Part shown: positions 1-64,000 of the stretch, in pieces
How the letters are laid out: every line of letters starts with the position of its first letter
Numbering within the stretch: the stretch's first letter is position 1
NCBI GenBank assembly: GCA_947303715.1
Contig: CAMYYY010000007.1
Location: forward strand, 1-64,000
DNA: 64,000 nt
DNA from: an uncultured Bacteroidales bacterium
GTDB taxonomy: Bacteria; Bacteroidota; Bacteroidia; Bacteroidales; Bacteroidaceae
Reading direction: 5' to 3'
Program-made: the position numbers and the translations under genes
Notes under the pieces: generated by a model
Databases searched by the model: none
Seen by the model: the letters and a program-made list of their open reading frames with translations, nothing else
What the model was told of the DNA's origin: nothing

Positions 1-66
1 CAAGGCTATTGTGACACACAAGGAAACATTGATTACAGTTTTAATCCAGACAAAATAGTTTTATAA
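1..66 (+). CDS. C-terminal end of a truncated upstream ORF (…QGYCDTQGNIDYSFNPDKIVL*)
   Basis: Frame 1 is open from the window start to TAA at 64-66; too short to identify. Confidence 0.35.
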   Translation, partial: QGYCDTQGNIDYSFNPDKIVL

Positions 67-180
67 TTACTAAAGATGACATACGACATGTTACTTGGTT
101 TTAATGATTTAATATAATCGGTTGCGTTTTTACACATAACAAAGTACTCCCATTTATTTTAATTCATTTGAATTGTTTAT

Positions 181-1533
181 ATGACACAAGAGAAGAGTCT
201 TAAGAAAGAAGCAATCGACGCTTTAAAAATCATAAGGGACATAGATTCTGATTCAACTTATCTCAAGGTTTCTGTTTCTCAAACTTCTGACAATAACGAC
301 TGGTATTTAATTATGTCGCATTTTCATGAATTGTCTGCTGAAACCCAGATAAGAATACTCCGTTATATATTTGGTAAAATGGCATCAGGAGATTTGCCAT
401 TGTCAATAGATGACTTATATGCGGAATTTGTTGACACAATCACACCAGCATGTTCGGCAATTTGTGGTATTCTTTTCATTCTTAAAGCCAAGAAAAACGA
501 CATGGGTATAAGTATTACGTCTTCCATGTTAGAATCTGTCATTGGTGAAGAAAGGTACAAACGATTTAATTTCTTGAAAAATATTCAGGAACTATTTTAT
601 CCTTGCAATGGCTATCTTGCCATTAGCGGCATTAAGTCCAACGTTGAATATCAAAAATTCATTGGATTTTTAACAAAAGAAGTTGATAACGGCGAATTAT
701 ACTATGTGGTACATTTTTATGAGTCGCCTGTTGACCTCTTTGGACGCACAATTGAGTGGTTGCTAGATTCTGATTATGTGGAGATTGCCAAACAGGTTCT
801 TCTGAGAAACTCAAATGCTAAAGTAATCAATGGCAAGTATTTTGTTCATGAATCATTTGAGTTTTTTGTAAAACAGTTCGTAATGGCTTATAATATAGAC
901 GACAAATGCGGATTGGTAAGCGATAAAGAAAGAATGATTGAACTGGGCTATTTGCCTAAAGACAACGCATATCAGCCGCTTTACACAAACTGCTTAAGGA
1001 ATTACGAGGATTCGGAGAATTATATTTGCCGAGGTGGTTGCTTTGGAGATTCTGATTCCCAAAATGGTATTCCCTTTTTTTGGTGCAATAAGAAAATGTG
1101 TGTAAGAAGAGCTCATTTTTTACTTCCTCCATCTAAATGGGAAAAGTACTGTTTTGCAGATTTTCTCTTTATTATTTTGGGACAGTCCCCTGACGTTAGA
1201 GAGTCTGTATGGCGAGTAAATGGTGAAATATCGCAGTTTATTTGCGATTACAAACAAGTTTTCAAGTCAAATGAAAGAAATATATGCAGTAAACCTCTTG
1301 ATGAAATAGAAGAAAGAGGTATTTGGGATGAAACATCATCAATCTATCGTGACATTTTCGATTATGAGGATGGTGATGAATACGAAGATTACGATGACTA
1401 TTCATCTGACAATGAAGAACCCACATATGACAGGTATAACGGTTCGTACGCCCAGGATGAGATGGGATATAGTGATGACGATATAGATACTATTTTTGAT
1501 GGAGAGCCCGATGCTTATTGGAATATAGATTGA
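181..1533 (+). CDS. Hypothetical protein, 450 aa, central Cys cluster and very acidic C-terminal tail
   Basis: Long ORF; overlaps the next ORF by 16 nt; Cys cluster NYICRGGC…FFWCNKKMC. Confidence 0.8.
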   Translation: MTQEKSLKKEAIDALKIIRDIDSDSTYLKVSVSQTSDNNDWYLIMSHFHELSAETQIRILRYIFGKMASGDLPLSIDDLYAEFVDTITPACSAICGILFILKAKKNDMGISITSSMLESVIGEERYKRFNFLKNIQELFYPCNGYLAISGIKSNVEYQKFIGFLTKEVDNGELYYVVHFYESPVDLFGRTIEWLLDSDYVEIAKQVLLRNSNAKVINGKYFVHESFEFFVKQFVMAYNIDDKCGLVSDKERMIELGYLPKDNAYQPLYTNCLRNYEDSENYICRGGCFGDSDSQNGIPFFWCNKKMCVRRAHFLLPPSKWEKYCFADFLFIILGQSPDVRESVWRVNGEISQFICDYKQVFKSNERNICSKPLDEIEERGIWDETSSIYRDIFDYEDGDEYEDYDDYSSDNEEPTYDRYNGSYAQDEMGYSDDDIDTIFDGEPDAYWNID

Positions 1534-2345
1534 ATACTTATATGAAAAGAATACAACACAATGAATTCTATCGTTTATGGGCAAAAGAGTTGTCATTATC
1601 TCTTGCTCAGATGCAAACTCTAATAAAAGCGCATAATCTATCTCGAGGACTTATTGGAGAGAGTATTCTAAGAGACTTCTTAAAAAAAATATTACCTGAC
1701 TTTACAAAGGTTAGTCAAGGTTTTGTTGAGTACAATGGACAGCTATCAAACCAATGTGATATTATAATTTATGACAGATTGCACTATTCACCGCTTTATT
1801 CATTTGGAGAGATAGAGATTGTACCATGTCAGGCTGTGCTTGCTGTGATAGAGGTGAAGACTAGCATAACTCCCAAAAGATTTGGAGACGTCCTATTTGC
1901 CTTCGAAAAACTATCTCGATTTGGAGTGGATAATAAATACTTGTTTATATATAAAGGTTGTAAAGCCCATAAAATTAGGTCATATTTTTTTAGTAAACAC
2001 GTACCTTCCTATGGAAGAGAGAATGGACAAGCATTGTATGACCACGATAACTACGATAGTTTACCTGATGCGATTATTTCTTTAGAACCAGACTACTATC
2101 TGGCTAAAGGACATTATCAGGATGATAATAGAGATATGCAAGGGTATATGTCTTTCTTTATTGTAGATAACACAGACAGAGAAATTGCATGTATCCAGAA
2201 ATACGTTGAAGATTTGCAATATCGTATTGCTCCTCCAATAATTGATGAGGAATCTTTGCCACCATTACTTTATAACGATGAAAATAAATGCGATAGCATT
2301 AAAATGATATTAGTGAATGAAGGCTTTGGTTTGGTAGGTTTTTAA
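1518..2345 (+). CDS. DUF6602-like protein, putative PD-(D/E)XK-type nuclease
   Basis: GESILRDFLKKILP…QCDIIIYD…AVLAVIEVKTS resembles a D…ExK nuclease core. Confidence 0.65.
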   Translation: MEYRLNTYMKRIQHNEFYRLWAKELSLSLAQMQTLIKAHNLSRGLIGESILRDFLKKILPDFTKVSQGFVEYNGQLSNQCDIIIYDRLHYSPLYSFGEIEIVPCQAVLAVIEVKTSITPKRFGDVLFAFEKLSRFGVDNKYLFIYKGCKAHKIRSYFFSKHVPSYGRENGQALYDHDNYDSLPDAIISLEPDYYLAKGHYQDDNRDMQGYMSFFIVDNTDREIACIQKYVEDLQYRIAPPIIDEESLPPLLYNDENKCDSIKMILVNEGFGLVGF

Positions 2346-2426
2346 TAAAAAATGGATTGTGACAGGTAACTTTCTCATAAAGAAAATTACTGAGCAATAG
2401 AATAAGGAACAAAACGTTATAGAGGT

Positions 2427-3485
2427 ATGGAAAACGAAATAGAGAAAATAAAGGTTGAACTGCCGGATCCAGAACTGGTGTCGCTGGCCGACAAGATTGT
2501 GCAGGTGATTGAAGAAGGTAAGCAGGCTTTGGCTGTCAGCATCAACGAGACAATAAAGACTACTTATTGGAGGATAGGACAGCATATTGTGGAATTTGAA
2601 CAGCAGGGTAATGCGCGTGCGAAGTATGGGACTGCACTCTTGTCGAACTTAGCCAAGCTGCTTAGGGCAAGAGTTGGGCGAGGATATAGTCATCCTAACC
2701 TCAACAATATGCGGAAGTTTTATCAGATGTATCCAAATTTTCAGACATCTGACAAATCTGCCTCAATTTTTCAGACGTCTGAAAAATTAACTTGGTCGCA
2801 CATCTGTGAGCTTGTTACAATAGACGATGAGCTGGAACGTGAGTTCTACGAAAAAGAATGTATCTCTGAAGGATGGACGGTTGACGAGCTGCATCGACAG
2901 AAGGAGAGTGGCCTTTTTATGCGGCTGGCTGTCAGTAAAGACAAGCAGGGCGTTCTGATGCTGGCTCGTAAAGGTCAGCAGGTGCAAGCACCTGAGGATG
3001 TGGTGAAGAGTACCTATACGCTGGAGTTCCTGGGGATTGAGGAAAAGAAGCGATATAGAGAGAAGGACTTGGAAGATAGGCTGATTGACAACATGCAGAT
3101 GTTTTTGCTGGAGTTGGGCAAAGGTTTTACTTTCGTTAAGCGACAGTATGGACTGACCATTAACAATGTGCACTATCACATCGACCTGGTGTTTTACCAC
3201 AGAATACTTCGCTGCTTTGTATTGATTGACATGAAGCGTGGTGCCGTGAAGCATAAGGACATCGGACAGATGAACATGTACTTGGGCTATTTCGCCAAGG
3301 AAGAGAACGTGGAGGGTGACAATCCTCCGATTGGCATCATCATGAGCCATTACAAGGATGAACTGATGGTGGAGTATGCTACGTATGGAATGGACTCGAA
3401 CTTGTTTGTATCGAAGTACGAGTTGTTCTTGCCTAATAAGGAAGAACTGCGAAAAATGGTTCATGATATTTTGGTAAAAAAATGA
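2427..3485 (+). CDS. PDDEXK nuclease domain protein, DUF1016/YhcG family
   Basis: N-terminal TYWRIGQHIVEFEQQGNARAKYGTALLSNLA; C-terminal HIDLVFYHRILRCFVLIDMKRG. Confidence 0.9.
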   Translation: MENEIEKIKVELPDPELVSLADKIVQVIEEGKQALAVSINETIKTTYWRIGQHIVEFEQQGNARAKYGTALLSNLAKLLRARVGRGYSHPNLNNMRKFYQMYPNFQTSDKSASIFQTSEKLTWSHICELVTIDDELEREFYEKECISEGWTVDELHRQKESGLFMRLAVSKDKQGVLMLARKGQQVQAPEDVVKSTYTLEFLGIEEKKRYREKDLEDRLIDNMQMFLLELGKGFTFVKRQYGLTINNVHYHIDLVFYHRILRCFVLIDMKRGAVKHKDIGQMNMYLGYFAKEENVEGDNPPIGIIMSHYKDELMVEYATYGMDSNLFVSKYELFLPNKEELRKMVHDILVKK

Positions 3486-4984
3486 ATAGATTAGCGATAA
3501 CTTCAATCGTGATAATATCATTGCTGATGTCATCATGCGGCAGAGCGAAAACGAATGATGACAGATGCTGTGAGATTAATCGTTTCCCAAAATGGGCTAA
3601 TAGGCTGAAGGAAATGCCGATGCCTCCTTTTATGCAAGGAGACTCTCTGATTGATGTTTACTTTGCGTATAACCAAACCGTAAATGGATATGAGGTTACA
3701 GGAAGGTGGTGCCCGTTTAACAAGATATCGGAGACGGGGCCAGTCGTGTTGAACTTCCGTCACACAGAAATGGGAAAGGAATACCAATACTATAGTGAAA
3801 AGTACCACTCTTACGATACGGATATGGTCACGTTTGACAAAGCCTTTATGGGACACCAGAAAGGGGATGTGCATTATTTCCACTACACCTCGCCAGATAC
3901 TCTTGATTTCTTCAAAAAAGAGAACGGCAATTCTCCATTGGGTTATTATTCGCCGTTCCAGTTCTTGGATATTGACTTCGACGGCAAGGATGAGCTGCTG
4001 ATAAATGACTGGTATCAGGGTCAGGCAGGGAACGGCTATGAGGTTTTCAAAATGACCAACAGAGGGCTGAAGAAGGTGGAATATATGCCGCTGGACAGAT
4101 TAACGAATATGGATAGGATTGACTTGAAGAACAAGACCATAACTATTGTTGATTTTGACGGGGCGAGCGACAATGACACTTTCTATTTCTCTTTTAAGAA
4201 GCGGAAGGATAGAATTACAGATTTTCCGACGTACTTCTTCTCCTATTGTACGAGAAGATTTGATTTCGAGAAGTATAATAGCGAGCAGGGCGCTCCGTTC
4301 GTGCTTGATTCAATTGCAGTATATGCAGAAAGGGACGTAGTGCGTCGTTTATTTTACAAAGTAGATGGGAAAAAGATACATGAAGCGCTTGAGGCGGGAG
4401 AAAAGACAAAACTGATTTCCCAACTGTTGGATGGCCAAGAAGATAAGCAGAAAGCAAAAGAATTGCTGCTTCAGGAACAGGCACTATATGAACAGTTGGC
4501 CGGAAGCATGACGACTATTACCTTCAACATTATTTGCCTAAGAAACTGGCGCGGTTCCTGCATTGGCCCTCTTTTCTCCGCGTCCAAGAATAAACTCATC
4601 ATTGCCAGATCGGAAATGTATGAGGAGCTATGCCTGCAAGCTAATCAGGATGACAATGTGAATGAGTCAGGAGTCTTTATAGGTAACGCAGGAGAGCTAT
4701 TGCTCGAATGCATCGAAAAAGCGTTAGACCTATCTGTAAAGAATATGTGGAATATGCAGAATGAATTTGAGGAGTTGGATAAACAGGAGGCTCGTTCTTA
4801 TATGGAAATGGCACGTGAAACAAAAGCAAAGATAAAGGAAATGCGACCTGTCATGAAGCATTGGGCTGAGCTTTGGGATAAGATTGATGAAGAACTTACT
4901 CCCGGCGGAAGTTTTTATTCTATGGGACGCATAGCCTCTACGATGCTACTTGAATGGGCCAGCGTAGCAACTTCCCTCTGGTAG
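3482..4984 (+). CDS. Hypothetical lipoprotein
   Basis: Signal peptide with lipobox LLMSSC; ATGA overlap with the preceding stop. Confidence 0.75.
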   Translation: MNRLAITSIVIISLLMSSCGRAKTNDDRCCEINRFPKWANRLKEMPMPPFMQGDSLIDVYFAYNQTVNGYEVTGRWCPFNKISETGPVVLNFRHTEMGKEYQYYSEKYHSYDTDMVTFDKAFMGHQKGDVHYFHYTSPDTLDFFKKENGNSPLGYYSPFQFLDIDFDGKDELLINDWYQGQAGNGYEVFKMTNRGLKKVEYMPLDRLTNMDRIDLKNKTITIVDFDGASDNDTFYFSFKKRKDRITDFPTYFFSYCTRRFDFEKYNSEQGAPFVLDSIAVYAERDVVRRLFYKVDGKKIHEALEAGEKTKLISQLLDGQEDKQKAKELLLQEQALYEQLAGSMTTITFNIICLRNWRGSCIGPLFSASKNKLIIARSEMYEELCLQANQDDNVNESGVFIGNAGELLLECIEKALDLSVKNMWNMQNEFEELDKQEARSYMEMARETKAKIKEMRPVMKHWAELWDKIDEELTPGGSFYSMGRIASTMLLEWASVATSLW

Positions 4985-5068
4985 CAATGGCATAGACATT
5001 GCCCTAAAGCAAAGTTTTTTCAGACATCTGACAAATTCGTCACCAAGCTGGTGACGAGCTGGGGGGGA

Positions 5069-5458
5069 TTACTCCACCACCTTCGGGCGGCGAAGGGGGA
5101 TGAGGCCTGAACGGGCTGAAACGGGAATGGGGGTGACGCGGTCTGTCGCATTATCCACCACAAGGACAGAGTTTTCCTCTCCCAAACGATTGTGAACAAG
5201 CGTGTCGCCCGCATGGGCATGAGAGGCAATGAGGCTGTCGTTCAGCCATACGGAAAGCTCCTGCCCACGGAAGTCGTCTGTAACGACAAACTGATAGACA
5301 TCCTGACGAATACGATCCTCGCGATTCCCCAGAAGGTCGTAGCTCCAGAAGAGGAACAACAGCACCACAGCAAACACGCCCACGAACAATACCGCTGTGC
5401 CTGCAAGGAAGGATTTATTGGCATTCTTGGCTTTTCGCATGGCGCGAAAGTACTGCAA
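5069..5458 (-). CDS. Hypothetical membrane-anchored protein, 129 aa
   Basis: One N-terminal TM segment (FLAGTAVLFVGVFAVVLLFLFW). Confidence 0.6.
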   Translation of the reverse strand: MQYFRAMRKAKNANKSFLAGTAVLFVGVFAVVLLFLFWSYDLLGNREDRIRQDVYQFVVTDDFRGQELSVWLNDSLIASHAHAGDTLVHNRLGEENSVLVVDNATDRVTPIPVSARSGLIPLRRPKVVE

Positions 5459-5492
5459 ACCTATCGAAAATGCAAATTTTTTGGAAAAATGT

Positions 5493-5523
5493 TTTGTTCT
5501 TATATAAATAAGTAGTAATTTTG
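5493..5523 (+). promoter_or_regulatory. Bacteroidetes-type promoter (TTTG-N19-TAATTTTG) for rimP-nusA-infB
   Basis: TTTG 5493-5496; TAATTTTG 5516-5523; 19-nt spacer. Confidence 0.75.
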
Positions 5524-5549
5524 CACGCGATTTAGGTGATTAACGCTTG

Positions 5550-5575
5550 AGTGGCTCCTTTTTCAGGGAGCCACT
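5550..5575 (+). promoter_or_regulatory. 5' leader hairpin upstream of rimP
   Basis: AGTGGCTCC (5550-5558) / GGAGCCACT (5567-5575), perfect 9-bp stem, followed by TCGTTT. Confidence 0.6.
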
Positions 5576-5630
5576 TCGTTTAAATGAAGAAGAAAGAACG
5601 ATATATTGACAGACCCTATTTATTGCATAC

Positions 5631-6095
5631 ATGATAGAGAAAAACAACATTATCGGAATTGTAAATGAGTGGCTTGAGGGCAAGGACTACTTCCTTGTGG
5701 ATGTTACCGTCAGCCCGGATGACGAGATTGTCGTAGAGATTGATCACGCCGACGGCGTGTGGATTGAAGACTGCGTGGAACTGAGCCGTTACATTGAGTC
5801 GAAGCTCAACCGCGATGAAGAGGACTTTGGGCTGGAAGTAGGCTCAGCAGGTATCGGACAGCCCTTCAAGGTCCATCAGCAGTACGTCAACCACGTGGAC
5901 AAGGAAGTGGAAGTGCTGGCAGGCGACGGACGCAAATATCGCGGCATACTCAGCGAAGCGACTGACGACACCTTTACCGTCGTCGTCAACGAAAAGGTGC
6001 TGGCAGAAGGAGCCAAACGCCCCAAGATGGAGCCCGTGCCCCACACCTGGCGCTACGACGAGGTGAAATACGTCAAGGCCACCCTCACATTCTGA
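5631..6095 (+). CDS. rimP: Ribosome maturation factor RimP
   Basis: VEIDHADGVWIEDCVELSRYIESKLNRDEEDFGLEVGSAGIGQPFK; next to nusA-infB. Confidence 0.93.
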   Translation: MIEKNNIIGIVNEWLEGKDYFLVDVTVSPDDEIVVEIDHADGVWIEDCVELSRYIESKLNRDEEDFGLEVGSAGIGQPFKVHQQYVNHVDKEVEVLAGDGRKYRGILSEATDDTFTVVVNEKVLAEGAKRPKMEPVPHTWRYDEVKYVKATLTF

Positions 6096-6124
6096 ATGAG
6101 AAACAACTAAACACACTATATCAA

Positions 6125-7390
6125 ATGGCAACATCAACAAAAAAGAACACTATCAGCCTGGCCGACATGTTCCAGGAATTCAAGGAATCGAAAAACATCG
6201 ATCGCACAACGCTCATCAGCGTGCTTGAGGAGAGCTTCCGTAGCGTCATCGCCAAGACGTACGGCAGCGACAAGAACTACGACGTCATTGTCAACCCCGA
6301 CAAGGGCGACTTTGAAATCTACCGCAATCGCGAAGTTGTGGAGGATGAGGAATTCGACAACCCCAACACCCAGATTCCCCTCTCGGAGGCCCAGAAAATC
6401 GACGAGGACTACGAACCGGGCGAAGAGGTAACCGAGGAGGTGCACTTCAACGACTTTGGACGCCGTGCCATCCTCACCCTGCGCCAGACACTTGCTGCCA
6501 AGATTCTGGAACTGGAGAAGGACAGCCTCTACAACAAGTACAAGGAGCAGATTGGCAACATCGTAGCTGCTGAGGTCTATCAGATCTGGAAGAAAGAGCT
6601 GCTGCTCCTCGACGACGAAGGCAACGAACTGTTGCTGCCGAAGACTGAGCAGATTCCCAGCGACTTCTTCCGCAAGGGCGAAACCGTCCGCGCCGTCGTA
6701 CATCGCGTGGAGAACGACAACAACAACCCGAAGATTATCCTCAGCCGTACGTCGAACGTCTTCCTACAGCGCCTGCTGGAACAGGAGGTTCCTGAAATCA
6801 ACGACGGTCTCATCACCGTGCGCCGCATTGCCCGCATACCTGGCGAAAGAGCCAAGATTGCTGTCGAGAGCTACGACGACCGTATCGACCCCGTCGGCGC
6901 CTGCGTAGGTGTCAAGGGCAGCCGTATTCACGGCATCGTGCGCGAGCTTCGCAACGAGAACATCGATGTTGTCAACTTCTCCTCGAACATCGAAATCTTC
7001 ATCAAGCGTGCCCTCCGTCCCGCCGAGGTCTCCAGCCTCGTCATGGATCAGGAGAACCACAAGGTGGAGGTCTATCTGAAGCCCGAAGAGGTTTCCCTCG
7101 CCATCGGCAAGGGAGGCTCCAACATCAAGCTGGCAAGCATGCTCACCGAGTACACCATCGACGTCTTCCGCGAGATTGACGACAAGCAGGAGGAAGAGGA
7201 CGTCTATCTGGAGGAATTTGCCAACGAAATCGACCAGTGGATTATCGATCAGTTCATTGGCGTCGGCCTTGACACAGCAAAGAGCGTGCTGGCTGTACCC
7301 CGCGAGGAACTTATCAAGAAAACCGACCTTGAGGAAGAGACTATCGACAACGTGCTCGAGATTCTCCGTGCTGAATTTGAGGAAGACTAA
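6125..7390 (+). CDS. nusA: Transcription termination/antitermination protein NusA
   Basis: S1/KH features: [29 protein letters not shown]. Confidence 0.96.
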
Positions 7391-7407
7391 TCTTTAATCA
7401 TCTTTTC

Positions 7408-10400
7408 ATGGCAAGATTTAGTAAGGTAATCAAAGATTTGAACATCGGGAAGCAGCGCGCCCTTGACTTCCTAGAAAAGAAGGGCCTTCCCGTCGAGGAC
7501 GACCTGAACGCAAAGCTGACGGATGAGCAGGTGGATTTGCTCACCACCGAGTTTGCCCGCGACAAGAACATCAAACAGGAAACGGAAAAGCGTCAGGCTG
7601 AACGACAGGAACGCCACGAGCGCATGCAGGCCGAGAAGGAAAAGGAAAAGAAGGCCAAAGAGCCGGAGATGGTGGAAACCGTTGTCCCCGAGGAGGCTAA
7701 GCCTCGTTTCACTACGATAGGCAAGATTGACTTGGACGAAGTCAGCGGCAAGAAAAAGGCTGCGAAACCGGCAGAGAAGAAGGAGAAGCCTGCAACCAAG
7801 ACCGTAGAGAAGTCTAAGGCAAAAGCTCCTGAAGAGGCCAAGACGCAGAATACCCTATCAACTGAGGAATCAAAGGAAGCTGACAAGCCCAAGGAGGAAG
7901 TTGCCGAAACACCTAAGGAAGTTGCCGTTGATAAGGCCAACGAATCTGCAGTCGAAGCATCTGCTGCAACAGAAGCCTACAATAAAAAATTAGAAGAGGC
8001 AACTGAGCCGACAGAGCAGGCTTCTGAGGAAATAGAATCAATAGATGAAACCGAAGAAGTTGACGAAGCTGAAGAAGCTGCGGAAGAGGAAGAGAAGAAA
8101 GAGGAAATCTTCGAGTTCGACCACTCAGACCTTCAAATGAAGCCGCTTACCGTCCTCGGCAAGGTAGACCTCAGCGCCATCAACCAATCCACTCGTCCAA
8201 AGAAGAAAACGAAGGAGGAGAAGAAAAAGGAGCGCGAAGAGAAGGAGAAAGCCCGTCAGGAACAACGCAAGCAGATTAAGGAGAACATCCTCAAGGACAT
8301 CCGCAAGGACAGCACAGCCAAGAGCACGGGCGAAACGCAGAAGAAGAAGCGTAACCGCATCGGCGGAAGCGAGCGTGTCGACATCAACAAGGCCGGCGCA
8401 GCTGTCGGAGGATCTTCTTCCTCAAACAACAACAGCAAGCGCGAAGACCGTCGGGGCAAGAGCGCCGAACGTGACAGGGATCGCGCACGCCGCATCCTCG
8501 AGAAAAACGAGCTCAACGAAGGCGATGTCTCGAAGCAGGTGAAGGACACGCTTGCCCGACTCACCAACAAGCAGAAATCCACATCAGCCAAGTATCGTAA
8601 GGAGAAACGCGAGCAGGCTTTCAACCGCCAGATGGAACAGATGGCTGAGGAAGAGGCTGGCAGCAAAGTATTGAAGCTGACGGAATTCGTTACCGCCAAC
8701 GAGCTGGCAAGCATGATGAACGTGGGCGTGGCTCAAGTCATCGGTACCTGCATGAGTGTCGGCATCATGGTCTCTATCAACCAGCGACTCGATGCTGAAA
8801 CCATCAACCTCGTGGCTTCTGAATTCGGCTTTACTACTGAGTTCGTTAGTGCCGACGTGGCCAAGGCCGTTACAGAGGAAGCTGACGACGAAGCCGACCT
8901 CCTGCCCCGCGCTCCTATTGTTACCGTCATGGGCCATGTGGATCATGGTAAGACGTCGTTGTTGGACTACATCCGCAAGTCGAACGTCATCGCCGGTGAA
9001 GCAGGCGGCATCACGCAGCACATCGGTGCCTACAACGTCAAGCTCGAGGATGGACGCCACATCACCTTCCTCGACACCCCGGGCCACGAGGCCTTTACCG
9101 CTATGCGTGCCCGCGGAGCCCAGGTAACGGATATCGCCATTATCATCGTGGCAGCAGACGACGACGTCATGCCCCAGACCAAGGAAGCCATCAGCCACGC
9201 TCAGGCTGCCGGCGTCCCTATGGTCTTTGCCATCAACAAGATTGACAAGCCCCATGCCGACCCCGAGAAGATCAAAGGCCAGCTGGCGCAGATGAACCTC
9301 CTCGTCGAGGATTGGGGCGGTAAGTATCAGTCGCAGGATATCTCTGCCAAGCAGGGCATCGGCGTAGAGGAACTGTTGGAGAAGGTATTGCTCGAAGCCG
9401 AGATGCTGGAGCTCAAGGCCAATCCCAACCGCAAGGCTACGGGCTCAGTCATCGAATCGACGCTCGACAAGGGACGCGGCTATGTGGCTACGCTACTTGT
9501 ATCGAACGGCACGCTGAAGATGGGCGACGTCGTCCTTGCCGGTACGCACTATGGCCGCATCAAGGCTATGTTCAACGAGCGTGGGCAACGGGTGAAGAAG
9601 GCTGGACCCTCGGAGCCTGTGCTGATTCTTGGCCTTAACGGAGCTCCGCAGGCTGGTGACAGCTTCCACGTCTTCGACAGCGAGCAAGAAGCTCGTGCTA
9701 TTGCCACAGACCGTGAGCAGCTGCAACGCGAACAGGGCTTGCGTACGCAGAAGCGCAAGACCCTCGAGGACATCGGACGCGATATCGCCAAGGGCGGCGT
9801 GCAGGAACTGAACATCATCGTCAAGGGTGATGTGGACGGCTCCATCGAGGCTCTCTCCGACTCACTCATCAAGCTCAGCACAGAGAAGATTCAAGTCAAC
9901 GTCATCTACAAGGCTGTCGGCCAAATCTCCGAGAGCGACGTTCAGCTGGCTGCTGCTTCGCAGGCCTTCATCGTCGGCTTCCAAGTACGTCCCTCACAAG
10001 GCGCGCGCAAGGTAGCTGAGAACGAAGGCGTCGATATCCGCCTCTACAGCATCATCTACGATGCCATCGAGGAGGTGAAAGCCGCTATGGAAGGTATGTT
10101 GGCTCCCGTTGTCAAGGAGGAAGTCACCTCTACCATCGAGGTTCGCGAGGTATTCCACATCAGCAAGGTGGGCTTCGTAGCCGGTGCTATGGTGAAGGAA
10201 GGCAAGGTGAAGCGCAGCGACAAGGCTCGCCTCATCCGCGACGGTATCGTCATCTACACGGGCGACATCAACGCGCTGAAGCGTTTCAAGGACGATGTGA
10301 AGGAAGTCGGTACCAACTTCGAATGCGGTATCAGTTTAGTGAACTGCAACGACATCAAGGTGGGCGACCTCATCGAGACCTTCCAGCAGATAGAGGTGAA

Positions 10401-10413
10401 ACAGACGCTCTGA
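7408..10413 (+). CDS. infB: Translation initiation factor IF-2
   Basis: [38 protein letters not shown]. Confidence 0.98.
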
Positions 10414-10417
10414 CGCT

Positions 10418-11053
10418 ATGGGACTGCTTGACATCATTGTTACCATCATCCTTGTCGCAGGGCTGATTACCGGTATCAAGGACGGATTGGTGAAGCGGGT
10501 GCTGGGGCTTGGCGGCCTCATCGCCGGCATCATCATCGGCAAGCGGATTTATCTCTCCGTAGCTGCCAAGCTGACGCCCCTTTTGGGGACATCGGAGAAG
10601 ACAACACAGATTATTGCCTTTGCGCTGATTCTGATTATTGTGCCACTCATCTTCTCGCTGATAGCGTGGCTCATTGGCAACTTGCTTAAGACGGCGGGAT
10701 TGGGCTGGGTAAACCGTCTGCTGGGAGGTATCATCGGTGTCATCACCAATGCGTTGATTGTCGGACTGATTTTCATTGGCATCGAGAGTTTCGATACCCA
10801 CGAAGTACTCCTCAGCCAAGAAAATAGGGACGCCTCTGTGTTCTACTATCCGCTCTATCGGACGACAGGGCTTTTCATCAAGGACGTCCGGGAGCAGATT
10901 GACCATTGGAAGGAGACGCACTCCGAGGAGCCTGAGGACTCCGAAACCGATGAAGACGCCAAGGATTCCGATAATCCCGAAGATTCCGACACATCCGGAA
11001 AAACTGAAGGATCCGGAAAGAAACAACTGCAATCGTTTGAGGAGGTTGTGTAG
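10418..11053 (+). CDS. CvpA family protein
   Basis: Multi-TM; MGLLDIIVTIILVAGLITGIKDGLVKRVLGLGGLIAGI. Confidence 0.85.
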   Translation: MGLLDIIVTIILVAGLITGIKDGLVKRVLGLGGLIAGIIIGKRIYLSVAAKLTPLLGTSEKTTQIIAFALILIIVPLIFSLIAWLIGNLLKTAGLGWVNRLLGGIIGVITNALIVGLIFIGIESFDTHEVLLSQENRDASVFYYPLYRTTGLFIKDVREQIDHWKETHSEEPEDSETDEDAKDSDNPEDSDTSGKTEGSGKKQLQSFEEVV

Positions 11054-12511
11054 ATGAATCCTAAGGAAGACAACACCGCCCTCCGGCAACTTGCCGAAGA
11101 GAAGTACAAGTACGGCTTCACCACCGACGTGCCCACCGAAATCATCGGGGCTGGGCTCTCGGAAGAGGTCGTGCGACTTATCTCGTCGAAAAAGGGCGAG
11201 CCGGAGTGGTTGCTTGACTTCCGTCTGAAAGCCTACCGCCATTGGCTGACCATGTCGCTCCCCACATGGGCTCATCTCACTATTCCCGAGATTGACTTTC
11301 AGGCTATCTCCTATTACGCCGACCCTCGGAAGAAAGCCAACGGCCCCCGCTCGCTCGACGATATCGACCCCGCTGTCATGAAGACTTTCGACAAGCTTGG
11401 CATACCGCTTGAGGAGCGTCTGGCGCTCAGCGGTGGCATGGCCGTCGATGCCGTCATGGACTCCGTGTCGGTGAAAACAACTTTCAAGGAACGGCTGAGG
11501 GAAAAGGGCATCATCTTCTGCTCCATCAGCGAAGCCGTACGTGAGCATCCTGATTTAGTGCACCAATACCTCGGCTCCGTAGTCAGCTATCGCGACAACT
11601 TCTATGCCGCGCTCAACTCCGCGGTGTTCAGCGACGGTTCGTTTGTCTATATCCCCAAGGGCGTCCATTGCCCCATGGAACTCTCCACTTACTTCCGCAT
11701 CAATGCCGCAGGCACGGGACAGTTCGAACGTACCCTCATCGTGGCTGACGACGACAGCTACGTCTCCTACCTCGAAGGCTGTACTGCCCCTATGCGCGAC
11801 GAGAATCAACTTCATGCTGCCATTGTCGAAATCATCGTCCTTGACCGTGCTGAAGTGAAATACAGCACGGTGCAGAACTGGTACCCTGGCGATGCCGAAG
11901 GCAAAGGCGGAGTCTATAACTTCGTCACCAAGCGCGGTCATTGTCGGGGCGTTAATAGTAAAATATCCTGGACACAGGTGGAGACAGGCTCCGCTATTAC
12001 ATGGAAATATCCCAGCTGTGTGCTTTCGGGCGACAACTCCGTTGGTGAATTCTATTCCGTGGCTGTCACCAACAACTATCAGCAAGCCGACACCGGCACC
12101 AAGATGATTCATCTGGGACGCAACACCCGCAGCACCATCATCTCCAAGGGCATCTCTGCCGGCCATAGCTCCAATGCCTACCGCGGATTGGTACGCGTCA
12201 GCGAGAAAGCCGATGGAGCCCGCAACTACAGCCAGTGTGACTCGCTGCTGCTGGGCGACCAATGCGGCGCTCATACCTTCCCCTATATGGACATCCACAA
12301 TGAGACTGCTATCGTCGAACACGAAGCTACGACTTCCAAAATCAGCGAGGACCAGTTGTTCTACTGCAACCAGCGCGGCATCAAGACCGAGGACGCCATC
12401 GGCCTCATCGTCAACGGCTACGCTAAGGAAGTGCTCAACAAACTGCCCATGGAGTTCGCCGTTGAAGCGCAGAAGCTCCTCAGCGTCTCCCTCGAAGGCT
12501 CCGTCGGATAA
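11054..12511 (+). CDS. sufB: Fe-S cluster assembly protein SufB
   Basis: [34 protein letters not shown]. Confidence 0.97.
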
Positions 12512-12545
12512 AAAGGTCAACAAGTCAATAGGTCAACAAGTCAAT

Positions 12546-13286
12546 ATGTTAAAGATAGAAAACCTCCACGCTTCCATTGCTGGTAAAGAGATACTGAAGG
12601 GCATCAACCTTACCGTCGGCACGGGCGAGGTACATGCCATCATGGGTCCCAACGGCTCCGGCAAGAGCACCCTCAGCAACGTCCTCGTCGGACACCCTGC
12701 CTACACCGTCACCGAGGGCAGCGTCACCTTCCGCGGCAAGGATCTCCTCGCCATGAATCCCGAAGACCGCAGCCACGAGGGTATCTTCCTCTCCTTCCAG
12801 TACCCCGTCGAAATCCCTGGCGTCAGCATGGTCAACTTCATGCGCACAGCTGTGAACGAGCAGCGGAAATACAAGGGGCTTGAGCCCCTCACCGCCAACG
12901 AGTTCCTGAAGCTGATGCGGGAGAAGCGTGCCCTTGTGGGATTAGACAGCAAGCTCGCCAACCGCTCCGTCAACGAAGGTTTCAGCGGTGGCGAGAAGAA
13001 GCGTAATGAAATCTACCAGATGGCCATGCTGGAGCCCCTGCTAAGCATCCTCGACGAGACGGACTCCGGCCTCGACATCGATGCCCTGCGCATCGTAGCC
13101 GAAGGAGTCAACAAACTCCACACTCCCGAGAACTCCGTCATCGTCATCACCCATTACCAGCGGCTGCTCAACTACATCCGCCCCGATGTCGTCCACGTGC
13201 TCTACGAGGGCCGTATCGTCAAAACAGCCGGCCCCGAACTGGCGCAGGAACTCGAGGAACGCGGCTACGACTGGTTGAAGGGTTGA
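12546..13286 (+). CDS. sufC: Fe-S cluster assembly ATPase SufC
   Basis: Walker [24 protein letters not shown]; start trimmed from ORF 12174 to MLKIENL. Confidence 0.96.
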
Positions 13287-13331
13287 TGGTTGATGGATAA
13301 AGGTTAAAGGTTAAAGGTTAAGGGTTAAAGA

Positions 13332-14279
13332 GTGATGGAGAAGCTGATCAAGGACCTTGGGAATGGCGCCGGTATCTATGACTACGGGGATGACACATTG
13401 GAAGTAAAAGTCCCCGAAGGCGTGAAACTGGCCAAGCCTGTCTATCTCACCCAACTGCTGGGCGAGAATGATTTGCTTGAGAACAAACAGAACATTCTCA
13501 TCTTCCTCATGCCGGGCAGCGAAGCAGATGTGGTCATCACCGACCGCACCGTCACCGACCGTCCGTTCCGCATCTTCCGTCGTATCGTTGGCGAGGTAAA
13601 CGAAGCCACACTGCGGCTCTATGTCCTGCAAGAGCAGGGCGCGCAAACTGTTTGGGAGAACCTATTTACGTTTAACGCTAACGGACATGTTACATTGGGC
13701 ATCTTTTGCATGGGCAGCGGAAACGTCACGAACCGCGTCAGAACTTACTTCCATGCGCCGGAGGCCACAGCCGACATCTTCGGCATGACCATTGCCTCCG
13801 GTACGCAGCAGGTGACCAATGCCGTCACCGTCACCCACCGTGCCCCCCGCTGCCGCGACCGCGAGCTGTTCAAGCAGATACTCGATGAAGAAGCCGTAGG
13901 CCGTTTCGATGGCCTCGTCCGTGTCGAGCCGAAGTGTCCTGGGGCCGACTCGCAGCAGACCAGCCGTAACATCTGCCTCAGCCGCACCGCCCGCGCCTAT
14001 GCCCAGCCCCAGCTCATTATCGACACCGACGACGTCCGATGCTCACACGGTGCCACCGTCGGCCAGCTCGACGAGGAAGCCCTCTTCTACATGCAGCAGC
14101 GCGGCATCCCCCGTCACGAGGCACGGCTCTTGCTTCTCAGCGCCTTCCTCAACGAGGTTATCGACCGTGTCACCATCGACGGCCTCCGCGAACGTCTCCG
14201 TGTGATAACCGATGCCCGTCTGCGCGGCGACATGGACCACTGCGTCGCCTGCGGCGTCTGTAAAACTGAAAAATCATAA
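13332..14279 (+). CDS. sufD: Fe-S cluster assembly protein SufD (short, 315 aa)
   Basis: SQQTSRNICLSRTARAYAQPQLIIDTDDVRCSHGATVGQLDEEALFYMQQRGI; GTG 13332 or ATG 13335. Confidence 0.9.
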   Translation: MMEKLIKDLGNGAGIYDYGDDTLEVKVPEGVKLAKPVYLTQLLGENDLLENKQNILIFLMPGSEADVVITDRTVTDRPFRIFRRIVGEVNEATLRLYVLQEQGAQTVWENLFTFNANGHVTLGIFCMGSGNVTNRVRTYFHAPEATADIFGMTIASGTQQVTNAVTVTHRAPRCRDRELFKQILDEEAVGRFDGLVRVEPKCPGADSQQTSRNICLSRTARAYAQPQLIIDTDDVRCSHGATVGQLDEEALFYMQQRGIPRHEARLLLLSAFLNEVIDRVTIDGLRERLRVITDARLRGDMDHCVACGVCKTEKS

Positions 14280-14282
14280 GCA

Positions 14283-15518
14283 ATGCTTGACGTTAACCCT
14301 ATCCGCGCTGACTTTCCCATACTCACCCGTGAGGTGTATGGTCGTCCGTTGGTCTATCTCGACAATGCTGCCACGACACAGAAGCCGCTTACCGTCATCG
14401 ATACCATCACGAAGGCCTACACCACCATCAACGCCAACGTCCACCGTGGCGTACACCGTCTGTCGCAGGAGGCCACCGACCATCACGAGGCAGCCCGTGA
14501 GACCGTCCGCCGCTTCCTCGGAGCCGCCAGCACCAGCGAAATCCTCTTCACACGCGGCACCACTGAGAGCCTCAACCTCCTCGCCACCTCGTTCGGCGAA
14601 GCCTTCTGCCACGAAGGCGATGAAATCATCGTCAGCGAGATGGAGCACCACAGCAACATCGTCCCCTGGCAGCTCCTTTGCCAGCGTCGTGGCACCGTCC
14701 TCCGTGTCATCCCCGTCACCGACGACGGCCGGCTCGACCTCGACGCCTTCCAGCGCCTTCTCTCCCCTCGCACCCGCCTTGTCAGCGTCACCCACGTCAG
14801 CAATGTCCTCGGCACCGTCAACCCCATCGAGGAGATTATCCGTATTGCCCATGACCACGACATCCCCGTCGCTATCGACGGCGCGCAGGCCGTGCCCCAT
14901 ATCCCCATCGACGTCCAGCAGCTTGGCTGCGACTTCTACGCCTTCAGCGCCCACAAGGTCTATGGCCCCACGGGCGTCGGTGTTCTCTACGGTAAGGAGC
15001 ATTGGCTGGAGCAGATGCCCCCCTACCAAGGTGGCGGCGAGATGATCGGCCACGTCCGCTTCAGCGGCACCACATGGAACGAACTCCCCTATAAGTTCGA
15101 GGCCGGCACGCCCGACTTCATCGGCACCATCGCCACCGCCCGCGCACTCGACTACGTCACCGCCATCGGCCTCCCCGCCATTGCTGCCCACGAGCACGCC
15201 CTTGTCCGCCGCACCCTCGATGCGCTTCACGCGATGCCACGCATTGAAATATATGGGGATTCATCTGATCACCGTTCACTGTTCACTGATCACTCTTCTG
15301 TCCTCTCCTTCAATCTCGCCGGTGCCCATCCCTCCGATGTCGGCATGCTACTTGACCATCTCGGCATTGCCGTGCGCACAGGCCATCATTGTGCCCAGCC
15401 CCTCATGGAGCGCTTCGGCATCCCTGGCACCGTCCGTATCTCCTTCGCCCTCTACAACACCGACTCCGACATCGATGCCTTCATCGCCGCCCTCCGCCGC
15501 GTAGCGGAAATGGTGTAA
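14283..15518 (+). CDS. sufS: Cysteine desulfurase SufS
   Basis: YLDNAATTQKP, THVSNVLGTVNP, DFYAFSAHKVYGPTGVGVLYG, RTGHHCAQP. Confidence 0.96.
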   Translation: MLDVNPIRADFPILTREVYGRPLVYLDNAATTQKPLTVIDTITKAYTTINANVHRGVHRLSQEATDHHEAARETVRRFLGAASTSEILFTRGTTESLNLLATSFGEAFCHEGDEIIVSEMEHHSNIVPWQLLCQRRGTVLRVIPVTDDGRLDLDAFQRLLSPRTRLVSVTHVSNVLGTVNPIEEIIRIAHDHDIPVAIDGAQAVPHIPIDVQQLGCDFYAFSAHKVYGPTGVGVLYGKEHWLEQMPPYQGGGEMIGHVRFSGTTWNELPYKFEAGTPDFIGTIATARALDYVTAIGLPAIAAHEHALVRRTLDALHAMPRIEIYGDSSDHRSLFTDHSSVLSFNLAGAHPSDVGMLLDHLGIAVRTGHHCAQPLMERFGIPGTVRISFALYNTDSDIDAFIAALRRVAEMV

Positions 15519-15553
15519 TCCATTCCTCCCACCCACCCTGCTTCTGGCGACTT

Positions 15554-15970
15554 TTATTCCAACAGTTCGCTGGGGAGGCGTTCCACGGTGTAGCCCGTGA
15601 GGACGTCGCGCTTCATGCCCGAGGAGGGACGGAATCCGATGCCGGTGCTCTGAATGTACGACGCGGGCTCGAACGAGTCCGTGGGGATGATGGCCTGGGC
15701 GAAGCACTTGCCGCGCACGTAGGGATAGATGATGCCGAAACCGTCGAGGACAACGTTCTGCCCGGCGGCAAGGGCTTCCTTGATGTACTCCTTGAGGGTG
15801 GTGACGACGGCCACGACGTCGGTCGTGGAGAGGGTGGAAGCGAAGGTTATCCGGCGGATAATCTGGGCCGTGGTGTAGGTCTGACGGTTGACGGCGCGAT
15901 TGCAGGCATAGTCCACGCCCTCGGCACCGCGGGGGTTCGAGCACCCCACGATTTTGTAAGGTATTGCCAT
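15554..15970 (-). CDS. HU-related DNA-binding protein
   Basis: HU-like fold signature; VVLDGFGIIYPYVRGK; paralog of the next two genes. Confidence 0.8.
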   Translation of the reverse strand: MAIPYKIVGCSNPRGAEGVDYACNRAVNRQTYTTAQIIRRITFASTLSTTDVVAVVTTLKEYIKEALAAGQNVVLDGFGIIYPYVRGKCFAQAIIPTDSFEPASYIQSTGIGFRPSSGMKRDVLTGYTVERLPSELLE

Positions 15971-16022
15971 AGTGAATCTTGTTTTATTGTTTAACGAATT
16001 TTTTTGAGGTTAAATGGGAGTT

Positions 16023-16454
16023 CTACGCCATCAGCTCTGACGGTACGCGGCGGAACTGGGCGTGAGTACGGAGGTACTTCTTCAGTGCGGCAGCGGGGCG
16101 GAAGCCCACGTAGGCACGGCTCAGGTACGAGGCGGGCTGGAAGTCGGGATTCTTCTTGCCGTTCACCTTGATGATGCTCTGGGCGTAGCACTTGCCGCTA
16201 AGGCGTGCGCTGAAGGTCCCAATCTCGTCCATGGTGACGGGGTTGCCGTCGCGCAGCAGGGTGGCCATCTCGTCCAGAAAGGCATTGAGGATACCCTTCA
16301 CTTCGCCGGGCGTCACGGTGGTGGCGCGGCTGATTTCATCGATAAGGCTCTCCAGCTGGAGGTCGCCTGTCTTGGTGCGGCGGCAGCAGGCGTAGTCCAC
16401 GCCCTCGGCACCGCGGGGGTTCGAGCACCCCACAATCTGATAGGTTATTGCCAT
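16023..16454 (-). CDS. HU-related DNA-binding protein
   Basis: PVTMDEIGTFSARLSGKCYAQSI; shares a 41-nt identical 5' block with the neighbour. Confidence 0.8.
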   Translation of the reverse strand: MAITYQIVGCSNPRGAEGVDYACCRRTKTGDLQLESLIDEISRATTVTPGEVKGILNAFLDEMATLLRDGNPVTMDEIGTFSARLSGKCYAQSIIKVNGKKNPDFQPASYLSRAYVGFRPAAALKKYLRTHAQFRRVPSELMA

Positions 16455-16490
16455 AGTGATTCTCTGTTTTAGGAGTTAATAATTGATTTT

Positions 16491-16895
16491 TTATTCTTTA
16501 CACTTTTCCGCCGTCGCCCGGGCTGCAATGAGGCGGCCGAGGCGGACGTCGGGGGTGAACTGAAGCTTGTACTGGCGGACAACGTCGGCGACGGAGAAAC
16601 TGCGGCGCGCGGTCTCCTCGGGTGTGCACAGGCGCGACTTGACCGTGATGCGGAACCGTCCCAGACCCTCCATCTCCACCGTCTGTCCGGCCAGCAAAGC
16701 TTCGCGGGCGAAATGGAGCATGCTCCGCATGGCAGCTGCCACATCGCCCTCGGTAAGCGACGAGGAGCGGCAGATATCCTCGCACATCTGCTCGAAGCCA
16801 TAGAGGCCCGAGCTGACGGCGCGCAGGGTGTATTGTCCGCCCGCCTCCGGATGGCGGGGGTCGATGCCTTTGACTACTTTGCACTGAATGGCCAT
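16491..16895 (-). CDS. HU-related DNA-binding protein
   Basis: QTVEMEGLGRFRITVKSRL; third tandem paralog. Confidence 0.78.
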   Translation of the reverse strand: MAIQCKVVKGIDPRHPEAGGQYTLRAVSSGLYGFEQMCEDICRSSSLTEGDVAAAMRSMLHFAREALLAGQTVEMEGLGRFRITVKSRLCTPEETARRSFSVADVVRQYKLQFTPDVRLGRLIAARATAEKCKE

Positions 16896-16956
16896 AGGGA
16901 CTGCTCTCCTTTCGCTTCGGGTTTTAGGTTAATCCATAGTGTTTACTCTCTCTTTC

Positions 16957-17040
16957 GGTGAACGTCGGGGGTGGAGCGTGACGTTTCGTTGCCGCCAGTG
17001 GGACGTTTCGCTGGGCCCGGTGGAACGTTTCGCCGTCCGG
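16957..17040. repeat. Iterated ACGTTTCG motif, 22-bp period, upstream of the HU-related gene
   Basis: ACGTTTCG at 16981, 17003 and 17025; partial copy GTGAACGTCGGGG at about 16958. Confidence 0.7.
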
Positions 17041-17168
17041 CGGAAGGCCTTTCCCGCGTCGCGATCTCCTCTTCTTTTCACCTACAAAGATACGACTTAT
17101 TTTTCAATCCACCAAACATTTATGTCGTTTTTTCCAAGAAAAACAATCGTTTTTTTCCCTTGCCTTCA

Positions 17169-17323
17169 GGTGGAAGGGTGGAGGGGTGTGGAGGGGTTTT
17201 TATTCGAAGTACAGAAAAAAAAACAAAAATCCCTATATGAGGTTTTGCATGTGAAAGGGGTATTTTTCTATTTTTTATGGAATCTCTTTAAAAAACCCCT
17301 CCACACCCCTCCACCCCTCCACC
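17169..17323. repeat. 33-bp inverted repeat (32/33) around an 89-bp AT-rich loop at the 3' end of the VirE-type gene
   Basis: GGTGGAAGGGTGGAGGGGTGTGGAGGGGTTTTT (17169-17201) vs reverse complement of 17291-17323. Confidence 0.9.
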
Positions 17324-18970
17324 ACCGGCATCGGCGGAAAGGCTGTCGGGATGGAGCTCGGCGTACATGCGGTGGCCTTCGTTTACGGCCTCCATGCGGT
17401 TCTCGTCGAAGGTAATCTCCATGACGTACCAGCGGTTGCACTGCTTGGTCTTGCGCTTCTGGAAACCACGATGCTTGAGGGCCGTACCGACGTTCTTGGC
17501 ATTGACCTCGGATGAATTGTTGAGCTGGCGGAGCTTGTTGATGATTTCGCCGAAGGGGACCAGGCGTCCCTGCTCATCGTCGGTGGGGGTGCGGTAGCAG
17601 ATGGCAAGGAGTTCCTCGCAGAGGTTGGGCGTGGTGTAGTCGACGTTGTGCTGCTCGATACGGCGTGTGTCGCTGATGGTGAGGGTGTAGTCGTCGGCAT
17701 GGCCGCTCTTGATGGTGTGCCACGCCTGGGCGTAGGCCTGCTCAAGGGGCAGGGTGTCATCGGTGAAGGTGACGGTGCCGGCAACGGGCACGGAGAGGTA
17801 GCGGCGGTTGCCGTCAGGCTCGGGGATGTACTGCTCGTCGTTGCACGAGCCGATGAACGACGCCACGCGGGTGCGGCTCTCGCTGAAGTGGGCGAAGGGG
17901 GCACGGACGTCGATGCTGGCACTGGTAATGATGGCGCGCAGGGTGTTGGCCGTGCGGGAGTCGTTCTTGAACTCGTCGAAGATGAGCAGGCCCTTCTCAT
18001 TGATGGAGATGAGGGTGTCCTTGTCGAGGCGCTCGTTGGGATAGACCACCTTGGCATAGCTGCGCAGGCTGGGCGGTAGCAGGTGGGTACAGAAATAGGT
18101 CTTGCCGGCATGGGGCGGCCCCACGAGCACGGGCATGAGCTGGTTGTCGTCGGCACGCCCGACCAACAGGGCTACCAGACGGATGAACCACTTGCGGAGC
18201 AGCGGCATGCAGAAGTCGCGCTCGGCATCACCGCCCGCAAAGGTGATGAAGCTGAATAGCTGGGCGATGTAGTCGTTCGTGGCATCCCATTCGGGCAGAT
18301 GTTCGAGATAGTCAATGAATGGGTTGTACGAGGGGGTGAAGTCGGGGTTGTCGATGATGGAATGGAGGTTTTCCTTCGTGATGCTGATATGCTCCTTGCA
18401 CACCCCGACGAAGAGGCTGTTGAGGTTGCGGTCGTCAATGGGCATCCAGTCGCCATCGGGCACACCCTCCCATGTGAGGTGGCGCATCTCGGTCTTGCGG
18501 GTGATCTCGTTGTAGCGGAACTGCGCCATCTCCCTCAACTTTTCCTCCGCAAGGTGGAATTTGGTGGGTGCATCGTCCTCAGCGTTTTCGTCGGAGCCTT
18601 TCTTGCGGGGGCGTCCGCGACGGGGACGCAGCTCGGCGGGCAGGCTGATGTCCACCCCTGCCTGCTCGGCCAAATGGTAGAAGGTGGCGATGCCCACCTG
18701 GTTACGGCTGGACTTCATGCAGTTGGTAAACTTGGCATCGCAGTCGTCCATGTCGTAGCCCTCGTGGAGGCAGCTGACACGATGGAACAGCGGGCGCCCC
18801 TCCTCGCCCAGCGAGGCAAAGGCAAAGCCCAGTTCCACCCAGCGGTCGTAGTCGGATGTCAGGTCGATATGCTGGTTAATCACTCGCTCCACCACCGTCT
18901 GGGCGTGAAGCCTCTCCTTCTCGCTGCCGTTACTGTGCTTCGCGGCAGAATCAAACAGTTTTCTGGTCAT
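17288..18970 (-). CDS. VirE/virulence-associated E family P-loop protein with primase-C-terminal-like N-terminus
   Basis: PVLVGPPHAGKTYFCTHLLPP; LLIFDEFKN; IGSCNDEQYIPEPDGNRRYLSVPV. Confidence 0.85.
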   Translation of the reverse strand: MTRKLFDSAAKHSNGSEKERLHAQTVVERVINQHIDLTSDYDRWVELGFAFASLGEEGRPLFHRVSCLHEGYDMDDCDAKFTNCMKSSRNQVGIATFYHLAEQAGVDISLPAELRPRRGRPRKKGSDENAEDDAPTKFHLAEEKLREMAQFRYNEITRKTEMRHLTWEGVPDGDWMPIDDRNLNSLFVGVCKEHISITKENLHSIIDNPDFTPSYNPFIDYLEHLPEWDATNDYIAQLFSFITFAGGDAERDFCMPLLRKWFIRLVALLVGRADDNQLMPVLVGPPHAGKTYFCTHLLPPSLRSYAKVVYPNERLDKDTLISINEKGLLIFDEFKNDSRTANTLRAIITSASIDVRAPFAHFSESRTRVASFIGSCNDEQYIPEPDGNRRYLSVPVAGTVTFTDDTLPLEQAYAQAWHTIKSGHADDYTLTISDTRRIEQHNVDYTTPNLCEELLAICYRTPTDDEQGRLVPFGEIINKLRQLNNSSEVNAKNVGTALKHRGFQKRKTKQCNRWYVMEITFDENRMEAVNEGHRMYAELHPDSLSADAGGGGVEGCGGVF

Positions 18971-19059
18971 TTTTGGATAGAATATGAGGTATGAAAAGAG
19001 AATACACTCCGTGACCGCACGTTTCTGTATTCCGTGCGTACACGCGTTATCCTATAGTC

Positions 19060-19689
19060 TTATCTCTCCTGAAGATAGCGGGGATTAATGTAGCAATCGG
19101 GGTCGTGGCTGAGGTAGCAGGGACGCGGGATGTCCTTGCCCGACTCATCGAGAACGTAGCCATACTCGAACTGCACGTACTTCGAAACACGGCGGAAGTA
19201 GTCGGCCAGACACATGCCACCCATGTCGCCCACGTGGACAAACCACTTCATCCCATGGCCGCGGGGCGAGATGAAGAGGAGGTCGGTCTCGTAGCGGGGG
19301 TCTTGAATAAGGGCGTCGCGCAGGCGCAGCAGCCCGGCGGAGTCGTCGATGTGGTCGAAGTCGGCCACCATCATGCCGCTGGGGCGCTTCAGGCTGTTGG
19401 CGTTGCGGTAGCTGAAGGTGCCGAAGGGGGTGCAGTACTTCAGCGTCAGCGCCTTCATGGTGCGCTGCCGTTCCTCGTCGGACTCGGCGCGCAGGGCATC
19501 CGTCGCCCGCTTGGCCTGCGGTCCGCGAATGTATTGCCACACCTCGGTCAGCGTAACGTCCCTGTAAGGGGTGCATTGCAGAACGACCTTTCCAGATTTA
19601 TTCCTATATCCCGGATTGAACACCGAGAATACCGGTGGGAGGCTTCCGCTCCCTGTTGTGTTGGTTTTAAAGTTTGTTATCATAATCAT
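19060..19689 (-). CDS. BT4734/BF3469-like (VirE N-terminal domain) protein
   Basis: CTPFGTFSYRNANSLKRPSGMMVADFDHIDD…LLFISPRGHGMKWFVHV. Confidence 0.8.
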   Translation of the reverse strand: MIMITNFKTNTTGSGSLPPVFSVFNPGYRNKSGKVVLQCTPYRDVTLTEVWQYIRGPQAKRATDALRAESDEERQRTMKALTLKYCTPFGTFSYRNANSLKRPSGMMVADFDHIDDSAGLLRLRDALIQDPRYETDLLFISPRGHGMKWFVHVGDMGGMCLADYFRRVSKYVQFEYGYVLDESGKDIPRPCYLSHDPDCYINPRYLQER

Positions 19690-19911
19690 CTGTTGTTTTA
19701 GATTTGCCCGTTTCGGGGCGTGTAGTTGTTATCCTATGGGGCGTTTTCTGTGTTTACATTCGCACCCCCTCACCAGGCCTTCTGACAAGGAAATGCGTCC
19801 CCCTTTCGAACGTTGCAAAGATACTACAAAAAATGGGAATTTCCCGCGTTCCTTGGGGATTTTTTTAGTCTTTTTTTCCCAGTCTTTTTAAAGAAAGACA
19901 CCTCAAAACAA

Positions 19912-19938
19912 AAGCCTCTCTGCCGCTGAGCAGAGAGA
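19912..19938 (-). terminator. Hairpin downstream of the GH30-like gene
   Basis: CTCTCTGC cgctga GCAGAGAG. Confidence 0.55.
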
Positions 19939-19969
19939 CTTCTGTTGGCTGATGGGGCATTCCGTCCGC

Positions 19970-21832
19970 TCAGTCAGTGGTCATCATAAGGGAGATGAAG
20001 CTGAGGGGAGGGAGACTGACGCTGAGCGTGCCGTTCGTCACGCTCACGGTGGACTCAGTCATCGAAGCACCGGCATTGGTGACAAAGACGCGGGCCTTGC
20101 TGATCTTCGCCGGAAGGCCATCGACAACGGCGTTGCACGCGGCTCCGTTGTTGACCATGTGGACGCAGTACTCACCTCTGGCGACATCCGCGAAAGCAGC
20201 GCAGTTGAGCGTCTGTTTGCTACCCGTAACAGGCAGGGCGAAGCTGTTTTCGGGCGTAGCAGCCAGTTGTTTGATATTCCAAAAGCGTTGCGTCGGCGTT
20301 AGTACGCCCTGCGAGCCAAACACCCCACCGCCCTTCAGCAGGGAATAGTCGGCTGTCAGCTGCCACTGGAGGATGGAAAGAGGCTGGCAGATGGCGAGCA
20401 TACGGACGTAGAGGTTTATTTCATAGAGTGCGAAGGTCGATTCGCCGAAAATCTGCGGATAGCGCCATGCAGCGGCATCGGTGCTTCCTTCACCAACCAG
20501 CAACGGCACGCCCAGGGTCCGCGCAGCATCGGCCCATGTGTATAATTTCTCATCGTTGCATCCACGCCATGAGTGGAACGACACTGCCCCGATGTAGGGC
20601 CATGCCTCACGGTCGTTCAAGGCGGGGAGGATGAATGCCGTAGGGTTGGCATCGGAGGTATCGCCCAACAGCATTTTCGTAGCCAGCCCACGTTCCACAA
20701 GTGCACGGCCCATGGCTTTGATGAAGGCGGCATGCTCGTCAGCGGTATGCAGCACATCGATGCCGATGTCCGACTCGTTGAACGAGAACATAGCAGCCTC
20801 CACGCCATAGTGGATTTTCAGATAGAGCAGATAGTCGATGAGCGAGGCTATGATTTGCTGTTCTTTTCCGGTGTCGAGCCTCAATGCCGCCACACCGCCA
20901 CTCCGGCGATGGGAGTTCCTATCAAGCGCCCACTGCGGTGGAAACCAGCAACTGACGATAACGGGCATACCCTTTGCGGCCAGCCGTCTGGCCATCTCCA
21001 TGCTCTCGCGGACATGGCGGGGCAGCCCGTCGGGCGGGGTCTCCATGAATGAGGCATTGACGTCAGGCTGCCAGTCGCGCCATGGCATTTCCACTCGTCC
21101 GTAAGCCACACGCATGTTGTCAAGGCAGTAGTCGATAACGGCGGGGTCGGTACTCGGATTCTGCAACCGGAAGTTTCCTCCCATACCTACGAACAGACGT
21201 CCAGGCTGAGTGGCATCGACATGAACGGCAGCGGGGCTGTGGTCGATGCGCCCCGAGACAGACCATTCCATGTCCAACGTCTGTGTTTCCCCCTTTCTGA
21301 GTACATCCATCACAGGCACGGCAATCCGTATCTCGCCCGAGGTCCGTGTGACGACGGTCTTGACGGGACGTGACAGCTTCAACTGGATGTCCCTGACCAC
21401 ACCCTCTCTGTCGGCCAGGCGGACGGATACCTGCCGCCGTCCAGCCTTGATTTTTGCATCGGCATAGCGTACGGCGTCGAGATGAAGACAAAGCCCGGCC
21501 GGAAGGCTACGGGTAGTATCGCTGGCAAGTTCCAGATGGAGAAGACAGCGTCCACGCTCCACATCGGTCACCTGCTGAACAAAAGACACCCTGTCGATGA
21601 CGGTGCGCACTATCTGCGTATCGCCCTGACGCTCATAGTGGGTAGTGTAGCTTTCTTTTCCCGAGTGGCTGTCGCCCACCATGAGCGACGTCTCAAAATC
21701 AATGAGCTCCCCATCGATGCGAATACCCGTAAGATTTCCCCATGCCATCACTTCCGTCTGATTGGCAAACGGCTGAGCGGCCAAGGTGTTGATGGCCGTT
21801 CCGACCAGCAGAAACAAGAATAACCTTTTCAT
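19970..21832 (-). CDS. Secreted clan GH-A glycoside hydrolase, GH30-like
   Basis: Signal peptide; MFSFNESDIG (NE) and PLLVGEGSTD fit acid/base and nucleophile positions. Confidence 0.6.
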   Translation of the reverse strand: MKRLFLFLLVGTAINTLAAQPFANQTEVMAWGNLTGIRIDGELIDFETSLMVGDSHSGKESYTTHYERQGDTQIVRTVIDRVSFVQQVTDVERGRCLLHLELASDTTRSLPAGLCLHLDAVRYADAKIKAGRRQVSVRLADREGVVRDIQLKLSRPVKTVVTRTSGEIRIAVPVMDVLRKGETQTLDMEWSVSGRIDHSPAAVHVDATQPGRLFVGMGGNFRLQNPSTDPAVIDYCLDNMRVAYGRVEMPWRDWQPDVNASFMETPPDGLPRHVRESMEMARRLAAKGMPVIVSCWFPPQWALDRNSHRRSGGVAALRLDTGKEQQIIASLIDYLLYLKIHYGVEAAMFSFNESDIGIDVLHTADEHAAFIKAMGRALVERGLATKMLLGDTSDANPTAFILPALNDREAWPYIGAVSFHSWRGCNDEKLYTWADAARTLGVPLLVGEGSTDAAAWRYPQIFGESTFALYEINLYVRMLAICQPLSILQWQLTADYSLLKGGGVFGSQGVLTPTQRFWNIKQLAATPENSFALPVTGSKQTLNCAAFADVARGEYCVHMVNNGAACNAVVDGLPAKISKARVFVTNAGASMTESTVSVTNGTLSVSLPPLSFISLMMTTD

Positions 21833-21854
21833 AATCGATTATTGGGGGGGGTAT

Positions 21855-22951
21855 TTACTTGAACAAACGGAGTGCGAAATCACGAAGGTCGTAGTGCCAA
21901 ACGTGCCAGCTATGTCCGCCACGAGTCTCGCTGTACTCATACTTTATGCCTGCATCGTCGAAGCACTTCAGGGTTTTCTGACAGTTCTCCCAGGCGAAAT
22001 CCTCGCGTCCGCCCATTGTGAAGCGCAGCAGACGGACGTTCTTTTTCAGCTTAGGAGCGATTTTCCTGAGCTGCTCCGTCTGTCCTTTCAAAGCAGCTTC
22101 GTCACTACCAAACCAACCGGAGCTCATCACATTGATGTATCCGAAGCGTTCGGGATAGCGAATGAAAGTGTTGAGTGTCTCTAACCCTCCCATCGACAAT
22201 CCGCCAAGGCCGTGTTTGCCGCACCGCTCTTGATGCGGTACTGCCACGCAATGCGCGGCATGATGTCGTTCACCAGCTCATCAACGAAGAGATTCGTATC
22301 CATTCCGCCATGAGGCATCACCACTATCATGGGCTTTATCTTGCCCTCGGCATAGAGGTTGTCCAAAATGTCGGCAGCACATCCTATCCCTGTCCAAGAA
22401 GCATCGTTATCGCCACCACCATGAATAAGGTAAAGCACTGGCAACGGCTTCCATGCCGCATTGCCTGCCGGAGTCCAGACGTGCATGCTACGGGTCTGCC
22501 CCGTGGTTGTGGAATGGTAGCTGATTTGCTGGATGGGACCATGGGGCACGTCGTGTCTTTCCCAGAAGATGTCCTCGCCATTGGTGATACGAGCCACTGG
22601 GAGTATCTCGTTATAGAGCGGCCAACGGGGGTCGATGACCTTGACACCATCCACGACGAAGTGGTAACGATAAGCATCAGTGTTGACTTTTGGGACACGG
22701 GCTGTCCAGATGCCGTCATCACCTTTCGTGAACACGGCGTTCAGCCCCGAAAAGTCTCCCGCAAGGGATACGGCCTGTGCCTGCGGGGCATAGATGCGGA
22801 ACGACACCGAGCCGTCAGCATTGGACACGATAGAGCGTAGCGTGTCGGCAGGGTTAATTGTACGCATTCTGCGCTGGGCGGTTGCCGTGACGCTCACCAT
22901 TGCTGCACAAAGCAGCAAGAAAACAAAATTACTTGTTTTCATTGGAATCAA
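21855..22951 (-). pseudogene. Esterase (CE1-like with N-terminal CBM48-like domain), split by a single frameshift
   Basis: ORF 22181-22951 ends …NTALA then leaves frame; ORF 21855-22247 continues GLSMGGLETLNTF…GGHSWHVW. Confidence 0.8.
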
Positions 22952-22961
22952 TTCTTTACGA

Positions 22962-25187
22962 TTATATACCTTTATACATGGGTCTGATGTTCAGCGCCGG
23001 GAGTGGGCTTGTGGCTTTGGTGCGGCCGAGAGGAATGATGCGCAGGTTGTCGAAATAGGGCGTGCTGACGCGGGTATTTTGTCCCGGTGTCCAAAGCATC
23101 TGCTGCGAAGCATCGGCGGGAACCTCCCTGTCCTTCTCCACGAAGGGAGCCATCAGCCCCGCCATGCCCTTGGGGTACTGGGCAGAGGTGGCGTGGACGA
23201 CCTCTTTGCCATCCACGAGGCCGATGATGTTGTCCCCCAGGAAGCGCAACGTCAGCGTATGCCACCCGCAGGGAACGATGCCCTCGACGGCAGCCGTGGC
23301 CAGCGTCTGCTCGCCGCCCCGCTCATAATCCTTGCGGGAACGGATGATAGCCTGCTGCTCGGCGTCGCCGATGAGCTCACGTTTGTCCAGCTTGCCGCGG
23401 CTGATAACGAGGCTCACACGGCCGTGGTCGTCGAGTTTCAGGTAGTAGCCCTTCGCCCAGACGCCGTATCCCGAACCTACATCGCAGATGCGTCCCATGA
23501 CGGCAGCCTCGTCACCAGGAGTGAGCCAGACGTCGGCGCTCACTTCATAATCCGTCCATGCCGAGTCGCCGAGGATGGTGTAGTGATGCCATTCAGGTGC
23601 CCAGCTGAGGGTGTGGTCGCCCACCACCTGACGGATGCACTGCCCACGTCCGTCAGGGCGCTCGGTAAGTTCGAAGCAGCCGATGATGTCTGCGGTGTAG
23701 TGTGGCAGATAGCCCCACTCGGCAGGATGGGTATAGCCGTCGAAACTGTCCTCGTAGGGGATGGGAAACGGTGCAGCCGCGGGGATATCGTCGAACGAGC
23801 CCTTCTGCTGCCCCGTCGTGGTGGAAAGGGAATAGACGGCACCCGGCTCAAGGGTGATGGTGAACGCGCCGCCGCGGAGGCTGATGTCGTCGAGACGGAC
23901 GAACTGCTCCTCAGCGGTGCTCCGCCAAAGGCAGAGTTTACCGTTTTTCAACCCCTTCTTACCTTCGTTCCTAATCCCCTTTGCGCTGACCTTCATGGTC
24001 ACCGTCTGCGGAGCCTTGGCATCCTTGGTTTCGACGATGATGCTGTAGTCGCCTGTCGTGGGGTCACAAAGGGTGGCCATCGAACCACCGCCGTCTAGCA
24101 GCAGGCAGCCGTCATCGACATACTGCCACCCCAGCCTTGTGAATTGCCCGTAATGGGCATAGCCCCACAGCGCCTCGCGCACTGCGTAGTGTCCGCTCCA
24201 AGGCTCGCGCGCCACTATCATGGAAGGGTCAACGCCGTATGGCTCCAGCGGATAGACACCGGCGATGTCGTACCAGTTCACCACCTTCGTGGCACCGCTA
24301 ACGATGTAGTTTTCGTTGAAGCACTTGACGATGGTGATCAGGCAATCGAATCCCGGACGATAGATATGCTCCTCACTGTTCCACAGCGTCTTTCCGAGCT
24401 TTTGGATTTGGGCATGCTGTTCGGCGGTGACAGGGATTTCGCTGAAAGTGTGGGCGCTGACGATGTCGATGGCGGCAGCAAGGCTGGAGTCGCGCATCAT
24501 CTCACCGAGGAAGTCCAGCTTCTGACGGCCCCAGTTGTCGAAGGCGTGGAGACGTACGGCCTCAAAGCCGTTCTCATCCATCGTGCGGCGCAGAGCCTTG
24601 GCGAAGTCGTAGCTGTAACCCTTCTCGTTGTGGCAGCCGAGGGCATCGAGTTCCATCCCATGGACGTGGCGCAGCGCCTGGAGCCACATGACGTAGTAGT
24701 CAGCCATATCCTGCGACCAGATATTTTCCACCCATGCCGGTGCGCTCCATCCAGTAGCATCGAGAGTGATCTGTGGGTTGCGGGCCACGGCCTCGCGGAG
24801 CACCCACCATGTGTAGCCGCGCCATGGGTTGAAGTCGCCGCGCCAATGGCTATGGCTGGGCATGGAGCCCTGCGTGCTGTTGCCGTCGCCGGGGATTTCA
24901 GCCAGCATCGTGCTCACCGATGCGCCCCACATTGGGCGGAACACCATGTCCATGATCTGCGAGCGCTGCGGCTCGGGGTAGTCCTTGAGCAACACTGCTG
25001 TAGCGCCGCCGCCGTTGACGGCACCGATGCCATCGAAAGTTTTCACAGCGCTTGCTACACTGATGTGCACGGTCTGCACGGGAGGTTTGTCAGCTGCCTC
25101 CGTCGGGGCGGCAGAGAGGACGGCCACTGCTATCGCCCAGCCTAAGAGCCAGGCATGGCCTTTTCCATAATGTCTATTTGACTTCAT
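22962..25187 (-). CDS. GH59-like (galactocerebrosidase-type) glycoside hydrolase
   Basis: FDGIGAVNGGGATAVLLKDYPEPQRSQIMDMVFRPMWGAS resembles the GALC N-terminal region; C-terminal lectin-like region. Confidence 0.8.
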   Translation of the reverse strand: MKSNRHYGKGHAWLLGWAIAVAVLSAAPTEAADKPPVQTVHISVASAVKTFDGIGAVNGGGATAVLLKDYPEPQRSQIMDMVFRPMWGASVSTMLAEIPGDGNSTQGSMPSHSHWRGDFNPWRGYTWWVLREAVARNPQITLDATGWSAPAWVENIWSQDMADYYVMWLQALRHVHGMELDALGCHNEKGYSYDFAKALRRTMDENGFEAVRLHAFDNWGRQKLDFLGEMMRDSSLAAAIDIVSAHTFSEIPVTAEQHAQIQKLGKTLWNSEEHIYRPGFDCLITIVKCFNENYIVSGATKVVNWYDIAGVYPLEPYGVDPSMIVAREPWSGHYAVREALWGYAHYGQFTRLGWQYVDDGCLLLDGGGSMATLCDPTTGDYSIIVETKDAKAPQTVTMKVSAKGIRNEGKKGLKNGKLCLWRSTAEEQFVRLDDISLRGGAFTITLEPGAVYSLSTTTGQQKGSFDDIPAAAPFPIPYEDSFDGYTHPAEWGYLPHYTADIIGCFELTERPDGRGQCIRQVVGDHTLSWAPEWHHYTILGDSAWTDYEVSADVWLTPGDEAAVMGRICDVGSGYGVWAKGYYLKLDDHGRVSLVISRGKLDKRELIGDAEQQAIIRSRKDYERGGEQTLATAAVEGIVPCGWHTLTLRFLGDNIIGLVDGKEVVHATSAQYPKGMAGLMAPFVEKDREVPADASQQMLWTPGQNTRVSTPYFDNLRIIPLGRTKATSPLPALNIRPMYKGI

Positions 25188-25273
25188 ACTAACTTATAAT
25201 TAGGAATTCCGTTTTTTTCAGCGGCGAAGATACAAAATTTTTAAGGATTTCACTAACCAATAATCACAAAAAC

Positions 25274-26515
25274 CTATTTCACTGGTGTCAGGCGGTAGAG
25301 CAGCACATCCCTTCCAGGCACTGTCACTTTCAGCGGCTTTTTCGTGGTAATGGGGCGGGCTTTCTTCTTTGATGGTTTCTCCCAAAGATTGCTCAGCGAA
25401 TAGGTTACCCTGTCGAACGCCGTTGAGAGCCCCGAGACCTCTTCATCGGTAAAACAGAGTGTCTGCCAATCTATGGTCTGACTGATGGGCGCCTCACCGC
25501 GATTGAACAGGCAGAATGCCCAATCACCACCGGCAAGAGGCTTAAACCAATATTGAAGTCCATCTACTTCCTTCAGACGCAGTCCCTGCACACCCAGCGT
25601 ATCCTGATCGATGGCAATGACATCGCGGTTGAGGATGATTTCACGCGTCTCCTGCGTCATGTTCGTGATGTCGTTGCCCAAGATAAGTGGCGCTGCCATC
25701 ATGCACCAGAGGGTGAAGTGGGCACGGTCCTCATTCACCGTCATGCCATTGCCCACCTCCAGCATGTCGGGGTCGTTCCAATGTCCGGGACCCGCATATT
25801 TCCGCAGCCCAACGTTCTGCTCCAGGATGGTCATCACACTGTTTTCCCACGAGCGTCGTCCCTTGCCGTCGAAGATGGCGCTGATGTCGCCTGTGGTACG
25901 CCACGAATGCCCCACTTCGGCAGCCCACGTCCACGGCTTACTCTGTCCCCATTCGCACATGCTGAAAAGGATGGGCCGTCCCGCAGCTCTCAGCGCATCG
26001 CGCATCAGCGGGTAAGCACCCCGCGGATTGATGTCTTCCGTCTCGCACCAGTCGTACTTCAGATAATCCACCTCCCAACGGGCATACTGCAGGGCATCTT
26101 GATATTCGTGACCAAACGAACCAGGAAAACCGCCACACGTCTTGCGCCCGGCATCGGAGTAGATGCCAAATTTCAGTCCTTTCGAGTGCACATAGTCCGA
26201 CACAGCCTTCAGGCCCGAGGGGAATTTCTCCCTGTTCTCGGTGATGAAGCCATCGGCATCGCGGTTTCCGTGCCAGCAGTCGTCCATGTTTAGATAGATG
26301 TAGCCTGCGTCCAGCAGTCCCTCGCTCACCATGGCATCAGCCGTTTCGCGGATAAGCTTCTCGTTGATGCGCCCGGCAAATTTATTCCAAGTGTTCCATC
26401 CCATTTGGGGGGTTCGTGCCAGCCCTTCCCATTTCTGCGCCTTCGCAGAGAGAGGGGCAAGTGTCAGCGTAGCTGCAAACGTCAGCAACGCCAGATGATG
26501 GGTTGTCTTTTTCAT
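25274..26515 (-). CDS. GH27 alpha-galactosidase
   Basis: TPQMGWNTWNKFAGRI…GYIYLNMDDCW; YLKYDWC; GPGHWNDPDMLEVGN. Confidence 0.94.
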   Translation of the reverse strand: MKKTTHHLALLTFAATLTLAPLSAKAQKWEGLARTPQMGWNTWNKFAGRINEKLIRETADAMVSEGLLDAGYIYLNMDDCWHGNRDADGFITENREKFPSGLKAVSDYVHSKGLKFGIYSDAGRKTCGGFPGSFGHEYQDALQYARWEVDYLKYDWCETEDINPRGAYPLMRDALRAAGRPILFSMCEWGQSKPWTWAAEVGHSWRTTGDISAIFDGKGRRSWENSVMTILEQNVGLRKYAGPGHWNDPDMLEVGNGMTVNEDRAHFTLWCMMAAPLILGNDITNMTQETREIILNRDVIAIDQDTLGVQGLRLKEVDGLQYWFKPLAGGDWAFCLFNRGEAPISQTIDWQTLCFTDEEVSGLSTAFDRVTYSLSNLWEKPSKKKARPITTKKPLKVTVPGRDVLLYRLTPVK

Positions 26516-26557
26516 CTTTTTTTGAAGTAATGGATATTTAATATGACTATTTTGGAC

Positions 26558-27667
26558 TTAGATATCTCCTAGAAAAAGCACACGCTGTGAAGCTTGCATC
26601 TTTTGCAGCATCTGATTATGGCCTTCACGCCCCCAAGCACGGCGATGCCCCCGCACGGGTGCATGACGCCATGTGAGGAGGTACGAGCAGGGAACCTCCG
26701 CCAATATGTCCAACAACCCGTCCGTCAGCGGCCCGCATTCGCTCAAGGCAAAAGGTTTTTTATGCTCCTCAGCCAGACGGCTCACAAAACGCACCGCTGC
26801 CCCGCAGTCGCGGACGAAATCGTTGCCCTGCCCATACCAGTCGAGGCTGAGCATATCCACATACTCATCGCCAGGATAGCCACGCAGGTACTCTTCGGGC
26901 GAATAGACCTTGTCCGTATTATAGGCAAAGAGAATCTGATGGCATCCGCGGCTACGCAGGTAATCGACAGTGAAACGCCACAGCGAGGCATACTCCTCGT
27001 CGGTACAGCGCCCACGTCCCCACCAGAAGAAGGAGCCTGAATGCTCGTGATAGGGACGGAAGATGAAGGGAATAAGCTGTCCATCCCCATCGCGGATGGA
27101 GAGGAAGAACCGCGCCAGCCGCTCGAGCCATGAAACGAACATGGCATGGTCTGCCCCGTCTGGCAGCACTGAGCGTACTGCATTCACTCCCTCGGCCGAC
27201 AGCAGCTGAACGTCCCAAGCCGAACCTGCACCGTTAGGCTGTTTTATCCCAGGCCACTGTGACGTAATGGGGTTGATGGCATGCCACGACACAGTGACAA
27301 TTCCACCCTGCGTATTCCACCACTTCCAGCGGTCGGCAATATCGGCAAAAGCCACAGAGTCGAGACTCAATTTGTAGCCCAGCTCTAGTTCACCCAACTC
27401 AAAGCCTGCGATAGCGGGATAATCGCCCGCAGCCTCACGTGTGTCAGAACGCTCGGGCTCACCCCACCATTCATAGCCATAGAGCAGGTCGTCCTGATGG
27501 CCATACATCACACCGCTCTGCTGCAAGGTCTGTAACTTCTTCAATAGCGCCACGGCCTCGGGGGTCGCCTCTTTATCTGCCGGGCGCCACTCCTGAGCTA
27601 AGGCATTTGCCACCGTCGCGAAGAGGCATATGGCGGAAATCATCAGTTTTTTCTTGTTAACTATCAT
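26558..27667 (-). CDS. GH26 beta-mannanase-like
   Basis: GVMYGHQDDLLYGYEWW; FIFRPYHEHSGSFFWWG; PFALSECGP. Confidence 0.92.
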   Translation of the reverse strand: MIVNKKKLMISAICLFATVANALAQEWRPADKEATPEAVALLKKLQTLQQSGVMYGHQDDLLYGYEWWGEPERSDTREAAGDYPAIAGFELGELELGYKLSLDSVAFADIADRWKWWNTQGGIVTVSWHAINPITSQWPGIKQPNGAGSAWDVQLLSAEGVNAVRSVLPDGADHAMFVSWLERLARFFLSIRDGDGQLIPFIFRPYHEHSGSFFWWGRGRCTDEEYASLWRFTVDYLRSRGCHQILFAYNTDKVYSPEEYLRGYPGDEYVDMLSLDWYGQGNDFVRDCGAAVRFVSRLAEEHKKPFALSECGPLTDGLLDILAEVPCSYLLTWRHAPVRGHRRAWGREGHNQMLQKMQASQRVLFLGDI

Positions 27668-27675
27668 GATATACC

Positions 27676-28998
27676 TTATTTTAAATAGTTTTCTATAAAT
27701 GCCAGACGAGGGCGATAATATTTTTCATCCCACACTTTTCGCCATTCTCCCGCAGGCCAGGCGTGGGTTCGGAAGGGTACACAATTGATAGTCTTCTTGC
27801 CGCTTGCGCCATTGAGCGAAGCCCAGACAGAGGACGGCGGGCAGGTGGTGTCGATAAGTCCCATCTCACAATAAATCTCAGCCTTCGAGTGGCGGATCAG
27901 TAAGGCGCCGTCGTAGTAAGGCAGAGTGGTATCGAGCTGGGCGGGATTGACATTCGGATGACCCTCAATAGGTTGCGGCCATCCGCTGCGACGGCCCACA
28001 CGTGCACCGCCCAAATCCTGCATGGCAGGCACATTGAGTACAATGGCCGACACACGCGGATCCAGCCCTGCGGCTGCCACAGCCTGACCGCCGCCCTGAC
28101 TCTCACCAATAACGAGGATACGCTTGCCGTCCCATTCAGGCTGGCGGGTCATAAACTCGATGGCACGCAGCAATCGCAAGTACATGCCACGGAAATAATA
28201 CGTCTCGCGGTCGGCAGCATTGTGGTCGTAATAGTTGCGCAGCAAGCCCTCTTCAAGCATATGGTAATAATCTTCGCTCTGCCCATTAAGCATCCCATGA
28301 GCGTTGATGTCAAGGCTGAGGGAACCGTTCCCCAAAGCGGCATTGCCCACACATTCTTCTACCGAGCACTCGCACCAATTACCGCTGACGCCCGCCGCTC
28401 GGCAGAGGATGATGATGGGTAATGACTTCTTTCTAGTCCATGCAGGCTTAGCCAAGTATGCCCGCACCGGAGCTGGACCAAGGCAGTTGATTTCTACATC
28501 CTGACAGGTGTATTTTCCTTGATATCGACCTGGCACCTCCAATGAAGTCGTCCTCACCTGCATAGGCAGAGCCTTCAGCTGTTTTTTCAGATTATCCCAA
28601 TAAGACATTAGGTCGGCAGGCTCCTCATAACCAGCACGGAAACCTTCGGGAGCCACCACATAGCCGATACTTACAGGACGGCCACGACTATCCCCCAACT
28701 CCACGCTCACGGCACAGGTGCTGTCCAACGTCTGCTCCAGAACTGTGAATTCCGCGGAAGCGGGCAAGATGCGAAACTCACGGCCAGCGCTATTATTATA
28801 GGATACACGCACGATGAGCGAATCTTTGGGCACCGTATCGGCACGGCAGGAAACCACGGCGCGCTCACCCTTCTGGTAAATGCCGCTTTCCTTGTCGATA
28901 CTGAGACGGTATCCGCCTGTACGGTACTGTGGAATAATCTGACCTTGGGCAGAAACCACCAGCACGGTCAGCAGAATGAGGAAGAGGAAACGTTTCAA
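27676..28998 (-). CDS. Acetyl xylan esterase family protein (CE7/AXE1-like)
   Basis: RILVIGESQGGGQAVAAAGLDPRVSAIV; LIDTTCPPSSVWASLN. Confidence 0.85.
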   Translation of the reverse strand: MKRFLFLILLTVLVVSAQGQIIPQYRTGGYRLSIDKESGIYQKGERAVVSCRADTVPKDSLIVRVSYNNSAGREFRILPASAEFTVLEQTLDSTCAVSVELGDSRGRPVSIGYVVAPEGFRAGYEEPADLMSYWDNLKKQLKALPMQVRTTSLEVPGRYQGKYTCQDVEINCLGPAPVRAYLAKPAWTRKKSLPIIILCRAAGVSGNWCECSVEECVGNAALGNGSLSLDINAHGMLNGQSEDYYHMLEEGLLRNYYDHNAADRETYYFRGMYLRLLRAIEFMTRQPEWDGKRILVIGESQGGGQAVAAAGLDPRVSAIVLNVPAMQDLGGARVGRRSGWPQPIEGHPNVNPAQLDTTLPYYDGALLIRHSKAEIYCEMGLIDTTCPPSSVWASLNGASGKKTINCVPFRTHAWPAGEWRKVWDEKYYRPRLAFIENYLK

Positions 28999-29031
28999 AA
29001 CTAAATTATATTTTTACTTAGACACACAATT

Positions 29032-30189
29032 TCATCTGAAGTTGGGCAGTTCGTCGCGGGTAATGACGCAGTCCTGCAGTAGGGCATCCTTCCAGTAGTC
29101 GATGTTGGCATTGTTATGGTCGGTACTATTGAAGTCCGCGCTGCCAGGCTGGGAGGTGCGGGCATTATCCCACCAGGGGATGAGGAAGCTCCAGTACTGT
29201 CCGTCAGCCCAAAAGGCCGACACTTTGGGGATATTGCCAAATTCGCTGATGGCATAGAGTTTGCCAGGGAAATGCTCCCGGAAAAAGTTGTACCACCCGC
29301 GCATGCTGGCAAGTGACTGGTTGTAGAAATCGAATGCTACAACATCAACATACTCGTCACCCGGATACCAGCTCATGGAATCGCCAGAGTTATAGACCCA
29401 GATGAGATTGGTGAGGCCGTGGTAATTCACCAAGCGGTCGTACATCACCTGCCAGAGCTCCACGAAGGCCTCGGGGCCGTCGATGCCCCACCAGAACCAA
29501 GCCTTATGCCAGCTAGTTCCAGGATATTCGTCGCTCCAATTGCCTTGTGCCTCGTGGAGGGGACGCCAAAGGATGGGAATGCGTGCATCGCGGAGCGGTT
29601 TCATCCAAGTGGCCACTTGGTCGATGCGGCGAATCATGGTACGGTAGTCGGCCGACGTGGGGTCGAAGATGGCCGAGGGACGGAAGGAGGTCTCGCCGTC
29701 AGCCGTGCCCGGGGTACAGGTATAGGAGGTGCCATCGTTGGTGGGCATATTCCAGTGCCACAGGGCAGCCATGATGCCACGTTTGTTTGTCCAATTCTTC
29801 CAAACGCTCTGGTTGGCATAGTCTATCCAACCGCCCGATGACGAGTAGATGTCGTGGATGTAGTCGATGCAGTTGATGGCGGGGTACTTGCCCGTGTGTT
29901 TATATACCCAGTCGGCCTCGTAGGTATTATAGTTAACGCTGGCATGAACACCTGAGAGTATCCGTTGCCCCACGCCCTCCTCCAGCCAGGCAAGCAGGCG
30001 GCGAGCCTCCACCGAACGGTTTCCCCACTTGGGAATGTCCTCGAAGGTGATGCTGTCGATGCCCGCCACAGGGTAGTTGATGACCCGCCCGTCGGCAAGG
30101 TGTATCTTCATCGTATTCGGCTGGGCAACTACCCCTATAAACGGAAGTAACAGCAAAGCTATCCACCAGATTATAAAAAACTTCTTCAT
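29032..30189 (-). CDS. GH26 beta-mannanase-like
   Basis: ILSGVHASVNYNTYEADW; PILWRPLHEAQGNWS; YAISEFGNIPK. Confidence 0.92.
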   Translation of the reverse strand: MKKFFIIWWIALLLLPFIGVVAQPNTMKIHLADGRVINYPVAGIDSITFEDIPKWGNRSVEARRLLAWLEEGVGQRILSGVHASVNYNTYEADWVYKHTGKYPAINCIDYIHDIYSSSGGWIDYANQSVWKNWTNKRGIMAALWHWNMPTNDGTSYTCTPGTADGETSFRPSAIFDPTSADYRTMIRRIDQVATWMKPLRDARIPILWRPLHEAQGNWSDEYPGTSWHKAWFWWGIDGPEAFVELWQVMYDRLVNYHGLTNLIWVYNSGDSMSWYPGDEYVDVVAFDFYNQSLASMRGWYNFFREHFPGKLYAISEFGNIPKVSAFWADGQYWSFLIPWWDNARTSQPGSADFNSTDHNNANIDYWKDALLQDCVITRDELPNFR

Positions 30190-30258
30190 GAGTTACGTTT
30201 TGGTCGGGAAGTCCATAGACTCCTGGCCACAGACCTCCCGACCATTTCATATCCGGTT

Positions 30259-33200
30259 CTACTTCTTCAGTATCTTCACCCCGTTCAGGATGTAAAGGCC
30301 CGCGGGCAGCGCGTTAACATCACCGAGCGTAGCTTCCGGCTTTATCAGTCGCCCATCAGCGTTATAAAGACGTCCGGCACGGGCAACCCTATCCAGTACG
30401 GCAGCCACTCCAGTGCCCTCGCCGTCCACCTCGAGCACAAGGCTATAGGTGGCAGCGGCATCGGCTTGCACAGCTCCGGGTACAACGTAAGCACGGTTCG
30501 CACCGACACGTGATGTCGAATCGGTGCTCCATGTGCACTTGCCACCGGCAAAAACAAGGGCTTCTTCAGAGAGGTCAATCTCTTCGTATGTTCCCCTTAG
30601 GGCACCCCCGGCAAGGGGTTCAGTAGCAATTTCGGAGCCTACGGTGAGAGCAGCCCTTACGATGTCGTCCTCAGCCTCGGCATTGTACGTACCATCGGCG
30701 ATATACACCACAGGCTGTCCAGCCTTGGCACCTTGGGCAGCATCGAGAGCCACATACAGCTTATCGCCAGCCGAATAAGTGCCTGCTACGGTGAACATAC
30801 GTCCCGTAGAGGGAGTGATGGCGATGGGATAGCAGAGCGTGGTGACCTCGCCAGCCTTATAATCGCGGACGGGTGTACCAGGCTCCACTCCTGCAATACT
30901 CCCCAGTTCTTCAATAAAGAGGCCTGAGTTGCTGCCGACCGCATGGTCGTGCCACGATACGAGGCGATGGTCGGCGAGCTGGGCATGAAGGTACGAAAGG
31001 TCGCCCCCGGCATAGTCCACGGCATGGATAGTCATTTCGCCACGTCCGATGGGACTGACGGTGAAGAGCGTGGGATGGAGCGAGAGGCTCACCCAGCTGT
31101 CTCGTCCATGCACCTGAATGTAGAGACCGGTGGCCTGATGCTGTATGGCATAAATGCCCTCCTCACCTACAGGAACGAAACGGAAGGCGATATCGGCATC
31201 CTCATCAGAGGTAAAAAAGAGCCCCATGCCTTCACGGACGTCACCGGCTGATAGGGGATTGAGCGTTTCCCAGTCGGCGGTGCCGAGGTAGGTGTCAAAA
31301 AGAGGCCCCAGCTCACTGTTCTCGGCATTGGACGTGCTCCAGCCCTCTTCTTCATATTTTTCACGACTGCCGAAGCGGATGGCATAGAAAAGGATGGGCG
31401 TTATCTGGTTGGCTGCTGCCATAAGAATGGTCTCGGCATTCGCAAGATAGGCCGTGTAGGCATCTGACTCTTCCTGTGTATATGCGCCTGCTGCATCGTA
31501 CTCTATAGCCTCCTCAAGCTGTGCTATGAAATCGTCCGTGGCACCGAAATCCCATGCGCCGGGATCGGGACCTTCTACGCAGAGATTCAGGGCAATCTGC
31601 GCCTTCTCTATGGCATCGCGCAACGGAGTGGGGTCGACGAACATGTCGATGAAAGGCTCGTAGGCAGCCTTGAGGTTCTCAAAGTCCTCCTTGCTGACAT
31701 TGTTCGGGTCAACGGCATCGGCAGCCTCAATGGCGCTCATCAGGTTCGTGAAGACCTCGCCCATGTGGGCAGCCTGATTGTTGGGGTTAGGGGCAGTAAT
31801 GTATAATTGGAACTCGCTGACATGGAAATAGCCGCGGTTGCTGGTGGTCGCCTCAGCATAGAAGCGGAGGTAACGGAAGCCGTTGCCGGAGGACAATTCG
31901 AAGGTTGCCGCCTGCGATGGAACATCCTCGCTGTAAGGCGTACTGACGTCGGCTATCCATTGGTAGTCAAACTTTTCACCCTCAGGTTGGTCACTTCCAT
32001 AGATGCCCCAGGTGGTGACGTGGTCGCTGCCAATGTTCTGACGGCGCGAGATGACCAATTCCAACTCGCCTGCCACGTCGCGTGAAACCTCCACTTGCAG
32101 ATAGTGGTCGCCGTTAGTAGCGTTACCGCCGCTCCAGTAGCTATGCCAGAAGGTTGAGGGGTCGCCGTCGATGAGAACACCTGCACTGAGGTCGCCACCG
32201 TCGCGGCTGCCCAAGTCGTTCTGGCTGAAGGGGCTACTGAACTGGCTAGCCTCGGTGATGAGTTTCTCCTTATACATATCATTGGCGAGTGTAGTCTTTT
32301 CCTTGGCATCGGCAAGCATAAGGACAAAGTCGCGTCCATAGGAGTTGGCGGCGAGAATACTGAGCGCCTCTTCTTCGCCAACGGGGACGAGGTACCACTC
32401 GCTGGCACCGCTTTCGTGAGCGGTATTGCACCACACCGTCATGGGGCCTCCCCAGCCATTGCCGTTGTCGTGCCAGTTGGCATGGACGTAGCGGTAGGCG
32501 TCGGCATCATCGGTGGACATGCGGAAGTTGAAGAGGGGGTAGTCTTGGTCGGTGCTCAGTTCCCACGAGAGGTCATACCCCTCAGGGGTCTGCACAAGGG
32601 GGTCGATGGAGATGCAGGCGGTGCCGTCGGTACAGCGCTCGGCGCTGGTGAAGGTCAGGCGGTTCGAGGGGTTGGCAAGCAGGTAGGTGTCGTCAGCCTG
32701 ACGAGTCATCGTCCAGAGGAATATGGGATTGTCGGGCTCGAGGGTACGCCACCCGTTTTGTCCGTTATTGTCGCTGTACATGGCTTTCAAGGGGTGGGTG
32801 ACGCCGCCCTCGTCCTCCTCGCTACCCTCGTTGAACTGACGGGCGACGACGAAGCGGTAGTAGCCGTCCTCGGGATAGTATAGCTTTTTGGCACCGACGG
32901 CAGCACGATAGGCATCCACAATCGCCTGTGCCAGGGCGTTCAGCTCGGTAGCCGTGAGGGCGGTGCCTCCTTCGCCGTCCTGCGCAGCCGCGGCAGCCGC
33001 TAGCGCATCGGCCAACGCCTGGCATAGCTCAGGGGGATAACAGCCGTAGCCCACGCCTGGGGTAAACGTGGGTAGCAGACCCTCGTAACGGGCACGGATG
33101 CGTAGGAGGTTCTCGCGGGCGGCCTCGAGGTCCTCAGGGGCCGGATTGAAGAACTCGTCCTCGGTGCAAAAGTAGAGGTCGTGTAGGGTAATGACACCCG

Positions 33201-33558
33201 CCTCGCGGTTCTGGATGACTACGCAACTGTAGTAGTCCATGGCATGGGGCACGACCTTGATCCAACCCTCGGTGGCATCGGCGGTGCAGACGACGGAGTA
33301 GGCATTCTGCCAATTGGGGTTCTGGAGAATGAGGTTGAACGAACAGGTAGATTCGTAGCGAATGTAAAGGTAGGCGTAGTCCATCACATCGTACGACTGC
33401 AGGAAGACATTGTACCAACCCCACGCATTTTCTGCGGTAATGGTGTTGCACTCAGGGTCGTTGGGGTCGTCCAACCGCGAGGAGAAATCCACGTCGGTTC
33501 GGGCGCTCGCGCCCACTACTGTCAAGGCGACAGCAAGCAAGAAGTAAATTCGTTTCAT
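30259..33558 (-). CDS. Large secreted protein with F5/8 type C (discoidin)-like domain and a short C-terminal sorting-like tail
   Basis: Start trimmed to MKRIYFLLAVALTVVGASA; GVLIDGDPSTFWHSYWSGGNATNGDHYLQVEV; tail GLYILNGVKILKK. Confidence 0.8.
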   Translation of the reverse strand: MKRIYFLLAVALTVVGASARTDVDFSSRLDDPNDPECNTITAENAWGWYNVFLQSYDVMDYAYLYIRYESTCSFNLILQNPNWQNAYSVVCTADATEGWIKVVPHAMDYYSCVVIQNREAGVITLHDLYFCTEDEFFNPAPEDLEAARENLLRIRARYEGLLPTFTPGVGYGCYPPELCQALADALAAAAAAQDGEGGTALTATELNALAQAIVDAYRAAVGAKKLYYPEDGYYRFVVARQFNEGSEEDEGGVTHPLKAMYSDNNGQNGWRTLEPDNPIFLWTMTRQADDTYLLANPSNRLTFTSAERCTDGTACISIDPLVQTPEGYDLSWELSTDQDYPLFNFRMSTDDADAYRYVHANWHDNGNGWGGPMTVWCNTAHESGASEWYLVPVGEEEALSILAANSYGRDFVLMLADAKEKTTLANDMYKEKLITEASQFSSPFSQNDLGSRDGGDLSAGVLIDGDPSTFWHSYWSGGNATNGDHYLQVEVSRDVAGELELVISRRQNIGSDHVTTWGIYGSDQPEGEKFDYQWIADVSTPYSEDVPSQAATFELSSGNGFRYLRFYAEATTSNRGYFHVSEFQLYITAPNPNNQAAHMGEVFTNLMSAIEAADAVDPNNVSKEDFENLKAAYEPFIDMFVDPTPLRDAIEKAQIALNLCVEGPDPGAWDFGATDDFIAQLEEAIEYDAAGAYTQEESDAYTAYLANAETILMAAANQITPILFYAIRFGSREKYEEEGWSTSNAENSELGPLFDTYLGTADWETLNPLSAGDVREGMGLFFTSDEDADIAFRFVPVGEEGIYAIQHQATGLYIQVHGRDSWVSLSLHPTLFTVSPIGRGEMTIHAVDYAGGDLSYLHAQLADHRLVSWHDHAVGSNSGLFIEELGSIAGVEPGTPVRDYKAGEVTTLCYPIAITPSTGRMFTVAGTYSAGDKLYVALDAAQGAKAGQPVVYIADGTYNAEAEDDIVRAALTVGSEIATEPLAGGALRGTYEEIDLSEEALVFAGGKCTWSTDSTSRVGANRAYVVPGAVQADAAATYSLVLEVDGEGTGVAAVLDRVARAGRLYNADGRLIKPEATLGDVNALPAGLYILNGVKILKK

Positions 33559-33695
33559 GACATTAAAAGGTTTAAAAAAAAACAATGGTATTTGAAAATT
33601 GAATATTGATATGAATGGTGAATGGCTCATCGATTTCTGCCACAAAGTTATACTTTCCCTCCAAAAACACACCTGCCGCATCGTTACGAGACTAT

Positions 33696-33743
33696 CCCAA
33701 ATGGGTATTTTACCCAAACGGGAACTCTTTTTACCCAAATGGG
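33696..33743. promoter_or_regulatory. Three iterated CCCAAAYGGG elements between PUL and HTCS
   Basis: CCCAAATGGG 33696-33705, CCCAAACGGG 33713-33722, CCCAAATGGG 33734-33743. Confidence 0.65.
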
Positions 33744-33767
33744 AATCTCAGAAGTAGAAAAAAGCCG

Positions 33768-33775
33768 TACCTTTG
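33768..33775 (+). promoter_or_regulatory. -7 box TACCTTTG of the HTCS gene
   Basis: TAnnTTTG match about 18 nt upstream of ATG 33793. Confidence 0.6.
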
Positions 33776-33792
33776 CAGCAAGAAAAAGAAGA

Positions 33793-36700
33793 ATGAAGGG
33801 TAGAATGGTATTTTGGAGTCTAGGAGTGCACAAGCATTGGAGAACCTGTGCTCCCACACTCCTGCTTTTAGGTATTATCCTGCTTCTTTTCGCAGCCCCC
33901 TGTGCGGCACAGACGCGGCTCGTCTTCCACAACCTCAACACCCAGCAGAATATCGGCCCGAGCTACGTTCGCAGCATCGTGCGTGACCGCCACGGGGCCA
34001 TGTGGTTGCTGATGATGAATCACGTGGAACGCTACGACGGCTACCGTTTTCACCACTATGAAGTGGGTGGAATGCCCGTGGGCGGTGATGCCCTGCACGA
34101 CCTCCGACGGACGGCCGACGGGAGGCTGTGGGTGACGGGGACGCGGCACAACTATGTTCTGAACGAACGGCTCGACCGAATTGATACTATTTGCATGGCT
34201 GACCTTCATCCATACGACATTGCAAATGAGGTGGAACGCATCTTCGTCGATAGGCGCGAAAACCTCTGGTGTGTCAGTACCAACGGACAAACGCTTTACC
34301 ACTATGACTTCGCCTCACGCCGTCTCTATCGGATGGACATTACAAGCGAGATGGGTAATGTGCTTGATCTCTGCGTGGGTGGTGACAGAGTTTATGTGCT
34401 AACATCGGGCGGGGACGCGGGCTGCACGGTGTGGACAGCCGAGACAAAGGGACGGTATTTAACGACGAAAGCTATCACTGACATTGCTGCCACGGATTTG
34501 CTGCACATCTACGTCGATAGCCGCGGAAGGCTGTGGCTCTATGCGCTGAACGATACATGGCTGCACCTTTACGACGAGACTACGGCTTCGTGGAGGGATG
34601 CTGCAGCAATGCTCGGCTTGGACGGAGCAATGATAACAGCTCTCACTGACGACGGCAGCGGCAACCTCTGGATAGGGACGGGCAACCGGGGCATCATCGT
34701 TGTGGAGGCAGAGGGTAGGCTGATTGCCGTGGAGCAGGAGGCGAGCGCACCCTTCCACCTAATGGACAACCACATCAACTGTTTCTATCGCGACACGGAG
34801 ACGGCAACCCTTTGGGTAGGTACCAGCAAACAAGGTGCCGTTTTCACGGGGTCGCGCCTCACGTCGGTAAGCCTCAGCACTCTGTCCGGAGCCGAGGATG
34901 TCAGCTGCCTTGATACCGATCCCGACGGGAGCCTCTGGGTGGGCTTCGACAGCCAAGGAATCGGACATTATAAGATTGAAGATTCAGGATTGAAATCTGA
35001 AGATGGTCTTGCCGTCCTCACCACTCGCAACAGTGCGCTCAGCAGCAATCAGGTCATCTGCACCCTTCGCGACAGCCGTGGGAGGCGCTGGTGGGGAACC
35101 TATGGCGGCAATCTTAACTATGCCGACACCGATGGTACCATCAAGACCATCGATGACAGCCGCATGAGCCACGTCATCAGTATACAAGAGGACGACGAGG
35201 GGCATATCTGGGTGGGCACATTCTACAACGGGGTATTCTGCATCGACGGCACCATGGGACGTATCCTGAGGACAGTGACCATGCGCCGCCACAGCATCCT
35301 CCGCTCCGACTGCATCACGCAGCTCCTCTTCGACAACTACACTCATCGCCTCTACATCGCCACCAATGCAGGACTTTATGTGCTTAACACCCTTGACCAT
35401 ACACTCCAGTGCCTCATGGAAGGTGATATTCGCACCATCCTTCTCACCAACGAGGGACAGACGCTGTGGGTAGGCCTCAACACAGGATTGACGATAATGA
35501 ACGACGAAGAGCAGACTCACCTCACCACGCGCCACGGGCTGTCGCACAACACCATCTTCGCCCTTGTGGAGGACGGGTACGGCTCGGTCTGGGCATCGAC
35601 GAAAAGCGGCATCACCCGCATCACCCCGCTCACGTCCGCCGACGGCACTCGGCGCTACCGCTGTACGGCAACGAATGAGGCCGATGGGTTGGCGGGCATC
35701 TGCTTCAACCTCCACGCCGCCACACGACTCAGCGACTCTACGCTCCTCTTCGGTGCCCTAGGCAACATCGTCAGCGTCACCTCTCACCCCGACCCTGCCG
35801 CACCGCGCCATCACTATCCCATCCGCTTCACCAGCCTCGCATTGGGCGGCGAACGAGTGCGGACAGGTGAACCCACAAGCGACGGCCGCATATTGCTCAG
35901 CGAAAACTTGATGACTACCGACCACCTCACCCTGCGCCATAACGACAGGAACGTCACCATTGAGGTGTCGGACATGGACTGCTACGCCCAGCAGAGCCAG
36001 CATTATCTCTACCGCCTCCGCAGCGCTGATGCCTGGCAGGAGTTGGAGGGGCATGCCGTGATTCTGGGCAACCTCAGCCCGGGCAACTATCGTCTGCAAG
36101 TCCGGCTGGACAACCCCGACGGCGAGGGAGCAGAGGACGATGGCGGCACGGCCTCGCTGCGCATCAGGGTGACGCCCCCATGGTACCTGACGTGGATGGC
36201 GCTGGCGGCGTATGTCCTGCTGGCAGCCACAGCGCTATGGCTGTTCCTGCATCATCGCCGTCGCCTGACCCAGCAGCGTGCCGAGAAACGACAGCGCGAA
36301 ATGGTTCTGGAACAGCGCATGAAGATGGACGAGGCGAAAATGCGCTTCTTCACCAATGTCAGCCACGATATGCGGACACCGCTCTCGCTCATCGTAACCC
36401 CTTTGCACCGCCTACTGGGCGGCAAGCTCGACCCCGACGTGCGCCGTCAGCTGGAGCTAGTCTGCCACAGTGCCGACACGTTGCAGGAGGAGATTACCCA
36501 GCTGCTTGACTTCCGCCGACTTGATCAAGCGCTTGACCCCCTCTACCCCACCGAAGGGTCGTTGAGCCAATTCGTACAGAACGTCTGCCAGCCATTCGTC
36601 GGCACCGAGCTACAAGGGGGTGTCACCCTCAGCGTCAATCTCCCCGAGGACGATGCCGTTGTCACCCGCTTCGACCACACAAAGATGAAGAGCATCCTAC

Positions 36701-37854
36701 GCAACCTCATCAGCAATGCCATCAAATACAACAAGGCAGGTGGGCAAGTCACCGTAGCTCTCGCCCATGAGGGTGACAATGCCATCATCAGTGTCAGCGA
36801 TCAGGGCATCGGCATACGCCCCGAGAACCGCGAACGCATCTTCGAACGTTTCTTCCAAGAGCAACACGACGGCACCACCTACATGGGCAGCGGAATTGGC
36901 CTTCATCTTGTAGGACAATATGTCGCCATGATGGGTGGCACCATCGCCGTCACCGATGCTCACCCTCACGGCTCCGTCTTCACCGTCCGCCTACCGCTGG
37001 AAAAAATTGAAGATGAAAGGGCTACACCCATCCCCACCCATGAAGGGAGGGGTACTCTTCCTCTCATAATAGAGCGGGAAGAGGGTCTGCCCACCCTTCT
37101 CATCGTCGAGGATAACGACGACTTCCGCTCGTTCCTCCAGAGCTGCCTGACAGAACGGTATCGACTGCTCACCGCCGCCAACGGAAAGGAAGCCCTCGAC
37201 CTGCTTAGCCAAGGAAACGACGACGTAGCTGTGCAGCTCATCATCAGCGATGTCATGATGCCTATCATGGACGGTATGGAATTCTGCCGACGCGTGAAGG
37301 GCGACATCCGCTTTTCGCACATCCCCTTCATCATGCTCACCGCCCGGACTACTGATCAGCAGCAAGCCGACGGCCTCCACGAAGGTGCCGACGACTATAT
37401 TACCAAACCCTTTAACCTCGACATCCTCATCCTGCGCATTGAGCGACTATTGCGCTGGGCAGAAGGTGCTCAGGAGCGATTCCAGAAGATGGATGTCAAG
37501 CCCGCCGAGCTCACTGTAAGCCACATCGACGAACAGCTTATCGCCAAAGCCATCGCTCATGTGGAAGAGCATATCAGCGACCCCGACTACTCCGTCGAAC
37601 AACTCACCACTGCGATGGCTATGAGTCGGAGCGGACTTTACAAGAAGCTTACTGCCATCACCGGACTCTCGCCCCAGCTGTTCATCCGTACGCTGCGCAT
37701 TAAGCGTGGCCGTCAGCTGTTAGAACAAAGCGGCGAATCCGTGTCGCAGGTCGCCTATCGCGTCGGTCTCTCTCCAAAGCAGTTCGCTAAGTATTTCCGC
37801 GAAACCTACGGCATCCTTCCCTCCGGGTTTGTCGTAAATCAAAACAAAGCCTAG
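33793..37854 (+). CDS. Hybrid two-component system regulator (HTCS): reg_prop/Y_Y_Y sensor, HisKA-HATPase, REC, AraC HTH
   Basis: NVSHDMRTPLSLIVTPL; MGSGIGLHLV; TLLIVEDNDDFRSFL; AraC HTH at the C-terminus; start trimmed from 33622. Confidence 0.95.
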   Translation: MKGRMVFWSLGVHKHWRTCAPTLLLLGIILLLFAAPCAAQTRLVFHNLNTQQNIGPSYVRSIVRDRHGAMWLLMMNHVERYDGYRFHHYEVGGMPVGGDALHDLRRTADGRLWVTGTRHNYVLNERLDRIDTICMADLHPYDIANEVERIFVDRRENLWCVSTNGQTLYHYDFASRRLYRMDITSEMGNVLDLCVGGDRVYVLTSGGDAGCTVWTAETKGRYLTTKAITDIAATDLLHIYVDSRGRLWLYALNDTWLHLYDETTASWRDAAAMLGLDGAMITALTDDGSGNLWIGTGNRGIIVVEAEGRLIAVEQEASAPFHLMDNHINCFYRDTETATLWVGTSKQGAVFTGSRLTSVSLSTLSGAEDVSCLDTDPDGSLWVGFDSQGIGHYKIEDSGLKSEDGLAVLTTRNSALSSNQVICTLRDSRGRRWWGTYGGNLNYADTDGTIKTIDDSRMSHVISIQEDDEGHIWVGTFYNGVFCIDGTMGRILRTVTMRRHSILRSDCITQLLFDNYTHRLYIATNAGLYVLNTLDHTLQCLMEGDIRTILLTNEGQTLWVGLNTGLTIMNDEEQTHLTTRHGLSHNTIFALVEDGYGSVWASTKSGITRITPLTSADGTRRYRCTATNEADGLAGICFNLHAATRLSDSTLLFGALGNIVSVTSHPDPAAPRHHYPIRFTSLALGGERVRTGEPTSDGRILLSENLMTTDHLTLRHNDRNVTIEVSDMDCYAQQSQHYLYRLRSADAWQELEGHAVILGNLSPGNYRLQVRLDNPDGEGAEDDGGTASLRIRVTPPWYLTWMALAAYVLLAATALWLFLHHRRRLTQQRAEKRQREMVLEQRMKMDEAKMRFFTNVSHDMRTPLSLIVTPLHRLLGGKLDPDVRRQLELVCHSADTLQEEITQLLDFRRLDQALDPLYPTEGSLSQFVQNVCQPFVGTELQGGVTLSVNLPEDDAVVTRFDHTKMKSILRNLISNAIKYNKAGGQVTVALAHEGDNAIISVSDQGIGIRPENRERIFERFFQEQHDGTTYMGSGIGLHLVGQYVAMMGGTIAVTDAHPHGSVFTVRLPLEKIEDERATPIPTHEGRGTLPLIIEREEGLPTLLIVEDNDDFRSFLQSCLTERYRLLTAANGKEALDLLSQGNDDVAVQLIISDVMMPIMDGMEFCRRVKGDIRFSHIPFIMLTARTTDQQQADGLHEGADDYITKPFNLDILILRIERLLRWAEGAQERFQKMDVKPAELTVSHIDEQLIAKAIAHVEEHISDPDYSVEQLTTAMAMSRSGLYKKLTAITGLSPQLFIRTLRIKRGRQLLEQSGESVSQVAYRVGLSPKQFAKYFRETYGILPSGFVVNQNKA

Positions 37855-37857
37855 GAC

Positions 37858-37899
37858 AAAAAGAAGGAGCGAAGACGAACGCCTTCACTCCTTCTTTTT
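37858..37899. terminator. Bidirectional terminator
   Basis: AAAAAGAAGGAG / CTCCTTCTTTTT perfect 12-bp inverted repeat between convergent genes. Confidence 0.8.
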
Positions 37900-37923
37900 A
37901 CCCTTCTGTTTGGGGAAGCTACA

Positions 37924-38556
37924 TCAGAACTTGTAGCGGAGACCAGCGAGGAGAATGCCCTGTTCGCCGATGCCACCCTCACAGAATACACGGAAGCGGG
38001 GGCTGCCGGCTTCGATACCGAGGAGCGATACCTGGAAGTTGGGGTGGAAGATGTTATCGTTCTCCTGCGGACGACCATCGGTATAGATGTAATGCTGGAG
38101 ACGCATCGTGTAGCCGGCGGCAAGTTTCGAATACATACCGAAGTGGCGGAGGCGCACCCAGTCGAACTTAATAGCAGGCATGAGCGAGAAGTATTGAATC
38201 TTGGAGGTTCCAACCTTGGGACCGTCCTTCTGGTTGGCAACATCCATGCTGCTCTGTCCGAAAGTAACGATTCCGCCGAAGCTGAGCCAAGGACGATAAT
38301 GATAGAAGTACTCCACAGCGAGGGGGCCGAGGAATTGCTCGTTGCTCAGCGCTGCGCCTGCCTCTTCAGTCACAACCGCAGAAAAGGCATCAAGCCACTG
38401 CGAGTTGCCCAGCACGCCATAGGTGAAGGCAATCTCGCCCTTGGTATCGTCGTAACCATTCTGCGCATTCACGCACACTGTAGCCATCATGGCGGCTACG
38501 GCCAAAAGAAATACTTTTTTCATAACTTTTTTATTAAAATAGAAATTAATTGCCAA
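37924..38556 (-). CDS. Outer membrane beta-barrel-like protein
   Basis: Signal peptide (MKKVFLLAVAAMMATVCVNAQ); C-terminal …GILLAGLRYKF. Confidence 0.65.
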   Translation of the reverse strand: MAINFYFNKKVMKKVFLLAVAAMMATVCVNAQNGYDDTKGEIAFTYGVLGNSQWLDAFSAVVTEEAGAALSNEQFLGPLAVEYFYHYRPWLSFGGIVTFGQSSMDVANQKDGPKVGTSKIQYFSLMPAIKFDWVRLRHFGMYSKLAAGYTMRLQHYIYTDGRPQENDNIFHPNFQVSLLGIEAGSPRFRVFCEGGIGEQGILLAGLRYKF

Positions 38557-39115
38557 AGATTGAGCTGATGTTGACGCTTATACCGCCGTAGATAGCGTGT
38601 AGCGTGCCGATGGCATAGATGTCAACCCAGCGGATAGGCTGGACGAAGAGGCCGACTCCGGCGTTAAAGTAATGGCGGCGTGTGCCGGGGGTGACGTCGT
38701 AGTCGTGATAGAAGTCGAAGCCGTTGTCGCGGTCTGTGTTGATGTTGATGGTGGAGGCATCGGTGATGCCGGCATTCGTCTGGCAGTAGCCCACTATGGG
38801 CGCTATGCGCAGCCAAGGCAGCACGGGAATCTGATAGCCAAGATTGATGTGGAAGGCCGTGGAGTCATTGTACTGCTTGTCCTCAATGTGATTGTCGTAC
38901 TTGTGGTTGGGGCCTGCCTGCAGGACGTCGAGATAGACGCCGTTGACGTTAAGGCTGATGCCGGTGCCCAAATCCATGTATTCGGTTTTCACTCCGGCCA
39001 TGCCAAAGTTGAAGCCTGCGCCGTAACGGCCGGCATTACTGGAGAAGTCGAACCATTGTGCGTTGGCGCTCATCGCCACAGCCATCAGCGCCACAAGAAA
39101 TAAATGCTTTTTCAT
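38546..39115 (-). CDS. Outer membrane beta-barrel-like protein
   Basis: Signal peptide; alternating hydrophobic pattern; terminal aromatic-rich segments. Confidence 0.6.
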   Translation of the reverse strand: MKKHLFLVALMAVAMSANAQWFDFSSNAGRYGAGFNFGMAGVKTEYMDLGTGISLNVNGVYLDVLQAGPNHKYDNHIEDKQYNDSTAFHINLGYQIPVLPWLRIAPIVGYCQTNAGITDASTININTDRDNGFDFYHDYDVTPGTRRHYFNAGVGLFVQPIRWVDIYAIGTLHAIYGGISVNISSIFGN

Positions 39116-39194
39116 TTGCTTGTTTGGATTGGATGTTTAATTGTCAAACGTTAATCGTTAACCACTATTCACTAATCACTATTCACTAAAAAAA

Positions 39195-39743
39195 TCAATA
39201 CCCCTCCTTGAGTGCCTTGCGGGCGTTGAACTTGAAGGTGCTTCGGAGGTTCTTGGCTCCAGACTTAGTGAGGTAGCTGTCGGTGGTGTACTTCTCGTGA
39301 GTGAGACGGAAGCAGAGGCGGCGTCCGAAGAGCACCTTCTGTACGAAGCAGGCGGCGGTGCCGTTTATAGCCAGCGGGCGGCCGACGGCAAGCATGGCGG
39401 GAAAGTCGCGCTTCTCGGTGAGCGGCATCTTGAAACTGGCCACAATGTCGTCCAGCGTAGCGAGGGCATCGGCAGCGGTGGCGCCGAGGTAGATGCAGGT
39501 TTCCGTCACCTGATCGAATACAATGGGCGAACCGGGGATGTTATCCACTCCGCCCAAGCCCAGCCAATAGCCGCAGGTGCCATCCTTCTGCTTGTAGAAG
39601 AATATGGTATACTCGTTGCCGTTGCTCTCGGCCTCGACGATGTCGTCGCGGATTTCAGCACCAATCTTAGGGTTCTGCGCCGTAGCGCACAGGGATGCAA
39701 GCACAAAGGCCATGCAGATGAATAAGGTTTTTCGTGTGTTCAT
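39195..39743 (-). CDS. Secreted hypothetical protein
   Basis: Signal peptide MNTRKTLFICMAFVLASLCATAQ. Confidence 0.6.
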   Translation of the reverse strand: MNTRKTLFICMAFVLASLCATAQNPKIGAEIRDDIVEAESNGNEYTIFFYKQKDGTCGYWLGLGGVDNIPGSPIVFDQVTETCIYLGATAADALATLDDIVASFKMPLTEKRDFPAMLAVGRPLAINGTAACFVQKVLFGRRLCFRLTHEKYTTDSYLTKSGAKNLRSTFKFNARKALKEGY

Positions 39744-39828
39744 TTTTATTTTATAGAATAAGTGAGTATTTTGGATGCAAAAATACAACGTTTCTCAGAA
39801 TACTCAAAAGTTTTTGCCCCAAAAACGA

Positions 39829-42105
39829 TTATTCTGCCGAGGGGGGAGCGGCCTCGGGGGCAGCACCCCAAGTCTTGTTAGGACGGGGACCCATCTCAAG
39901 GACGAGGGTAGCTCCGTCGCGGATGTCATCGTGCGAGAACCAGGGTTTATCCCACGGCTGACCGTTGAGGGTGGCGCGCTGGATGTACTTGTTCTCGTCA
40001 CTACAGCCCTTGGCGACAATATGGAACGTGCCGCCGGAGGGCAAGCTGATGCGGATGTCGGAGAATACGGGGCTACCGATGTTATAGGCGGGGAAGCCAG
40101 GGGTAACAGGGTAGAAGCCGATGGACGAGAAAACTGCGAACGAGGTAAGGCCGCCGCCGTCCTCATCACCAGGGACACCCATGACGTCGTTGCGGAACCA
40201 AGTGTCGAGACATTGGCGGATGCGCTTCTGCGTCTTCCACGGCGCACCGGCGTAATTATAAATATAAGGTATATGAAGCGAGGGCTCGTTGGCCATAGTG
40301 AACTGTCCGATGTTGCCCGTCTGATCGGGGAGCTGCTCGTAGAACTCGCGCTTGCCACGGCCCATGGGCTCGGCAAAGGTGCGGTCGAGGTTGCGGACAA
40401 GAGCTTCGCGGCCTCCCATCAGGTTGGCAAGGTCGCGGAAGTTGTGCTGCACGTCCCAGCGGTAGGTCCACCCGTTGTTCTCATCGTAGGCGCCACGGGC
40501 ACCCAGTCCGCCGCCAAAGCGGTAATCGAAGTCGGGCAGAAACTCGCCCGTGCTGTCCTTGGGGTGGAAGAAGTGGGTGTCGGGGTTCCAGACGTTGCGG
40601 TAGTTGTAGCTGAGGCGGAGGTACTTGGCGGCGTTCTCCTCATCACCACGGAAGCTGGCGATGCGCGACAGGCACCACTCGTCGTAGGCGGTGCCGAGGG
40701 TGACGGCGATAGGCTGCCGGCGCTCGAAGCCGTGGACGTTGGGGTCGGTCTCTTCTTCACCCTCGCGCAAGGCGGGGATGTAGCCACGACGACGGTAGAA
40801 GTCGTCAATCCATCCGGCGGGGGCGCCGTTCCAGGGGGCAAGGGTTTTCTCCTCGATGCCACGGCGACAATAGTCGAAGGCACGGTCGGCATCGACGTTA
40901 AGCCCCTTCCAAAGGGCATCAGCCACCATAGCCACGCCATGGTTGGAGTTCATGCGGCGGGTGTCGCCAGTTATCTCAGGGAAGGTGGGCATCCAGTTGG
41001 TGCCCATCTGCTCGGCCATACGCAAATAGGATTCGATGATGTCCTCCTCCTCGGTGGGACGCAGCAGGGCACGCAGGGGGTGGGCAGCACGATAGGTGTC
41101 CCAGATCCAGTCATCGGTGTAGAAGGGATGACCGTCGTCGTTATGTACCTTACCGTCGAACGCGCTGAAATAGCGTCCGTCCTCGCTGAGGCAGACGGGG
41201 CGTTCCATGGTACGATAGAACGAGGTATAAAGCACGGTCTTCTGGTCTTCGGTGCCGCCCTTGACACGGATGGCAGAAAGCTTGTCGTTCCATGCCTTAC
41301 GCCCGGCTGCGGCGACGGTCTTCACGCTGAAGCCCTGCTGCTCGCGATGGAGGTTGGCAGCAGCCTGCTCGGTACTGATGAGCGAGATGCCGTAGCGCAT
41401 CGACACCTTCTTCGTCCCTGCAGGGAAGCGGACAGCCATGCTGGCAGCGCGGCCCTCGGTACGATGGTCGGAAAGAACCTGCCCATTACGCAACACGCCA
41501 AACGACTCAGGCGCCGTGTCAAACTCTCCGGCAAAGTAGATATTCATGTTCCAGCTGAGCCGCTGACTACCGGTAAGCAGAAGGGGAGTCTCCCCCGTCC
41601 CCTCAGACGATGTTTCTACCATACCCCTTTCGGAATAGAACACCAGCGTAGCGGGCTTCGAGGGGTCGAAGAACTCCAGCTCATAGACGGCGCTCTGCGG
41701 AGCTACGGCCAGCGAAACGCCGATGGTATTATCGGCCACCTCCACGTGATAGTCGTAGGGGGTGATGCGCTCCTGGTCCCACGTCACGGGAATGATGGAG
41801 CGCAGCTCGGTGCCCTGCGTCACACTCAGACGGAATGCCGAACGCTCCCGGTGATTCGTCACCACCACGGGTAGTCCGTCAAGCATCTCGGTCGTATAGT
41901 CGCCACGCGTAGGATAGATTCGCATCAGGCAATTAGGCAGCTGCACCGTGGCAAACGTCGGCACCAACAGATGGCTGATGTTGCCGATATAGGGGTTGAC
42001 ATAGTCCACCGGCTCCTTTGTGGCGGTGGCTCCGCCGGAACCCGTACACGTCACTTCCATCAAACACAGCCCACACAGGGCAAGGACAAGAAACAGTTTT
42101 TTCAT
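39829..42105 (-). CDS. GH92 family alpha-mannosidase-like
   Basis: VDYVNPYIGNISHLLVPTFATVQLPNCLMRIYPTRGDY; GVPGDEDGGGLTSFAVFSSIGFYPVTPG. Confidence 0.93.
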   Translation of the reverse strand: MKKLFLVLALCGLCLMEVTCTGSGGATATKEPVDYVNPYIGNISHLLVPTFATVQLPNCLMRIYPTRGDYTTEMLDGLPVVVTNHRERSAFRLSVTQGTELRSIIPVTWDQERITPYDYHVEVADNTIGVSLAVAPQSAVYELEFFDPSKPATLVFYSERGMVETSSEGTGETPLLLTGSQRLSWNMNIYFAGEFDTAPESFGVLRNGQVLSDHRTEGRAASMAVRFPAGTKKVSMRYGISLISTEQAAANLHREQQGFSVKTVAAAGRKAWNDKLSAIRVKGGTEDQKTVLYTSFYRTMERPVCLSEDGRYFSAFDGKVHNDDGHPFYTDDWIWDTYRAAHPLRALLRPTEEEDIIESYLRMAEQMGTNWMPTFPEITGDTRRMNSNHGVAMVADALWKGLNVDADRAFDYCRRGIEEKTLAPWNGAPAGWIDDFYRRRGYIPALREGEEETDPNVHGFERRQPIAVTLGTAYDEWCLSRIASFRGDEENAAKYLRLSYNYRNVWNPDTHFFHPKDSTGEFLPDFDYRFGGGLGARGAYDENNGWTYRWDVQHNFRDLANLMGGREALVRNLDRTFAEPMGRGKREFYEQLPDQTGNIGQFTMANEPSLHIPYIYNYAGAPWKTQKRIRQCLDTWFRNDVMGVPGDEDGGGLTSFAVFSSIGFYPVTPGFPAYNIGSPVFSDIRISLPSGGTFHIVAKGCSDENKYIQRATLNGQPWDKPWFSHDDIRDGATLVLEMGPRPNKTWGAAPEAAPPSAE

Positions 42106-42149
42106 ACGAAATACGTTTTTGGTTTTGTTGGGCAAAAATAGATACAATT

Positions 42150-42181
42150 TTTGGAATACCCAAATAAATAGGGTATCTTTG
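42150..42181 (+). promoter_or_regulatory. Promoter of rnhB (TTTG-N20-TATCTTTG)
   Basis: TTTG 42150-42153; TATCTTTG 42174-42181. Confidence 0.75.
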
Positions 42182-42203
42182 CACCCCGAAAAAGAAAAAA
42201 GGT

Positions 42204-42809
42204 ATGCTGGAGTGTTGTTTGAACCGAGGAATGCGGGAGGCCGGATGCGACGAAGCTGGGCGCGGATGCCTGGCAGGTGCCGTGTATGCCGCAGCCGTCA
42301 TTCTACCTGACGACTTCCAGAACGACCTCCTTAACGACAGCAAGCAACTTACCGCCCGCCAGCGGTATGCCCTGCGGCCTATTATCGAGAAGGCAGCCGT
42401 CAGCTGGGCCCTGGGCATCGTCACCCCGCAGGAGATTGACGAAATCAACATCCTCCGCGCCTCTATCCTCGCCATGCATCGTGCCCTCGACGGGTTGAAG
42501 ATACGCCCAGGTTTTATCATCGTCGACGGCAACCGTTTCACCCCCTACGACGATACGCCATGGAAAACCGTGGTGAAGGGCGACGGCAAGTATATGAACA
42601 TCGCCGCTGCCAGTATCCTCGCCAAGACCTACCGCGACGACTACATGGACCGTCTCCACGAAGAATACCCCGTCTACGACTGGAACCATAACAAGGGCTA
42701 CCCTGCCCCTGCCCACCGCAACGCCATCCGCCAGTACGGCACCACGCCCTACCACCGCATGACATATAATCTGCTGGGTGACGGACAGTTGTCGCTCGCA
42801 TTCAAATAA
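42204..42809 (+). CDS. rnhB: Ribonuclease HII
   Basis: [45 protein letters not shown]. Confidence 0.95.
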
Positions 42810-42829
42810 GAGTTATGATGAAGATTTTA

Positions 42830-42933
42830 GGAGTTCAGGAGTTCAGAAGTTGCAGGAGTTCAGACCAATGCCCTGTATGCAGCATTTTAAACTATCGTCT
42901 GCAACTCCTGAACTCCTGCAACTCCTGAACTCC
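42830..42933. repeat. Inverted repeat with about 35-nt arms built from GGAGTTCAG/GGAGTTGCA words
   Basis: 42830-42864 vs reverse complement of 42898-42933; 33-nt loop. Confidence 0.8.
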
Positions 42934-42980
42934 AAATAAGATTGAATAATTGAAAATTGAATAATAAAAAAACAAATCGT

Positions 42981-44474
42981 ATGAAAGCTTTATTAATGAT
43001 TCTTGACGGCTGGGGCATCGGTGCCCACGGCAAAGGTGATGTCATCTTCAACACCTACACTCCCTATCTTGATTACCTCAACGCCACCTACCCCCATAGT
43101 CAGCTGCAGGCCAGCGGCGAGAACGTCGGTCTGCCCGACGGACAAATGGGCAACAGCGAAGTCGGACACCTCAACATCGGCGCCGGACGCGTCGTCTATC
43201 AGGATCTTGTGAAAATCAACCGTGCTTGTGCCGACGGCGGCATCCGCAAGAACAAGGAGGTTGTGGGTGCATTCTCCTATGCCAAGCAGACGGGCAAGAA
43301 CGTCCACCTCATGGGCCTTACCAGCGACGGCGGCGTCCATAGCAGCCTCGAGCACCTCATCACCCTTTGCGAAATTGCCAAGGAATACGGTATCGACAAC
43401 ACCTACGTCCATTGCCTGATGGACGGACGCGACACCGACCCCAAGAGTGGCGTGGGCTTCATCCGCACCCTGCTGGAGAAGGACATCAAGGTCGCCAGCA
43501 TCATCGGACGTTTCTACACCATGGACCGCGACAAGCGCTGGGAGCGCGTTAAGGTGGGCTACGACCAGCTCGTCCACGGCGAAGGAAAGCAGAGCGACGA
43601 CATGGTGAAAGCCATGCTGGAGAGCTACGACGAGGGCGTCACCGACGAATTCATCAAGCCCATCGTCAATACAAAATACGATGCCACCATCAAGGAAGGC
43701 GACGTCGTCATCTTCTTCAACTACCGCAACGACCGCGCCAAGGAAATCACCATCGCCCTTACCCAGAAGGATATGCCTGAGCATGGCATGACCACTATCC
43801 CCGGCTTGCAGTACTACTGCATGACGCCCTACGATGCTTCGTTTACTGGCGTCCACATCCTCTTCGACAAAGAGAACGTCGAGAACACCCTTGGCGAGTA
43901 CGTCAGTAACCAAGGGCTGCGCCAGCTCCATATCGCCGAGACGGAGAAATATGCTCACGTCACCTTCTTCCTCAACGGCGGACGCGAGGAGCCCTACAAG
44001 AACGAAGATCGCATCCTCGTCCCCTCGCCCAAGGTAGCCACCTACGACCTGCAGCCTGAGATGAGTGCTTTCAGCGTCTGTGCCAAGCTGGTCGAAGCCA
44101 TCCGCAGCGATGTCTATGACTTCATCGTCGTCAACTTTGCCAACGGCGACATGGTAGGCCACACGGGTGTCTATGAAGCCATTGCCAAAGCCGTCACAGC
44201 TGTCGATGCCTGCGTCCACAGCGTCATCGAGGCAGCCCGCGCCACGGGTTACGAAGCCATCATCATCGCTGACCACGGTAACGCCGACAACGCCATTAAC
44301 CCCGACGGCACCCCCAACACGGCTCACTCACTCAACCCCGTGCCCTTCATCTACGTCACGGAAAAGAAGGACACCATTGTACAGAACGGCATCCTCGCTG
44401 ACGTGGCACCCAGCATCCTGAAGATTATGGGACTCCCCCAGCCTGCCGAGATGACAGGCCACAGCCTGCTCTGA
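42981..44474 (+). CDS. gpmI: 2,3-bisphosphoglycerate-independent phosphoglycerate mutase
   Basis: MILDGWGIG…[25 protein letters not shown]. Confidence 0.96.
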
Positions 44475-44483
44475 TAAATCCTG

Positions 44484-44520
44484 CCCCAGCATAGCGCCTT
44501 CCTGCTCTGCTGGGGTTTTT
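44484..44520 (+). terminator. Rho-independent terminator of gpmI
   Basis: CCCCAGCA…TGCTGGGG TTTTT. Confidence 0.85.
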
Positions 44521-44585
44521 CTCGGCTTTCCGAAAAACCGAATAAAAACAAACAAGCCTCGTCGTCACGACGGGGCTTTGTCTGC

Positions 44586-44658
44586 GCTTCTTCAAGGACT
44601 TGAACCTTGGACCCCCTGATTAACAGTCAGATGCTCTAACCAACTGAGCTAAAGAAGC
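44586..44658 (-). tRNA. tRNA-Asn (GTT)
   Basis: Reverse complement GCTTCTTTAGCTCAGTTGGTTAGAGCATCTGACTGTTAATCAGGGGGTCCAAGGTTCAAGTCCTTGAAGAAGC. Confidence 0.96.
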
Positions 44659-44683
44659 AATAATCTCTTTTCTTTTCCTTCGC

Positions 44684-44756
44684 GCTTCTTCAAGGACTTG
44701 AACCTTGGACCCCCTGATTAACAGTCAGATGCTCTAACCAACTGAGCTAAAGAAGC
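44684..44756 (-). tRNA. tRNA-Asn (GTT), identical tandem copy
   Basis: Same 73-nt sequence, 25-nt spacer from the other copy. Confidence 0.96.
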
Positions 44757-44778
44757 AACATTTTTCGCAAATGCGCGG

Positions 44779-44810
44779 CAAAGGTACGGCAAGCTGAGCA
44801 AAAAAACAAA
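44779..44810 (-). promoter_or_regulatory. Promoter of the tRNA-Asn pair (TTTG-N20-TACCTTTG)
   Basis: Minus strand: CAAAGGTA 44779-44786, CAAA 44807-44810. Confidence 0.7.
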
Positions 44811-44899
44811 TAAAAACAAAGATTTTTTCAATATTATATCTTCTTTAACGGGACTTCGTCCGTTTAAGGTAGGCTGCGCCTCTGATAATTGCAAATATA

Positions 44900-44931
44900 T
44901 TTGCATTATCTCTCGGCTTGCACTACCTTTG
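44900..44931 (+). promoter_or_regulatory. Promoter of the PfkB-family kinase (TTTG-N20-TACCTTTG)
   Basis: TTTG 44900-44903; TACCTTTG 44924-44931. Confidence 0.75.
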
Positions 44932-44952
44932 TCCCGCAATTTAATAATAGAC

Positions 44953-45933
44953 ATGAAACGGATTACTGGTATAGGCAACGCACTAACCGATGTGCTGGCC
45001 CAAGTGAGTGATGAAAATGTACTTTCTACGCTTGCCCTGCCGAAGGGTAGCATGCAGCTGATTGACGACAGCCGTCTGCCTGACATCCGTCGCGCCATGC
45101 TGCAGATGACGGTAAGCCGCGCTACGGGTGGCTCTACAGGAAATACCATGTTGGCTTTGGCTAATCTGGGAGCCTCGCCAACCTTCATCGGCAAGGTGGG
45201 CGACGATGAGACGGGACGTTTCTATGCCTCCAATGCCGCCAGCAAAGGCATCCGTCCCCTGCTCATCAAGAGCCAACTGCCCTCAGGTATCGCCCACACA
45301 TTCATTACCCCCGACGGCGAACGGACGTTTGCTACCTATCTAGGTGCCGCCGGCGACATGCAGGCCGACGACCTCAACGAAACGCTATTTGCCGACTGCG
45401 ACTACCTTTATATTGAAGGTTATCTGGTGCAGAACCACGCCCTCATCCGCAGCGCTATTGAGATGGCGAAGGCAAAGGGAGCGAAAGTCGCTCTCGACCT
45501 CGCCAGCTACAACATCGTGGAGGCTGACCATGCCTTCTTTGCTGAGCTGCTGACAAAGTATGTCAATGTGGTATTTGCCAACGAGGAAGAGGCTCGCGCC
45601 TTCACAGGTAAGGAAGCCGAGGATGCGCTCATCGAATTGGGCAAGCTGTGCGAGATTGCCGTGGTGAAGATGGGTAAACGAGGTTCTGCGATTCTCTATC
45701 AGGGCGAAAGGACGTTTGTGGAAAGTATGGACGTGAGCCACGTCATCGACACCACCGGAGCCGGAGACTTCTATGCAGCCGGCGTCATGTACGGCCTTCT
45801 CAACGACTGGAATATGGAACGCTGTGCCCAGGCAGGCTCCCTACTGGCAGGGCACGTCATCCAAGTCATCGGCACCACCCTGCCGGAAGAAGTGTGGGAA
45901 GAAATCAGAACAAAAATGAAGAATGAAAAATGA
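44953..45933 (+). CDS. PfkB family carbohydrate/adenosine kinase
   Basis: GGSTGNTMLALANLGASPTFIGKVGDDETG; DTTGAGDFYAAG. Confidence 0.92.
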   Translation: MKRITGIGNALTDVLAQVSDENVLSTLALPKGSMQLIDDSRLPDIRRAMLQMTVSRATGGSTGNTMLALANLGASPTFIGKVGDDETGRFYASNAASKGIRPLLIKSQLPSGIAHTFITPDGERTFATYLGAAGDMQADDLNETLFADCDYLYIEGYLVQNHALIRSAIEMAKAKGAKVALDLASYNIVEADHAFFAELLTKYVNVVFANEEEARAFTGKEAEDALIELGKLCEIAVVKMGKRGSAILYQGERTFVESMDVSHVIDTTGAGDFYAAGVMYGLLNDWNMERCAQAGSLLAGHVIQVIGTTLPEEVWEEIRTKMKNEK

Positions 45934-47669
45934 AAAATAGAATGTCCTATACACCCCGAGACTATCGGCTGACGGGGAGACGCAACATGTCGGGTCTCTA
46001 CTGCAAAGTTCTTTTGTTCTCATTCTTCCTTCTTCATTTTTCATTAATATCTGTTCAGGCCAAGGATGGTAAAGACGGTAAGGGCGACCGCAAGGCGTTC
46101 ACCATCGCCAAGAGCCTCAATGTCTTCAACTCCGTCGTCCGCGAGCTGAAGATGCTCTATGTCGATGACTTCGACTATGAGAAATCCGTCAACACCGCCA
46201 TCGACGCCATGCTGGAGGACCTCGACCCCTATACCGTCTACTACCCCGCTGACGACACGGAGGAACTGGAGATGATGATAACCGGCAAGTATGCGGGCGT
46301 GGGTGCTGTCATCCGCTACCAGAAGAAACGGGATCATGTGGTCATCTCCGAGCCCTACGAGGACATGCCTGCCCATCGTGCCGGGCTGCGAGCAGGCGAC
46401 GTGCTGCTCCGTGTGGATAGCGTAGATGTCAAGGGTATGGACACGCAGGCTGTCAGCAATATGCTGCGCGGCGATGCTGGAACGACGGTAACCGTCACCG
46501 CCCAACGCCCCGACGGCAGCGAGCCCAAGACCTATCGCATCACTCGCGCCAACATCCAGCTGCCCGTCCTCCCCTATTATGCCATGCTTGACGACAGCAC
46601 GGGCTACATCCTCTTCGAACGATTTGTCGACAACTGCTCACGCGATGTCCGTCTTGCCCTTGTCGATTTGAAGGAGAAAGGGGCTAAGCGCCTCATCCTC
46701 GACCTGCGCGGCAATGGCGGAGGCTCGTTGGCCGAGGCTGTGGAGATCGTCAATCTCTTCGTTCCCAAGGGAGAAACCGTCGTGGAAACTCGTGGTCGTC
46801 TGCCCCAGGCATCGCATACCTACAAGACGCGCCATGCCGCCACAGAGCCCGATATGCCGCTTACCGTACTTGTCAACGGCCAGACTGCCTCAGCCGCCGA
46901 GATTGTGGCAGGTGCTTTGCAAGACCTCGACCGCGCCGTTATTGTCGGGGCTCGCACCTATGGCAAGGGACTTGTGCAGATTCCACGCGACCTACCCTAT
47001 GGCGCTAATCTGAAGGTAACGACCTCGAAGTACTACATCCCTTCGGGCCGTTGTATCCAAGCCATCGACTATGCCAAGCGCGACGAGGACGGCAACGTCG
47101 AACGCATCCCCGACAGCCTTACGACCGTATTCCATACCGCTGCCGGACGTGAGGTGCGCGACGGCTGCGGCATCATCCCCGACGTCAGCGTCAAAGCCGA
47201 GAAAGTCCCCAATCTTCTTTACTATTTATCCAGCGACGATTGCCTCTTCGACTTCGCCACCCATTGGTGGCTCACCCACGACAGCATCGCCCCCGCCGAG
47301 GAATTCGAGGTTACGGACGAGATGTACGCCGCCTTCCGCGACAGCGTTCGCGCCTCCGGCTTCACCTACGACCGCGGCAGCGAAAAGGCGCTCAAAAGCC
47401 TGAAGGAATGGGCAGAATTTGAAGGATACATGGACGATGCGAAGGAGGAGTTCAGCGCCCTTGAGGCCAAGCTCCAGCACAATCTCGACAAGGATTTCGA
47501 CAACTTCTCCAAGGACATCCGCCTTCTCCTCGCTACCGAAATCGTCACCCGCTACTACTTCCAGCGCGGCGCCATCATCCAAACCCTCAAGGACGACCCC
47601 GACCTCCGCTCCGCCCGCGACGTCCTCGCCGACCCCGCCCGCTACCGCTCCCTCCTCCAGCCGAAGTGA
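45930..47669 (+). CDS. S41 family C-terminal processing peptidase (PDZ)
   Basis: YAGVGAVIR, PDZ GLRAGDVLLRVD, LDLRGNGGG, NGQTASAAEIVAGALQD; true start may be ATG 45987. Confidence 0.92.
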   Translation: MKNRMSYTPRDYRLTGRRNMSGLYCKVLLFSFFLLHFSLISVQAKDGKDGKGDRKAFTIAKSLNVFNSVVRELKMLYVDDFDYEKSVNTAIDAMLEDLDPYTVYYPADDTEELEMMITGKYAGVGAVIRYQKKRDHVVISEPYEDMPAHRAGLRAGDVLLRVDSVDVKGMDTQAVSNMLRGDAGTTVTVTAQRPDGSEPKTYRITRANIQLPVLPYYAMLDDSTGYILFERFVDNCSRDVRLALVDLKEKGAKRLILDLRGNGGGSLAEAVEIVNLFVPKGETVVETRGRLPQASHTYKTRHAATEPDMPLTVLVNGQTASAAEIVAGALQDLDRAVIVGARTYGKGLVQIPRDLPYGANLKVTTSKYYIPSGRCIQAIDYAKRDEDGNVERIPDSLTTVFHTAAGREVRDGCGIIPDVSVKAEKVPNLLYYLSSDDCLFDFATHWWLTHDSIAPAEEFEVTDEMYAAFRDSVRASGFTYDRGSEKALKSLKEWAEFEGYMDDAKEEFSALEAKLQHNLDKDFDNFSKDIRLLLATEIVTRYYFQRGAIIQTLKDDPDLRSARDVLADPARYRSLLQPK

Positions 47670-47693
47670 TTCCCGATTTTTCTCGAAACACCC

Positions 47694-48074
47694 CCAACAC
47701 TTACCTTTTCCCTCGTAAGGTGTTGACAATAAAGAGGTAAACATAGGTAAGTGTTTGTCGAACACTTACCTAACACCTACCTAAGACCTTCCTGTTTGAA
47801 AGGCACACTCGTTTTCATTACTCAACGCTCTCAAGTTCTTGACTGTTTGATCGTTCTACATATAATTGTCTTGTAATTGCTCAAGTTTACTGCGCCAGCC
47901 ATTCATGGAAAATACGTGGTAATTCGTGTTTTCTTTCTTTATAATTCTCTGATTCCCACCATTTTCAGACACCAAGGTAGGTGTTAGGTAGGTGTTAGGT
48001 AAGTGTTTTGCAAACACTTACCTAACTTAACGTATTGTATCATAGTGAGTTTTGGGCAAAAAGGTAAGTGTTGG
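47694..48074. repeat. Mirror-symmetric array of 11-bp motif AGGTARGTGTT (possible MITE-like or structured element)
   Basis: Motifs at 47696-, 47745+, 47761-, 47772-, 47783-(degenerate), 47975+, 47986+, 47997+, 48013-, 48062+; all five pairs centre on 47884. Confidence 0.9.
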
Positions 48075-48209
48075 CATTTTTTTTCGCAAACAATCTCCTC
48101 TGGAAAGAATCGCAAGAACCGGACAAATGACAGACCGAATCAAAGAGCTGTCCCCATTATACGTCGAGTTGAGAACCGTCCATTCCTATAAGAAAGTGGC
48201 GTCTGCTGC

Positions 48210-48395
48210 GCGGTTTGTTTTTCAACCCGTAACTTCTTCGTCCAAATGATGTGCCTGCAACGTAGTGCGAACTGTCGATAACGCACTACGTCTATGTCGT
48301 AGCGCACTACGTCCGCGTCAGAACGCACTACGTCTGTCCGCGCACGTAGTGCGTCGTGCGTCACCGGTTGCGTGACGGGTTGAAAAGGAAACCGC
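48210..48395. repeat. 24-nt inverted repeat (21/24) enclosing a 21-bp-period CGCACTACGT array
   Basis: Arms 48210-48233 and 48372-48395; 10-mers at 48260+, 48282-, 48303-, 48324-, 48344+. Confidence 0.85.
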
Positions 48396-48507
48396 CCAGT
48401 AACGGGCACTTCTATAGTTAATGGAGGGGCGGAGATTGTCGGCCTCGCCTTGGCTTTTTCAACACGGTTTGTCAACAGGGATGGCGATAATTTGTATGCC
48501 TTTCCTG

Positions 48508-48639
48508 GCGTTTTCCATGAGGTAAATCGTGGAAAATATTGCAATAGGTTGATTTATAGTCGTTATAAAAAGTGTTCCACGTGCACGTTTTCCATAGGTA
48601 AAATGACGTTGTTTTGAAATAATGCCGTATCTTTGCAGC
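48508..48639 (+). repeat. Dispersed promoter-carrying repeat, copy A (132 bp)
   Basis: Same ends and length as 52632-52764; shared TTTTCCATAGGTAAAATGACGTTGTTTTGAAATAATGCCGTA(T/A)CTTTGCAGC. Confidence 0.85.
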
Positions 48640-48645
48640 TGGAAT

Positions 48646-48713
48646 AAAACTGCTCCAAATTGCCAAGTAAAACTGCTCCAAATTGCCAAGTAAAACTGCT
48701 CCAAATTGCCAAA
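48646..48713. repeat. Three tandem copies of the 23-bp unit AAAACTGCTCCAAATTGCCAAGT
   Basis: Units start at 48646, 48669 and 48692; last is partial. Confidence 0.92.
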
Positions 48714-48727
48714 AAAATATAAGAAAA

Positions 48728-48759
48728 TTTGGATGATTAAAAGAATACCAGTATCTTTG
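48728..48759 (+). promoter_or_regulatory. Promoter of the DUF4143 ATPase (TTTG-N20-TATCTTTG)
   Basis: TTTG 48728-48731; TATCTTTG 48752-48759. Confidence 0.75.
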
Positions 48760-48775
48760 CCGAAAAAAAGATGGT

Positions 48776-50062
48776 ATGTCAGAAGTGAATTATAAGAAGC
48801 GTATTGCAGATCGTATTTTGAGAGACAAATTGGATGCTATAGGAGCCGTATTGATAGAAGGACCAAAGGCATGCGGAAAGACAACGACCGCTGAACAGCA
48901 GGCGGGAAGTGTTGTATATATGGATGACCCCGAAAAAACAGAACAATTACTGAGAATGGCAAACACAAACGTCAAGTATCTGCTTCAGGGCAAAACCCCG
49001 CGTCTAATAGATGAATGGCAGTTAGCGCCGCAACTTTGGGACGCCATTCGATACGAGGTGGATCATCGCAGCGGCGACGGGCAGTTTATGCTCACCGGAT
49101 CTGCTGTTCCTGCGGATAGCAGTCGGATTCGTCATTCCGGTGCTGGGCGCTTCGGCTGGATAACAATGCGTACCATGAGCCTTTGGGAATCGGGTGATTC
49201 TACGGGTGAAGTCAGTCTTTCAGACTTGTTCGATAGTAGAGAATCCACTACTCAGGGTACCAGCCAGATCAGTATGGAAAAACTGGCTTTCCTGATATGC
49301 CGAGGTGGATGGCCGAAAGCTTTGTTCAAGAAGTCGGAAAAGGCGGCACTGGCGCAAGTAGAGGAATACTATCAAGCCATTACCCGTTCAGATGTGTCGA
49401 GGGTTGACAATGTGAACCGTTCGTATGAACGGGTACAAAGATTGTTGCGTTCATACGCAAGGCTTCAAGGCTCACAAGCCAGTATCGCCACCATTTTGGC
49501 GGATATGATTGCGAACGAATCCGATGAATTAAGTGACATGACGGTAGATTCCTACTTGAATGCATTGCGCAAGATATTCGTCGTTGAGGATATGCCGGCA
49601 TGGAATCCCAATCTGCGGAGTAAAACTTCTATCCGTACCTCTGATACGCGCTATTTTGTTGACCCTTCTATTGCCACAGCTTCGTTAGGGCTTGGCCCGA
49701 GAGATTTGATAAATGACCTGAATACATTCGGCTTGTTTTTTGAGACATTGGCCGTGCGTGACCTTCGAGTATATGCAGATGCCATGGGTGGCCAGATATA
49801 TCATTATCGGGACAGTAATGGGTTGGAATGTGATGCCGTGATACATTTACGCAATGGCAATTATGGTTTGGTGGAAATAAAACTCGGAGGAGAGAAACTA
49901 ACTGAGGAGGGGGCTGAAACCTTAAAGAAACTGTCTGGAAAAATAGATACTTCGAGAATGAAAGAGCCTTCCTTCATGATGGTGTTGACGGGGGTAGGGC
50001 AATATGCCTATGAACGGGAAGACGGTGTGATAGTGGTACCTATTGGATGTTTGAAGGATTAG
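48776..50062 (+). CDS. AAA ATP-binding protein, DUF4143 family
   Basis: LIEGPKACGKTTTAEQQA; RLIDEWQLAPQLWDAIRYEVD; FMLTGSA; C-terminal HYRDSNGLECDAVIHL…VEIKLGG. Confidence 0.93.
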   Translation: MSEVNYKKRIADRILRDKLDAIGAVLIEGPKACGKTTTAEQQAGSVVYMDDPEKTEQLLRMANTNVKYLLQGKTPRLIDEWQLAPQLWDAIRYEVDHRSGDGQFMLTGSAVPADSSRIRHSGAGRFGWITMRTMSLWESGDSTGEVSLSDLFDSRESTTQGTSQISMEKLAFLICRGGWPKALFKKSEKAALAQVEEYYQAITRSDVSRVDNVNRSYERVQRLLRSYARLQGSQASIATILADMIANESDELSDMTVDSYLNALRKIFVVEDMPAWNPNLRSKTSIRTSDTRYFVDPSIATASLGLGPRDLINDLNTFGLFFETLAVRDLRVYADAMGGQIYHYRDSNGLECDAVIHLRNGNYGLVEIKLGGEKLTEEGAETLKKLSGKIDTSRMKEPSFMMVLTGVGQYAYEREDGVIVVPIGCLKD

Positions 50063-50220
50063 AAATCTGTTAAAAGAACGACATCACATGATAAATAAAT
50101 CATGTGTAATATGAACAAACAAGTCATCTTCCTCATTTTATGTCTGCTGGTGGCGATTAGAAAAAAACGAATGCGATAGGGGCATTCGTCGAAACACGTG
50201 GGGGCAAACGTCGAAGGAGA

Positions 50221-50253
50221 TTTGGCGCGAGCCTCTCTTTCTTCATACCTTTG
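50221..50253 (+). promoter_or_regulatory. Promoter (TTTG-N21-TACCTTTG) of the 50302 gene
   Basis: TTTG 50221-50224; TACCTTTG 50246-50253. Confidence 0.65.
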
Positions 50254-50301
50254 CAACGTCAAAAGGACAAAATAGTATTAACATTTAAAAATAAAAAAGG
50301 T

Positions 50302-50664
50302 ATGAAAAAAATGGCAATCGCCCTCGTGGCAATGTTTGTGATGACAGTGAGTGCTAACGCACAGAGTGACAACAACAGCAAGCTGTCTTTCCAGCGCTTG
50401 AGCAACTATCTGGAGCTGACCACCAGCCAGGTTAAGCCTGTGAAGACGGCAATGGCACAGCTCATGATGTCGATGGAAGCGTATTATCAGCTGGATAATC
50501 AGTCGGAGGCGCAGGAAACGTGGCAGAAGATTCAGGCGCGCCATAAGGCGACCATGAAAAAGGTGCTCACCAAGAAGCAGTACAAAAAGTATGAGCAAAT
50601 GCTCGACCTGACCATCAAAAACGCGGCCGAACATATGACGGACCAGCAGATGGCTTTGAAATAA
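50302..50664 (+). CDS. Small secreted Spy/DUF4890-like protein
   Basis: Signal peptide MKKMAIALVAMFVMTVSANAQ; KVLTKKQYKKYEQMLDLTIKN. Confidence 0.65.
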   Translation: MKKMAIALVAMFVMTVSANAQSDNNSKLSFQRLSNYLELTTSQVKPVKTAMAQLMMSMEAYYQLDNQSEAQETWQKIQARHKATMKKVLTKKQYKKYEQMLDLTIKNAAEHMTDQQMALK

Positions 50665-50694
50665 CACTTCAAATGCATTAACATACGTTTTTCG

Positions 50695-50736
50695 TCTCTC
50701 CTGCGTAGCGATTATGCGGGAGAGATTTTGTTTTTT
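50695..50736 (+). terminator. Rho-independent terminator
   Basis: About 12-bp stem TCTCTCCTGCGT/ATGCGGGAGAGA followed by TTTTGTTTTTT. Confidence 0.8.
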
Positions 50737-50757
50737 ACTCACTAATCCGTACCTTTG
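50727..50757 (+). promoter_or_regulatory. Promoter of the LytS-like kinase (TTTG-N19-TACCTTTG)
   Basis: TTTG 50727-50730; TACCTTTG 50750-50757, 8 nt before the ATG. Confidence 0.75.
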
Positions 50758-50765
50758 CACACGAT

Positions 50766-51770
50766 ATGAAGAAGATTCGAAGTAAGGACATTTGGCTGCT
50801 GGTGGCGCAAGTTTTACTGCTGTCGCTCATATTGGACTCGCCAGGACTCATTAACTACGTGACCACACACGACTGGGAACAGGCTATGGGGTCATTCCAT
50901 CTATCTTGCTACTGGCTGGCACCTATGCTGGCTGTCTATCTTGTGAATTTCTACCTGCTGGTGCCGCTCGTCTGGTTCCGACGCAGGAAATGGCAGTTCT
51001 TCATGTTGAATGTGGCGTTGGTCATCGCCTGCAATAGTCATATCATCTTCCAAGACCAAACTACGCTGCCCGAACTTTACAGAACGGGGTACTCATCGTT
51101 TATCATCATCTCCATGCTTGTTAACTGTATGGAGATTGGCATTGCTTTGAGCATCCGCTACGTGATGCGCCAGCAGGAGCGCAGGCAGCAGGAGGTGGAG
51201 GCTGAACTCGCATGGCTGAAGAATCAGATAAATCCCCATTTCCTTTTCAATACGCTTAATAATATCTCTAGTCTGGCACAGATAGACAGCGACGAGACGC
51301 AGGAGGCCATCATGCAGTTGAGCGACCTGCTTCGCTACGCCATGTACGAGACCAACAAGCCGAAGGTACCCATCAGTGGGGAGGTGGAGTTTATGCGTAA
51401 CTACATTGAACTGATGAAACTGCGCTGCAACGGGATAACGACAGTCAATTATCAGTTTTCAATTGTCAATTATCAATTAGAGATAGCCCCCCTGCTCTTT
51501 ATCTCACTGATAGAAAACGCCTTTAAGCACGGCATGAACAGCAATGCCCCTGCCAGCATCCATATTAGCCTGACAGAAGATGGCGAAGGCCTGACCTTTG
51601 TCTGCGATAATACCAACAACCCCAAGCCGACCAAAGACCGTAGCGGGTCTGGCATCGGACTGGAGAATACCCGTCGTCGTCTGGACCTGCTTTACAATGG
51701 TCACTACAAATGGGAACAGACCATTACGCCAGACAACATCTATCACGTCAAGATAACGCTTGAGCTATGA
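50766..51770 (+). CDS. LytS/YpdA-type sensor histidine kinase
   Basis: AWLKNQINPHFLFNTLNNISSLAQ; PLLFISLIENAFKHG; GSGIGLENTRRRL. Confidence 0.93.
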   Translation: MKKIRSKDIWLLVAQVLLLSLILDSPGLINYVTTHDWEQAMGSFHLSCYWLAPMLAVYLVNFYLLVPLVWFRRRKWQFFMLNVALVIACNSHIIFQDQTTLPELYRTGYSSFIIISMLVNCMEIGIALSIRYVMRQQERRQQEVEAELAWLKNQINPHFLFNTLNNISSLAQIDSDETQEAIMQLSDLLRYAMYETNKPKVPISGEVEFMRNYIELMKLRCNGITTVNYQFSIVNYQLEIAPLLFISLIENAFKHGMNSNAPASIHISLTEDGEGLTFVCDNTNNPKPTKDRSGSGIGLENTRRRLDLLYNGHYKWEQTITPDNIYHVKITLEL

Positions 51771-52507
51771 GACCGCCCCTGACCTGCATCATCGTCGATG
51801 ACGAGCCCTTGGCTGTACGTCTGTTGGAATCGTATGTGGAGAAAACGTCCGGCCTCAAGTTTTTGTCCTCCTATACCGACTCTATCAATGCCCTCAACGC
51901 CGTGAAGGAGCAGAAGCCCAGCCTGCTGTTCCTTGACATTCAGATGCCGAACATGGATGGTATGGAATTGGCACATTGCCTGTCGTCGGAAACGCGTGTC
52001 ATCTTTACCACTGCCTTCAAGGAGTATGCTTTCGAGAGTTACGAGGTGAATGCCCTTGATTTCCTGTTGAAACCCATCCGTTACAACAAGTTCCTCGCAG
52101 CCGTTGAGAAGGCCTGCGAGTGGTTCGGCCGTCGGGAGGATGCGGCGCCCCCTTCGGCTCCTGCCGGGGACAAGCCCTCTGGCAATGTTTTTATCAGGGT
52201 CGACGGCGAATGGCGGAACATCCCCATCGGTCGGATTACCTATGTCAGCGGCATGAAGGATTACGTCATGTTCTATCTGGACGGCGAGAAGAAACCGTTG
52301 ATTTCTCATCTGACGATGAAATCCGTCGAGGGCATGTTGCCGGCGGACAAGTTTCTGCGCGTACATCGCAGTTATATCATCGCTGTGGACAAGATTCGGA
52401 AGGTTGACCACAATGACTGTATCTACATTGGCGACGAGATTATCCATGTCCCCGACGGTTATCTGCCCGTCTTCAGGACATTCCTCGAGAAACGCAGTAT
52501 AACTTAA
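51767..52507 (+). CDS. LytTR-family response regulator
   Basis: CIIVDDEPLAVRLLESYV; LFLDIQMPNMDGME; LytTR FLRVHRSYIIAVDKIRKVD. Confidence 0.95.
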   Translation: MRPPLTCIIVDDEPLAVRLLESYVEKTSGLKFLSSYTDSINALNAVKEQKPSLLFLDIQMPNMDGMELAHCLSSETRVIFTTAFKEYAFESYEVNALDFLLKPIRYNKFLAAVEKACEWFGRREDAAPPSAPAGDKPSGNVFIRVDGEWRNIPIGRITYVSGMKDYVMFYLDGEKKPLISHLTMKSVEGMLPADKFLRVHRSYIIAVDKIRKVDHNDCIYIGDEIIHVPDGYLPVFRTFLEKRSIT

Positions 52508-52631
52508 TCCTAGAACGCTATTTCTTTCTTCATAGAGCCACATCATTTATCATTTTTAATCTCCAGCCTACAAGGATAGAGTTTCGTTTACATAGAGCAA
52601 AAGATTTGCAGGGAAATGGTGCCTGTCTTAC

Positions 52632-52764
52632 GCGGTTTTCCATGAGGTAAAAGGCACGATTTTTTACAATTGATTGATTTGTAGAGGTTCATTATGGTGT
52701 CTTTTGTGTATGTTTTCCATAGGTAAAATGACGTTGTTTTGAAATAATGCCGTAACTTTGCAGC
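52632..52764 (+). repeat. Dispersed promoter-carrying repeat, copy B (133 bp)
   Basis: See copy A at 48508-48639; ends in TAACTTTGCAGC. Confidence 0.85.
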
Positions 52765-52820
52765 GAAAAAAAGAACGGAAAAACTCACCATTATTGTTTC
52801 ACCTAAAAAAATCAAATGTT

Positions 52821-53549
52821 ATGAAAAAGGTAGTATTACTTGTTTTGGCAACCACTCTGTCTGTTGCCATGAATGCACAATTAGTCAACGGTGCCGACAA
52901 TCGCCTGAGAACAAACGTCCAAAGTTTGTCGGAGACGATGCCCAATGCATTGGAAATCGTACTGGGAATGACTCCCGTCCAGTACAACATCGCAAACCCA
53001 AAAATTGACGAGGACAAAGATGGAAACCCCATTTACTTGTATCAGGGAGATGAGGAGGTATTTCTCAACACCCATTTTGGCTTTGTCGCCGAAGAGTTTC
53101 AGCAAATCCTCCCTAATCTCGTCTATCATGTGGACAACACCCATCTGGGCATTTCCATCACGGAGCTGATACCCGTCCTCGTCACAGCCATCCAGAATCT
53201 GAAGGACGAGCTGAGGGAAACCCGTAAGGCAGCAGGCATAGGCGACGAGAATGTCACGCCGGTGGAAGCCGTTGCCATGCGCGGCCTGACGACCGAGCTG
53301 TTCCAGAACACGCCCAACCCCTTCACGGAGAACACCGTCATCCCCTGCTCCGTAGCAGAGGGCGTCGCCAACGCCATGATCTACATCTACGACCTCAGCG
53401 GCAAGCAGATTGACCAGTACCCCGTCGAAGGACGCGGCAAGACCTCCGTCACCATCTCCGCCCGTAGTCTCGATGCCGGCATGTACCTCTACTCCCTCAT
53501 CGCCGACGGCAACGTCATCGACACCAAGCGCATGATCCTGACAAAATAA
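52821..53549 (+). CDS. T9SS-sorted protein with S74/tail-fibre-chaperone-like domain
   Basis: Signal peptide; HFGFVAEEFQQILPNLVY…LIPVLVTAIQNLKDEL; C-terminal T9SS CTD IYDLSGKQI…SLDAGMYLYSLIADG. Confidence 0.75.
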   Translation: MKKVVLLVLATTLSVAMNAQLVNGADNRLRTNVQSLSETMPNALEIVLGMTPVQYNIANPKIDEDKDGNPIYLYQGDEEVFLNTHFGFVAEEFQQILPNLVYHVDNTHLGISITELIPVLVTAIQNLKDELRETRKAAGIGDENVTPVEAVAMRGLTTELFQNTPNPFTENTVIPCSVAEGVANAMIYIYDLSGKQIDQYPVEGRGKTSVTISARSLDAGMYLYSLIADGNVIDTKRMILTK

Positions 53550-53594
53550 GGCCTTTCCCTGATTGGGCGAGAAACTAAAGGAAAAGAGTCTGCC

Positions 53595-54986
53595 ATGCTT
53601 TCGCGCATAGGGTACTTGTTCTTCATAGGCCTTCTGATGATGGCTTGCAGTCAGTCGGAGCAGGGGCCGGAGCCTCAGACGGCAACGCGCCTGCTGGAGG
53701 AGGCGGAGGTGGCCTTGGGCAATGACAGCATCCGTTTGGGTGAGACGTTGCTGCGGAAAGCCATCCGTCTGTCGGAAGAGTCTGAAGATTGGCATACCCA
53801 CTATATCGCCTACCAGCGGTTGGCGGAGGCGTTGTCGCAGGGCAATCCCGAGGAGGCGTTGCGGCTGATGAAGAAATCCCTGGCCGTCTATGAGCAGCAT
53901 CCCGACGATGAGCGCAACCACGTCATCCTGCTCGACTATGCGGGTACCTACGCTTCACAGGCGGCTTTCGTCAACGAAGGGTCGTACGACGAAGCGCTCA
54001 ACTTCATCCATCGGGCCTACGACATCGCGAAGAGGAATCGGATGACCGACCTGATGTGTCAGACGCTCACCAGCCTTGCCAACATCGCCTGGGCAAAGGA
54101 GGACTATCGTCAGGCCATCGACTATGCCCGTCAGGCTGAAGCCATAGCGACGGAAGAGCTGCGGCCAGGCACGCTACAGGTGCTGGCGCGCAGCTACCTC
54201 AGCCTGGGTAGGCTCGATTCGGCAGAAACCGTCTATCGGCAGATTGAGCCAGGCGATGATGTCCACATGGCCTATATCGTGCAGAGCAACCTCGCCAGGA
54301 TAGCGCTCCGACGGATGGGAGCCACACAAGTGGAGGACGATATCGACAATGCCTTTGAACAAGTGGAGGACTTCTACTATAAGGCACTCGAGCAGAAGGA
54401 CGATTACTACCAGGAGACGTTGCGACAGGAAATGGAGAACCAGCGGCTCGAGTACCGCTCGCGCATGTACGCACGTACATTCCTTATAATAATCATTGCA
54501 TTCATCTTCGTCATCCTGTCAATGGGGCTGGTCGTCCGGTACCGAATGCGGGCCGGGCGTCAGGAGAAACGTCGGCTCCAGGAGGAGGCAGAGCACCAGA
54601 AGGCGCTGCTGCACCAGGCAAACGAAGTGGTTACATTCCTGCAGAACCACATCCTGGAACGTACGGAAGTGATGAAGAAGCTTAGTCAGAGTGGCGATTC
54701 GCTCATCACCCTCAACCCGCACGAATGGAGCGAGATAGAACGCACACTCAACGCCATCGACGGCAACCGTTTCGCCAACCTCCGCGAGCAGTACCCCACG
54801 ATGACGGAAGACGACATCCGCCTGTGCATCCTCACCCGCCTCGGCGTCAGCAACCGCACCATCGGCAACATCTACTGCATCACCATCTCAGCCGTCCAGC
54901 ATCGCAAGCTCAAGCTGAAGAAGGACGTGTTCGGAGAAAGCAACCCCGACATCACGCTGGAGCAAATATTGAACGGTAAACTGTAG
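53595..54986 (+). CDS. TPR protein with internal TM and cytoplasmic LuxR-like HTH
   Basis: Lipobox-like LMMAC; TM FLIIIIAFIFVILSMGLVV; HTH RLGVSNRTIGNIYCITISAVQHRKLKLKK. Confidence 0.75.
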   Translation: MLSRIGYLFFIGLLMMACSQSEQGPEPQTATRLLEEAEVALGNDSIRLGETLLRKAIRLSEESEDWHTHYIAYQRLAEALSQGNPEEALRLMKKSLAVYEQHPDDERNHVILLDYAGTYASQAAFVNEGSYDEALNFIHRAYDIAKRNRMTDLMCQTLTSLANIAWAKEDYRQAIDYARQAEAIATEELRPGTLQVLARSYLSLGRLDSAETVYRQIEPGDDVHMAYIVQSNLARIALRRMGATQVEDDIDNAFEQVEDFYYKALEQKDDYYQETLRQEMENQRLEYRSRMYARTFLIIIIAFIFVILSMGLVVRYRMRAGRQEKRRLQEEAEHQKALLHQANEVVTFLQNHILERTEVMKKLSQSGDSLITLNPHEWSEIERTLNAIDGNRFANLREQYPTMTEDDIRLCILTRLGVSNRTIGNIYCITISAVQHRKLKLKKDVFGESNPDITLEQILNGKL

Positions 54987-55046
54987 TTAAGAGTTAAGAA
55001 TTAAGAGTTAAGAAAAATAGTATAGTAAACGAAAAACCATACAGCT

Positions 55047-58000
55047 ATGAAACGTACATTCTCTTTTATGCGCATTTTGGCGTCAATTGTGATGTCGGCT
55101 GTAGCACTTGTGGCCATTGCCGACGAGTATATTGACCCTCAGAGCAAGGTCGTCTATACATATGAACCAGGCTCTGGAACAGCAATGGTCAAGGCTGGGT
55201 ATGAGGAAATAATTTACAGAGGTGAAGACTATGAACTGGATACAGCCGTTCATTCCGGCAGTCCTGATGCTGTGGGAGAAGTGGCGATTCTCGACAGATT
55301 TACCATTGGAACTGAAGAATATGTGGTGACGAGCATCGGCGAACTTGCTTTCTCGGTGAACAGAAACATTACATCCGTCAGCATCCCTGAGACGGTGAAT
55401 GAGATTCAGTATGAGGCTTTCAGCTACTGCACCAGCCTGATAGCCGTGCAGCTTCCCGAGGGACTGACGAAAATAGCCCAAGCACTCTTCTACGGCTGCA
55501 ACAAACTCACGTCGGTTGTCATTCCTTCGACTGTTAATCGCATTGAGCTGGGAGCTTTTTCTGGATGCAGCAGTTTGGCCAGCCTCAATCTTCCTGCTGG
55601 TATCGTCTATGTTGGCAAAGACGCTTTTTATGGTACTCCTTGGTACTCTACGATGTATGACGAGGCTCCCGACGGCCCATTCTATATTGGCTCCCTGCTT
55701 CTCGGCTATAAAGGAGATAAACCGACGGGCGAGCTGGTGATTAAAGACGGAACCACTTGCATCGGAAACGGAGCCTTCCATAACTGCCAAGACCTAACCA
55801 GCGTTACCATTCCCAGAAGCGTTGTCAGCGTGGATAATAACGCATTCCAAAATTGCTCCCGTTTGACCGCTGTGCACATCACCGACCTTGCTGCCTGGTG
55901 TGGCATCGAGTTCAAGGATGAGGGTCTTAGTCGCAGCTCCAATCCCCTTTTTTATGCCCATCACCTCTACCTTGACGAAAAGGAGGTTACCGACCTTGTC
56001 ATCCCAGAGGGTGTCACCAGCATTGGCAGCTATGCCTTCGACAACTGTAGCGCTCTGACCAACGTCACCATTCCCGATGGTGTCACCAGCATTGGTACAT
56101 GCGCCTTCCGAAAATGTGGTAGCCTGGCAAGTGTCACCATTCCACCAAGTGTGGCCACAGTAGAGAGCCATGCTTTCCTCTGGTGCTTCGAACTGAAGGC
56201 GGTGCATATCTCAGACCTTACAGCCTGGGGTAGAATCTCTTTCCATGACAACGTTTCGAATCCCCTTTATTATGGTGCCCACCTTTATCCAACGGCCCAA
56301 TCTTATTTTTATTACTATAAAGGAGACAAGATTCCTTTGATCCTGAATAAAAATAAAGTTTGTGTCAGTATTCCCACGGAATGTAATCTGGCACGCGAAA
56401 GGATTTTTTCAAATGTCCAACCATTGGATACGATAAGAGACGAGGAATTTGAAACGCGAGTCATTTCCCGGTCAGACTATGAGAAGTTAACCTTAATGGA
56501 CTTCTGGAAAGAAGACTCGAAGTCTGTGATATTGACTTCATGCTATTATACAGAGAACTACGAGGAGGTCTTCTCAACTCCATATTTGGACGTCCGATTG
56601 AAAAAAGAACAAGATATTGACTTGCTATCGTCTTATGCTGAAAGGTATGGACTAAGGATTGTAAAGCAAGATTCGTTTATGCCTTTATGGTATATTCTGT
56701 CTGTCACTTTAGATAGTAAAAAAAGCCCATTGGAATGTGCGAATGAATTATTTGAAAGCGGAGACTTTGCGGCATCAGAACCAGACTTGGCCTCTAACAT
56801 CTTCTCCCAAATGGATTACCACCCACTGGTGGAGGAGGGGAAGCATTGGACGTACGACAACTACTTGCCCGTGCGTCCTGATGAGTATAATCATGACTAT
56901 TCCTACGATTTGAAAGGAGACACCCTGATAGCCGGAAAGAACTGCCTCAAGATGTACTCCGACAATCAGTACAACGATGGCGTCGTCAGGTATGAGGCTG
57001 CCCTATATGAAGAAAACAAGAAAGTCTTCTGCTTCTTTCCTGAGAAAGAAGAAGCCGTCCTGCTGTACGACTTCGATTGCGAAGTGGGCGACACGCTCAA
57101 CGTCTATGAGACACAGATGATTGTCACAGATATCCAGACAGTAATGCCTGGCGATGTGCTCATTCGGATATACACACTCCAGCCTATCTGGGACGAACCT
57201 GAGGACTACGGCGAAGTCTTCTGGATTGAGGGTGTGGGTGCCACGATGGACTTCTTTGCCATGACGCCGGTGCCAGGCAACTACAATACCCTTCACGCCT
57301 GTGAGGTGAATGGTGAGAAGCTCTTCTCAGCTGACACCTCGCCCCAACCGGCCTATCGCCCCTTCGTCGAAGAGGGTAAAGTCTGGAAGGTTGGCGACTA
57401 CTCGGGTAATCCTGTAAGGAGGGTTGAATACTTCTACTTCGATGGCGACACCATCATCGACGGAAAGACCTGCAAGCAGATGATGTGTCAGCGGTATGTC
57501 AGCCCCGAACATCCGGACTATAGTGTTTTCTCACAATTCCCCTCCCAAAGCTATATGGGAGCATGGTACGAAGAGGACAAGAAAGTGTACAAGTATGACC
57601 CGACAAACAAAGAGTTCCAACTTATGTATGACTTCTCCCTCGATGCCAACGACACCCTGTGGATTAAAAATGCTTCTCTTCCTTATATTGTGGGGCCGAG
57701 GCGGACTGGAGGCTTTAAGGGCTTCAAAGGCGTTTATAGGGAAGTTATGCAGTGTTACGATGAAAACCCATGCTATAACACCACTTGGCTGGAAGGCATC
57801 GGCAGCATCGATGGCCCGATACTCAATGTCTATTATGGTGAGGAAGGCCATGCGGTGTTCCTGATGTCATGTAGCGTTGAGGATGAAGTCATCTACCTCA
57901 ACGACGAAGTTGAGGACGGAGCCACGCCTGAGATTATGGATGCCCAAAACCGCCGAATCGACTTCACCCATACCATCAAGACCAAACCAAAATCACCCAT

Positions 58001-58409
58001 GAAGAGGGAGGCCGAGCAATCGCTCTATGGCGAATACAACGAACTGCAGCTGGGTATCAATCTCGACCCGATTTTCGATGCCTATCAGGTACGCATTACC
58101 GACGAAACGGGCAACGTTGTCTATGAGAAAGCCATCGACGCCGCGGGCATCGTAGGCCTCAACATCGACATCTCCGCCTACGAAGAAGGCCTTTACACCA
58201 TAACGTTGGAGAATGACCAAGAGTCCTTTACGGGCGTATTCGAAGTGCAGACAACGGGAATAGCCTCTCCTGAATTCTCCCCTGAAGGGAAGGACTTTTC
58301 ATCTCTCCTTCAGGAGGGGACGGCCATCTACAACCTGCAGGGTCAGCGAATGAGTTCCTTACGGAAAGGACTGAACATCGTAAACGGGCGAAAGGTTTAT
58401 GTAAAGTGA
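55047..58409 (+). CDS. BspA-like leucine-rich repeat (LRR_5) surface protein with subtilisin-prodomain-like insert
   Basis: Repeated TSVTIPxSVxxIxxxAFxxCxxL; C-terminus IYNLQGQRMSSLRKGLNIVNGRKVYVK. Confidence 0.88.
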   Translation: MKRTFSFMRILASIVMSAVALVAIADEYIDPQSKVVYTYEPGSGTAMVKAGYEEIIYRGEDYELDTAVHSGSPDAVGEVAILDRFTIGTEEYVVTSIGELAFSVNRNITSVSIPETVNEIQYEAFSYCTSLIAVQLPEGLTKIAQALFYGCNKLTSVVIPSTVNRIELGAFSGCSSLASLNLPAGIVYVGKDAFYGTPWYSTMYDEAPDGPFYIGSLLLGYKGDKPTGELVIKDGTTCIGNGAFHNCQDLTSVTIPRSVVSVDNNAFQNCSRLTAVHITDLAAWCGIEFKDEGLSRSSNPLFYAHHLYLDEKEVTDLVIPEGVTSIGSYAFDNCSALTNVTIPDGVTSIGTCAFRKCGSLASVTIPPSVATVESHAFLWCFELKAVHISDLTAWGRISFHDNVSNPLYYGAHLYPTAQSYFYYYKGDKIPLILNKNKVCVSIPTECNLARERIFSNVQPLDTIRDEEFETRVISRSDYEKLTLMDFWKEDSKSVILTSCYYTENYEEVFSTPYLDVRLKKEQDIDLLSSYAERYGLRIVKQDSFMPLWYILSVTLDSKKSPLECANELFESGDFAASEPDLASNIFSQMDYHPLVEEGKHWTYDNYLPVRPDEYNHDYSYDLKGDTLIAGKNCLKMYSDNQYNDGVVRYEAALYEENKKVFCFFPEKEEAVLLYDFDCEVGDTLNVYETQMIVTDIQTVMPGDVLIRIYTLQPIWDEPEDYGEVFWIEGVGATMDFFAMTPVPGNYNTLHACEVNGEKLFSADTSPQPAYRPFVEEGKVWKVGDYSGNPVRRVEYFYFDGDTIIDGKTCKQMMCQRYVSPEHPDYSVFSQFPSQSYMGAWYEEDKKVYKYDPTNKEFQLMYDFSLDANDTLWIKNASLPYIVGPRRTGGFKGFKGVYREVMQCYDENPCYNTTWLEGIGSIDGPILNVYYGEEGHAVFLMSCSVEDEVIYLNDEVEDGATPEIMDAQNRRIDFTHTIKTKPKSPMKREAEQSLYGEYNELQLGINLDPIFDAYQVRITDETGNVVYEKAIDAAGIVGLNIDISAYEEGLYTITLENDQESFTGVFEVQTTGIASPEFSPEGKDFSSLLQEGTAIYNLQGQRMSSLRKGLNIVNGRKVYVK

Positions 58410-58455
58410 TGCACCTGTTCAGGCGATTCTGCAATCCGTCTGAACGCGAGATAGA

Positions 58456-58490
58456 AAAGGAGGGCGTACCTGTTTGGCACGCCCTCCTTT
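58456..58490. terminator. Bidirectional terminator between LRR gene and pnp
   Basis: AAAGGAGGGCGT / ACGCCCTCCTTT perfect 12-bp inverted repeat. Confidence 0.85.
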
Positions 58491-58536
58491 GTAATTGTCC
58501 GTCTCAGCCGATACAGAAGTCTATCTGTTCGCTGAA

Positions 58537-60804
58537 TTAGCGGTTGCGGCGCTCACCCCCACGTTCGGGGCGTTCGCGACGCTCGCCACCACCGTTGCCG
58601 TTTCGTCCGTTCTCGCCACGCTCACCACGCTCAGGGCGTTCACGGCGGGGAGGACGTTCCTCGTAGCCTTCAGGCTTCTCCAAGAGAGCACGATGGCTGA
58701 GCTTGAACTTGCCCGTCTTGGGGTCGATGTCGAGCAGTTTCACGGTGATGGAGTCGCCTTCAGAAAGGCCTGTTTCCTCCATTGTCTCGAAGCGCTTCCA
58801 ATCAATCTCGCTGATGTGGAGCAAGCCTTCCTTACCAGGCATGAATTCCACGAAAGCGCCGTAAGGCATGATGCTGCGCACCTTGCTCTCATAGACCTCG
58901 CCCACTTCGGGGATGGCCACGATAGCACGAATCTTCGACATAGCGGCGTCGATGCTGGCCTTGTTGGTGGCAGCAATCTCCACACGGCCAATGCCGTCGA
59001 TTTCATCGATATTGATGGTAGCACCCGTCTCTTCCTGCATACCCTGGATAATCTTTCCACCCGGGCCAATGACGGCTCCGATGAACTCCTTGGGGATGGT
59101 GATGATTTCGATGCGCGGAGCATGCGGCTTCAGCTCGGGACGCGGCTCGGGCAGAGTCTCCAGCATGCAGTTGAGGATGTGCATGCGGCCTTCCTTAGCC
59201 TGATTGAGGGCCTTCTCAAGGATTTCGTAGCTCAATCCGTCGCATTTGATATCCATCTGTGTAGCGGTAAGGCCTTTGACGGTACCGGTGGTCTTGAAGT
59301 CCATGTCGCCGAGGTGGTCTTCATCGCCGAGGATGTCGCTCAGCACGGCGTACTTCTCTTCGCCCGGGTTCTTGATGAGACCCATGGCGATGCCGCTGAC
59401 GGGACGGGCGATGGGGACACCGGCGTCCATCAGAGCCAGCGTTCCGGCGCAGACGGTAGCCATGGAGCTGGAACCGTTGCTCTCGAGGATGTCGCTGACG
59501 ACGCGCACGCAATAGGCGTAGTCGTGAGGAATCATTTCCTTCAGGGCGCGCCAGGCGAGGTGGCCGTGACCAATCTCACGACGGCCCACGCTACGCTGCG
59601 GACGGGCTTCGCCGGTGCTGAAGGGCGGGAAGTTGTAGTGGAGCAGGAAACGGGCCTTGCTCTGGTCGAGGACGTCATCGACGATTTTCTCGTCGTCCTT
59701 GGTACCGAGGGTGACGCTGGTGAGCGACTGCGTCTCGCCACGGGTGAAGATGGAGGAGCCGTGAGGGCCGGGCAGGTAGCCGACCTCGCACCAGATGGGA
59801 CGGATTTCGGTGGTGGCGCGTCCGTCGAGGCGCTTGCCCTCGTCGAGGACACAGCGGCGCATGGCGTCGCGCTCCACATCGTGGTAGTAACGGTCGATGA
59901 GGGCGTTCTTCTCAGTCAGTTCATCCTCCGTGAGGTCGGTATGAGCCTCGGCATAGGCAGCCTTGAAGTCCTCGCAAATCTGCGTGAAGGCGTCTTCGCG
60001 GGCATGCTTGTCGCGGTTTCCCTCGTGGGCAATGGCGTAGGCCTTGTCGTAGCAGGCACTCTTCACCTCGGCACGGAGGTCCTCGTCGTTCACTTCGTGG
60101 CAGTACTCGCGCTTCACCGTCTTGCCGGCAGCCTCAGCCATCTCGTTCTGGACAAGGCACATGGGCTTGATAGCCTCGTGGGCAGCCTTCATGGCGCCGA
60201 GCAGGTCGGCCTCGCTCACTTCCTTCATCTCGCCCTCGACCATCATGATGTTGTCGTAGGTGGCGCCTACCATGATGTCCATGTCGGCACGCTCAAGCTG
60301 CTCGAAGGTGGGGTCGATGACGTACTCGCCATCCACGCGGGCCACGCGCACTTCACTGATGGGGCCGTTGAAGGGGATGTCGCTGACAGCCAGGGCAGCA
60401 CTGGCAGCAAGGCCAGCCAGGGCATCGGGAATGTCCACACCGTCGGCGCTGAACATGATGATGTTCACAAAGACCTCTGCGTGGTAATTATCGGGGAACA
60501 GGGGACGCAGGGCACGGTCGACGAGACGGCAAGTGAGGATTTCGTAGTCCGAAGGCTTGCCTTCGCGCTTGGTGAAACCGCCAGGATAACGTCCGAATGC
60601 GGCATACTTTTCTCTGTACTCTACCTGAAGAGGCATGAAATCTGTTCCGGGAACTGCATCTTTGGCGGCGCAAACCGTAGCAAGCAGCATGGTCTTGCCC
60701 AGCGTTACCATCACCGCGCCGTCGGCCTGCTTGGCCAATTTCCCGGTTTCCAACGTAATCTCCCTTCCGTCGGGCAGGGCGACTTTTCTTGTAATAATGT
60801 TCAT
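58537..60804 (-). CDS. pnp: Polyribonucleotide nucleotidyltransferase
   Basis: [50 protein letters not shown]-terminal KH and S1. Confidence 0.98.
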
Positions 60805-60925
60805 CTTGAAATTTAACTAATAATTTTACTCTCTGAAAAAATCGCGCAAAATTACATAATAACTGTGAATAATCCGTCTAATTTCAGAATTTTTATGTAA
60901 TTTCGCCGCCGAAATCCCAAAAGAA

Positions 60926-62119
60926 ATGAAAAAACTCACCCTTTTAGCATTGTTTTCAGCCTCATTACTCGTTGTTGGCTGCAACCATACACCCCATGCA
61001 ACCATCGAAGGTGCCATCACCGAAGCCGATGGAAAGACGCTCTACCTCGATGCGCTCGGCATCGAAAAAGTCACCATCGCCGACTCCGTCAAGCTGAAGG
61101 GAAACGGCACGTTCTCGTTCCGCGTCCCGCGTCCCGAGTGCTACGACTTCTACCGCCTGCGCATCGACCGCGAACTCATCAACGTCAGCATCGACTCCAC
61201 GGAGACCATCCGCGTCAACGCCGCCCTGCCCACCATGTCCATTGCGTATCAGGTGGAAGGGTCGGACGACAACGTGAAACTGAAGGAGCTTGTGATGAAA
61301 CAGATTGAGCTGCAGAACGCCGTCCGCGCCCTTGTGCGCAACAGCGGGCCGGAAGTGGGCGTCACGCGGAAAAAGATTGAAGACCTCGTGCAGGCGTACA
61401 AGGACAGCGTCCGCCTCCAATACATCTACGCCGACCCGAGCAAGCCCTACGCCTACTTCGCACTCTTCCAGCGGCTGGGCGGCAGCCTCATCTTCGACCC
61501 CGTCAGCACGCGCGACGATGTCCGCGCCTTTGCTGCCGTCGCCACGTACCTCGACCTCTATCACCCCGACGCCCTGCGTACGAAGAACCTCCACAACATT
61601 GCCATCAAGGGCATGGCCTCCACGCGCCCCGCACGCTCTGCCGCTAACGACAGTATTGCCGCCCTCCTTGCCGACAAGATGGTGGAGGCTTCGCTCATCG
61701 ACATCAGCCTGCCCAACGCCGACGGCGCCGAGTGCCGCCTCACCGACCTCAAGGGAAAGGTGGTGCTGCTCAGCTTCTGCGCCTACGCCCAGGAGACATC
61801 GGCCATGAGCATCCTCTCGCTGCGCGAGCTCTATAACCAGTACGCCGACAAGGGGTTTGAAATCTACCAGGTGGGACTTGACGACAACGAGCATTACTGG
61901 CGCATGGCCGTCGATAACCTCCCCTGGATTTGCGTACACGATGCAGACTGTCAGTGGTATGCCACGCGTGAGGGCATCCTCGCCTTCCGTTCCGTACCGG
62001 CTTCCCACTACGGCGTCAATATCCTTCCCACGTACTTCCTCATTAACAGGGACAACGAGGTCATCCTCCGCATTGAGGACGAGAAAGCCCTCGCCGACGC
62101 CATCGCTGCCAACATCTGA
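60926..62119 (+). CDS. Thioredoxin-like/DUF4369 TlpA-type lipoprotein
   Basis: Lipobox SLLVVGC; DLKGKVVLLSFCAYAQETSAMSILSLRELYNQYADKGFEIYQVGLD. Confidence 0.82.
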   Translation: MKKLTLLALFSASLLVVGCNHTPHATIEGAITEADGKTLYLDALGIEKVTIADSVKLKGNGTFSFRVPRPECYDFYRLRIDRELINVSIDSTETIRVNAALPTMSIAYQVEGSDDNVKLKELVMKQIELQNAVRALVRNSGPEVGVTRKKIEDLVQAYKDSVRLQYIYADPSKPYAYFALFQRLGGSLIFDPVSTRDDVRAFAAVATYLDLYHPDALRTKNLHNIAIKGMASTRPARSAANDSIAALLADKMVEASLIDISLPNADGAECRLTDLKGKVVLLSFCAYAQETSAMSILSLRELYNQYADKGFEIYQVGLDDNEHYWRMAVDNLPWICVHDADCQWYATREGILAFRSVPASHYGVNILPTYFLINRDNEVILRIEDEKALADAIAANI

Positions 62120-62205
62120 TAGCGGGTTTGCTTCATCGCTTGCACGTTCTTTTTCAGGGCTAATCCACTTTTTAGAGAGGGTTCGCCTAAAAAAGTGTAA
62201 ATTTA

Positions 62206-62237
62206 TTTGTTTATTCGTTCGGTTCACCCTATCTTTG
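62206..62237 (+). promoter_or_regulatory. Promoter of greA (TTTG-N20-TATCTTTG)
   Basis: TTTG 62206-62209; TATCTTTG 62230-62237. Confidence 0.78.
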
Positions 62238-62259
62238 CAAGCGAAACATGAGAAACAAG

Positions 62260-62299
62260 GGTTCCGGCATGAAAATGCCGGGATTCTTTTCTTTCGTTT
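62260..62299 (+). promoter_or_regulatory. greA leader hairpin with GAAA tetraloop and U-rich tail, attenuator-like
   Basis: GGTTCCGGCAT-GAAA-ATGCCGGGATT then CTTTTCTTTCGTTT. Confidence 0.7.
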
Positions 62300-62349
62300 A
62301 GAAAAAGAGAAAAAGGAAAAGAAAGTAATAACTAAACAATAGAAAAACT

Positions 62350-62814
62350 ATGGCTTATATGTCACAAGAAGGGTTCGACCAACTCGTTGCCGAACTGAAA
62401 GAACTGGAAACCATCCGCAGGCCTGAGATTGCTCGGCAGATCGCCGAGGCTCGCGACAAAGGCGACCTCTCCGAGAATGCCGAGTACGACGCTGCCAAAG
62501 AGGCACAGGGTATGCTGGAGATGAAAATCAATCAGCTGAAACTGACCATCAGCGAAGCGAAAATCATCGATCCGTCGAAAATCAAGACCGACACGGTGCA
62601 GGTGCTCACGAAAGTGGAACTGAAGAACGTGAAGAACAAGGCGAAGATGAGCTATGCCATCGTGCCTGAGAGCGAAGCAAACCTGAAGGCGGGCAAGATT
62701 TCCGTCAACACACCCATTGCCCAGGGCTTGCTGGGACACAAGGTCGGCGAAGTGGTGAAAATCAAAATCCCTGCCGGCATGCTCGAACTGGAAATCCTCG
62801 GAATCTCCATCTAA
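62350..62814 (+). CDS. greA: Transcription elongation factor GreA
   Basis: RPEIARQIAEARDKGDLSENAEYDAAKEAQG; INTPIAQGLLGHKVGE-type C-terminus. Confidence 0.97.
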   Translation: MAYMSQEGFDQLVAELKELETIRRPEIARQIAEARDKGDLSENAEYDAAKEAQGMLEMKINQLKLTISEAKIIDPSKIKTDTVQVLTKVELKNVKNKAKMSYAIVPESEANLKAGKISVNTPIAQGLLGHKVGEVVKIKIPAGMLELEILGISI

Positions 62815-62827
62815 AAAACGCTCTACT

Positions 62828-63220
62828 ATGGCCTCGATATTTTCACGCATCATCGCAGGGGAGATTCCCTGCTACAAAATCGCGGAGGACGAGCACAACT
62901 TCGCCTTCCTTGACATCAATCCCCTTCAGGAGGGCCACACCCTCTGCATCCCCAAGCACGAAGTGGACTACCTCTTTGACCTCAGCGACGAGGAGTATGC
63001 CTCGCTGACGCTGTTTGCCAAGCGCGTTGCCCGTGCCGTGAAGGCAGCTATCCCCTGCCAGCGCGTCGGCGTAGCCGTGCTGGGCATGGAGGTCCCCCAC
63101 GCCCACATCCATCTTGTCCCCCTGCAAAAGGAGAGCGACTTGCTCTTCACCAACCCGAAGAAGCAGCTCACCCCCGAGCAGTTTGCCGACATCGCCCGCC
63201 GCATCAGCGCCAACCTCTGA
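62828..63220 (+). CDS. HIT family protein
   Basis: ASIFSRIIAGEIPCYKIAEDE; HAHIHLVPL. Confidence 0.95.
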   Translation: MASIFSRIIAGEIPCYKIAEDEHNFAFLDINPLQEGHTLCIPKHEVDYLFDLSDEEYASLTLFAKRVARAVKAAIPCQRVGVAVLGMEVPHAHIHLVPLQKESDLLFTNPKKQLTPEQFADIARRISANL

Positions 63221-63332
63221 TGCCACTTAAAAGGTAAAAAGATAAACTCAAGCGAATTTGCAGAGACGCAGCATGCCGCGCCTCTGTTATTTCCTGTAAA
63301 TTCTCACCTAATAAAAACGACGAAAATTTACA

Positions 63333-64000
63333 ATGGCTTACGTAGGAGAACTGATTTCAATTGGCGTGGCATTCTCATGGACGGCAACGGCGCTGCTGAG
63401 CGAGTTTGGCTCGAAGCGGCTGGGAAACCTGACGCTGAACGTGCTTCGCATGGCAATGGCGCTGCTGTTTTCGCTGGTGCTCTTCGGGGTGGTGACGGGA
63501 AATCCGCTACCCGCTGGCGCATCCACCGAGGCTTGCGGCTGGATGCTGCTTTCGGGCCTCGTGGGGTATGTCATCGGCGATTTCTGCCTCTTCCAGTGCT
63601 ACATTATCATCGGCTCGCGTTACGGACAACTTTTCATGACGCTGGCTCCGCTGGCTGCGGCTTTGATGGCGTGGATAACGCTGGGGCAGCAGATGAAGGC
63701 CATCAGTATTGTGGCCATGCTGGTAACGCTGGCAGGCATCAGCATCTCTGTGCTCGGGCGAGGCGAACACCACAAGGTGTCGCTGCGTCTGCCCCTGAAC
63801 GGAGTGCTTTTCGCTATGGGGGCTGCCATCTGCCAGGGCGTCGGGCTGGTGCTGAGCAAAATCGGCATGAATCATTTCGAGGCAGTGGAGGGTGTTCCTG
63901 AGTGGCTCGTGCCGTTCAGCGCTAACTTCTACCGCTGCATTGCCGGTCTCGTCGGCTTCTCCCTCTTACACTATTTCCGCGACGGTATTCGTCCGCTGCG
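63333..64000 (+). CDS. EamA/DMT family transporter, truncated by the window end
   Basis: ATG 63333 reads MAYVGELISIGVAFSWTATALLSEFGSKRLG… to the window end; missing from the ORF track because it has no stop. Confidence 0.85.
   Translation, partial: MAYVGELISIGVAFSWTATALLSEFGSKRLGNLTLNVLRMAMALLFSLVLFGVVTGNPLPAGASTEACGWMLLSGLVGYVIGDFCLFQCYIIIGSRYGQLFMTLAPLAAALMAWITLGQQMKAISIVAMLVTLAGISISVLGRGEHHKVSLRLPLNGVLFAMGAAICQGVGLVLSKIGMNHFEAVEGVPEWLVPFSANFYRCIAGLVGFSLLHYFRDGIRPL

Follow-up and report, generated by a model that had tools for sequence, protein, structure and literature searches.

A mirror-symmetric intergenic repeat in Bacteroidaceae is a gene-less relative of one-gene VapE elements

The mirror-symmetric array of AGGTARGTGTT sites that lies behind an S41 protease gene in a 64,000-nucleotide stretch of Bacteroidales DNA (the window) belongs to a family of dispersed repeats that occurs across gut Bacteroidaceae, and is a short member of it without a gene. 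Since the versions of 1.55-1.7 kb found in relatives hold a gene between their arms, the ~380-bp unit is a gene-less, MITE-like derivative of these longer elements, whose only gene encodes a VapE-type helicase. We think it probable that the arms are iteron-like ends which are bound and used by this VapE, an initiator resembling SaPI PriRep, and that gene-less copies are served in trans.

Nine exact copies of the motif and a tenth with two mismatches make up the unit (Table 1), at the positions that an earlier note made from the sequence alone had given. With up to one mismatch allowed, the motif occurs 13 times in the 64-kb window, whereas 1.15 occurrences are expected by chance and none of 100 shuffles reaches 13. 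The exact mirror symmetry claimed in the note holds for the positions of the sites, all five left/right pairs sharing the midpoint 47884, but not for the sequence, which is not an exact palindrome. The observation that the two spacers have kept their length while diverging in sequence was correct: the left arm is of type A and the right arm of type B, and the spacers differ because A and B ends each have a conserved spacer of their own. Inspection of ORFs likewise yielded no credible candidate in the centre of the unit. An Rfam hit of the unit to mir-302_2 was set aside as chance (E 0.044, far under the gathering score), and the plasmid collection gave no match when searched with the DNA of the unit. 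Just past the B end, the decamers CGCACTACGT and ACGTAGTGCG cluster in both orientations (48259-48360), forming a further short repeat array. The window also holds a VapE paralogue (17462-18547, minus strand) in a 587-codon frame, 29% identical to the VapE of the elements; no arm-like repetition of a motif was seen around it.

Table 1. Features of the repeat unit and its borders (positions in the window)
Feature	Position	Strand	Remark
S41 protease stop codon	47667-47669		outer A-end tail begins 7 bp after
Outer A-end tail, T tract / CGAAACACCCC	47676..47695		conserved outside site 1 in A-type ends
Left arm (A end) site 1	47696..47706	-	exact motif
A-type spacer, CGTAAGGTGTTGACAATAAAGAGGTAAAC class	47707..47744		conserved in A ends of L099-L108, L114
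Left arm site 2, inverted relative to the other sites	47745..47755	+	motif scan
Left arm site 3	47761..47771	-	motif scan
Left arm site 4	47772..47782	-	motif scan
Left arm site 5, degenerate, 2 mismatches	47783..47793	-	
Non-coding centre, 181 bp	47794..47974		in place of the VapE gene of full-length elements
Right arm site 5	47975..47985	+	motif scan
Right arm site 4	47986..47996	+	motif scan
Right arm site 3	47997..48007	+	motif scan
Right arm site 2, inverted relative to the other sites	48013..48023	-	motif scan
B-type spacer, CCAAAACTCACTATGATACAATACGTTAA class (shown on - strand)	48024..48061		conserved in B ends
Right arm (B end) site 1	48062..48072	+	motif scan
Outer B-end tail, GGCATTTTTTTTCGCAAACA, T/A tract	48073..48092		conserved in B ends

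Arms of this kind occur on many contigs of the same genome (3.03 Mb, 91 contigs), with the outer site at 0, the inverted site at +49 and further sites at +65, +76 and mostly +87. A gapped three-site pattern counted 128 arms with identical site spacing in six genomes of the genus, namely 19 in the window's own genome and 25, 31, 1, 23 and 29 in the five relatives with full arms, while the reversed pattern, used as a control, had no match in the same six genomes. Each end has at least five sites, arranged as an outer site, a spacer of ~40 nt, one inverted site, a 5-nt gap and two to three or more tandem sites, and the two arm types, A and B, have distinct, individually conserved spacers and outer tails. 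The earlier note had named scattered 11-mers and arms of variable length as the finding that would speak against its reading; related genomes hold arms of invariant spacing instead. Its proposal of a MITE-like, non-autonomous element with compound terminal inverted repeats is supported, since each genome has the paired layout in dozens of places and there are full-length versions that carry a gene. No ORF of 130 aa or longer encloses any of the 44 distinct short pairs, and convergent genes flank 16 of the 35 pairs that were scored. When one genome per GTDB species was scanned, the arm pattern was confined to MAGs titled Bacteroidaceae, Bacteroidales, Prevotellaceae, Prevotella or Candidatus Minthosoma, many of whose titles name rumen samples; the viral contigs of IMG/VR contained none. 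The family accounts for a class of mirror repeats in intergenic DNA, some of which coincide with contig breaks in MAGs from the rumen. Within a genome the motif letters are homogenised (G017 has only AACACCTACC), and such concerted change fits either a shared binding protein or homogenisation.

In its full-length form the element runs from a B end through a promoter region and one VapE-type AAA+ helicase gene to an A end, as in L099, L100, L101, L102 and, from another MAG, L233. The A and B ends of G011 (two copies), G008 and G016 lie 1.6-1.7 kb apart and enclose one ORF of ~406 aa that is read from the B end towards the A end, and a copy in G017 is broken off by the contig end. One genome has two full-length copies, L099 and L100, at separate places, and L233 is a more distant element (65% identity, 1.55 kb) built to the same plan. 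In the window the A end lies near the 3' end of the S41 protease gene, a convergent host gene, and A ends have the same kind of neighbour in L099, L100, L101/L102/L117, L114 and L233. The window's own genome, which is 88% complete and has several contigs that end in arms, contained arms and no full-length copy of this VapE lineage. Assembly breaks lie in or beside arms on contigs C8, C26, C35, C55 and C84 of G000, and full-length copies may therefore be under-represented in this MAG.

The element protein has a VapE-like domain (E 2e-33). Its Walker A, Walker B, sensor and GSRR residues do not vary across 23 homologues, and comparison of six element copies gives a dN/dS of 0.11-0.20. It is a stand-alone VapE-type AAA+/SF3-like helicase under purifying selection. 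Its sole PDB relative by sequence is 7pds (E 1e-20), which is also the best fold match to the VapE model (pLDDT 83.5; E 6e-17) and which is the SaPI1 PriRep1 initiator helicase with double-stranded DNA. A domain search of the ORF found no transposase, recombinase or HUH domain and no Y1 transposase domain. When phages and plasmids were searched with VapE by tblastn, every relative returned had less than 60% identity (about 25-34% for the top matches), and five of the phage-collection scaffolds had no arms.

The mirror-arm arrangement is general, recurring around stand-alone VapEs of several Bacteroidaceae genera with motifs that are specific to each lineage. A second VapE lineage of the same genus (489-490 aa, ~32% identity) is flanked on both sides, in L125 and L139, by the motif ATCTACAC at 0, 9, 54, 72, 81 and 90, and further ATCTACAC arms are dispersed (control 0). 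An HU-like gene, named by eye, sits just outside one arm of this second lineage in all four genomes (L123, L124, L125, L139). Among the 151 genomes of the family that were searched, stand-alone VapEs of ~400 aa with 50-71% identity occur in other genera, where arms of the same syntax have a motif of their own at each locus: AACATGTACC at L334, AACACCTATC at L335, AACACCYCAC at L336, AACCCTCCAC at L337, AACCTGTCAC at L338, ACTCTCCACTA at L340 and TTTTCGGTCA at L341. The spacing of the two arms is matched within the locus at L335 (0,50,65,77), L337 (0,62,77,88,99 on both sides) and L347, and nearly so at L340, and it differs between loci. An arm detector found at least one arm at 17 of 20 scored stand-alone VapE loci and both arms at nine or more, these loci including some orthologues and some cut by contig ends, and those where the motif rule missed the gene being left unscored. 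The detector failed at L386, L387 and L394, the last of which is the L334 locus, where separate inspection recognised degenerate arms. No arms were detected at 276 random window places or in earlier controls (0/400 and 0/570), and other VapE classes of the same genomes (those of 440-550 aa and most of ~700 aa) are mostly without arms and serve as an internal control. The single-contig genome G176 holds a 2.63-kb repeat with a 693-aa VapE-type gene in four copies (L360, L364, L365, L366) that are 94-96% identical and have a sharp end at CGCGCACGTACATAGGG; this is a different type of VapE element without mirror arms, and it was left out as proof because it has no arms of the present type.

No candidate enzyme that would join the ends to a new place was found in the elements, VapE being their sole gene. 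Nor was a target-site duplication found when joined flanks were searched for in the genus, when G000 was compared with G016, when the copies of one subfamily were aligned, or when the DEAD-box locus was compared with G011; the same comparisons gave no clean empty site, the flanking intergenic DNA being diverged, rearranged or filled with repeats. It is conceivable that the arms are ordinary transposon ends on which an unlinked transposase or recombinase acts, with VapE as an accessory ATPase (as TnsC, MuB and IstB are) or as cargo. The two unlike ends, the ordered multiple sites and the bend-like T/A tract resemble complex transposon ends, and VapE is absent from most copies in a genome. However, it is the sole gene in every full-length copy seen, and since the same arrangement recurs with other motifs around diverged VapE lineages, an unlinked enzyme would need to track each of these lineages. 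We regard this explanation as unlikely.

It is quite improbable that the arms are operators, or an immobile chromosomal network of sites for VapE or a regulator, spread by duplication, recombination and gene conversion. Such a network would agree with the failure to see empty sites or target duplications and with the homogenised motif of G017, and some copies have long flanks in common and the neighbouring genes differ among relatives. Yet dozens of copies lie at unrelated places, L099 and L100 being apart in one genome, internally deleted versions retain both ends, and none of the 44 pairs is enclosed by a longer ORF. We give hardly any credence to a structured RNA or bidirectional terminator kept for its hairpins, the RNA branch of the earlier proposal: sites 2 and 3 do form a perfect inverted repeat around a 5-nt loop, T tracts mark the edges and many pairs lie between convergent genes, but the variable letters of these hairpin partners agree no more often (97/125; the other 28 are mismatches or wobbles) than do those of sites 3 and 4, a tandem couple unable to pair (93/125), the compensatory base-pair changes expected of a structured RNA were not found, an Rfam search gave no family match beyond the chance microRNA, and the arms are inverted at the two ends of one gene.

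Because partner agreement does not exceed tandem agreement, protein-binding sites fit the arms better than an RNA hairpin does, and we infer that each site is an iteron, bound as double-stranded DNA by the VapE of its own lineage. Motif and VapE lineage vary together, as linked inheritance alone would also bring about. There may be room for a bending protein, as a T/A tract lies outside site 1 and the spacer has a conserved AAC...TTA dyad. In the mechanism that we favour, in which VapE uses the arms as iteron-like ends, the protein would assemble on the iterons of its own lineage, by analogy with SaPI PriRep1, and open the DNA so that replication of the element starts. Copies would enter new intergenic sites, often just past stop codons, with the help of host functions or of a recombinase in trans, and gene-less copies, having retained both arms, could be served in trans by VapE made elsewhere. 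It is possible, and we propose it tentatively, that these elements form a class of mobile DNA in Bacteroidaceae with a single gene, whose product, an origin-binding VapE, with host functions alone multiplies and spreads DNA bounded by mirror arrays of lineage-specific iterons, accompanied by gene-less parasites of its own and using no transposase; if true, one would have to ask whether an initiator helicase is able to drive dispersal in the absence of a transposase. In Bacteroidales, VapE-like genes are common and mostly lack an assigned role; if the arms are origins or ends, many orphan VapE genes would turn out to be small selfish elements whose target sites can be read. The distinct motif-helicase lineages would offer a natural set for learning how SF3-like initiators recognise DNA.

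The open-access papers searched describe no VapE-based mobile element in Bacteroidales, and within this limited literature search the arrangement of one helicase gene, mirror site arrays and gene-less copies appears to be new. The replication module of SaPI/PICI elements shares the VapE/PriRep-fold initiator helicase, as the 7pds matches by sequence and fold indicate, and in each SaPI, Rep and the ori iterons match specifically. Here, however, the helicase is the sole gene, with no primase, integrase, packaging or other phage-linked genes, the repeats make up a mirror arm at either end, and the chromosome has scattered copies without a gene. Like MITEs, the unit is short, non-coding, multi-copy and intergenic, with terminal inverted repeats shared with a longer coding element, but the partner's single ORF encodes a VapE-type helicase rather than a transposase, the ends are ordered arrays and no target-site duplication is seen. 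REP/BIME sequences with RAYT are paired inverted short palindromes in intergenic DNA, whereas the partner ORF here is without a Y1 transposase domain and the sites are ordered arrays with an inner spacer. The resemblance to integron attC sites is that of a 7-mer, GTTAGGT; the partner gene found here is a helicase. BrickBuilt of Porphyromonas gingivalis, as portrayed in an excerpt of PMC4596501, is likewise an intergenic Bacteroidales repeat (~19 copies) with internal short repeats; it consists of a head-to-tail 23-nt minisatellite with IS-like terminal repeats, and the excerpt names no helicase partner or mirror array of ordered sites.

Minimal versions of the unit, 125 bp long, in two genomes (L253 2687-2811 and L271 6115-6239) have a central palindrome common to both arms, in the order site 1, spacer, palindrome, spacer, site 1. 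In L110 (1233-2915, G011:C46) and L058 (2197-3466, G000:C11) three arms follow one another (L, L, R), the first two enclosing small genes, a DUF3990/DUF3791-like pair named by eye, as possible cargo. Minisatellites with units of ~20 bp (AGCCCAnTGGnATRA; AGCGTTTGATTCTATTTTG) adjoin many elements, outside the B end in L099-L102, L111 and L114 and outside one arm in L067 and L279, and copies of them are widespread in the intergenic DNA of the genus.
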